From: an uncultured Bacilli bacterium
Lineage (GTDB): Bacteria > Bacillota_I > Bacilli_A > RF39 > UBA660
Assembly: GCA_944332155.1 (NCBI GenBank)
Contig: CALVJM010000004.1
Span: 1-35,193 of the forward strand
Length of the DNA stretch: 35,193 bases
Direction of reading: 5' to 3'
The notes beneath the pieces are model-generated. The model had not been told where the DNA came from and did no database searches. It saw only the letters and a list, made by a program, of their open reading frames with translations. How positions within the stretch are numbered: position 1 is the first letter of the stretch; each line of letters begins with the position of its first letter. Of this stretch, positions 1-35,193 are shown in pieces. The position numbers were made by a program, and so were the translations under genes.

Positions 1-54
1 GAAAATAAAAAAATCAAGAAAAATAGATACGCAATCTAATTTCTTGTTTTTATT

Positions 55-103
55 GACACTACTTTTTCAGCAGTCTCTAATTTTAGTGTCTTTATTTTTT
101 TCT
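55..103 (+). terminator. Possible plus-strand terminator at the left edge
   Basis: GACACTA (55-61) and TAGTGTC (84-90) can pair, and the right arm runs directly into TTTATTTTTTT. The loop is long (22 nt), so the hairpin is weak. It would serve a plus-strand gene left of the window: frame 1 is open from base 1 to a TAA at 37-39, compatible with the last 12 codons of such a gene, but that is too short to identify. Confidence 0.35.
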
Positions 104-130
104 AATCATTTACCATGAAATAATATATTT

Positions 131-325
131 TTATTGTATCAATGTTGTAGTAAAAAAATCCATAAAGAAATTTACTACCAAGTAAGAAAGGGCAAGAGAA
201 AGTAATAAATAGACAAATCTCGCTTGATAATAGCGATTCTTTTTAAAAATACCATTCAAATTAATACTTTCTAATGCCCAAATCGTAAAAGGAACGAAAA
301 AGATATAGAGAACTAACCTAAGCAT
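131..325 (-). CDS. DUF1146 (YwzB-like) small membrane protein
   Basis: Small integral membrane protein of unknown function. It has two hydrophobic segments with a conserved central part (WALESINLNGIFKKNRYYQA, followed by a second helix) that I recognise as the DUF1146/YwzB family. In Bacillus ywzB lies in the atp/murA/spoIID region, the same chromosome arm as other genes here. An ATG at 331 is in frame, but the AAGGAG is only 1 nt from it and 7 nt from the ATG at 325, so 325 is the likelier start (64 aa). The start overlaps the end of rpiB, implying translational coupling. Function is unknown; family assignment is fairly secure. Confidence 0.8.
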   Translation of the reverse strand: MLRLVLYIFFVPFTIWALESINLNGIFKKNRYYQARFVYLLLSLALSYLVVNFFMDFFTTTLIQ

Positions 326-758
326 TTTCATACTCCTTTATTTGGGTAATACGTCGAATATGACGTTCTTCATTAGAAAAAGGCGTTGTAATAAATGTAT
401 GAACAAGTTCTTTTAATAAATCCATTGATTCTTTGGCACTAAGTGCGATTACATTAGCATCATTATGAGATCTTGTTAGTATACATTCTTTAGTTGTATG
501 TACTTTTGCACATCTTACACCTTTTACTTTATTACAAGCAATACTCATACCAATACCAGTGCCACAGATCACAATTCCTAAATCAACTACACCATCTACT
601 ACACTCTGACCTACTTTAAATGCATATTCTGGATAATCTACAGAAGTAGTTGTATTAGTTCCATAATCAATGACTTCACACCCTAAAGATTTCAAATAAG
701 TAATTAATTCCTTTTTAACTTCGACTCCACGATGATCACTAGCTATACTTAATTTCAT
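318..758 (-). CDS. rpiB: Ribose-5-phosphate isomerase B
   Basis: RpiB/LacAB-family isomerase interconverting ribose 5-phosphate and ribulose 5-phosphate in the non-oxidative pentose phosphate pathway. The N-terminus MKLSIASDHRG carries the substrate-binding Asp-His, and VICGTGIGMSIACNKV contains the catalytic Cys and the phosphate-binding Gly-rich loop. NDANVIALSA follows as in the family. A longer frame opens at 782, but the ATG at 758 has AAAGGTG at proper distance and gives the canonical N-terminus (146 aa, normal length). Its ATG shares one base with the stop of the upstream FemA/B gene (TAATG), so the two are probably coupled. It could in principle act on allose 6-phosphate, as some RpiB enzymes do. 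Confidence 0.95.
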   Translation of the reverse strand: MKLSIASDHRGVEVKKELITYLKSLGCEVIDYGTNTTTSVDYPEYAFKVGQSVVDGVVDLGIVICGTGIGMSIACNKVKGVRCAKVHTTKECILTRSHNDANVIALSAKESMDLLKELVHTFITTPFSNEERHIRRITQIKEYENA

Positions 759-2017
759 TATTTTCGCACCTTTCTTAACCATTTATATACTTTTAACATA
801 AAATTATAACGCTTATATCCTTTAGAATCTACAACACAATTAAACTCACCAATTAGTTCTACTGGTTTAGCATTAAAACCACGTTTAAAATCAAATAAAC
901 CATACATTGGATGATCACGATGAAAAGCAGGTTCAATGCCATAAAAATTGAAGTTTTGATAGTGATGATCTACAGCATATTGAATCATTTCCCACTGTAA
1001 TAAATATTGTGAATTATATTTCATAAATGGTTTTAAACTTGCACCAAACAAATATACAATTTGTCGACCAAATAGCATATAAAGACCACCAGCTACAATC
1101 ACTTTACTTCCATACGCTTTCTTTTGTTTTTTTACTTCTTCAAGTTTTTTTTCAATACTATTAATCTCACTCGTTAACTCTTTAATTTGACCCTCTTTTT
1201 TCTTTTTACTTTTTTCCGCTTGTTTCAAACGTTGTTGAATATTTTCAATATCTTCTTTATATTTATTTATTTGTCCATTACAATCTAATTCCACTAATAA
1301 AATTTTAATGTTTCCTGATTTATGAAATGCATCATACATATTTTCATAATAACTAAGAGGTCGATCAATAAACCCTCGTCGTTCAGAAGTATGTTTCATT
1401 AATTCTTTAAACTTTGGTAAATCACTTTTCTTGGCTTCTATCACACGTAAACTGTTTTTATAAGAGTTTTTAATACTCCAACGTGTAGTTGCACGCATAT
1501 CTTTTAAAAGTTCATCTGTTGTTTTATTTTCAATTTCTAGTACCGAAATAAAACGGGGTTCTAAATTCGGTATTGTTTCATCAAAACCAATATGTTGATA
1601 TCCTAATTCATTTAAGGTATCTACTATTTTTTTATTATTTTTAAGAGAATCAATAATATTACCATCTACATCTCGTTCACGGAACGGAATTAAAGGGTTT
1701 ATTTTGATAAAAATACCGCGTTGTTCTTTTACATATTTTTTAATTTCTTCACAAAACAATTTGATTTGTTCAGAATCCTCATAATTTAATAAGAAACCAC
1801 GAGGCGCATAAAACATGTTCTTTTTTAATACAGGAATTACTTTCGATAAAAGAAGTGTGGCCGCAACAATATTCCCCGATTGTTTTATTCCAACTAAATG
1901 TTTTCTCCATCCATTATGTTCTTTTAAATCTCCCCAATAAGAACTTTGAAAGAAACTACTTTGTGGATGACCCTTCGCAAATTCATTAAATTCTTTATCT
2001 GTTAATTTTTCTAACAT
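758..2017 (-). CDS. FemA/B/X-type peptidoglycan bridge aminoacyltransferase (paralogue 1)
   Basis: Aminoacyl-tRNA-dependent transferase of the Fem family, which adds amino acids to the peptidoglycan stem peptide to build the interpeptide bridge on the cytoplasmic face of the membrane. The start is typical (FAKGHPQSSFFQSSYWGDLK). Two GNAT-like halves are interrupted at about residues 252-300 by a Lys/Glu-rich antiparallel coiled coil, the tRNA-binding arm of FemA. The C-terminal half has GGLYMLFGRQIVYLFG and FNFYGIEP...HRDHPMYGLFDFKRGF. GGAGG lies 7 nt before the ATG at 2017. It overlaps rpiB by one base. A paralogue in opposite orientation is at 5666. The amino acid added (Gly, Ala or Ser) cannot be read from the sequence. 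Confidence 0.9.
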   Translation of the reverse strand: MLEKLTDKEFNEFAKGHPQSSFFQSSYWGDLKEHNGWRKHLVGIKQSGNIVAATLLLSKVIPVLKKNMFYAPRGFLLNYEDSEQIKLFCEEIKKYVKEQRGIFIKINPLIPFRERDVDGNIIDSLKNNKKIVDTLNELGYQHIGFDETIPNLEPRFISVLEIENKTTDELLKDMRATTRWSIKNSYKNSLRVIEAKKSDLPKFKELMKHTSERRGFIDRPLSYYENMYDAFHKSGNIKILLVELDCNGQINKYKEDIENIQQRLKQAEKSKKKKEGQIKELTSEINSIEKKLEEVKKQKKAYGSKVIVAGGLYMLFGRQIVYLFGASLKPFMKYNSQYLLQWEMIQYAVDHHYQNFNFYGIEPAFHRDHPMYGLFDFKRGFNAKPVELIGEFNCVVDSKGYKRYNFMLKVYKWLRKVRK

Positions 2018-2107
2018 CTTCTCGCCTCCATTATACGTTTAATATTATAACATGCCACAGAGGTTATTCGCAACTGAATCCTTTTAAAATATGAAAGTAA
2101 TATCAAT

Positions 2108-2137
2108 AAAACTCCTCATAAGTAATATGGGAGTTTT
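2108..2137 (-). terminator. Inverted repeat after tiny ORF
   Basis: AAAACTCC (2108-2115) pairs perfectly with GGAGTTTT (2130-2137) around a 14-nt loop. On the minus strand the hairpin starts 4 nt after the stop of the 27-codon ORF and is followed by only a moderately T-rich tail (TTTTATTGATATT). It could be a weak terminator. Confidence 0.4.
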
Positions 2138-2141
2138 AGTA

Positions 2142-2225
2142 CTATTTGCTAAATTGTTCTTTTATACATCCAATTGTAACAACTAATCCAATTAGTGTAA
2201 AGATCACTTCAATAAACAACCTCAT
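2142..2225 (-). CDS. Possible 27-aa single-TM peptide
   Basis: A minus-strand ATG frame encodes 27 residues: MRLFIEVIF, then a hydrophobic stretch TLIGLVVTIG, then a charged end CIKEQFSK. The shape (one membrane helix plus a charged tail) resembles small membrane peptides, including type I toxin peptides. There is no Shine-Dalgarno sequence before the ATG; an in-frame TTG four codons upstream has none either. A terminator-like inverted repeat follows immediately. A chance ORF is quite possible in such AT-rich DNA. Confidence 0.25.
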   Translation of the reverse strand: MRLFIEVIFTLIGLVVTIGCIKEQFSK

Positions 2226-2274
2226 TATATTTTGCAAATGAATTATAATACATTAAAAATAAAACATCATTATA

Positions 2275-2318
2275 AAGTAATAAGAATAGTTAATGAAACG
2301 TCCATTCTCTTATTACTT
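2275..2318 (-). terminator. Long inverted repeat downstream of the surface-protein gene
   Basis: AAGTAATAAGA (2275-2285) and TCTTATTACTT (2308-2318) form a perfect 11-bp stem with a 22-nt loop, 12 bases after the surface-protein stop. The minus-strand tail lacks a clear U-run, so it may be a weak terminator or an mRNA 3'-end stabiliser. Confidence 0.5.
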
Positions 2319-2329
2319 ATTTTAATATT

Positions 2330-4123
2330 TTATATTTGAAACGGTTCATTAAAGGTTCCATTTCCTCCAAGTATTTGTACATCAGGACCAATCATTACGA
2401 CTGGGCGGACTGCTTTAGTACTATGATAAATATATGATATAAAACCATACTGAGTTATATATAAAGCCTGTGTATTATAGGGTGTCAGTGTCCAATAATC
2501 TTGAGCATTGTTATAGAAAACATATGTCGTATGATTTTTTGATAATATTGTTTCACTTTGTCCTGATAATATTTCTCCCATTCGAATTACCCCTACTCTT
2601 CCAACATAAGGATTGCTTGTATTTTCTAAATTATCTTTATAATTATTTCCAAAATAAAAATTATCTCCTCGATACCAAGTTTTTGAAACTAATTTAGCTT
2701 TATCTGATTCATTATTATTACTAATCCAATTAACAAATGGGTCTTCATTTATCATTGTGCATAACGTGCAAGTATTAGCATCGTTTGAGTTATATTGCAT
2801 TTTATCAGATTCTTCTATAATTCCATCGTTATTTGAATCATAATAACCATCTAAAATTAAACTTGTTCCTATAGAAGATGCCTCTGCCACACGATAGTTT
2901 CTTCCGGCATACGTTACATATTCTCCAATTAAACTGTGATCATTTGACTTTCCAGTTGTACTTCTATCTTCAATAATAAATGGATTTTGTAAGGTACCAG
3001 TTCCAGAAGAAATAGTGATAGAATCAATAAGATTAATAACTGGACGAACTCCATCCGCAAAATGAAGTAAATTGCTTGAAATCATCTCAGAATTCATATA
3101 CCACATTTTCTGTTCGTCATTAGGTGTTAATGTCCAAGAAATTTGTCCATTTTTTAAATAACTAGAAGTGTCATTAGAAAAATTTACTTCATCTAACGAT
3201 AATAAACCAATTGTCTGAGGTAACTTGGATTGATTGTTTTTACATGTTGTTCTTCTTGATTTTGAATCGTTTGTCTTCTCACTGCACCATATTTGACTAA
3301 CTAATAAATCTTTATCTTTTATCTTTGGATAAAAATAATTGTTTAACCAATCATTCACATAACTATTGTCATTGTCTAAAGCTGTATTTTCTGCTCCCCA
3401 AGAAATTGCGGTTACATTTTCTTCCGTAATCATTCTTATACTTCCATCCTCATTGATTCCCATGATTCGCCACAAGAAGCCATCAAACCATATGTAGTTG
3501 GAATCTTGAGCTCCTTTTAAATAAGTCCCTCCCATATATTCATAAGTTCCTTCTGGACTCGTTTCTAATAAATCTTGGACTAATTCTGTGATATTTCCTC
3601 CTGACACAACATTATTTGTATCTTGTACAAAATCAATCGTTAAACTTAAATCTTTACTCGTTTCTGGAATACTAGTTGAATTACTATCCCAGTTTACTTT
3701 GACTTTAAACGTTTTTGTTTCTCTTGCCTTTAATTTATCATTTACTTTTAATCCATCTATACTAAATTGGATATCTTTAGGTTCTTTTTTATTAGAATCT
3801 ACGACTCCTTTAATATCTTTCACATAAGCATCAATATTACCTCGGTTCTCTACCGTAATGATGTATTCTCCATTTGATCCAGGGGATTTTAGATCAATAA
3901 TAAAGTTGGCGGTGGTATCTCCTACAATTTCTTTTTGAATGGTTTTAGCTCCATTCATCGTTACTTCTTCTATTTTCGTAAATAAGATTTGAAAGTTAGA
4001 GATGACACTTCCCGTTCCTTGAATATTTAGTTGACTACTAAGAACAGCATATCCTATTGCTAAACCAACTAGAATAGAACACAATGTCCCAATAATAATT
4101 CTTTGTTTCTTTCGTGTTCTCAT
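2330..4123 (-). CDS. Membrane-anchored surface protein with two copies of a DUF6273-like domain
   Basis: Large extracellular protein of unknown function. After a basic start (MRTRKKQR) there is one hydrophobic segment (about residues 9-30, ending GYAVLSSQLNI) acting as signal peptide or anchor. Residues about 35-175 look like a beta-rich, bacterial-surface Ig-like region. Two related domains follow (about 190-395 and 400-597), each with the order F/YxWR or YRV, a WTLTP motif, VRPV, and a closing GTGTLQNPFII or GNGTFNEPFQI. A WFDGFLWRIMGI motif in the first copy is typical of proteins annotated DUF6273. No LPXTG signal. AGAAGGTGG precedes the ATG. The N-terminus also resembles SipW-dependent secreted proteins, but that is uncertain. 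Confidence 0.75.
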   Translation of the reverse strand: MRTRKKQRIIIGTLCSILVGLAIGYAVLSSQLNIQGTGSVISNFQILFTKIEEVTMNGAKTIQKEIVGDTTANFIIDLKSPGSNGEYIITVENRGNIDAYVKDIKGVVDSNKKEPKDIQFSIDGLKVNDKLKARETKTFKVKVNWDSNSTSIPETSKDLSLTIDFVQDTNNVVSGGNITELVQDLLETSPEGTYEYMGGTYLKGAQDSNYIWFDGFLWRIMGINEDGSIRMITEENVTAISWGAENTALDNDNSYVNDWLNNYFYPKIKDKDLLVSQIWCSEKTNDSKSRRTTCKNNQSKLPQTIGLLSLDEVNFSNDTSSYLKNGQISWTLTPNDEQKMWYMNSEMISSNLLHFADGVRPVINLIDSITISSGTGTLQNPFIIEDRSTTGKSNDHSLIGEYVTYAGRNYRVAEASSIGTSLILDGYYDSNNDGIIEESDKMQYNSNDANTCTLCTMINEDPFVNWISNNNESDKAKLVSKTWYRGDNFYFGNNYKDNLENTSNPYVGRVGVIRMGEILSGQSETILSKNHTTYVFYNNAQDYWTLTPYNTQALYITQYGFISYIYHSTKAVRPVVMIGPDVQILGGNGTFNEPFQI

Positions 4124-4200
4124 ATGCCACCTTCTATTCTTATTTTATTGTACAAAAAAAGAAGGAAAATATCAATATCAGATACCCTCCCCCATGTATA

Positions 4201-5469
4201 TTAATCTTTTAAACATCCAATTGGAATCACACATACGTCACTTTCTGTTCTATAAGCCATATCAGTACCAGTGATAATCATCAATAAACTAGGCTTTACT
4301 TTAATTGCATCACTCTCATCAATTAATTTCTTTAATTGTAACAAATGTTCTTCTGCTTCTTTGACTCTAGATCCACTTAATTTTACTTCCGCCAAAGCAT
4401 AACTTCCATTTTCAAAACAAATAATATTATCACATTCTAGTCCGTAACGATCTCGATAATGTTTAAGTATTCCCCCATTTTTTCTTGCGTAAATACTCAA
4501 ATCACGATTGACTAAATTTTCAAATAAAAGACCAAATGTATTAATATCTAACATCAACTCTTTTAGTGAACATCCTAATGCACATACAGCTAGGGATGGA
4601 TCTACAAAACTTTTTTTAGGAGAAGTGCGAATCGATGTTTTACTTCTAATATTAGGATTCCATGCCTGTATTTCTTCAATAATATACAATCTTTTTAATA
4701 CTTTTAGATAATTTAAAATGGTAACATCACTCACGTCCGCATAATTTGCTTTTATATCCGCAATCATACTTTTGTCAGAATCAATGGTTGATACTTGTCT
4801 CGCATAGGCACGTAGAATCGTTCTCATTAATTCAGGATCTCTTTTAACACCATCTACTTTGGAAATATCCGACTCACATAATACATCCAAATAATTCTTT
4901 GGAATTTGAAGAGCTTGTTTCGGATCTAAATGAATGGAGTTTGGCCATCCTCCACGACATAATGCATAAGCAATTTTTTCATAATCCAAATCCGTTTTGA
5001 TTCCATCTATATTCTTTTTCCCATTCATTAAATCAAGTAAAGAAATTTTCCCGTTAGAATCACCTGATTCATATAATGACATTGGTTTCATATCTATAAA
5101 CGCAAATCTTCCAACTCCACTATGTAACGAATCATCGTCAACAGGTGTGGCAGATCCCGTTAAAATATACTGGTTCGTAAGTCCGGATTGATCCACTGAA
5201 TACCTAACTGCATTCCAAAGTTTAGGAACCATTTGCCATTCATCAATTAGTCTTGGCTTTTCTCCTTCTAATAATAAAGAAGGTTTGGTATTTGCAAGCT
5301 CGATATAATTATCTTGTAAATCTGGATTTTGCATTTCTAATACACTTTTCGCAATTTGTTTCGCGCTTGTTGTTTTTCCACACCATTTTGGTCCTTTAAT
5401 CTGAACCGCACCGACTGTAGATAATTTTTCTTTTAATTCCTCATCAACAATTCTTTTTAAATATTCCAC
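4201..5469 (-). CDS. ATP-binding protein with AAA domain and DUF4143
   Basis: P-loop ATPase of the widespread AAA_14/DUF4143 family, whose cellular role is unknown and which is often found as an accessory gene. Walker A is GPKWCGKT (about residues 26-33), followed by an acidic RLIDEWQMVPKLW segment and a sensor-like ILTGSATP. The C-terminal half is the DUF4143 winged-helix plus nuclease-like part (LFENLVNRDLSIYARK, YALAEVKLSGS), where E...K resembles a PD-(D/E)XK core. An upstream ATG at 5490 has no ribosome binding site, while GTG at 5469 has GGAGGG 8 nt upstream, so I use GTG (422 aa). Divergent from the second FemA/B gene across a repeat-containing region. Confidence 0.85.
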   Translation of the reverse strand: MEYLKRIVDEELKEKLSTVGAVQIKGPKWCGKTTSAKQIAKSVLEMQNPDLQDNYIELANTKPSLLLEGEKPRLIDEWQMVPKLWNAVRYSVDQSGLTNQYILTGSATPVDDDSLHSGVGRFAFIDMKPMSLYESGDSNGKISLLDLMNGKKNIDGIKTDLDYEKIAYALCRGGWPNSIHLDPKQALQIPKNYLDVLCESDISKVDGVKRDPELMRTILRAYARQVSTIDSDKSMIADIKANYADVSDVTILNYLKVLKRLYIIEEIQAWNPNIRSKTSIRTSPKKSFVDPSLAVCALGCSLKELMLDINTFGLLFENLVNRDLSIYARKNGGILKHYRDRYGLECDNIICFENGSYALAEVKLSGSRVKEAEEHLLQLKKLIDESDAIKVKPSLLMIITGTDMAYRTESDVCVIPIGCLKD

Positions 5470-5530
5470 AAGAATCCCCTCCACAATCATTGTATCATAA
5501 AATTCTATTATTTATTCATTTATTTTAAAT

Positions 5531-5590
5531 ATTTGGGGTATTTTACTTTAATAATTTGGGGTATTTTGTTTTAGATATTTGGGATAACTA
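5531..5590. repeat. Three 23-bp-spaced direct repeats (operator-like)
   Basis: ATTTGGGGTATTTT occurs at 5531-5544 and again at 5554-5567; a third, shortened copy ATTTGGGATA starts at 5577. The spacing is exactly 23 bp each time, about two helical turns, so all copies face the same side of the DNA. They lie between divergent genes, just upstream of the promoter at 5609-5637. Confidence 0.7.
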
Positions 5591-5608
5591 TCTTTTATTC
5601 TTGAACCA

Positions 5609-5637
5609 TTGACGAAAAAAGAATTTAAGGTTATACT
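5609..5637 (+). promoter_or_regulatory. Sigma-A promoter of the second FemA/B gene
   Basis: TTGACG (5609-5614), a 17-bp spacer and TATACT (5632-5637) match the sigma-A consensus closely. Transcription would start near 5644, about 22 nt before the ATG at 5666, which excludes the longer open frame that begins inside the -35 box. Confidence 0.75.
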
Positions 5638-5665
5638 TAAAAAGGCAATAGAAAAGAGGATTCTT

Positions 5666-6937
5666 ATGGAATTTGTAGAACAAGTAAAAGAAAAAGAGTT
5701 TGAAGAATTTGTAAGTCATCATCCCACAAAATCTCATTTTATGCAGTCGTATTATTGGGGAGATGTTAGTAAAGAAAAAGGATTTGTGCCTCATCGTGTG
5801 GGACTTAAAAGTAATCAAACATTGGTCGCAACGGCTTTAATTCTAGAAAAACATTTATTTGGAAAATATACTTATCTTTATATTCCAAGAGGATTTGTTA
5901 CAGACTTTTCAAATCATAAGATTGTTCAAAAGTTTCTTCAAGAATTAAAGAAATTCGGTAAAAAAAGAGGAGCAATTTTTATTGCAATGGATCCAGATAT
6001 TAAATTACAAGATTTAGATGCGGATGGAAATGTGATTCATCCCGAAAAAAACAATTTTGAATTGGTTACTTTCTTAAAAAAATGTGGATTAAAACACTTA
6101 GGTTTTAATAAAAACTTTGAAAATCGTGAACCACGATATACTTTCCGCCTAAATTTAGATCAAACTTCTTTTGATGATATTTATAAAGGTATGCATCCAA
6201 CAACAAGGAAGATTTTAAACAAAGGTAATCAATATGATTTAGATGTATTTGTTGGGGATGAACAAAATATTGATGACTTTTATTTAACAATGAAAGAAAC
6301 AGCTGCTCGTGAACATTTATTTTGTTTTAATAAAGACTATTATTTAAACTTTTATCACACTCTTCACCAACATAATATGAGTGATTTATATGTTATAAAA
6401 GTTGATATTTCAAAATTAAAGGAAACATATCAAAAAAAGATTCAATCTTTAAAACAAGAATGGGAATCTTTAGATGAAAGTAAATATAAAAATAAACAAA
6501 AATTAGAAAACAAGAAAAAAGATTTACAGAAGAATCTAGAAAAAGTAGAAAAAGAGTTTGCCAATATTGAACAAATTGACGAAAAAGAACTCGTATTATC
6601 ATCTATTATGACTGCTAAATACAATGATAAAGTATGGACAATTCATGGGGGAAATCATCGTTTATTAAGAGAGTTAAATGCTAATTACTTACTCTACTAT
6701 ACCATTATTAAAGATGCGTTTGATCAGGGATACAAAACAATTGATTTCTTTGGTACCATTGGTGATCCTAACCCAAAAGATAATGGTTATGGGATACATT
6801 TGTTTAAAAAACGCTTAGGTGGAGAATATATAGAGTTTATTGGGGAATTTCATCTTATCTTAAATAAACCATTATATGTTTTATATCAAAAAGTTTATCC
6901 AAGTATTAGAAAATGGATAAAAAAAATAAAGGGTTAA
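5666..6937 (+). CDS. FemA/B/X-type peptidoglycan bridge aminoacyltransferase (paralogue 2)
   Basis: Second Fem-family transferase and the only plus-strand gene recognised here. The N-terminus (EFVSHHPTKSHFMQSYYWGD) parallels paralogue 1. A Lys/Glu-rich coiled-coil arm interrupts the second half (KKIQSLKQEWESLDESKYKN onward), and the C-terminal half has TIHGGNHRL and FFGTIGDPNPKDNGYGIHLF. ATG at 5666 with GAGG 6 nt upstream, 423 aa. Bridges of two or more residues are usually built by successive Fem enzymes, so the two paralogues may add successive residues; this is inference. The gene meets the small minus-strand gene at 6934 with a 4-bp overlap of the ends. Confidence 0.9.
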   Translation: MEFVEQVKEKEFEEFVSHHPTKSHFMQSYYWGDVSKEKGFVPHRVGLKSNQTLVATALILEKHLFGKYTYLYIPRGFVTDFSNHKIVQKFLQELKKFGKKRGAIFIAMDPDIKLQDLDADGNVIHPEKNNFELVTFLKKCGLKHLGFNKNFENREPRYTFRLNLDQTSFDDIYKGMHPTTRKILNKGNQYDLDVFVGDEQNIDDFYLTMKETAAREHLFCFNKDYYLNFYHTLHQHNMSDLYVIKVDISKLKETYQKKIQSLKQEWESLDESKYKNKQKLENKKKDLQKNLEKVEKEFANIEQIDEKELVLSSIMTAKYNDKVWTIHGGNHRLLRELNANYLLYYTIIKDAFDQGYKTIDFFGTIGDPNPKDNGYGIHLFKKRLGGEYIEFIGEFHLILNKPLYVLYQKVYPSIRKWIKKIKG

Positions 6938-6957
6938 TCTTGAATACCCTTTTTTTC
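6928..6957. terminator. Bidirectional terminator between convergent genes
   Basis: AAAGGGT (6928-6934) pairs with ACCCTTT (6946-6952). T-runs flank it in both directions (TTTTTTC on the plus strand, TTTATTTTTTTT on the minus strand). It overlaps the stop codons of both converging genes. Confidence 0.8.
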
Positions 6958-7200
6958 TTGTAATGTTTTCTTCATAACATCATAAAAAGCTTTCATAATT
7001 CGTTCTTTTTCTTCAGTATCGGTTACAAGAACTAAACCTACATGATTACCTATTTTTTCTTCTTTATAAAAGAATAGATTAAGTGGATTTTCTTGTTCCA
7101 TTAGATAAAGATATCGAACATTATTTAATTCAATCGTTTCTAAAATCAAATATAGCTTTCCATCTGTTAATTTTACTAAATGATTTCTTTCTAAATTCAT
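6934..7200 (-). CDS. Small conserved-looking hypothetical protein
   Basis: An 88-residue soluble, charged protein I do not recognise. MNLERNHLVKLTDGKLYLIL and LNNVRYLYLMEQENP suggest a small beta-rich fold of the kind seen in DUF1292-like proteins (lookup, then read-out of an enzyme-like strand pair), but the match is only in general character. It lies 44 bp downstream of rpmE, separated by a strong terminator, so it depends on read-through or its own promoter. Its start has only a weak Shine-Dalgarno (ATGGGAGAAAAAA). It is real by length and gene packing, with unknown function. Confidence 0.6.
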   Translation of the reverse strand: MNLERNHLVKLTDGKLYLILETIELNNVRYLYLMEQENPLNLFFYKEEKIGNHVGLVLVTDTEEKERIMKAFYDVMKKTLQEKKGIQD

Positions 7201-7219
7201 TTTTTTCTCCCATCATTTT

Positions 7220-7250
7220 AAAAAATAAGAAGTTCATGTGCTTCTTATTT
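7220..7250 (-). terminator. rpmE terminator
   Basis: AAATAAGAAG (7223-7232) and CTTCTTATTT (7241-7250) form a 10-bp stem with an 8-nt loop, followed on the minus strand by TTTTTTAAAA. The stem includes the rpmE stop codon. Confidence 0.85.
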
Positions 7251-7457
7251 CTTTTGATCAAAACCAAATTTTTTATTGAATTTCTCCACTGCACCTGTTT
7301 GTTTTGCAAGTCCTTGTTTTCCAGTGTAAGCTGGATGACATTGATTACAAGATTCTACATGAAGAGTTTCATGAGTTGACTTTACAGTAAAAGTATTTCC
7401 ACAGGCACAATTTACTTGTGTTTCTTGGTATTCTGGATGAATTCCTTTTTTAGCCAT
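7245..7457 (-). CDS. rpmE: 50S ribosomal protein bL31, zinc-binding type
   Basis: Large-subunit ribosomal protein at the central protuberance and subunit interface. The 70-residue length is normal. The zinc ligands of the C+ type are present: CACG near residues 17-20 and CNQC near residues 37-40. The C-terminal YTGKQ...[12 protein letters not shown] is typical. GAAGGAGAGAG precedes the ATG. It has its own promoter at 7514-7542 and terminator, so it is probably monocistronic. Because C+ paralogues bind zinc, they are replaced by C- paralogues under zinc starvation in other bacteria; no C- copy or Zur box was seen here. Confidence 0.97.
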
Positions 7458-7475
7458 AATCTCTCTCCTTCCGCC

Positions 7476-7494
7476 ATGACATTTTAAATGTCAT
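7476..7494. promoter_or_regulatory. 19-bp perfect palindrome in the rpmE leader
   Basis: ATGACATTTTAAATGTCAT (9-1-9) lies between the inferred transcription start (near 7507) and the rpmE Shine-Dalgarno. It may be an operator, or an mRNA hairpin with an 8-bp stem and 3-nt loop that ends a few bases before the ribosome binding site. Confidence 0.55.
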
Positions 7495-7513
7495 AGAAAT
7501 TTAATGCTTCTAT

Positions 7514-7542
7514 ATTATAGCAACTTTTTAATTGTTTGACAA
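7514..7542 (-). promoter_or_regulatory. rpmE promoter
   Basis: On the minus strand, TTGTCA (7537-7542), a 17-bp spacer and a perfect TATAAT (7514-7519). It overlaps the end of the upstream gene and would give a 5' leader of about 50 nt. Confidence 0.75.
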
Positions 7543-7833
7543 CCCCTCATTAAAATATAAGATTTCTTTATTTAATTTTTTTGCATACGCAATTTCTTTT
7601 TGAGTAGAATTACCGATATATCCATCGATATTAACAACATAAATCGCATCGCTCATTTCAATTTTTTTAAAATGAATTTGACTTAAAATATCTAATTCTT
7701 TGTCATTATAATTACGATCACTATAAACACATTGAATAACAACATATCCCTTTTCTAATTCTAATTCCGTAGCTAATTCTATCATTTCTTTTTTATATTT
7801 CATACTACCACAAATAGTTACTACTTTAGTCAT
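7528..7833 (-). CDS. DUF4406 / nucleoside 2-deoxyribosyltransferase-like small protein
   Basis: A 101-residue Rossmann-like protein. VVTICGSMKYKKEMIELATE resembles the nucleotide-sugar-binding first loop, and DAIYVVNIDGYIGNSTQKEI has the D...N..G..G....E pattern of the nucleoside 2-deoxyribosyltransferase fold, where the Glu would be catalytic. These proteins cleave or bind nucleoside-type ligands, but this member's substrate is unknown. The frame opens at 7866; ATG at 7833 with AAGGAGA 5 nt upstream fits better. It sits upstream of rpmE and downstream of the Bax-inhibitor gene, same strand. Confidence 0.75.
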   Translation of the reverse strand: MTKVVTICGSMKYKKEMIELATELELEKGYVVIQCVYSDRNYNDKELDILSQIHFKKIEMSDAIYVVNIDGYIGNSTQKEIAYAKKLNKEILYFNEGLSNN

Positions 7834-7874
7834 AAAATCTCCTTTCATGTAAAAAGTATATACCAAAGTATATA

Positions 7875-8519
7875 CTAGTTACGACGATCACCAAATATAG
7901 AAATTAAGTGAATAAATAAATTAATAAAATCTAAATATAATTCTAAAGCTCCAATGATTGCTACTTTATTTTCATCATCTATAACATTACTAAACGCCTT
8001 TATACGTTGAATGTCATACGCAATAAATCCGACAAATATAATAACTGCAATCACACTAATTATTAAATCTAAAGTAGGATTACCTAAGAAAATATTTACT
8101 ACCGATACGAGAATAATACCGATTAACCCAAACAATAGAATTATCCCCATTTTTGATAAATCAATATTAGTAAAATAACCAATTAAACCAAATATTAAGA
8201 ATAATACAGATGTAACAGCAAAGATGAAAATAATGGATGAAACATTAAACAATAAGAAAATAGATGAAAATGTTAGACCACTCAATACTGAATATCCTAA
8301 AAACGAAAAAATCGCTGTCGTTAAACTCATTTTATGAATACGCGCCGATAAAAAGATTACTAATAATAATTCGGCAATAAAAATAATCCAATATGCACTT
8401 GTACTAAAGATATTATATATCATGTTCTCATTAGTACTTACATAAATACCTGTTGCGAATGTAACAAATAAACCGACAAACATCCATAAAAATACTTTAG
8501 AAAAAATCGATTTTTGCAT
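7875..8519 (-). CDS. Bax inhibitor-1/YccA family membrane protein
   Basis: Multipass membrane protein of the BI-1 (TMBIM) superfamily; bacterial members act as pH-sensitive calcium leak channels (BsYetJ) or modulate FtsH (YccA). Seven hydrophobic segments fill the 214 residues. VGFIAYDIQRIKAF near the C-terminus holds the conserved Asp in the BI-1 signature, and LELYLDFINLFIHLISIFGD completes the family pattern with its second conserved Asp. An in-frame upstream ATG at 8549 exists, but ATG at 8519 follows GAGGTGATATC. The specific function in this cell is unknown. Confidence 0.88.
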   Translation of the reverse strand: MQKSIFSKVFLWMFVGLFVTFATGIYVSTNENMIYNIFSTSAYWIIFIAELLLVIFLSARIHKMSLTTAIFSFLGYSVLSGLTFSSIFLLFNVSSIIFIFAVTSVLFLIFGLIGYFTNIDLSKMGIILLFGLIGIILVSVVNIFLGNPTLDLIISVIAVIIFVGFIAYDIQRIKAFSNVIDDENKVAIIGALELYLDFINLFIHLISIFGDRRN

Positions 8520-8553
8520 GATATCACCTCTATATATATTATATAGCATTTTT

Positions 8554-9270
8554 TCATTTTAATAAAGAATTATTAATGATTTTTATCATTTCTTTTCCTA
8601 GTTCTTTTTCACCTTCTCTAGAAAGTAAAGCTGTTTCATCATCAAAATAATCTTTATTTATTGTAAAAGATGATAAATCAACAACCGTAATTTGATATGC
8701 TTTAGCTATCGCATCTAATCTTTTATTCGCATAATATATCATTTTACTTGCTTTATCAGAATTGATATTACATGGTACATAATAGTTTGTAATTACAATA
8801 TCTTCTTTACAATATTCACGAAGTAATTGAAGAAGTTCATCGACATCTTCAGACATTTCATCTACATAATCATATAATTCTTCCATTGAAAAATCCTCAA
8901 CATCTAAATTCATTTTATATAGAAAATCATTCATTCCAATACAAACAGTCACTAAGTCTGCTTTAATTAAAGCATTTTTTATTGATTTTTCTTTACCTTG
9001 AATTGTTTTCTTTTCATTGTTTTTAATCTGATATATTAAATCAGTAGTTCTTAAATTCATATTTGAGAACTCATTTATATATACTTCTAACTTATTTTTA
9101 TCTTTTAAGTCTTCAACAATAGCTTTATTCCAATAAAATTCATTATCTATACCAGTTGTAATATAATCACCAATCGATAAATAATATACTTTTTTATCTA
9201 ATGTTGTTAAATAAATTAAGAAAATTGCCAATACAATAAATAACATCACAATAATATATTTTAGTTTCAC
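8554..9270 (-). CDS. SGNH/GDSL-like protein, apparently lacking catalytic residues
   Basis: SGNH-hydrolase-fold protein with an N-terminal membrane anchor (about residues 8-25), placing the domain outside the membrane. Block I, normally GDS with the nucleophilic Ser, reads SIGDYITTG: the Ser is replaced by Tyr. Block III is intact as GMND. The C-terminal Asp-x-x-His site reads ALLSREG, where His appears replaced by Ser. The family hydrolyses esters, for example acyl groups on envelope polymers; this copy may be a pseudoenzyme or act as a binding protein. ATG at 9276 is too close to the GGGGG; GTG at 9270 fits the spacing better (about 238 aa). Confidence 0.75.
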   Translation of the reverse strand: MKLKYIIVMLFIVLAIFLIYLTTLDKKVYYLSIGDYITTGIDNEFYWNKAIVEDLKDKNKLEVYINEFSNMNLRTTDLIYQIKNNEKKTIQGKEKSIKNALIKADLVTVCIGMNDFLYKMNLDVEDFSMEELYDYVDEMSEDVDELLQLLREYCKEDIVITNYYVPCNINSDKASKMIYYANKRLDAIAKAYQITVVDLSSFTINKDYFDDETALLSREGEKELGKEMIKIINNSLLK

Positions 9271-9283
9271 ACACATTCCCCCA

Positions 9284-9309
9284 AAGAAAAAAGTAGTCTA
9301 CACTACTTT
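9284..9309 (-). terminator. murA terminator
   Basis: AAAGTAGT (9290-9297), loop CTAC, ACTACTTT (9302-9309): an 8-bp stem followed by TTTTCTTT on the minus strand. It overlaps the murA stop codon. Confidence 0.85.
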
Positions 9310-10567
9310 ATTTTATTTCTTCTAAACGAATTTTAGCACCAACATTAGATAATTTTTCAATAATATTTTCATACCCACGTAATACATGTTCTACTTTCTG
9401 AATAGTTGTTGTACCACTCGCGATTAAACCTGCTAATATTAAACAAGCTCCAGCACGTAAATCAGTTGCGACAACAGTCGTACCAGATAAAGATGTAGGT
9501 CCAGTAATTTCAATACAATCGGGATTTTTAAGATGGATATTCGCACCCATTTGATTTAAATACTTTGTATTGAGAAATCTATTTTCATAAATAGTTTCTG
9601 TAATTGTACTTTTTCCATTACAACAAGTTAATAAGGTAGTCAATGGTTGTTGAAGATCAGTTGGAAAACCAGGAAAAACACCAGTTGTGATATGAACAGG
9701 TTTTAAACAATCACTATTACGAATCGTAATTGTATCTCCTTCTAATTTCATTTTAACACCCATTTGTTTTAACTTTTGTAACAAAGATAAAATGTGTTCA
9801 GGAATTACATTTTCTATTTTCAAATTGTCACCTAATAAGGCACCGGCAATTAAATAAGTGCCAGCTTCAATACGATCTGGTATTACTTCTGTATAAGCAT
9901 GGTGTAAATGTTCTACACCCTTAATAATAATAGTACTAGTACCTGCACCCTTAATTTTCGCACCCATATTATTTAAAAAAGTAGCAACATTAACGATTTC
10001 TGGTTCACAAGCTGCATTTTCAATAGTGGTTGTACCAGTTGCTTTAACTGCAGCTAACATAATATTAATAGTTGCTCCGACACTAGGCATATCTAAATAA
10101 ATATTACTACCTTTCAGTTCTTCCGCTTTTATTGTATATTTATTTCCATCTTCGATAATATGTGCTCCTAATGCTTCAAATCCCTTCAAATGTAAATCAA
10201 TAGGTCTTGCTCCAATGGGACAACCACCAGGAAAGTACATTGTTGCTACTTTATATTTTCCTAGAAGAGCTCCCATAAAGTAATAAGAAGCACGTAATTT
10301 TTTGGAAATTTTTTCTGGTATTTCTCGATTTTGGATTTCTGTCGCATCTATTTCTATTGTACTATTCATTCGTTTCACTTTGGCCCCTAAATATTCTAAC
10401 ATTTCTTCTAAGGCGTCTATATCCGATATATCAGGTACATTGTCAATCATAACATCTTCATCACATAATAAAGACGCTGGAACTAGTGCAACAGCACTAT
10501 TTTTAGCTCCACTAACTGTAATTGTTCCTTTTAATGGATGACCTCCTTCAATAACAATCTGTTTCAT
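9308..10567 (-). CDS. murA: UDP-N-acetylglucosamine 1-carboxyvinyltransferase
   Basis: First committed step of peptidoglycan precursor synthesis: it transfers enolpyruvate from PEP to UDP-GlcNAc in the cytosol. At 419 residues it has normal length. Lys22-Asn23 in SGAKNSA bind substrate, and the mobile loop YFPGGCPIGARPID carries the catalytic Cys116, so the enzyme should be fosfomycin-sensitive. The closing DLRAGACLILAGLIASG segment is canonical. The gene follows fba, as murAB and fbaA lie near each other in Bacillus. Firmicutes often have two MurA paralogues; which type this is cannot be told from one copy. TGGAGG-type Shine-Dalgarno lies before ATG at 10567. Confidence 0.97.
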   Translation of the reverse strand: MKQIVIEGGHPLKGTITVSGAKNSAVALVPASLLCDEDVMIDNVPDISDIDALEEMLEYLGAKVKRMNSTIEIDATEIQNREIPEKISKKLRASYYFMGALLGKYKVATMYFPGGCPIGARPIDLHLKGFEALGAHIIEDGNKYTIKAEELKGSNIYLDMPSVGATINIMLAAVKATGTTTIENAACEPEIVNVATFLNNMGAKIKGAGTSTIIIKGVEHLHHAYTEVIPDRIEAGTYLIAGALLGDNLKIENVIPEHILSLLQKLKQMGVKMKLEGDTITIRNSDCLKPVHITTGVFPGFPTDLQQPLTTLLTCCNGKSTITETIYENRFLNTKYLNQMGANIHLKNPDCIEITGPTSLSGTTVVATDLRAGACLILAGLIASGTTTIQKVEHVLRGYENIIEKLSNVGAKIRLEEIK

Positions 10568-10616
10568 ATAAACCTCCGTGTCAATATATTAATATGCATT
10601 TATTTTCAATGTGTGT

Positions 10617-11468
10617 TTATGCTTTATTAATACTTCCTAATAATTCTAATTTATGATCAATCGTTTTCTTCATCGCCATTTCTCCAGCTTTGATTACTTT
10701 TCTTGGATCATATACATTTTGATTAGATTCAATAAAATCACGAACTGCATCATTCCATGCCATCTGCAATTCTGTATTAATATTTAATTTAGATATTCCA
10801 CATTGAATAGCTGTACGAATAAGATCATCGCCAATACCACTTCCACCATGTAAAACTAATGGTATGTTCAATGCATCATTTATTTTTTTCATACGTTCAA
10901 AGTCTAATTTTGGTTCTCCTTTATATATACCATGAACACTACCTAAAGCAGGTGCTAAAAAATCAATGTTTGTTTCTTTCGCTAAAGATATGGCATCCTC
11001 TACTTTTGCATACGCAAGTTCATCAGCAACACCATCTTCTTCTCCACCAATATGACCAATTTCAGCTTCTACAGTAACCTCTCTAGAATGAGCATAATCG
11101 ACTACCTCTTTAGTCATTCTAATATTTTCTTCTAAAGAATATTTAGAAGCATCAATCATAACTGATGTAAATCCAGCATCAATTGCTTTCTTACAGCTGT
11201 CTACACTGCTTCCATGATCTAAATGAAGAGCAACAGGAATTGTAATAGTTAAATCATTGATTAAACTTTTAACTAAAGATACCACTACATGATATCCTCC
11301 CATATAATGTATTGCACCTTCACTAACACCTAAAATAACTGGACTGTTTAACTTTTGACATTCTTCTAATATAAAACGAGTCCATTCTAAATTATTGATA
11401 TTAAAGTGCGCAATAGCGTATTTTTGATTATGCGCATCCATAAGCATTTTTTTTGCATTAACTAACAT
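10617..11468 (-). CDS. fba: Class II fructose-bisphosphate aldolase
   Basis: Zinc-dependent glycolytic/gluconeogenic enzyme converting fructose 1,6-bisphosphate to DHAP and glyceraldehyde 3-phosphate. The active-site Asp and first zinc His are in VALHLDHGSS; EAEIGHIGGEEDG and PLVLHGGSGI carry the remaining ligand and phosphate-binding sites. GHIGGEEDG matches the FBA sub-family rather than the tagatose enzymes, though these relatives overlap. A GTG at 11477 is in frame, but ATG at 11468 with AGGTG seven bases upstream is better (283 aa). It lies 49 bp upstream of murA, same strand. Confidence 0.93.
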   Translation of the reverse strand: MLVNAKKMLMDAHNQKYAIAHFNINNLEWTRFILEECQKLNSPVILGVSEGAIHYMGGYHVVVSLVKSLINDLTITIPVALHLDHGSSVDSCKKAIDAGFTSVMIDASKYSLEENIRMTKEVVDYAHSREVTVEAEIGHIGGEEDGVADELAYAKVEDAISLAKETNIDFLAPALGSVHGIYKGEPKLDFERMKKINDALNIPLVLHGGSGIGDDLIRTAIQCGISKLNINTELQMAWNDAVRDFIESNQNVYDPRKVIKAGEMAMKKTIDHKLELLGSINKA

Positions 11469-11544
11469 AATTATCACCTAATTAACATTATAACACGCAT
11501 AGTTTATTCTACCAAATAAAAAGCTTGGTCTTTTTTAAAGTTTA

Positions 11545-11572
11545 CAAAAAAAGCGTATTATTACGCCTTTTA
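11545..11572 (-). terminator. ABC-F gene terminator
   Basis: GCGTA (11553-11557), loop TTAT, TACGC (11562-11566 region) with flanking A/T pairs, followed on the minus strand by TTTTTTTG. It begins at the ABC-F stop codon. Confidence 0.8.
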
Positions 11573-13072
11573 ATAAATTCTCTTTAATCCTTCTTTAGAT
11601 AACTCATATTTCTCTTGACAGACTTGCTCTATAAAATTTCGATCATGAGAAATACTAATAATAGCTCCTCCATAAGATTGTAACATTTGACAAATAACAG
11701 GTATAGATAATGGACTAACATTTCTCGTTGGTTCATCTAATAATAATACATTACATCCATCTAACACAAATTTTAAAAAGATTAATTTAGCTTTTGTTCC
11801 TCCACTTAAATATTTCATATTAGTAGTCATTTCTTCTTTCGAAAAATTCATATTTCCTAAATAACTTCGAACTTTTCCTATTTCTTCATTGTTGAAATCA
11901 ACATTTAAAAAGTCTAATGGTGTATCCATAGGATTCCATAATTCGTCATAGTTCTGAGGCATATAACCAACTTTTAAATCAGAACGTAATTGTAATTGAT
12001 GTAAAATAAACTTCAATAAAGTAGTCTTTCCAACACCGTTTTTTCCTACAATGACAATATGTTTATTTCCTAATATGTGTAAATGTAAATTTCGTGATAA
12101 TACCTTATTATCTATTTTTAACACCGGTAAATCTAACTTCAATATCTCTTTTCGTTGGGGCAATAATACTGGATTAAATTGAAAAAAGATAGCGTCTTCT
12201 ACCATCGGTTTTTCAGATATAGATTGATTTTGCATCCTTTTTTCTTGAGCTTTTAAACTATGAATTTTCTTTTTCAATTTAGCAGCTTCCCCAGGATAAC
12301 GACGACTAATTACATTTTGTGCATGTTCGACTTTTTGCGTGATTCGATCTAATTTTTCTTTTTTCTTTTGATAAAGATGTTGTTCTTTTTTGGCAACCAT
12401 TGTCGCATGTTTTAAATATCGATCACGAGTATTAATATATTCATTATATCCCATTTTTTTATATGTCCAACGAGGTTCTGACTTATTATGAATCATCTCT
12501 AGATGTAATATTTGATTTGCGGTAGCAGTAAGTAATCTTTCATCGTGTGAAACATAAATAATCGGTATTTTTTGTTTTTTAATAAATTGCTCCAACCACA
12601 ATAATGTAGATAAATCTAAATCGTTAGTTGGTTCATCAAAAATCAATAAATCAGGTTCCTGTAATAATATTTTTAATAATTGAAGTTTTACTTTTTCGCC
12701 ACCACTTAATACACTTATTGATGAAACTTCTTGAATATCTTCTCGTAAATGTAAATCTTTGATTAATTTATAATACAAATTTATTTTTCTATAGTAATCG
12801 TCTTGTGATTCATACAAATAATCAAAGACAGAATTAGCTAAATCTTCTTCTAAGTTTTGTTTTAAATAACCTATTCTTTTCGCACGACATACAATTTGTC
12901 CGTCTATCCACTGTAATTCTAGTTGCCCTATCAAAGCTTTTAAAAGTGTCGTTTTCCCAGTTCCTTCTTCTCCTATGATAGCTAAACAATCTCCAGAATG
13001 AAGATTAAATGATAAATTTTTTATGATTACTTTTTCTTGTATTTTTATTGTTACATTTTTTACTTCTAACAT
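11570..13072 (-). CDS. ABC-F family ATPase, possible ribosomal protection protein
   Basis: Soluble twin-ATPase protein that would bind the ribosomal E site. Domain 1: Walker A GEEGTGKT (34-41), LSGGE (122-126), Walker B with DEPTND. A Lys/Arg-rich interdomain linker (about 185-290) follows. Domain 2: GKNGVGKT (343-350), LSGGTKAK (422-429), then LLLDEPTRNVSPLS in place of the common DEPTNHLD. At 500 aa and with the DEPTRN variant, it resembles the antibiotic-resistance ABC-F group (Lsa/Vga-like) more than housekeeping EttA/YkpA. Resistance is inferred, not shown; the leader ORF and hairpin upstream support inducible control. Shine-Dalgarno AGGAGG is at 13078-13083. Confidence 0.85.
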   Translation of the reverse strand: MLEVKNVTIKIQEKVIIKNLSFNLHSGDCLAIIGEEGTGKTTLLKALIGQLELQWIDGQIVCRAKRIGYLKQNLEEDLANSVFDYLYESQDDYYRKINLYYKLIKDLHLREDIQEVSSISVLSGGEKVKLQLLKILLQEPDLLIFDEPTNDLDLSTLLWLEQFIKKQKIPIIYVSHDERLLTATANQILHLEMIHNKSEPRWTYKKMGYNEYINTRDRYLKHATMVAKKEQHLYQKKKEKLDRITQKVEHAQNVISRRYPGEAAKLKKKIHSLKAQEKRMQNQSISEKPMVEDAIFFQFNPVLLPQRKEILKLDLPVLKIDNKVLSRNLHLHILGNKHIVIVGKNGVGKTTLLKFILHQLQLRSDLKVGYMPQNYDELWNPMDTPLDFLNVDFNNEEIGKVRSYLGNMNFSKEEMTTNMKYLSGGTKAKLIFLKFVLDGCNVLLLDEPTRNVSPLSIPVICQMLQSYGGAIISISHDRNFIEQVCQEKYELSKEGLKRIY

Positions 13073-13150
13073 ATATACCTCCTTATGGGTATAAATGTTC
13101 TTTATACCCTTTTATTTTAGTATATATCCTCTTCTCATGTTCTCACCTCC
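13070..13150 (-). promoter_or_regulatory. Candidate ribosome-stalling attenuator of the ABC-F gene
   Basis: On the minus strand: strong Shine-Dalgarno GGAGGTG, an 8-codon leader ORF, then a perfect 9-bp hairpin (GGGTATAAA-GAACA-TTTATACCC, 13087-13109) ending 3 nt before the ABC-F AGGAGG. There is no U-run, so it is not an intrinsic terminator. In addition ATATATAC in the leader (13120-13127) can pair with GTATATAT at 13071-13078, covering the ABC-F start codon and the edge of its Shine-Dalgarno. A ribosome stalled in the leader would break that helix. Confidence 0.6.
13112..13138 (-). CDS. Leader peptide MRRGYILK
   Basis: Eight codons plus TAA upstream of the ABC-F gene, with GGAGGTG 5 nt before the ATG, a ribosome binding site as good as that of any full gene here. 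Short leader peptides in front of ABC-F and erm genes commonly sense ribosome-binding antibiotics by stalling. The Arg-Arg start resembles positively charged stalling peptides only in general character. The identity of any inducer is unknown. Confidence 0.6.
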   Translation of the reverse strand: MRRGYILK

Positions 13151-13167
13151 GCATAAAACATACTCAA

Positions 13168-13197
13168 ATTTTATCATATTTTATGGAATAATGTAAA
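13168..13197 (-). promoter_or_regulatory. Possible promoter of the leader/ABC-F transcript
   Basis: On the minus strand, TTTACA (13192-13197), an 18-bp spacer and TAAAAT (13168-13173), each five of six to consensus. It overlaps the 3' end of mntP and would start transcription about 20-25 nt before the leader ORF. Confidence 0.45.
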
Positions 13198-13714
13198 TAA
13201 TACCCAAAATAATAAGTACAACACCACCAATAACCGTAGATAATTTACCAATTAAATGATTAATATACTTTCCTAGTTTTAACCCTAAATAAGTAAAAAA
13301 ACCACTACATATTGAAAAAATAAAGCAAGAAATCATATAGTACTGTGTAATAGATGATAAACCAATACCTACAGAAAAACTATCTAAACTAACAGCAAAG
13401 CCAAAAACTAATAATTCCCACATATTCATATTTTTATTAATCTCTTCGTTTTTAAAGCTTTCAATCAACATTTGAACACCAATAAAAACTAGTACAAAAA
13501 AGACTAATAAATCAGGTTCAACAGGTAAAAAATGAACAATTGCCTGGCCCATTATTAAACCAATTAAGGGCATTAAAAAGTGATATAAACTGACAATAAT
13601 GGTTAAACTAATCATTGTTCTTTTAGGTAATCCTATCGTTCCATAAGCCAACGATAAAGAAAAGGCATCCATACTTAAACTAATTGCGACAACAATAATA
13701 ACTATTATGTTCAT
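13181..13714 (-). CDS. mntP: Manganese efflux pump MntP-like protein
   Basis: Six-helix inner membrane protein of the MntP/DUF204 family exporting Mn2+. Two half-repeats carry the family motifs: LSMDAFSLSLAYG in the first and VSLDSFSVGIGL in the second, with membrane Asp residues expected to bind Mn. At 177 aa it is of MntP length; the sporulation protein YtaF belongs to the same superfamily. In Bacillus ywlD/mntP lies next to spoIIR exactly as here, which favours MntP. No yybP-ykoY manganese riboswitch fits in the 90-bp gap upstream. GAAGGTGG precedes the ATG. Confidence 0.87.
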   Translation of the reverse strand: MNIIVIIVVAISLSMDAFSLSLAYGTIGLPKRTMISLTIIVSLYHFLMPLIGLIMGQAIVHFLPVEPDLLVFFVLVFIGVQMLIESFKNEEINKNMNMWELLVFGFAVSLDSFSVGIGLSSITQYYMISCFIFSICSGFFTYLGLKLGKYINHLIGKLSTVIGGVVLIILGIIYIIP

Positions 13715-13742
13715 GTAACCACCTTCTAAGAAAGTTTATTCA

Positions 13743-13772
13743 TAAAAAAATAAAGTAGACTATTCTACTTTA
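13743..13772 (-). terminator. spoIIR terminator
   Basis: TAAAGTAGA (13751-13759), loop CTAT, TCTACTTTA (13764-13772): a 9-bp stem followed by TTTTTTT on the minus strand, between spoIIR and mntP. Confidence 0.85.
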
Positions 13773-13804
13773 TATCAATATCATAATATCCATAAAATTG
13801 AATT

Positions 13805-14335
13805 CTATAAGAACTGTTCAATTAATTCTTGAACAAAAAATTTATACTCTACTTCATCACTTTCTTCTGCCTCCATTAAACACATAGGAGGAAATAATAC
13901 ACACCACCAATTATCACCTTTTCCTTCACCAAGAGTAACTAATAATGAATTATAGTATCCTTCTTCATAAGTTACACCCTTAAATTCTTTTTCGGGAAAA
14001 TAGTTTTGTCCAAAATGAAGACTGTAACCTAATGGATATTGTTCTTTTATTAATAAATCATTAATGCGATTATCAATTAAAGATAAATTGGCATTAATAA
14101 TTCTTTCTGCTTCCTCACTACCCTTAGTGTCTTTTAATAATTCATAAGTTGTAGTTTGTAACTCTTTTTTTACTTTTTCTTTAATTGCTTGATCATATTC
14201 ACTATTACTATTGGAAATGACTCGCATACGAATCGCATCACTTGGAATAATTAGTTCTGATGCATTAGCTAGACCTTTTGTAAAAAAATTATAACCTAAG
14301 AATAATATAAAGAAAATAATTATTATTTTTTTCAT
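13805..14335 (-). CDS. spoIIR: Stage II sporulation protein R
   Basis: Forespore-secreted signalling protein that activates the SpoIIGA protease and so pro-sigma-E processing in the mother cell. A signal/anchor helix at the N-terminus (KKIIIIFFILFLGYNFF) precedes the conserved DAIRMRVISNSNSEYDQAIK, and the diagnostic GEGKGDNWWCVLFPPMC occurs near the C-terminus. 176 aa from ATG at 14335, preceded by AGGTG; a GTG at 14344 is also in frame. It is separate from mntP by a terminator and so may be regulated on its own, as expected for a sigma-F gene. I found no convincing sigma-F promoter. Confidence 0.93.
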   Translation of the reverse strand: MKKIIIIFFILFLGYNFFTKGLANASELIIPSDAIRMRVISNSNSEYDQAIKEKVKKELQTTTYELLKDTKGSEEAERIINANLSLIDNRINDLLIKEQYPLGYSLHFGQNYFPEKEFKGVTYEEGYYNSLLVTLGEGKGDNWWCVLFPPMCLMEAEESDEVEYKFFVQELIEQFL

Positions 14336-14474
14336 TTTAATCACCTATTACATAGTGAAAATCTTTCAAATTTTTATACATTTTTATTCCAATAATATTA
14401 AACATATATTTTTACAATTATTGACACTATTTCATTTCATAGATATATATTTATATTTTGTTACCTTTTAGCAC

Positions 14475-14498
14475 TAAAAAAGAACGTTTTAAACGTTC
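14475..14498 (-). terminator. rlmH operon terminator
   Basis: The symmetrical GAACGTTTTAAACGTTC (14482-14498) forms a short stem (GAACGT / ACGTTC, 5-nt loop) flanked by A-runs and followed on the minus strand by TTTTTTAG. It lies 14 bases after the rlmH stop. Confidence 0.8.
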
Positions 14499-14512
14499 AA
14501 AAAATTATATTA

Positions 14513-14968
14513 TTATTTGTGATAAGATTCATTATGTACACTTTTGTAACTACGATAAATTTGTTCTAATAAAAGAATACGAAATAATTGATGAGGAAAT
14601 GTCATTCTAGAAAAAGATAATTTGAACTGAGCTTTATCTTTGATTTCTTGGTCTAATCCGTATGATCCACCAATGATAAAAGTAATCGTTGATTGATTTA
14701 AAAAAGTTTTATCTAAATATTCTGCAAATTGATTAGAAGTCAGCTCTTTACCTTCTATTTCTAAAGTAATGATATAATCTTTATCAGAAATTTTTTTTAG
14801 AATAAGATCCTTTTCTTTTTTCATTATCCAATTAGGATTATCACCTTTAACATCTTCAACTTCGATTATTTCTAATTTTGTATACTTTGAAAGACGTTTT
14901 TGAAATTCTAGTATTGCTTCTCTATAAAATTTCTCTTTAATTTTCCCTACACAAATAATTTTTATCAT
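14513..14968 (-). CDS. rlmH: 23S rRNA (pseudouridine-1915-N3) methyltransferase
   Basis: SPOUT-class (trefoil-knot) methyltransferase methylating pseudouridine 1915 of 23S rRNA helix 69. MIKIICVGKIKEKFYREAI is the canonical start, FIIGGSYGLDQEIK is the SAM-binding knot, and the C-terminal LLLEQIYRSYKSVHNESYHK is the conserved end that closes the active site. The length of 151 aa is close to normal (159). It overlaps walJ by four bases (ATGA), so the two are coupled; the same neighbours occur in Bacillus. End of an operon with the terminator at 14475-14498. Confidence 0.97.
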   Translation of the reverse strand: MIKIICVGKIKEKFYREAILEFQKRLSKYTKLEIIEVEDVKGDNPNWIMKKEKDLILKKISDKDYIITLEIEGKELTSNQFAEYLDKTFLNQSTITFIIGGSYGLDQEIKDKAQFKLSFSRMTFPHQLFRILLLEQIYRSYKSVHNESYHK

Positions 14969-15729
14969 ACTTCTATCAAGTCCGTTCTTTCTGTTTGATG
15001 TGCGATTATAACTTGTTCTACTTCTTTTGATACTTTTTCTAAGTTATTATATAAAGTTTTTAAAGCAATTTCTTCATCATTATTTTCTTCACTTAAGTGA
15101 ATTAAAACAATTCCTTTGGTTTCTGAACCTACAAATTTACTTAAATAATAAGCCGAATCTTTATTAGATAAATGACCTTTATCACCAATAATACGTTGTT
15201 TTAAATGATATGGGTAACGTCCATGCATTAATAATTCAACGTCATGGTTACTTTCCATAATATAATAAGTTTTATTTTGAAGTTGCTTATGATATTTAAC
15301 ATTAATATAACCAGTATCGGTTACATACACTAATGATTTTCCATATGCTTCAAATATATAACCATTGGAATCACTAGTATCGTGACTAGTTTTAAATACT
15401 TCAATATGAAGATCATCAATCGAAAAATCACCATCAATAAATTGATATTTTTCTATATTTATTTGCGTACAAAGCTCTTGATACATTATTTTAGTTAAAT
15501 ATATAGTAGGATGAAATTTTTTTATAAAGACGCGAAGTCCATTGATATGATCCACATGAGTATGGGTGATTACAATTGCTTGAATGGTAGATGGTTCTAC
15601 ATTTAATGACTTTAATTTTTTTTCGACATTACCAGAAGTTACACCCAAATCAACTAAGATTCGGGTGTTTTGTGTTTCTATAAAACTAGAGTTACCTTTA
15701 CTTCCGCTTGCTAAAACTGAAAACTTCAT
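14965..15729 (-). CDS. walJ: WalJ/YycJ metallo-beta-lactamase-fold hydrolase
   Basis: MBL-fold phosphodiesterase/exonuclease of the YycJ (WalJ) family, encoded near the WalRK wall-stress system in many Firmicutes and linked to coordination of cell wall and replication. The metal-binding HTHVDHINGL is intact (HxHxDH), and the family start FSVLASGSKGNSSFI and later DTGYI and SNHD motifs provide further ligands. 254 aa is near normal. WalRK are not in the window. Its ATG shares a base with the M23 peptidase stop (TAATG) and its end overlaps rlmH, so all three are probably one transcript. Confidence 0.92.
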   Translation of the reverse strand: MKFSVLASGSKGNSSFIETQNTRILVDLGVTSGNVEKKLKSLNVEPSTIQAIVITHTHVDHINGLRVFIKKFHPTIYLTKIMYQELCTQINIEKYQFIDGDFSIDDLHIEVFKTSHDTSDSNGYIFEAYGKSLVYVTDTGYINVKYHKQLQNKTYYIMESNHDVELLMHGRYPYHLKQRIIGDKGHLSNKDSAYYLSKFVGSETKGIVLIHLSEENNDEEIALKTLYNNLEKVSKEVEQVIIAHQTERTDLIEV

Positions 15730-17177
15730 TAATATTTACTCCAAGGATTAATACGAGTTCCACCATACCATGGGGTTCCACCAACCCAGACCTCAAAATG
15801 AACGTGTGGTCCAGTGGCAAGTCCTGATTGTCCAACATATCCTATTACTTGACCTCGTTCAACCGTTTGTCCTGCACTTACTGCTTGACGTTGCATATGA
15901 GCATAACAAGTGTGATATCCATTATTATGATTAATACATACATAATTACCATCTGGATAACGATAACGTGCTTCTGATACAACACCATTAGTAACCGCAT
16001 AAATAGGTGAACCATATCCAGTACCACTAATATCTAGTGCAAGGTGTGCTTCACGAGTTCCACCAAAAATACGATATCCGTAATCTGAACTAATAGTCCA
16101 TCCACTATTCGTTGGCCATAACCAATTTGTTGTACTACCAACAGTTGGAATATATTTTTCACCTTTAACTAATATTTCATTAACTGCTGGAATAATAACT
16201 TCTTTATTTTTAGGATCGACATAACTAATAAAGCCATTTACAATTTTTTCTTTTTGAGTTACACGAACAACTCCTTTTTGACCTTGTTGAATAATTTCAT
16301 CATCACCAACTAATTTAGACTCATCATAACGAATCTCAGTTTGATAATCACTGTCTTTATCTTCTACTACGTGTTCCTCTACAACCACATCTACTTGTGG
16401 ATCGATTGTACCTATTACAACCTCTTGGCCTGGAAATAACAGATTACTTTTGTCAGTAAACTCTGGATTTGATAACATAAATTCTTCCACACTAATCTCG
16501 TTATTAAATGCAACTTTCTCGATAGTATCTCCTGCCTGAACAGTATAGTTTCGTGAAACTGGCGAACTACCAAATAATATATACTTTGATAGTTCATCTT
16601 CATCTATATATATCTTTTCATCTACAGGAATATTTGTTTCTTTAATACTGATTTTCTGATCTATATATATATTTTCGATCATACGACCAGTTGTTGTAAT
16701 CTTATCTTGCGTATTATTTAAATATTTTTCATAGTTTTCACTACCGACAAATGTTTTAATTGTATTTTCAATAGAATTTTTAAATACATCTTGATCAATT
16801 ACATTTATTTTTTGAGATTTTTTATCTTTTTTTATAGTAAATTGATATCCTTTTACAGTGAATGATTTTCTTTTTTCAATTTGTTTATAAATATCTCTAA
16901 CTTTACTAGTTTCATCATGATATGTGACGATTTTTTCAATCTCTAGACCATTGGGAGCATATACAGTATCTACATTATATTTATTTTTATAATAATCTCC
17001 ACGTTTATCAATATAATCTTCTAACTCTTTTTTTGACTTTATAGTTCCTAATAATTCCTCATCTAAATAAACTTGATAATAAGTATGAGGTTCTGCATTA
17101 CTACTATAATCAAAACCCAATAAGAAGATGACGGTACTAAGAAGTAGCACCGCTATTACAAGTGTAACTTTTTTCAT
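15729..17177 (-). CDS. Membrane-anchored LysM / G5 / M23 peptidoglycan endopeptidase
   Basis: Extracellular peptidoglycan peptidase: an N-terminal signal-anchor (residues 4-21), an unrecognised region to about 205, LysM (about 210-256, RNYTVQAGDTIEKVAFNNEI), G5-like domain (about 262-340), then the zinc M23 domain. Zinc ligands appear as H378 and D382 in EAHLALDISG, and GPHVHFEV supplies the HxH at 458-460; CYAHM is also typical. The Gly that often follows the first His is replaced, but the ligands are intact. It resembles the M23 proteins of WalR regulons (cleaving bridges for growth). Start ATG preceded by AGGTGCAGG. Located 8 bp after dnaB. Confidence 0.93.
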   Translation of the reverse strand: MKKVTLVIAVLLLSTVIFLLGFDYSSNAEPHTYYQVYLDEELLGTIKSKKELEDYIDKRGDYYKNKYNVDTVYAPNGLEIEKIVTYHDETSKVRDIYKQIEKRKSFTVKGYQFTIKKDKKSQKINVIDQDVFKNSIENTIKTFVGSENYEKYLNNTQDKITTTGRMIENIYIDQKISIKETNIPVDEKIYIDEDELSKYILFGSSPVSRNYTVQAGDTIEKVAFNNEISVEEFMLSNPEFTDKSNLLFPGQEVVIGTIDPQVDVVVEEHVVEDKDSDYQTEIRYDESKLVGDDEIIQQGQKGVVRVTQKEKIVNGFISYVDPKNKEVIIPAVNEILVKGEKYIPTVGSTTNWLWPTNSGWTISSDYGYRIFGGTREAHLALDISGTGYGSPIYAVTNGVVSEARYRYPDGNYVCINHNNGYHTCYAHMQRQAVSAGQTVERGQVIGYVGQSGLATGPHVHFEVWVGGTPWYGGTRINPWSKY

Positions 17178-17185
17178 ACCTGCAC

Positions 17186-18529
17186 CTAACTTTCTTCTGC
17201 TTCTACAAAGTTTACAAAAGTACTTGTATTCTTTCGAAATAATAAGTCAATCGTACCAGTTGGTCCACTACGATGTTTTCTAATAATAAATTCACTACGA
17301 CTAACATCTGGTGAAATCGCCGTATCTTTATTGTAATAATCATCACGATAAAGGAAAGCAACAATATCCGCATCTTGCTCGATTGATCCAGACTCACGTA
17401 AGTCACTTAAAATAGGACGTTTATCGTCTCGAGATTCAACACTACGTGATAACTGAGCCAAGGCAATAACCGGAATCTCTAATTCCATAGCCATTGTCTT
17501 TAAAGCTCGACTAATTTCAGCAATTTCTTGTTGACGTTGTCCCGCATACTTACTAGATCCTTGCACTAATTGTAAATAATCAATAATAACAATATCTAAT
17601 CCTGAATCACTACTAGCTAGACGACGACATTTTGCGCGTATTTCACTAATAGTCATACCTGGAGTATCATCCAAAAACATTTTTGTATCAGCTAAACGAC
17701 TAATTGCTTCGTTTACACGTTTCCAATCATTGTGTTCTAGTTTACCAGTAGCAAGTTTACTACCTTCAATTTGGCCAACGGATGCTAACATACGACTAGC
17801 TAATTGTTCTGCACCCATTTCTAAGTTAAAAATGGCCACAGTTTTTTTTGTATTCATAGCAATATTTGTAGCAATATTTAACGCAAATGCAGTTTTTCCC
17901 ATCGCAGGACGGGCTGCAATAATAATTAATTCATTTTTATGAAACCCTGATGTGATTTTATCTAAATCATAAAATCCAGTTGGTAATCCGGTAATATCAC
18001 CTTTCGTTTGAGCAAGCTGTTCCAAGTCACTCTGTGTCTTATATAATACATCTTGAATGGTTTTGAATTCGCTTCCCTTACGAGTTTTTACAACATTTAA
18101 AATCTTTTTTTCAGCATTATCTAATACATCTGCAATACCATTTGTTGCATTATATCCAGAAGTAACAATTTCGGTTGCTTCTTCAATTAAACGTCGTAAG
18201 ATGGCTTTTTCATCTACGATTTTAATATATTCATCTACATTAGCAGCGGTTGGTACCATATTAATAATTTCAGTTAAATATTCTACTCCACCAACTGAAT
18301 TTAACAGTTTTTTCTCATCTAATGCCGCCGTTACAGTTGTGATATCAATCGGAGTACCTTTTTCTGCAAGTTCAGAAATTACCATAAATATCTTACTATG
18401 GGCGTCTAAATAAAACAAATCTCCGGTTAAATTTTCCACACATTTTTGTAAAGCATATTTAGATAAAAACATAGATCCTAAAACTGATTTCTCAGCGTCA
18501 ATATTATGTGGTAAAATCTTTTCTTGCAT
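17186..18529 (-). CDS. dnaB: Replicative DNA helicase
   Basis: Hexameric RecA-fold helicase unwinding DNA at the replication fork; the Bacillus name is DnaC. The N-terminal collar domain starts LPHNIDAEKSVLGSMFL, a linker helix lies near residue 160, and the ATPase domain has Walker A AARPAMGKTAFAL, FNLEMGAEQL, Walker B VIIDYLQL and arginine-finger-bearing SGSIEQDADIVAFLYRD. 447 aa, typical. It is adjacent to rplI, the conserved pair of Firmicutes. GTTAGGTGACAA precedes ATG. No intein or insertion was seen. Confidence 0.98.
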   Translation of the reverse strand: MQEKILPHNIDAEKSVLGSMFLSKYALQKCVENLTGDLFYLDAHSKIFMVISELAEKGTPIDITTVTAALDEKKLLNSVGGVEYLTEIINMVPTAANVDEYIKIVDEKAILRRLIEEATEIVTSGYNATNGIADVLDNAEKKILNVVKTRKGSEFKTIQDVLYKTQSDLEQLAQTKGDITGLPTGFYDLDKITSGFHKNELIIIAARPAMGKTAFALNIATNIAMNTKKTVAIFNLEMGAEQLASRMLASVGQIEGSKLATGKLEHNDWKRVNEAISRLADTKMFLDDTPGMTISEIRAKCRRLASSDSGLDIVIIDYLQLVQGSSKYAGQRQQEIAEISRALKTMAMELEIPVIALAQLSRSVESRDDKRPILSDLRESGSIEQDADIVAFLYRDDYYNKDTAISPDVSRSEFIIRKHRSGPTGTIDLLFRKNTSTFVNFVEAEES

Positions 18530-18537
18530 TTTGTCAC

Positions 18538-18984
18538 CTAACTTTCTTTTACTAATTGTACTTTTAATAATACATGAACTTTCTTATGAAGTTCGATTTC
18601 AACTTGATGAACACCTAATGTTGTTAGTGGTTCTTTAGAGATAAATCTTTTCTTATCAATAGTAAAACCTTGTTTTTTTAATTCTGTTACGATTTGTTTT
18701 GGACTAATACTTCCAAATACTTTATCTCCTTTTCCGGTTTTAACTTTAAAAGTAAAAATCTTTTTTTCTAACTCTTTTTTTAGAGCTTGACATTCTTCAA
18801 TTACTTTTTGCTCTTCTAATTCTTTTTTCTTATTCTCCGTATTTAAATGTTTTACATTTGCAGAATTAGCTAATATAGCATAGCCATTTTTAATTAAAAA
18901 GTTATTTCCATAACCTGGCTTCACTTCTTTTACTTCTCCTTTTTTACCTTGTCCTTTTAAATCTTTGATAAAAATAACTTTCAT
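18538..18984 (-). CDS. rplI: 50S ribosomal protein bL9
   Basis: Large-subunit protein of the L1 stalk base. The N-terminal domain carries the signature [20 protein letters not shown] and [16 protein letters not shown]; a long connecting helix ([20 protein letters not shown]) leads to the C-terminal domain ([12 protein letters not shown] variant, here [18 protein letters not shown]). 148 aa is normal. It lies 8 bp before dnaB and 9 bp after the DHH protein, the gdpP-rplI-dnaC order of Bacillus. GAGGTGAGAAT precedes the ATG. Confidence 0.97.
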
Positions 18985-18993
18985 ATTCTCACC

Positions 18994-19962
18994 TCAATTT
19001 ATCATTTCTAATAATTTTTCTTTAATTTGATTGATTGTTGCGTTTTGTATTTGGGCAGCAGCATCACTTTTATGACCACCTCCACCTAATTCAGTCATCA
19101 TTTTCTGAACATTGATTGTTCCTACTGAACGCGCACTAATGCCAATTTCATTTGGTCCAATCTTTCCAATTGCAAAGGCAGCTTCTACATTATCAAATTG
19201 TAATAATTCATCCGCAATTTGGGCCAAATCACCCTTTTGAAAAATCTCATCATTGAGAGTACACAAAGCCATATTTTCATTAATCATATAGCTTGTCTTA
19301 ATAAAATCTTGACGACGTTTATAGACTTCCATACTTTCTTGCAATAAATTTTTTTTGTCTATATTATTAGCACCCATACGCATTAAATAAGCTCCTACTT
19401 GATATGTTTGTTCGGTTGTTTTGATATTATAACTATTAGTATCTATCTCCATCCCGGCCAACATAATTGTTCCAACGATAGGGGAAACATTAATATTTAA
19501 ATGATGTAGATACATTGTTACAAATTCAACCATACTAGAAAGTCTAGAGTTTATATAGGTAAGGTCACTTCCAACTAATGAATCAACCATTTTAATATGA
19601 TGATCTAATACTACTTGGTGTTTAAAATAACTAAACATCCATGGTTGATCTAATAATTTTAAATTATGAGTATCAATGACAATATAGAGAGTTTTTTCTG
19701 AATCTTTTTCTTTTACTTGGTGTTCATCAACAAAATCAATTTTTATATGATATAATTTTAATTTTTCTAGAGCTTTAAAAACAGAAGTATTACTAATATT
19801 ATCTTCTAAATAAATTGATACTTTTTTCTTCTTTGATTGAATAATACGATATAGTCCCAAAGATGAACCTAGCGCATCTAAATCAAGATTTTTATGTCCT
19901 GAAATAATAATTTCATCATACTGCTCAATAATTGTTGTTAATTTTTCAAATACTCGCTTCAT
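18994..19962 (-). CDS. Stand-alone DHH/DHHA1 phosphoesterase in the gdpP position
   Basis: Soluble DHH-family phosphodiesterase of 322 aa. The Mn-binding motifs are intact: GHKNLDLDALGSSLGL, VIDTHN, DHH in VVLDHHIK, and GGGGHKSDAAAQ of DHHA1. In other Firmicutes the gene here, gdpP, encodes a c-di-AMP phosphodiesterase of about 650 aa with two membrane helices, PAS and degenerate GGDEF domains before the DHH part. Those domains are absent, and no separate ORF for them is upstream. It may act on c-di-AMP (DhhP-like) or on pApA/nanoRNA (NrnA-like). It precedes rplI by 9 bp. AGGTGAATAC precedes the ATG. Confidence 0.85.
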   Translation of the reverse strand: MKRVFEKLTTIIEQYDEIIISGHKNLDLDALGSSLGLYRIIQSKKKKVSIYLEDNISNTSVFKALEKLKLYHIKIDFVDEHQVKEKDSEKTLYIVIDTHNLKLLDQPWMFSYFKHQVVLDHHIKMVDSLVGSDLTYINSRLSSMVEFVTMYLHHLNINVSPIVGTIMLAGMEIDTNSYNIKTTEQTYQVGAYLMRMGANNIDKKNLLQESMEVYKRRQDFIKTSYMINENMALCTLNDEIFQKGDLAQIADELLQFDNVEAAFAIGKIGPNEIGISARSVGTINVQKMMTELGGGGHKSDAAAQIQNATINQIKEKLLEMIN

Positions 19963-20210
19963 GTATTCACCTCAATAATCATATTATACTATAAAAACAC
20001 TTTTCTGTCTTTATCTAATTAGATATTTTTTTCTGATGTACTATTGTTTTTTCTAACTTTTTTCCATCCTCTAATTCTTGAATATTCTTATTCACATGAT
20101 TTTTTATACGAATATTATTTTCTTTGCATAAAATAACAGTAAATGTTTTAAAAAATATTTTTGTATCTTTTCTATATACAATATTGTAAGAATAAAAAAT
20201 ACATATTTAG

Positions 20211-21128
20211 TTATTTTATTTTTATAGCTAAATCATGTATTTTATTTAATCTATGATAAATACCAGACTTAGAAATTTTATGTCCTGTCTCTAAAGTAAT
20301 AATCTCACTTAATTCTTTTAAAGAAACATCAGGATATTTTTTACGATATAAACAAACTACTTGTAATTTTTCATCTAAAACATCAAGGAGACCTTCATTT
20401 TCTAGTTTTTTTATATCTTCGATTTGATGTGTTGCGGTTTCAATCATCTTATCCACATTCGCTTGTTCACAGTTATTTAAGCGATTGGTGTTATTTTTTT
20501 GATTTCTTAATACTCTGATTTCTTCATAATATAATACAGCATTAGAAGCACCCATCAAACGTAAAAAATCACTAATTTTTTCTGCTTCTTTTATATAAAC
20601 CATATATTTATTCTCACGTTTTAACACTTTACAATTTAATTCATATTGATTTAATAACTCATTGATAAAATTAGCATATTCTACTTGGTCAACAACTAAT
20701 TCTAAATGATATCTTGATGTCTTTGGGTCATTTATACTACCAACAGCTAAAAAGACTCCTCGTAAATAAGCTTTCATTGTTGTATCATCATCAATTAAAT
20801 AATCATTTGGAATATTCTGATACTGATTATTTTTCATAATTGATAGATCTTCCAAAATAAAATCTTTACGACGTCTAATTTCTAAAATATAAATATAATT
20901 TTTGGAAAAGTTATAACCTCGTCGAACGGTCACACTCGCATGAATATCATATAATGATTTTAATAATTCAAATATACGACGAGCTAATACAGGATTTTCT
21001 GTTGTAAGCTTAATCGTATCTCTTATTTCTGCTAAATTGCGAAAAAGAGCCGATAACTCGGCAATGTATTCTGCTTTAGAACTCTTTTTCTTACTAATCT
21101 CACTTTTTACAGTTCCTGTAAAAGACAT
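20211..21128 (-). CDS. whiA: Sporulation-associated DNA-binding protein WhiA
   Basis: WhiA has an N-terminal LAGLIDADG-homing-endonuclease-like fold plus a C-terminal helix-turn-helix. In Bacillus it affects cell division and chromosome segregation. The start MSFTGTVKSEISKKK and the segment AYLRGVFLAVGSINDPKTSRYHLELV (the LAGLIDADG-derived core; given here in two parts in sequence as AYLRGVFLAVGSINDP and SRYHLELV) are diagnostic; the C-terminus SLKELSEIITLETGHKISKS and GIYHRLNKI form the HTH. 305 aa, normal. It lies 12 bp downstream of yvcK in the conserved yvcK-whiA operon. GGAGG precedes the ATG. Confidence 0.96.
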   Translation of the reverse strand: MSFTGTVKSEISKKKSSKAEYIAELSALFRNLAEIRDTIKLTTENPVLARRIFELLKSLYDIHASVTVRRGYNFSKNYIYILEIRRRKDFILEDLSIMKNNQYQNIPNDYLIDDDTTMKAYLRGVFLAVGSINDPKTSRYHLELVVDQVEYANFINELLNQYELNCKVLKRENKYMVYIKEAEKISDFLRLMGASNAVLYYEEIRVLRNQKNNTNRLNNCEQANVDKMIETATHQIEDIKKLENEGLLDVLDEKLQVVCLYRKKYPDVSLKELSEIITLETGHKISKSGIYHRLNKIHDLAIKIK

Positions 21129-21140
21129 AGTATAACCTCC

Positions 21141-22079
21141 TTATTTTAAAGATGAATAAATATCTAGCCCCAATTTCATCACATCATGATGAATTTGATT
21201 ATCAATAATTTTGACAAGCTCATCTTCAATTAAATGAATATCTTGAAGATTTTCATAATCAATTATAACTGGGTCTTTTTGTTCTTCTACCGCATATTTT
21301 TCAATTACTTCTGGTGTAATTTCACCTGTATTCACTATCACACTAGATACTTTCTTTTTTCCTAAATAATTGTTTAATTCTCGAATATGATCACTAACTC
21401 TATAATCATCTGTTTCCCCTGGTTGAGTCATAATATTACATACATAAAGTATTTCTGCAGGACTTTCATCTATCGCTTGAATCACATCTTTACTAATTAG
21501 ATTACAAATAATACTTGTAAATAAACTACCCATACTTAAAACTATCATATCAGCTTCTTTAATTGCTTCAATCACGCGAGTTGGAATTACTGGTTCTTCT
21601 TTATAAAATATATCTTTTATTTTGCTAGGGTATAAAGTAATATTGTGTTCTCCTTCAATGGTTTCGCCATCTTCCATGTGTCCCATCAAAACAATATTGT
21701 CTTCTGTTAAAGGCAGAACTGTACCTTTTAAATTAAATATTTTACCTAAAACTTCAATACTATCGGACATATTGCCCGTAATATTCATTAATGCGGTAAG
21801 TATTAAATTACCAGTAGTATGTCCATCTAAATCACTCGTTGTTTGAAAACGATAATTCATTAACTTCTCAACAATAGGTTCAACTTCGGATAAAGAAGTT
21901 AAAACACGACGTACATCTCCCATAGCTGGAATATTAAACTCTTCGCGCAATTTTCCGGTACTTTTCCCATCATCAATCACAGATACAATAGCTGTAATTT
22001 CTACTGGAAATTCCTTTAAACCAGATAATAAAGTTGATAATCCGTTTCCTCCACCAAAAACAACGACTTTCTTTTTCAT
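21141..22079 (-). CDS. yvcK: YvcK/CofD-like gluconeogenesis factor
   Basis: UDP-sugar-binding CofD-fold protein needed for growth on gluconeogenic carbon sources and for correct localisation of penicillin-binding proteins in Bacillus. GGGNGLSTLLSGLKEF is the nucleotide-binding start, followed by AIVSVIDDGKSTGKLREEF, PAMGDVRRVL and ADMIVLSMGSLFTSIICNL. 312 aa, normal. ATG preceded by ATGGTGATG-type Shine-Dalgarno. Bacillus has rapZ just upstream; here an unknown gene occupies that position, so the cluster is reduced. Confidence 0.96.
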   Translation of the reverse strand: MKKKVVVFGGGNGLSTLLSGLKEFPVEITAIVSVIDDGKSTGKLREEFNIPAMGDVRRVLTSLSEVEPIVEKLMNYRFQTTSDLDGHTTGNLILTALMNITGNMSDSIEVLGKIFNLKGTVLPLTEDNIVLMGHMEDGETIEGEHNITLYPSKIKDIFYKEEPVIPTRVIEAIKEADMIVLSMGSLFTSIICNLISKDVIQAIDESPAEILYVCNIMTQPGETDDYRVSDHIRELNNYLGKKKVSSVIVNTGEITPEVIEKYAVEEQKDPVIIDYENLQDIHLIEDELVKIIDNQIHHDVMKLGLDIYSSLK

Positions 22080-22104
22080 ATCATCACCATTAATATTATA
22101 CTAC

Positions 22105-22136
22105 AAAATAAGAGATTTGTTAAAATCCCTTATTTT
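22105..22136 (-). terminator. Terminator after the unknown gene
   Basis: AAAATAAGAGATTT (22105-22118) and AAATCCCTTATTTT (22123-22136) form a 14-bp stem (one G-U pair on the minus strand) with a 4-nt loop. The stem includes the stop codon of the gene at 22130. The U-run is short, so read-through into yvcK is possible. Confidence 0.7.
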
Positions 22137-22867
22137 TGTAATTGTAATTTTTTATTTGTACTATTTGTAATAAACATATGCAGAACTTCTGACACTTGAT
22201 TATATAATTTACCTATTTTTACATAATCTTGCTTACTTTCAGCATCATAAAGCTCATCCATTAGACTTATAAAATATAGAACCTCACTACTATTTCCATA
22301 TTCTAAAAGTAATTCTTGAAAAGTATCCATATTGGCATTCATATAACAATTTAAAACAACATCATGTCCTAAAAGTGATTCAATTTCTGACATAATCTTT
22401 TTTGTCTTTTCATTTTTACCAAAGAATTCACCTTTATTTTCATCGTAAAAGTAACGTTCCATTAAACACCAAGTATACCCTTTTGTCAAACCACGACCTA
22501 TCCATTTAGAATCATTATTTTGCTTTTTTGATAATCCTTGATATAAACCATATTCACCTATATTAGTACTAGCAACTAAAAATAACGAATAATAAATTCG
22601 ATAAATATAATCAGAATGATATTTTATCTTATTTTTTTTAACATTATAATTCATTTCATAATTTTGGAGTTTGAATCCATCATGCAATATTTTATATATT
22701 GTAGAATGTTTAATCTTTAAAGATGGAAGATTATTTTTTAAAAGACATAAATATTCTTGAGAAATATCATTAGATATACGTTCGATAAATTTACGAACAT
22801 GATATAACAATTCTGTTTCTGATATTGTATAAGTCATATCATTGATAATCATTGTTTGTGTTTTCAT
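22130..22867 (-). CDS. Unrecognised 245-aa protein in the rapZ position
   Basis: I do not recognise this protein. It is soluble, Tyr- and Asn-rich, mainly helical in appearance, with no signal peptide, P-loop or Cys-His cluster. The most motif-like stretches are KWIGRGLTKGYTWCLMERYF and ESLLGHDVVLNCYMNANMD. GGGAGG precedes the ATG at 22867; an ATG at 22903 is in frame but lacks a ribosome binding site. It lies between trxB and yvcK, where Bacillus has yvcI-rapZ, but has no RapZ P-loop. The terminator after trxB suggests an independent start. It reads as a genuine, lineage-restricted gene of unknown role. Confidence 0.65.
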   Translation of the reverse strand: MKTQTMIINDMTYTISETELLYHVRKFIERISNDISQEYLCLLKNNLPSLKIKHSTIYKILHDGFKLQNYEMNYNVKKNKIKYHSDYIYRIYYSLFLVASTNIGEYGLYQGLSKKQNNDSKWIGRGLTKGYTWCLMERYFYDENKGEFFGKNEKTKKIMSEIESLLGHDVVLNCYMNANMDTFQELLLEYGNSSEVLYFISLMDELYDAESKQDYVKIGKLYNQVSEVLHMFITNSTNKKLQLQK

Positions 22868-22901
22868 ATCTTTCCTCCCTTGTGCTTTAGTATTATAACA
22901 C

Positions 22902-22929
22902 AAAAAAATAAGATGTAAACTCTTATTTT
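22902..22929 (-). terminator. trxB terminator
   Basis: AAAATAAGA (22905-22913), loop TGTAAAC, TCTTATTTT (22921-22929): a 9-bp stem followed by a T-run on the minus strand. It overlaps the trxB stop codon. Confidence 0.8.
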
Positions 22930-23816
22930 AATGATTTTACGACGTTAGTTCCAGCAAGAGCCCCTTCACCAATCGCAGTTGAAATTTGATATAATTCTTT
23001 TTTTATTACATCTCCACAGGCATAAATACCTGGAATATTCGTTTCTAAATGTTCATTAGTCATCACATAGCCATCCTTTAGAGTAATTAAATCTTCAATA
23101 AAAGAAGTTTCAGGAATTTGACCAATATAAATAAATACTCCAGTTACTGGAAGTATACTGTTATCTGATAATCGAACACCCGATACTCGATTATCTTTTT
23201 CTAAGATTTCAATAACATTTTGCCCCAAGCAAGGTTTAATATTATCATATTTTTCTAATTTTTTTACTAATATATCATCAGCACGATATTCTAATCGGCG
23301 ATGGACTATATATACAGTCTTACAAATATCCGCAAGATATAAAGCTTCTTCTAAAGCACTATTTCCTCCACCAATGACTACTACATCTTGATTTTTATAT
23401 AACATGCCATCACAATAGGCACAATAACTAATGCCACTTCCTAATAACTTCTTCTCGTTAGATAAGCCTAGTTCTCTTGGTTTACGACCACTCGCAAGAA
23501 TAATGCGAGAAGTCATGATTGTTTCCATATCCGTTTTAATAATTTTATAATCACCATCTACTTCTATAGAAAGAACATTACCATATTGATAAGGAATATC
23601 TAAAGATTGAACTTGATCTAACATATTCATAGCTAATGTCGGCCCGTCAATCTTTTTAAAACCTGGATAATTTTCAATTATTGATGTTTTGTTTATTTGA
23701 CCACCAGGGACACCTTTTTCTAACAAAAGAACTGATATTCCAGCTCTTTTCAAATAAATAGCTGCGGTCATTCCAGCAACTCCCGCACCAATAATTACAC
23801 ATTCATATGTTTTCAC
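22923..23816 (-). CDS. trxB: Thioredoxin reductase
   Basis: FAD/NADPH flavoenzyme regenerating reduced thioredoxin. The FAD-binding GAGVAGM (10-16) is near the N-terminus, the redox CAYC is at residues 132-135, and the second Rossmann GGGNSALEEALYLA binds NADPH; the closing GIYACGDV completes the FAD site. 297 aa, slightly short but complete. Its GTG start shares a base with the lgt stop (TAGTG), preceded by AGAGGAG, so the two are coupled. A ferredoxin/flavodoxin reductase of the same superfamily is possible, but the CxxC makes TrxB much likelier. Confidence 0.94.
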   Translation of the reverse strand: MKTYECVIIGAGVAGMTAAIYLKRAGISVLLLEKGVPGGQINKTSIIENYPGFKKIDGPTLAMNMLDQVQSLDIPYQYGNVLSIEVDGDYKIIKTDMETIMTSRIILASGRKPRELGLSNEKKLLGSGISYCAYCDGMLYKNQDVVVIGGGNSALEEALYLADICKTVYIVHRRLEYRADDILVKKLEKYDNIKPCLGQNVIEILEKDNRVSGVRLSDNSILPVTGVFIYIGQIPETSFIEDLITLKDGYVMTNEHLETNIPGIYACGDVIKKELYQISTAIGEGALAGTNVVKSLK

Positions 23817-24619
23817 TAAATTATCTCCTCTTTTCGATATAAATTTTCTAATTTAGATTGTTTGAAATGGCGGAAAAAGATATATCCTCCAATGATAACC
23901 ATAATAATAGAAACTATTTGAGCTACTTTAAAAGAACCCCACATTAAACTATCTGTACGTAATCCTTCAATCATAAATCGTCCAATTCCATACCATACTA
24001 AGTAAAATGCGACCATATCTCCATTTTTACAATATTTTCTTTTACGGAATAGCAAAATAATAATAAAGCCTATTAAGCACCATAATGATTCATATAAAAA
24101 AGTAGGTTGATAATAAGTTCCACCAATATGCATACCATCAATAATAAATTGTGGTAAATGTAGACTTTCTAAAAAGGATAATGTCGTTTCTGGTCCATAT
24201 GCTTCCCCATTTAAGAAATTACCCCAGCGACCAATAGCTTGTCCAAGCAAAAGACTAACTACTAAAATATCTAAAACACGAACAGTTGGTATATGATGTT
24301 TATGAGTATAAAAGATAACCCATAATAATCCAGCAATAAGCGCCCCATGAATGGCTAATCCACCTTCCCAAACTTTAAAAATATCCATTGGATTTGCTTT
24401 ATAATAATCAAAGTGAAATAAAACAAAATAAAGGCGAGCTCCAATAAGAGCAATGGGAATTAAATAGAAGAACATATTAATCATAAAATCTTCAGATATA
24501 TCAAACTTCTTAGCTTCACGAAGTGCTAAGGCACCACCTACTAATAACGCAATAAAAATTAAAATAGAATACCAATAAATTTGTACAATACCTAAATCTA
24601 AAAATATAGGATTCATCAT
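23816..24619 (-). CDS. lgt: Prolipoprotein diacylglyceryl transferase
   Basis: Seven-TM enzyme that transfers diacylglycerol from phosphatidylglycerol to the lipobox Cys of prolipoproteins. The Lgt signature GRWGNFLNGEAYGPET is present with the essential Arg and Asn/Glu, plus the conserved YYQPTFLYESLW and GIGRFMIEGLRTDSL. 267 aa, normal. The two adjacent ATG codons (24619, 24616) cannot be separated with certainty because two overlapping Shine-Dalgarno sequences precede them. It is 6 bp after the YvlD-like gene and overlaps trxB. Confidence 0.96.
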   Translation of the reverse strand: MMNPIFLDLGIVQIYWYSILIFIALLVGGALALREAKKFDISEDFMINMFFYLIPIALIGARLYFVLFHFDYYKANPMDIFKVWEGGLAIHGALIAGLLWVIFYTHKHHIPTVRVLDILVVSLLLGQAIGRWGNFLNGEAYGPETTLSFLESLHLPQFIIDGMHIGGTYYQPTFLYESLWCLIGFIIILLFRKRKYCKNGDMVAFYLVWYGIGRFMIEGLRTDSLMWGSFKVAQIVSIIMVIIGGYIFFRHFKQSKLENLYRKEEII

Positions 24620-24625
24620 ACTCCT

Positions 24626-25051
24626 CTACACCTCTCTTTTTGTAAATAATGGTTTTATTATTAATTCTGACATCAAAAAATTAATACAACTAATACAAAT
24701 AGCTACTAAAAATGGCATAAATATTCCTTTAATCGCAAAATGTCTAAATGTAACAAATTCAACTATTTTTAAAATAAATACATTAATAAATGGATAGAAC
24801 AAACCAACAGTAAGACCAGTTAATGGTAATGTAAGCCATACCAATAATGGTTTTATTGTTTTATTTAAAATATAAATAATAAACGATACTACTATTGCCC
24901 AAGTCCAATAGTGAGATGGATCGATATAAATAGTTTTTTTAAATACAACAGATAAAATAACGAGCGTAAATGCATATCCAATTAAATGAAGTATCCAATC
25001 CAAAATCTCTGTAAAATTAAATGAAAGATTTCTTTTTGCTACTTTTACCAC
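24626..25051 (-). CDS. YvlD-like four-helix membrane protein (phage holin family 4_2)
   Basis: Small integral membrane protein with four hydrophobic segments in 141 residues. The pattern LILNKTIKPLLVWLTLPLTG-like stretch (here YILNKTIKPLLVWLTLPLTG) followed by a Gly-Leu-Phe-Tyr-Pro-Phe-Ile-Asn segment is typical of YvlD, which is annotated as phage-holin-4_2 but is a chromosomal protein not known to cause lysis. GTG at 25051 follows AGGAG with an 8-nt spacer; the frame is open for 16 more codons upstream with no ribosome binding site. In Bacillus yvlD lies close to hprK-lgt and uvrB, as here, but hprK is missing. Confidence 0.82.
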   Translation of the reverse strand: MVKVAKRNLSFNFTEILDWILHLIGYAFTLVILSVVFKKTIYIDPSHYWTWAIVVSFIIYILNKTIKPLLVWLTLPLTGLTVGLFYPFINVFILKIVEFVTFRHFAIKGIFMPFLVAICISCINFLMSELIIKPLFTKREV

Positions 25052-25137
25052 ACTACCATCTCCTTTTATTATTATAACAAATTTTAATAGAAACCTCAAT
25101 GTTCTCTAACTAACTATATGTGTTCGGAATTTAATTA

Positions 25138-25995
25138 TTACTTATCAAAACGGGTACGATAAGAACACTTTTGACAAAGACTATTTATTACTTGATTGTT
25201 CTGAAAACCTTGTTTAATTGTAACTGCTATAGAAGAATTAATAATTTCTATAAATGGCATTTCAAAAATATTTCCCAAATTAATATCTCCATTACCATCT
25301 AAACAACAAGGAACAACATTACCATCACATAAAATACCAATATGATCACGAAGTCCATGACAAGTTCCCACATTTGATACATGTTTATTTGTTAAAGACG
25401 GCCATTCGAAAAGATTTCCTTTACTTAAAAATAAATTCTTTTTTAATTTTTGTGTATTACATACAGAAATATTTTCTAAAATTCTTGGATCTAAATGAAA
25501 CCATTGAATTATATAGTTTAACATGCGTTCCATTGAATGTGTTAATTGGTTATTTTCCAAGGTCCAAAAGCGATAATTAACATAAATAGGTGATTGTTCT
25601 AATATTTGTTTAGTGGCTCTTAATATTTGGGATAAATAAATTTTTTCTTCAGACTTATTGAAATTGTGTAAGGAAACATTAATCTGTCGCACACTAGGAT
25701 GATTTATCAAAATAGAAGATTGTTGTTCCAACAAAGTTCCGTTTGTCGTAATATTTACCTTTATTGCGTATTTATCACACAAATCTAGTATTTCAGAAAA
25801 ATGAGAGTGAAGTAGGGGCTCTCCTTTTACGTGTAAATAAATATAATCTGTAAAAGGAGTAATTTCTTGCAATATATGTTCAAACTGACTTACTGACATT
25901 TGTTTTTTAGTCCTTAGAGTAGGGGAGCAAAAAGAACAATTTCGATTACATACATTTGTAATTTCTATATATATTCGTTTAAATCGTTTTTTCAC
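25138..25995 (-). CDS. Radical SAM / SPASM domain protein
   Basis: Radical SAM enzyme of 285 aa. The cluster-binding CNRNCSFC gives Cys16, Cys20 and Cys23 (CxxxCxxC). The GEP-type motif reads VKGEPLLH, followed by TTNGTLL. The C-terminus has a SPASM-like set of Cys: GTCHGLRDHIGILCDGNVVP, then CCLDGNGDINLGNIFE and CQKCSY. SPASM enzymes often modify peptides or carry auxiliary Fe-S clusters for other substrates; here no precursor peptide was seen nearby, so the substrate is unknown. It starts 2 bp after uvrB ends, so it is probably co-transcribed with it. Confidence 0.85.
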   Translation of the reverse strand: MKKRFKRIYIEITNVCNRNCSFCSPTLRTKKQMSVSQFEHILQEITPFTDYIYLHVKGEPLLHSHFSEILDLCDKYAIKVNITTNGTLLEQQSSILINHPSVRQINVSLHNFNKSEEKIYLSQILRATKQILEQSPIYVNYRFWTLENNQLTHSMERMLNYIIQWFHLDPRILENISVCNTQKLKKNLFLSKGNLFEWPSLTNKHVSNVGTCHGLRDHIGILCDGNVVPCCLDGNGDINLGNIFEMPFIEIINSSIAVTIKQGFQNNQVINSLCQKCSYRTRFDK

Positions 25996-25997
25996 TA

Positions 25998-27947
25998 CTA
26001 TTCACCTTTTAACTCATATAAAATATCTCTTAATTCCATCGCACGCTCAAAGTCTAAGTTTTTAGCTGCTTCTTTCATCTCATTTTCTACTTTGACCATT
26101 AAATCTAATTTTTCTTTCTTACTCATTTTTTCTGGTTTCTTTTCTTCTAATTCTTCATTATTCGAAATTACATCATGAATTTCTTTAATAATTGTTTTTG
26201 GTGTAATACCATGTTCTTTATTATATTTCATTTGAATTTCACGACGACGTTCTGTTTCACTAATAGCTTCTTTCATAGAATCACTAATCATATCGGCATA
26301 CATAATTACATGTCCATCGGCATTACGTGCCGCACGACCTATTGTTTGAATTAAACTACGAGTACTACGTAAAAATCCTTGTTTATCCGCATCCATAATC
26401 GCAATTAAACTAACTTCAGGTATATCAATACCTTCACGTAACAGGTTAATTCCCACCACTACGTCATATTTCCCAAGACGTAAATCATGGATAATCTTTA
26501 AACGTTCCAAAGTTTTTACTTCACTGTGTAAATAAGCTACTTTAATATCTAGTTTTTTTAAATAAGTAGTTAATTCCTCGGCCATACGAATAGTAAGAGT
26601 GGTAATTAATACACGTTCGTTACGTTCCATACGAAGATGAATTTGATCTAACAAATCATCAATTTGTCCTTCCGTTGGTTTAACCTCAATTGATGGATCT
26701 AGTAACCCAGTTGGACGAATAATTTGTTCAACGTATTCATTATGACATAATTCCAATTCATAATCTCCTGGCGTCGCAGATACGTAAATGGTTTGATCTA
26801 ATTTATCTTGAAACTCAGGAAATTTAAGAGGGCGATTGTCCATCGCACTTGGAAGACGAAAACCATATTCTACTAAGACTTTTTTGCGTGCTTGATCGCC
26901 ATTAAACATCCCACGTACTTGAGGAACCGTTACATGGGATTCATCAATAATCATTAAAAAATTCTTTTTAAAGAAATCGAGTAGGGTAGTAGGAGTTGCG
27001 CCTGCTTCTTTTAAGGCAAGTTGTCGTGAATAATTTTCTACCCCTCGACAAAATCCTGTTTCACTTAACATTTCTAAATCGTAGTTAGTTCGTTCTTTTA
27101 AACGTTGAGCTTCTAATAATTTTTGTTGTGACTCTAATTCTTCTAAACGTTCGTTTAATTCTTGACGAATATTTTCAATTGCGATTTTTAATTTATCTTC
27201 ACTAGTTACGAAATGACTGGCAGGAAAAATACTAATATTCTTCTTATTACTAGTAATTACTCCAGTTAATGTATCAAATTCACTAATGCGATCGATTTCA
27301 TCGCCAAAAAACTCAATTCTAATTCCTTTCCCGTGTTGAGAAATAGGAATTAATTCTAAAACATCACCTCGAACACGAAAAGTACCACGTTTTAAATCCA
27401 TATTATTACGCTCATATAACATATCTACTAGTTTTTCCAAGACTGCATCTCGATCTACTTCCTCGCCAACTTCAAGAGTCAACATTTTTTTCTCGTACTC
27501 TTCAATTTCACCAATACCATAAATACAGGAAACAGAGGCAACGACAATAACATCGTCATATTTCAATAAAGAACTTGTCGCATAATGACGTAATTCATCA
27601 ATTTCATCATTGATTGCCGCATCTTTTTCAATATAAGTATCGGTCTTCGCAACATACGCTTCCGGTTGATAATAGTCATAGTAACTGACAAAATAACAAA
27701 CATGGTTGTTGGGAAATAATTCCTTCATTTCGGCATATAGCTGTCCTGCCAATGTTTTATTATGGGCAAGAATTAAAGTTGGTTTATTCACTTCTTTAAT
27801 GACATTCGCAACTGTAAAAGTTTTTCCTGTACCCGTTGCCCCCAATAATACTTGGGCTTTTTTCCCCTTTTTAACTCCATCTACTAATTGTTTTATTGCT
27901 TGTGGTTGATCACCACTAGGTTTATATTTAGAAACTAACTCAAACAT
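25998..27947 (-). CDS. uvrB: Excinuclease ABC subunit B
   Basis: Nucleotide-excision repair damage-verification helicase. Walker A is [15 protein letters not shown], and the damage-probing beta-hairpin is [11 protein letters not shown]. Helicase motifs [25 protein letters not shown] and [12 protein letters not shown] follow, and the C-terminal UVR domain ([19 protein letters not shown]) binds UvrC. 649 aa, normal. GTGGGGTGAAA precedes the ATG. A possible promoter (TTGTTT, 17 bp, TAGAAT) overlaps the hairpin at 27997-28024. uvrA is not in the window to the right, unlike Bacillus. Confidence 0.98.
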
Positions 27948-27996
27948 TTTTTCACCCCACTTAGCTCTTTTATTCTAACATTTATTTCATAAGAAA

Positions 27997-28024
27997 ACAA
28001 GGAAACATTAGTTTATTTCCTTGT
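27997..28024. terminator. Hairpin upstream of uvrB
   Basis: ACAAGGAAA (27997-28005) and TTTCCTTGT (28016-28024) form a 9-bp stem with a 10-nt loop; short T-runs lie on both sides (TTTTCTT on minus, ATATTTTTT on plus). It isolates uvrB from upstream transcription. Confidence 0.65.
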
Positions 28025-28152
28025 ATATTTTTTCGAGATAAGACAATATATTTTCATACACTCTCTTTCTATATAATTTATAATATCAAAGCTATAATTA
28101 AAAGTAAATTGTTTCACATTTTAACTATTTTGCTCTATCGGTTATCTTTGCT

Positions 28153-28183
28153 AAAAAATAAATTGTTCCAACATTTATTTTTT
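28153..28183. terminator. A/T-rich terminator after the Mur-ligase pseudogene
   Basis: AAAAAATAAAT (28153-28163) and ATTTATTTTTT (28173-28183) form a perfect 11-bp A/T stem; TGTT/AAC may extend it around CC. It lies 15 bases past the last stop of the pseudogene. Confidence 0.5.
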
Positions 28184-28197
28184 GATAAAACATAGGA

Positions 28198-29638
28198 TTA
28201 AATGGATTTATTTAATGTATTTAATCTTTCTTCAATAGCTTTTCTACAAATCAAATAAGGATCAATATTATCTTTTTTGTTCATTCCATAAAAGTAGGAA
28301 TATCCCGTAACTAGAACAATATCTATAGATGAAGCCATTTTAATAGCTTTTTTTATTGCCTCAACGTTATTCAAACAAATTTCATATTTTTTCTTATTCA
28401 AATTTTTTCCTAATTTGTTTGAATAATTACTAAATGAAATATTATTTCTTACACTTATATCAAAAGTGAATATAGTATAATCTGATAAATTGACAATAAG
28501 TTCAGTACTTTTTCTGAAATCATCCACATCATTCAAATGGCTTGGATCCATACTAGCCACAACAATAATTTTATTTTTCTTCAATAAATTTAAATTATAT
28601 AATAAATTTTGAACAGCGTTTTTAGTGTGACAGGTATCAAATATAAGTGTAAATTCTTGACCATAATTTAATCTTTCTACCTTTGCAGGAATACGTATTT
28701 TTTTAACGAATTCTATGCTTTTTTCAATTGGTATTCCAATACATAAAGCAAGTGGCCAAGGCAGCACATATATTATATACATTAAATTCTCCAATTAAAT
28801 TTGTCGTAATTTTATATTTTTGATTTTTATATATAATGGTAAACATAGTATTTTTTAATTTTAAATTAATATCCACTATTCTTATGTTTGCTTCTTTGCT
28901 TTTTCCATATGTAATTATATGACAATGACAATGAGATAAAAAGTCATTAAAATAATGATCATCTATGTTTAAAATAGCATATCCTGTTTTTTTTATATTA
29001 TCAAATAATATTTGTTTTGATTTTTTGTAATCTTCGAAAGTACCATGTATATTTAAATGATTAAAAGAAATATTGGTATAGATTCCAATATCAAATTTAA
29101 TAGTACCCATACGATTTTGTTTTAATCCTACACTTGAAGTCTCTATCGCAATATACTCATTATCACTTAAATTTTCAAGCCAATTATATAACTCACAAAT
29201 ATCTGGTGTAGTATTTACAACTTCATTTAAATTAAATTTATTTGATAATACCCCTGCAGATCCAATATAAGCTGAATTTTTTATGTGTTTTAAAATTTCA
29301 TAAATGATAATGCTGGTAGTTGTCTTACCACTTGTTCCAGTTACCCCAATAAACTTAAATCTATCATTTGGATTTCCGTAAAACCTATTTAATAAACTTC
29401 GTAATTCAGTTTTCGTATTTTTTACTTTGATTACTGGTACAGAACAATTAATATCTTTTTCTGAAACAATAGCCACAGCTCCATTTGAAATAGCTTCCTG
29501 TATGAAATTATGTCCATCATTAGTTAATCCTTTTATACAAACAAATAAATCACCATGTTGCACTTTTTTTGAATTTGTTTTTATTCCATTTACTTCAATT
29601 TCATAATTACACTTATATAGTTGTTTTAATGTTTTCAT
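28198..29638 (-). pseudogene. Frameshifted, degenerate MurE-like Mur ligase
   Basis: A Mur-ligase gene read in two frames. The first part (29638 to about 28745) has the MurE N-domain GDLFVCIKG...NDGHNFIQEA, a P-loop GVTGTSGKTTTS (98-109), TTPDICELYNWL, SSVGL and HLNIHGTFEDYKKSKQILFD (carbamylated-Lys region). Its GEFNVYNICAALAT then hits a TGA in 28724-28740, while the +1 frame continues LCIGIPIEKSIEF and RLNYGQEFTLIFDTCHTKNA to 28198. One extra base near 28744-28750 explains it. The C-terminal DNPR and GGDRD..KR motifs of true MurE are missing. A functional frameshift or a sequencing error remains possible, but decay fits best. Confidence 0.8.
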
Positions 29639-29677
29639 GACATCATTCCTATTCTTATTGTTTTACATGACGATATA

Positions 29678-30613
29678 TTACAATGATTGACTACGTATTC
29701 TATATTTCCTTTTGTTGTTTTGATGTTTTGCATATATAGCAACTATAATTACACCTATTACTGGATTAACTACTTTTAATGCATATCTACATCCTTTTAT
29801 AATTACATTTGCTTCACGATACTCTTGCCCAATAACTTGTTTAACTAATTCTTTGGTTGACTGAGTCAATTCATGATCGGGTAATTCTTTATTACCATCT
29901 CCAAATGTTTTATTTGTTATGTGTAAAACATTCAGATTGATAAAACGATTAATCGCATTGGTATTATCTATTTCTTCTTTAATTGAATCAATCCATGTCA
30001 TATCTACTTGCTGATATTGGCCATATTCATCCTTTACTAAAGACCAAGTATGCCATTCATTATTTGAAGTTCCTTTTATATCATACGCTTCCATGTTTTC
30101 TTCACTATTAATAATCGCATTAAATATCTCTGTATAATTATAACATATTCCTTTACCTGTTTCTAAAGAATTTAAAGATGCTTCTCCTTCATTGCTATAA
30201 AAATCATTGTATTTTTTACTCAATATTTCTGCTTCTTCTGTATTTTCTGATACCCTCATATCATAACTTAGAAGAGTCCCCACTTTTACAATAGCGTCTT
30301 TTATATTGGAAGATAAATCACCATAATATTCTTCAACATACTCTCTATATTCATTAATTTCTTTCTGTTCTATTTTATCAAATTTCACTTCTGCTGCTTC
30401 GGCAAGTGCTTGATTTTCATCAACTTGTGGTTCTGGTATATTAAAAGTTATTTGTATATTAGGAGAATCTTTAGTATTTTCCTTAATCAATTTCACAAAA
30501 TTTCCACTACCTAATATAATCATTCCACCTAAAAAAATTTTTAATCCTATTCTTTTGGGCTTTTTTTTATCTTTACAAAAATTAGAAAATTTCTTATTAT
30601 ATATTTTTTTCAT
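29678..30613 (-). CDS. Membrane-anchored transglutaminase-like protein
   Basis: About 311 aa with a hydrophobic segment near each end (about residues 22-40 and the VVNPVIGVIIVAIYA region at the C-terminus). The middle has the transglutaminase-like/cysteine-protease triad: GKGICYNYTEIF (Cys157), NNEWHTWSLV (His188) and YQQVDMTW (Asp204), numbered from ATG at 30613. Such proteins in bacteria are usually peptidases or amidases of the envelope rather than true cross-linkers. A TTG start at 30655 is possible, but ATG at 30613 is preceded by a weak GAAGAAAG. It is 39 bp upstream of the Mur-ligase pseudogene, same strand, with its own promoter at 30686-30715. Confidence 0.75.
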   Translation of the reverse strand: MKKIYNKKFSNFCKDKKKPKRIGLKIFLGGMIILGSGNFVKLIKENTKDSPNIQITFNIPEPQVDENQALAEAAEVKFDKIEQKEINEYREYVEEYYGDLSSNIKDAIVKVGTLLSYDMRVSENTEEAEILSKKYNDFYSNEGEASLNSLETGKGICYNYTEIFNAIINSEENMEAYDIKGTSNNEWHTWSLVKDEYGQYQQVDMTWIDSIKEEIDNTNAINRFINLNVLHITNKTFGDGNKELPDHELTQSTKELVKQVIGQEYREANVIIKGCRYALKVVNPVIGVIIVAIYAKHQNNKRKYRIRSQSL

Positions 30614-30685
30614 AAATTCACGACTTTCTTCTATAAATAATAAATTAATATTCAATTCATATAAATCTGGACAGACTTGAGATAT

Positions 30686-30715
30686 ATTATATCATGTATA
30701 TTGTTGATTAGTAAA
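30686..30715 (-). promoter_or_regulatory. Possible promoter of the transglutaminase-like gene
   Basis: On the minus strand, TTTACT (30710-30715), an 18-bp spacer and a perfect TATAAT (30686-30691). It would start transcription about 66 nt before ATG at 30613. Confidence 0.55.
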
Positions 30716-30823
30716 TCTCGTAATTAAAATTTATTTATGCGAAAATAGTAATGTCCTTTTATTCTGTATTATAAATAGATTCTTTCAGAACATAATCAAA
30801 ATGTTACCACATAGTATCAAATA

Positions 30824-30850
30824 AAACAAAAAAAGACCTGAGATCTTTTG
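30824..30850 (-). terminator. Terminator downstream of the GH25 gene
   Basis: AAAAGACCT (30831-30839 region) and AGATCTTTT (to 30849) pair on the minus strand with one G-U, followed by TTTTTTTG. It is the second of two hairpins after the lysozyme gene. Confidence 0.7.
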
Positions 30851-30873
30851 TCAAATTATTAATATATAGCTAC

Positions 30874-30919
30874 AAAGAAACAATAGAATAATTTAAAATT
30901 CTAAATAATATGTTTCTTT
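30874..30919 (-). repeat. Long imperfect inverted repeat after the GH25 stop
   Basis: AAAGAAAC (30874-30881) pairs with GTTTCTTT (30912-30919), and inside it AGAAT pairs with ATTCT, with a bulge. It starts four bases after the lysozyme stop. It may act with the next hairpin as a double terminator or an mRNA-protecting structure. Confidence 0.55.
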
Positions 30920-30922
30920 TTA

Positions 30923-32140
30923 TTATTGATACCAAATATCAATATCAACCATTCCTTCAATACCATCTACTTTTCCGTTCTCACATAACTGCCACATTTT
31001 ATAATTACCATTGTATGTAGTTTGATTTGTATAATGAGCTAACCAAATATCATGTTTTGTTGGCATCCAAACATTTTCTAAATAAGTTTTACTACTATAT
31101 AATAATCCTTCATATCCAGCTTTTTCTACTTCATTTAAGAATGAGTCTGCCATACTTGTTAATCCAAAGAAACTTAAGTTATATTCATTAAAATATTTCC
31201 AATTTTCCCAATCAAAGGCAATAGGCATAGTAACTTCATAATCTTTAATTTGTTTCAACACCCAACGTGCATCTTTAATGGCTGCCTTGGTCGTATTTGA
31301 ATAAGAATAAAAATATACACCTACATCTATATTATGTTTATTGGCTTCTTTAATATTACGTTCAAATTGATTATCTACAAAATATTCATCATTTAATCCT
31401 CGTGTTCCACCAACACGAATCATGACAAATTCTACTCCGGCCGCTTTTAATTTTGCAAAATCAACTTTTCCTTGCCATTTGGAAATATCAATTCCAATTT
31501 TAGTATTTTTAGTTTTATAATTTTTTACCACATCAGAAAATAGCGTTACATTTTCTTCTACCGGTTCTTGGGGTTCTGTTGGAGTCTCTGTAACAGGTTG
31601 GGGTTCTACAACGTGAAGCGTAAAGGGTTGTTCTTCTGTATTTCCGTTTTTATCAGTAGCTCTATAAACCAATTCATAATCACCAGCTGTATTTAAATCA
31701 TATTCTCCTTCGATAATACATTTGGGTTTATTATCATAATTGTCACCACATAAAATTTCATTTGCTAAGTCAACTTCACTTCCTTTTAATACAGTATAAG
31801 AATTTGTTAACCAAATTAATGGTTCTGTAGTATCTACGACTTCAATTTCAAAAGAATAAGGAACCGTAATACCGTCATCATTTTTATATTTAAAAGAAAT
31901 TGTCTGTGGACCTAATTTGGTAGTATTAATAGTTCGGTTATCTTTAATTGTTCCATTGATATTTGTAATAAAATCAGAAATCTTTTTTGAATCATTAAAT
32001 TCTACTTGTAAATTGGAAATCAATTTGACTTCTATTTTTGCCGTTTTAATACGAATAATATAAATTAAACCAGCTAATAAAAATAGAAGAATAATACTAA
32101 GACAGACTATAATAATGATTTTTTTCGTTTTATCATTCAT
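30923..32140 (-). CDS. Membrane-anchored GH25 lysozyme with Ig-like domains
   Basis: Cell-wall-active N-acetylmuramidase anchored by an N-terminal helix (about residues 7-28). Two Ig-like (DUF5011/HYR-like) domains span about 37-180, then a Pro/Glu/Thr-rich linker, then the GH25 domain from about 215. The catalytic pattern is seen: IGIDISKWQGKVDF at the start of the barrel, IAFDWENW with the D-x-E pair (about residues 310-312), and DIDIWYQ at the C-terminus. ATG at 32140 follows AAGGGGTGAATATT; GTG at 32149 is also in frame. Two hairpins follow the gene. It lies between the accessory pair and parB, so it may be part of the local envelope set. Confidence 0.9.
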   Translation of the reverse strand: MNDKTKKIIIIVCLSIILLFLLAGLIYIIRIKTAKIEVKLISNLQVEFNDSKKISDFITNINGTIKDNRTINTTKLGPQTISFKYKNDDGITVPYSFEIEVVDTTEPLIWLTNSYTVLKGSEVDLANEILCGDNYDNKPKCIIEGEYDLNTAGDYELVYRATDKNGNTEEQPFTLHVVEPQPVTETPTEPQEPVEENVTLFSDVVKNYKTKNTKIGIDISKWQGKVDFAKLKAAGVEFVMIRVGGTRGLNDEYFVDNQFERNIKEANKHNIDVGVYFYSYSNTTKAAIKDARWVLKQIKDYEVTMPIAFDWENWKYFNEYNLSFFGLTSMADSFLNEVEKAGYEGLLYSSKTYLENVWMPTKHDIWLAHYTNQTTYNGNYKMWQLCENGKVDGIEGMVDIDIWYQ

Positions 32141-32313
32141 AATATTCACCCCTTATTATATATTTTTATACTAGAAATTACTGTAGTCATCTATAATATA
32201 ATCTTTATATTTAAAATAAAATACACATTATAATTCAAGATGAACAACTAATTTATTTAATATGTTTATGCTTTCTATATTAATATAGTATACCTATATA
32301 ATCCTTTTTATTA

Positions 32314-32348
32314 TATCAAAAAATAGATATTGTTACCAATACCTATTT
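32314..32348 (-). terminator. parB terminator starting in the last codon
   Basis: On the minus strand AAATAGGTATTG, loop GTAA, CAATATCTATTT (32321-32348) form a 12-bp stem with one G-U and a GNRA-type tetraloop, followed by TTTTT. The stem begins with the final Lys codon and the stop of parB. Confidence 0.9.
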
Positions 32349-34400
32349 ATTAATTTTAAAAATCATTTGATACATATTTTCTAAATCATATTCTTCAACA
32401 TCTACTTGAAATCCTAAGTTTTTTAATTGAGATGAAGCATTTCTTAATATTTCGGTTGCTTGTCCAATATTAACCATAGAAGTAGTTGGTCCTGAATTTA
32501 TAGTAGTCATTGGTTCTGGTTGACTCATCGCTGGAATTGGTTGTTCTACCATAGTTTGTGGTTCAACTACAGGTGTTGGAGTTTCCACAGCTGCTGTGTT
32601 AGATTCAGGAGTTAAATTTCTAAAATCCATATTAAATCCTAAATCTTGTGGTGTCTCCACTACTGGTGTATCCATAATTGGGGTTACCGTTGGCTCTTCC
32701 ATTTGTGGTTGTTGATTCATCATTGGTGTTTCTACAACAGGTGTTGGATTACTCATAGGAGTTGTTGGTTCTATTACAGGCGCTGTAGGTTCCATACTTG
32801 GTATTGGTTCTACCATTGGTTGAACAGGAGTTGGTTCTGGTTGACTCATAAATGGATTTGTTCCACTAGCTTCCATTGTAGGTATTGATGATATTGTTGG
32901 TTCTGGAGTTACAGTTGATGGTGAAGAAACTGGTTCTAAAACAGGATCTTCAAAGGTAAATTGAGGAGTTGTTGGTTCTACCGGTTGAGTAGGTTGAACT
33001 GGTTGAGATGGCACTTCAACAGTAGGCTCCACTGGATTTATAGTAGTCATTGGTTCTGGTTGAGGCATCACTGGAGTTGGTTGTTCTACCATAGTTGGTG
33101 TTTCTACAACAGGTGTTGGATTATTCATAGGAGTTTCTGTTGCTGGGGTTGGAGTTGCCATATTTGATGTTGGTTCAACACTAGGTGTCTCAACAAAATT
33201 ATTATTAAAGAAAGCATCAAAATTATACTGTGGTTTTGGTTCTTCTTCTTGTGGTATAAAATCCATATTTGTTTCTTTCTTTTCCAAATCACCTACAAAG
33301 TTTGGATTGGAATCACTTTTAGGCATAAAACTAAAGAACTTTCCTTGTGGTAACTCTTCCTCTTGCGTTTCTTGTGGTTTAATTTCAGCCATCTTTTTAT
33401 CCTCAGTTAATAAATTTTCGACATTAGCTTTTGGATGTTCTTGATAAATATCTTGAGCTTGATTCTCAATTTTATTTACATCCATAAATCCAGGATTTGT
33501 TACTGGTGTTTCAATTGGTAATCCAAAATCTGGAATTGGAGTCACATTACTATTTGATATAGGTTGTGTATTGATATTAGATTGATTAAAATCTACTTGG
33601 TCTCCTTCAATAGGTGTAGTTGGAATATTAAAATTCATATTATTATTCATGTCTATCTCCTTTTCTTCTTTTATCTCTTGTTTTAATGTTTTTGGTTCCT
33701 CTTCCGAATCCATGAAATCTAATACTTCTACATCACTTTGTTTTGAAGATTCTTTTGAAGATGGAACATCATCATTGGAATTAGTACTAGAGTTTGGTAA
33801 ATTGGCCATATACTCTTTTATAGCTTGGTCCGTTTTGCGAACAGTTAAACGTTCTTCGACAATTTTGTGTAAAATATTTACCTGATCTTTATTTGTGGGC
33901 AATTTTAATAATGAACGTGCATGACGTTCAGAAATCTTATGTTCTAATAAAGCTTCTTGTACTGCTTCATCTAGATTTAATAAACGTAACTTATTAGCTA
34001 CCGTAGATTGTGTTTTCCCCAATTTAGTAGCTAACTGTTCTTGAGTCATACCCATATTTAATATTTTTTTATAAGAAACAGCTTCTTCTATTGGTGTTAA
34101 ATCTTGGCGTTGTACATTTTCAATTAAAGCTACTTCTGCAGCATCTTGATCATTCAAATTGACAACTAAGGCGGGAATGGTTTTCTTATTGGCAAGAACA
34201 CTTGCTTTAAAACGACGTTCTCCTGCTATAATTTCATATTTATCACTGATTTTACGAACAACGATTGGTTGAATAACACCGTGCTCACGAATGGATTCTG
34301 CCAACTCATTAATGTTTTTTTCATGAAATTTAATACGTGGTTGAAATCGGTTTGGCAGTATATCATCCAAATTAATTTCAAGCACTTGATTTCCATTCAT
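32343..34400 (-). CDS. parB: ParB/Noc family protein with a ~440-residue low-complexity extension
   Basis: Chromosome-segregation/nucleoid-occlusion CTPase family. The N-terminal ParB domain has VRKISDKYEIIAGERRFKAS (CTP/GERR box), AAEVALIENVQRQDLTPIEE and an HTH (MTQEQLATKLGKTQSTVANK). From about residue 200 to 640 the protein is Pro/Thr/Glu/Gln-rich with repeated PEPMTTIN, TPVVETP and PSMEPT motifs. It ends in a structured-looking module (AATEILR-like QATEILRNASSQLKNLGF, then a Tyr-rich end). Normal ParB/Noc is about 280-290 aa. The position beside rsmG is that of noc in Bacillus, but sequence alone does not separate ParB from Noc. GGAGGG precedes ATG. No parA is in the window. Confidence 0.9.
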   Translation of the reverse strand: MNGNQVLEINLDDILPNRFQPRIKFHEKNINELAESIREHGVIQPIVVRKISDKYEIIAGERRFKASVLANKKTIPALVVNLNDQDAAEVALIENVQRQDLTPIEEAVSYKKILNMGMTQEQLATKLGKTQSTVANKLRLLNLDEAVQEALLEHKISERHARSLLKLPTNKDQVNILHKIVEERLTVRKTDQAIKEYMANLPNSSTNSNDDVPSSKESSKQSDVEVLDFMDSEEEPKTLKQEIKEEKEIDMNNNMNFNIPTTPIEGDQVDFNQSNINTQPISNSNVTPIPDFGLPIETPVTNPGFMDVNKIENQAQDIYQEHPKANVENLLTEDKKMAEIKPQETQEEELPQGKFFSFMPKSDSNPNFVGDLEKKETNMDFIPQEEEPKPQYNFDAFFNNNFVETPSVEPTSNMATPTPATETPMNNPTPVVETPTMVEQPTPVMPQPEPMTTINPVEPTVEVPSQPVQPTQPVEPTTPQFTFEDPVLEPVSSPSTVTPEPTISSIPTMEASGTNPFMSQPEPTPVQPMVEPIPSMEPTAPVIEPTTPMSNPTPVVETPMMNQQPQMEEPTVTPIMDTPVVETPQDLGFNMDFRNLTPESNTAAVETPTPVVEPQTMVEQPIPAMSQPEPMTTINSGPTTSMVNIGQATEILRNASSQLKNLGFQVDVEEYDLENMYQMIFKINK
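32492..33120. repeat. Diverged direct repeats within the parB coding region
   Basis: An 89-bp stretch at 32492-32580 recurs at 33032-33120, exactly 540 bp away and so in frame, with few differences. Part of the second copy (TTGGTGTTTCTACAACAGGT) also recurs at 32723, 372 bp away and again in frame. These look like recent internal duplications that lengthened the protein's tail. Confidence 0.75.
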
Positions 34401-34436
34401 ACTATTCCCTCCTTATTCTTTTACCCTTATATAGCA

Positions 34437-34465
34437 ATTATATTATAGTTTGGGAAATAATTCAA
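34437..34465 (-). promoter_or_regulatory. parB promoter
   Basis: On the minus strand, TTGAAT (34460-34465), a 17-bp spacer and TATAAT (34437-34442), with a second TATAAT overlapping it. It lies about 37 bp before the parB start. Confidence 0.75.
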
Positions 34466-34481
34466 TGCTTTTTGGGAAATA
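34449..34481. repeat. Two TTTGGGAAATA direct repeats over the parB promoter
   Basis: TTTGGGAAATA occurs at 34449-34459, inside the spacer between -35 and -10, and at 34471-34481, just upstream of the -35, 22 bp apart. On the minus strand each reads TATTTCCCAAA, whose ATTTCCC equals one half of the Noc binding site (ATTTCCCGGGAAAT). The placement is that of a repressor operator. Confidence 0.6.
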
Positions 34482-34491
34482 TTTTTAAATA

Positions 34492-34519
34492 TTTAAAAAG
34501 TAGAAAATAATTTCTACTT
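34492..34519 (-). terminator. rsmG terminator
   Basis: AAGTAGAAA (34498-34506), loop ATAA, TTTCTACTT (34511-34519): a 9-bp stem followed by TTTTTAAAT on the minus strand. It overlaps the rsmG stop codon, so parB is expected to use its own promoter. Confidence 0.85.
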
Positions 34520-35193
34520 ATAGTGGTCTTTTTTTGATTTCTGCATATTTTCGTGGATATTTAGTAGGTGATGAAGAGACTTTTTTTATACTTAATAAAG
34601 AACGATGACTATTCTCAATCGGTAGTGTAAATTCTAATAAATGATCAATCTTTCCATTTAGAAGATGAATAGCGTGTTTACTCTTTTCAATTTCATCATT
34701 TAAATTAGCTTTCATAGGAATAAAATATCCATTTTTTTCGACCATCGGTAAACAATATTCCACTAATATATTTAAAGGCGCTACTGCTCGAGCAGTCACA
34801 ATATCGAATTGTTCTATGTGATTATGTGCGAATTCTTCGGCACGAGCATGAATTGCTGTAATGTCATTCAATTCTAATTCATGAATAACTAGATTTAAAA
34901 ATTGAATACGTTTATTTAAAGAATCTACTAATGTTACCTTCAAATGGGGAAATAATATTTTTAAGACAATACCAGGAAATCCTGCACCAGTTCCAACATC
35001 ACATAATGTCTCTATATTTTCTAATTGAATTGCTTTATAGAGAGTTGCACTATCAAAAAAATGTTTTAAATAAACTTGATTCTCTTGAGTAATACCTGTT
35101 AAATTTATTTTTTGATTCCACTCTATGAGTAATTCATAATAGCGGTGTAATTGTTGAATCTGTTGTTGATTTATTTTAATGTTTATCTTTTCT
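34518..35193 (-). CDS. rsmG: 16S rRNA (guanine-527-N7) methyltransferase, 5' end beyond the window
   Basis: SAM-dependent methyltransferase modifying G527 of 16S rRNA; loss gives low-level streptomycin resistance in other bacteria. The frame is open to the right edge, so about 224 residues are visible and roughly 12-15 N-terminal ones are missing. The visible part begins EKINIKINQ, has WNQKINLTGIT, the SAM-binding DVGTGAGFPGIVLKI, VTLVDSLNKRIQFL and FDIVTARAVAPL. A TTG codon at 34943 lies inside the gene and is not its start. rsmG next to parB/noc is the conserved origin-proximal order. Confidence 0.96.
   Translation of the reverse strand, partial: EKINIKINQQQIQQLHRYYELLIEWNQKINLTGITQENQVYLKHFFDSATLYKAIQLENIETLCDVGTGAGFPGIVLKILFPHLKVTLVDSLNKRIQFLNLVIHELELNDITAIHARAEEFAHNHIEQFDIVTARAVAPLNILVEYCLPMVEKNGYFIPMKANLNDEIEKSKHAIHLLNGKIDHLLEFTLPIENSHRSLLSIKKVSSSPTKYPRKYAEIKKRPL

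Follow-up and report, generated by a model that had tools for sequence, protein, structure and literature searches.

A probable translational attenuator worked by a tiny leader ORF upstream of an ABC-F gene in uncultured Bacilli

Introduction

In attenuators of the trp type, a ribosome that has reached the stop codon of the leader masks an arm which, if left exposed, would free the next one, and an early stall leads to an alternative pairing. In the translational attenuators of erm(C) and cat, a ribosome stalled on the leader opens the Shine-Dalgarno (SD) sequence of the resistance gene; these have four arms or one hairpin, and the stalled ribosome itself displaces an arm. The locus described here resembles both but would differ from each: unlike the trp type, its output is a ribosome-binding site (RBS), with no terminator, and the stall would occur at the leader start and not at particular codons; unlike in erm(C) and cat, a ribosome stalled early would not touch the first arm (arm A), which would be blocked only when a ribosome completes the leader.

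Very short upstream ORFs (uORFs) are known to control ARE-ABCF genes, such as MR[I/M] for CplR and MIN for VmlR, with induction by drugs that stall ribosomes at the start codon (PMC10201436, PMC9226507, PMC12421871). The cplR leader of Clostridioides/Clostridium (uORF MRI) likewise places a very short Met-Arg uORF before an ABC-F gene, and, as here, the closed structure hides the ABC-F SD, which early stalling is expected to free; for cplR, translational attenuation has been shown to be sufficient (PMC10201436). However, that leader is about 212 nt long, its uORF lies within a 5' hairpin, and a transcription terminator overlaps the SD (PMC10201436), whereas the element described here has about 80 nt, three arms, no T-run, a leader stop next to arm A, an apparent pseudoknot in most members, and an ABC-F of another clade. 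The vmlR leader of Bacillus subtilis (uORF MIN) shares the tiny uORF, stalling in the start region, alternative RNA structures and partial sequestration of the SD, but acts mainly by transcription attenuation, with an anti-antiterminator and NusG pausing in a 219-nt leader (PMC9226507). In the Streptomyces are5sc and tiaA leaders (uORFs MLV and MVGDDDISG), lincosamides, pleuromutilins and streptogramin A stall the ribosome on the first codon of the uORF, as we predict here, but the switch is of the terminator/antiterminator kind and the proteins are actinobacterial ARE5 (PMC12421871).

Results

The leader region in the window

The window, a stretch of 35,193 nucleotides, is one contig of a 1.2-Mb genome of an uncultured Bacilli bacterium. 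A sequence-only reading had pointed, on the minus strand, to the leader ORF MRRGYILK with its SD GGAGGTG, a perfect 9-bp hairpin next to the SD of an ABC-F gene, and an 8-bp pairing between leader codons and the ABC-F start. All three are present (Table 1): the hairpin consists of GGGTATAAA, the loop GAACA and TTTATACCC, and the leader/start pairing, ATATATACT:GGTATATAT, comprises eight Watson-Crick pairs plus one G.U. What that reading missed is a further pairing in the window, TATACC:GGTATA, between arm B and the SD/start region, and it is this one that is conserved in relatives.

Table 1. Features of the ABC-F leader region, in window coordinates.
Feature	Position	Strand	Remarks
Promoter-like site TTTACA-N18-TAAAAT	13168..13197	-	just 5' of leader; score 10.5; weak evidence
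Leader SD GGAGGTG	13144..13150	-	GAGGTG nearly invariant in family alignment
Leader ORF MRRGYILK, 8 codons + TAA	13112..13138	-	ATG at 13138; TAA ends at 13112
Leader segment ATATATACT	13119..13127	-	can pair with GGTATATAT at 13071-13079; outer helix of the sequence-only reading; lineage-specific at best
Arm A GGGTATAAA	13101..13109	-	9 bp with B; core identical to that of arm C; begins 2 nt past leader stop
Arm B TTTATACCC	13087..13095	-	partner is A or C
ABC-F SD AAGGAGG	13078..13084	-	adjoins hairpin
Arm C GGTATA	13074..13079	-	end of ABC-F SD plus spacer; paired with B in closed state
ABC-F ATPase gene, 500 aa	11570..13072	-	putative regulated gene; two ABC domains

The window element has a minimum free energy of -18.3 kcal/mol (z = -4.25 against dinucleotide shuffles), and the leader/start helix is part of this fold; a helix of at least 8 bp arises in 1.5% of shuffled leaders, and this helix is the weakest of the three features. 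Against a covariance model of the relatives the window element scores E = 1.3e-8, with the window sequence itself in the training set. The nearest relative carries a promoter-like TTTACA-N18-TAGAAT at the equivalent position, also scoring 10.5, and scores of at least 10 occur in 18% of the family loci against 5% of shuffles. Elsewhere in the window, an ordinary known element, the L31-Firmicutes ribosomal protein leader (Rfam RF03156), lies at 7465-7496 on the minus strand.

A three-arm plan conserved in the family

Orthologues of the ABC-F were found in 62 of the 386 genomes of the family, and in 62 distinct relatives a short ORF with an SD, mostly beginning with Met-Arg, stands at the equivalent place. 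The common upstream plan is a strong SD, a leader of 3-9 codons, a stop, arm A, a loop, arm B, an A-rich spacer and the SD/start region (arm C), with the consensus GAGGTGAGAAnATGAGAA...TAAGTnTGGCATAAACTTTnATTATGCC...AAGGAGGCATAATATG. Because C repeats A, B has two possible partners, A or C, and can never pair with both. When the sequence was shuffled without altering the SD region, this three-arm arrangement had p = 0.02 in the window, 0.005 in the nearest relative and at most 0.02 in nearly all family loci, although the rows are related and the p-values not independent; it is mostly absent before leaderless paralogues and was lost in a few relatives (L038, L052 and L075). Those three and L059 are family members that have lost the leader, the hairpin or both, natural versions that would be constitutive or differently controlled.

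Conservation in the element is among the highest at the leader SD and ATG, and its loops are not conserved. Arginine is found at codon 2 of 48 of the 62 leaders, compared with 5% of genes, and past Met-Arg the leaders vary in sequence and length; stalling specific to the peptide MRRGYILK is thus not supported. Across the 62 distinct loci not a single internal A:B pair is broken, all changes being wobble-compatible (GGTATAA, TTGTGCC, GGCGTAA) or compensatory, as in the two-way change GACATAA/TTATGTC, and in B:C one internal pair is broken in four loci. Between the window and the relative closest to it, at 64% protein identity, all three arms have changed together, from GGCATAA/TTATGCC/GGCATAA to GGTATAA/TTATACC/GGTATAT in the window genus. 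Since the three arms must change together, their variation is low and the covariation of A:B alone does not rise above shuffles; that of B:C, and of the combined structure with the pseudoknot described below, does.

It would be possible to read the GGCATAA repeats as half-sites of a DNA operator for a transcription regulator, with no RNA switch at all, given that A and B form an inverted repeat, C would be a third half-site and sequence conservation is strong. Such an operator is very improbable, as the loop length varies widely, the changes are G.U-tolerated and compensatory, the arms lie between a translated-looking ORF and an SD with the leader stop abutting A, and the topology recurs in other families, where the sequences are unrelated.

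An apparent pseudoknot in most relatives

In most relatives, AAGT just 5' of arm A and ACTT just 3' of it are conserved and can form a 4-bp helix, which together with A:B would apparently make an H-type pseudoknot. The two motifs are kept in five loci (L041, L054, L056, L068 and L123) despite a differing leader frame and stop, L073 has the compensatory pair TAGT:GCTA in their place, and the covariation score of the combined pseudoknot was reached by none of 500 shuffles. The extra helix goes with a weaker hairpin: A:B has 7-8 bp in most relatives and 9 bp in the window, and the energy of A:B minus that of B:C averages +0.6 kcal/mol in loci with the extra helix and -2.5 kcal/mol in loci without it, the latter, including the window, where the pseudoknot is impossible, having a longer or otherwise stronger A:B. 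Most loci without a pseudoknot are placed near the base of the tree and the pseudoknot-bearing loci form one large clade, so that they are not independent and represent largely one evolutionary split rather than many.

A small H-type pseudoknot combined with SD sequestration resembles in plan the small translational riboswitches, and one might suppose that the element binds a ligand and that the leader ORF is incidental. We give this idea hardly any weight, because the loops lack conservation, several relatives and the window have no pseudoknot, leader SD and ATG rank with the best-conserved parts, the element controls a single gene family, and nothing in Rfam matched it above threshold. The only Rfam match of note in the window element was cow-rumen-4 (RF02948; E 0.095-0.22, 21.5 bits against a cut-off of 48.5), which as here has AAGGAGG in a hairpin. 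We rejected it as a weak match arising from the shared AUAAGGAGG; no family relatives match, and none of 366 genomes gave a match above the cut-off.

Ribosome position and the cost of opening the ABC-F start

The leader stop codon abuts arm A, which starts 18-31 nt, mostly 22-27 nt, past the leader AUG (L125 set aside), and leader length and the gap from stop to A compensate each other. A ribosome at the AUG, with its edge at about +16, leaves A free, and a ribosome at the stop largely covers it. For 61 loci, excluding L125 (leader MKISV with a gap of 5 nt, by eye), we computed what it costs to open the ABC-F RBS once the stretch of mRNA occupied by the ribosome is taken out. Moving the ribosome from start to stop raised this cost by a median of +5.4 kcal/mol, and by more than 2.6 in 61 of 61 loci; in the shuffled control the median was -0.2 and none of 610 reached 4. 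The difference was robust to footprint edges of 13-18. For six-codon leaders the mean cost is 4 kcal/mol with the P site at codons 1-4 and 9.6 at codons 5-6, and in the window it is 2.4-2.6 kcal/mol at codons 1-5 (2.4 at codons 2-5) and 6.7-7.9 at codons 6-8, with the step between codons 5 and 6. The computed structures are two and mutually exclusive, one of them sequestering the ABC-F SD.

The naked window RNA, in which the leader/start helix raises the opening cost to 7.3 kcal/mol, would also suit the version of the sequence-only reading, where an outer helix between leader codons and the start region encloses the 9-bp hairpin, the gene is off when the leader is not translated, and stalling within MRRGYILK opens this helix, much as in erm and cat. 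The helix does belong to the minimum-energy fold, and a ribosome on the first five codons does lower the cost as that reading expected. But it is missing in the nearest relative, whose leader is MRRGLKQK and whose naked RNA is open (1.1 kcal/mol), and it attains at least 8 bp in only 6 of the 62 loci; weighed with its frequency by chance, this makes the version improbable. We therefore reject the outer helix as a general, conserved device, while the opening of the start by a ribosome on the first codons stands. In the window, the helix may be a local extra lock or a product of chance. The earlier proposal was right in kind and wrong on which helix matters.

In many relatives the RNA is computed to be partly open without any ribosome, in contrast to CplR, where knocking out the leader turns the gene off. 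Equilibrium occupancy of the SD was hardly changed by ribosome position in most relatives and failed to distinguish the states, since pseudoknots lie beyond RNAfold and A:B and B:C are equally stable; the probability of an unpaired SD was accordingly dropped as a readout in favour of the opening cost, although in the window occupancy also shifts with ribosome position, from 0.94 to 0.52. A T-run of at least five between arm B and the start occurs in none of the 62 loci, and there is no intrinsic terminator before the gene; the switch is therefore translational.

Specificity and distribution in other Bacilli

A covariance-model search of 385 genomes of the order returned 50 elements, one per genome and all directly before this ABC-F orthologue; 20 of the 50 genomes were recognised by the model alone. 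At class level (395 genomes) there was one further strong case, from another family (genome G784). There (L142/L148) a near-identical element and ABC-F stand in an assembly that is 70% complete, by recent transfer or contamination. Two other class-level matches (L146 and L147) are weak, have no ABC-F and were taken as chance.

Homologues at 36-50% identity in other Bacilli families mostly have very short uORFs as well: by a strict rule, a uORF is present at 24 of 40 class-wide loci, a set including a few loci from the window's own group, against 9% of shuffles. The opening cost rises from leader start to stop with p at most 0.033 in 11 of 30 loci of other families, several of which have quite different arms, for example ACCUACUAAAA / UUUUAGUGGGU / CACUAAAAG; the logic thus outlives the sequence. 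Other loci have terminators or different structures.

Among these distant homologues, the uORF/A/B/C plan with unrelated arm sequences is seen at L182, L183, L184, L186, L152, L154, L156 and L157. At L170, L172 and L176 leader codons can pair with arm A, as CAAATCTAT with ATAGATTTG, suggesting a possible four-arm, erm-like version. At L155 and L169 short uORFs are followed by T-runs, which suggests that transcription attenuation may occur within the same ABC-F clade.

The ABC-F protein

The protein has two ABC domains joined by a linker; a transmembrane domain was not found. The nearest solved structures are VgaA(LC), VmlR2, VgaL and PoxtA, and among plasmid genes Vga(C) is about 31% identical. 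The interdomain loop, between the linker helices, is short. AlphaFold, given the single sequence, was useless overall (mean pLDDT 39.6), and only residues 231-280, which form the linker helices, were predicted with confidence. In the second ABC domain, which has the sequence LLLDEPTRNVSPLS, RNVS replaces the usual ABC-F NHLD motif after Walker B.

In a tree of 85 proteins, midpoint-rooted and including few known resistance proteins, it falls into a separate clade (71 rows, support 100) that excludes VgaA, VgaC, OptrA and the housekeeping ABC-Fs, and it does not group with known resistance ABC-Fs; within this clade the leader-bearing family group is monophyletic (support 99). The score in NCBIfam NF000355 (ribosomal protection-like ABC-F) is 311.6 bits, below the cut-off of 380. 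As the protein falls below this cut-off, its interdomain loop is short and its clade stands apart from known resistance ABC-Fs, resistance is a guess rather than a finding, but a reasonable one, resting on the gene's patchiness and its divergence faster than that of its neighbours. The gene order mntP, ABC-F, fba, murA (window 11570-13714) is kept in the nearest relative, L086, where the ABC-F is 63% identical and the flanking genes 79-91%; judged by these identities, the difference would be due to fast divergence or to replacement in place.

The separate position of the clade is also what one would expect if the protein were an autoregulated housekeeping translation factor, its uORF sensing a natural stall in early elongation that the ABC-F itself resolves, with no antibiotic involved; ABC-F control of leaders has been described for EttA (PMC11282234). 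We find this unlikely, since the gene is patchy in the family, has varied neighbourhoods and diverges in a resistance-gene-like manner, and its leader peptides are unconserved past Met-Arg.

Discussion

The element is real, conserved and mechanistically coherent. Its anatomy, its conservation, its exclusive association with this gene and the effect of ribosome position were all seen or computed here. We consider it probable that the 80 nt before the ABC-F gene are a translational attenuator worked by a ribosome on the tiny leader ORF; the original prediction that this ORF and a switchable RNA control ABC-F translation is supported. Pairing of B with A would leave the ABC-F RBS (C) free, and pairing of B with C would close it. 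A ribosome reading the leader to its stop would cover A, leaving B to pair with C and silencing the gene. With a ribosome held on the first codons, A would stay free and A:B would form, as the 9-bp hairpin in the window and apparently braced as a pseudoknot in most relatives, allowing synthesis of the ABC-F. What triggers the switch is probably a drug or stress, of the pleuromutilin, lincosamide or streptogramin A type, that blocks initiation or early elongation, and the ABC-F protein probably relieves this block. That the leader is translated, that drugs stall it and in which direction the switch runs in vivo we infer from the geometry and by analogy with the published ABC-F leaders (PMC10201436, PMC9226507, PMC12421871).

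A broader reading, for which we see about equal reason to believe and to doubt, is that the device is gated by the stop codon and, blind to the peptide, senses that early translation is blocked, and that an ABC-F clade of Bacilli shares it, with unrelated arms. A finishing ribosome would close the gene. It would open when a ribosome is arrested on any of the first four or five codons, or when the leader is not translated at all, by formation of a long hairpin or an H-type pseudoknot and independently of the leader peptide.

In Rfam and the papers searched we found no family or description for this element, and no study of this ABC-F clade or of these uncultured Bacilli; a search of those papers for pseudoknot-type attenuators of resistance genes likewise found nothing relevant. 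The element is a new variant among the CplR/VmlR/Vga-type leaders. Described ABC-F leaders act largely through transcription terminators, whereas the version here is compact and translational, with clear evidence from base pairing, and the switch model predicts codon by codon which ribosome positions would turn the gene on. The family may represent a possible reservoir of inducible ribosome-protection genes.
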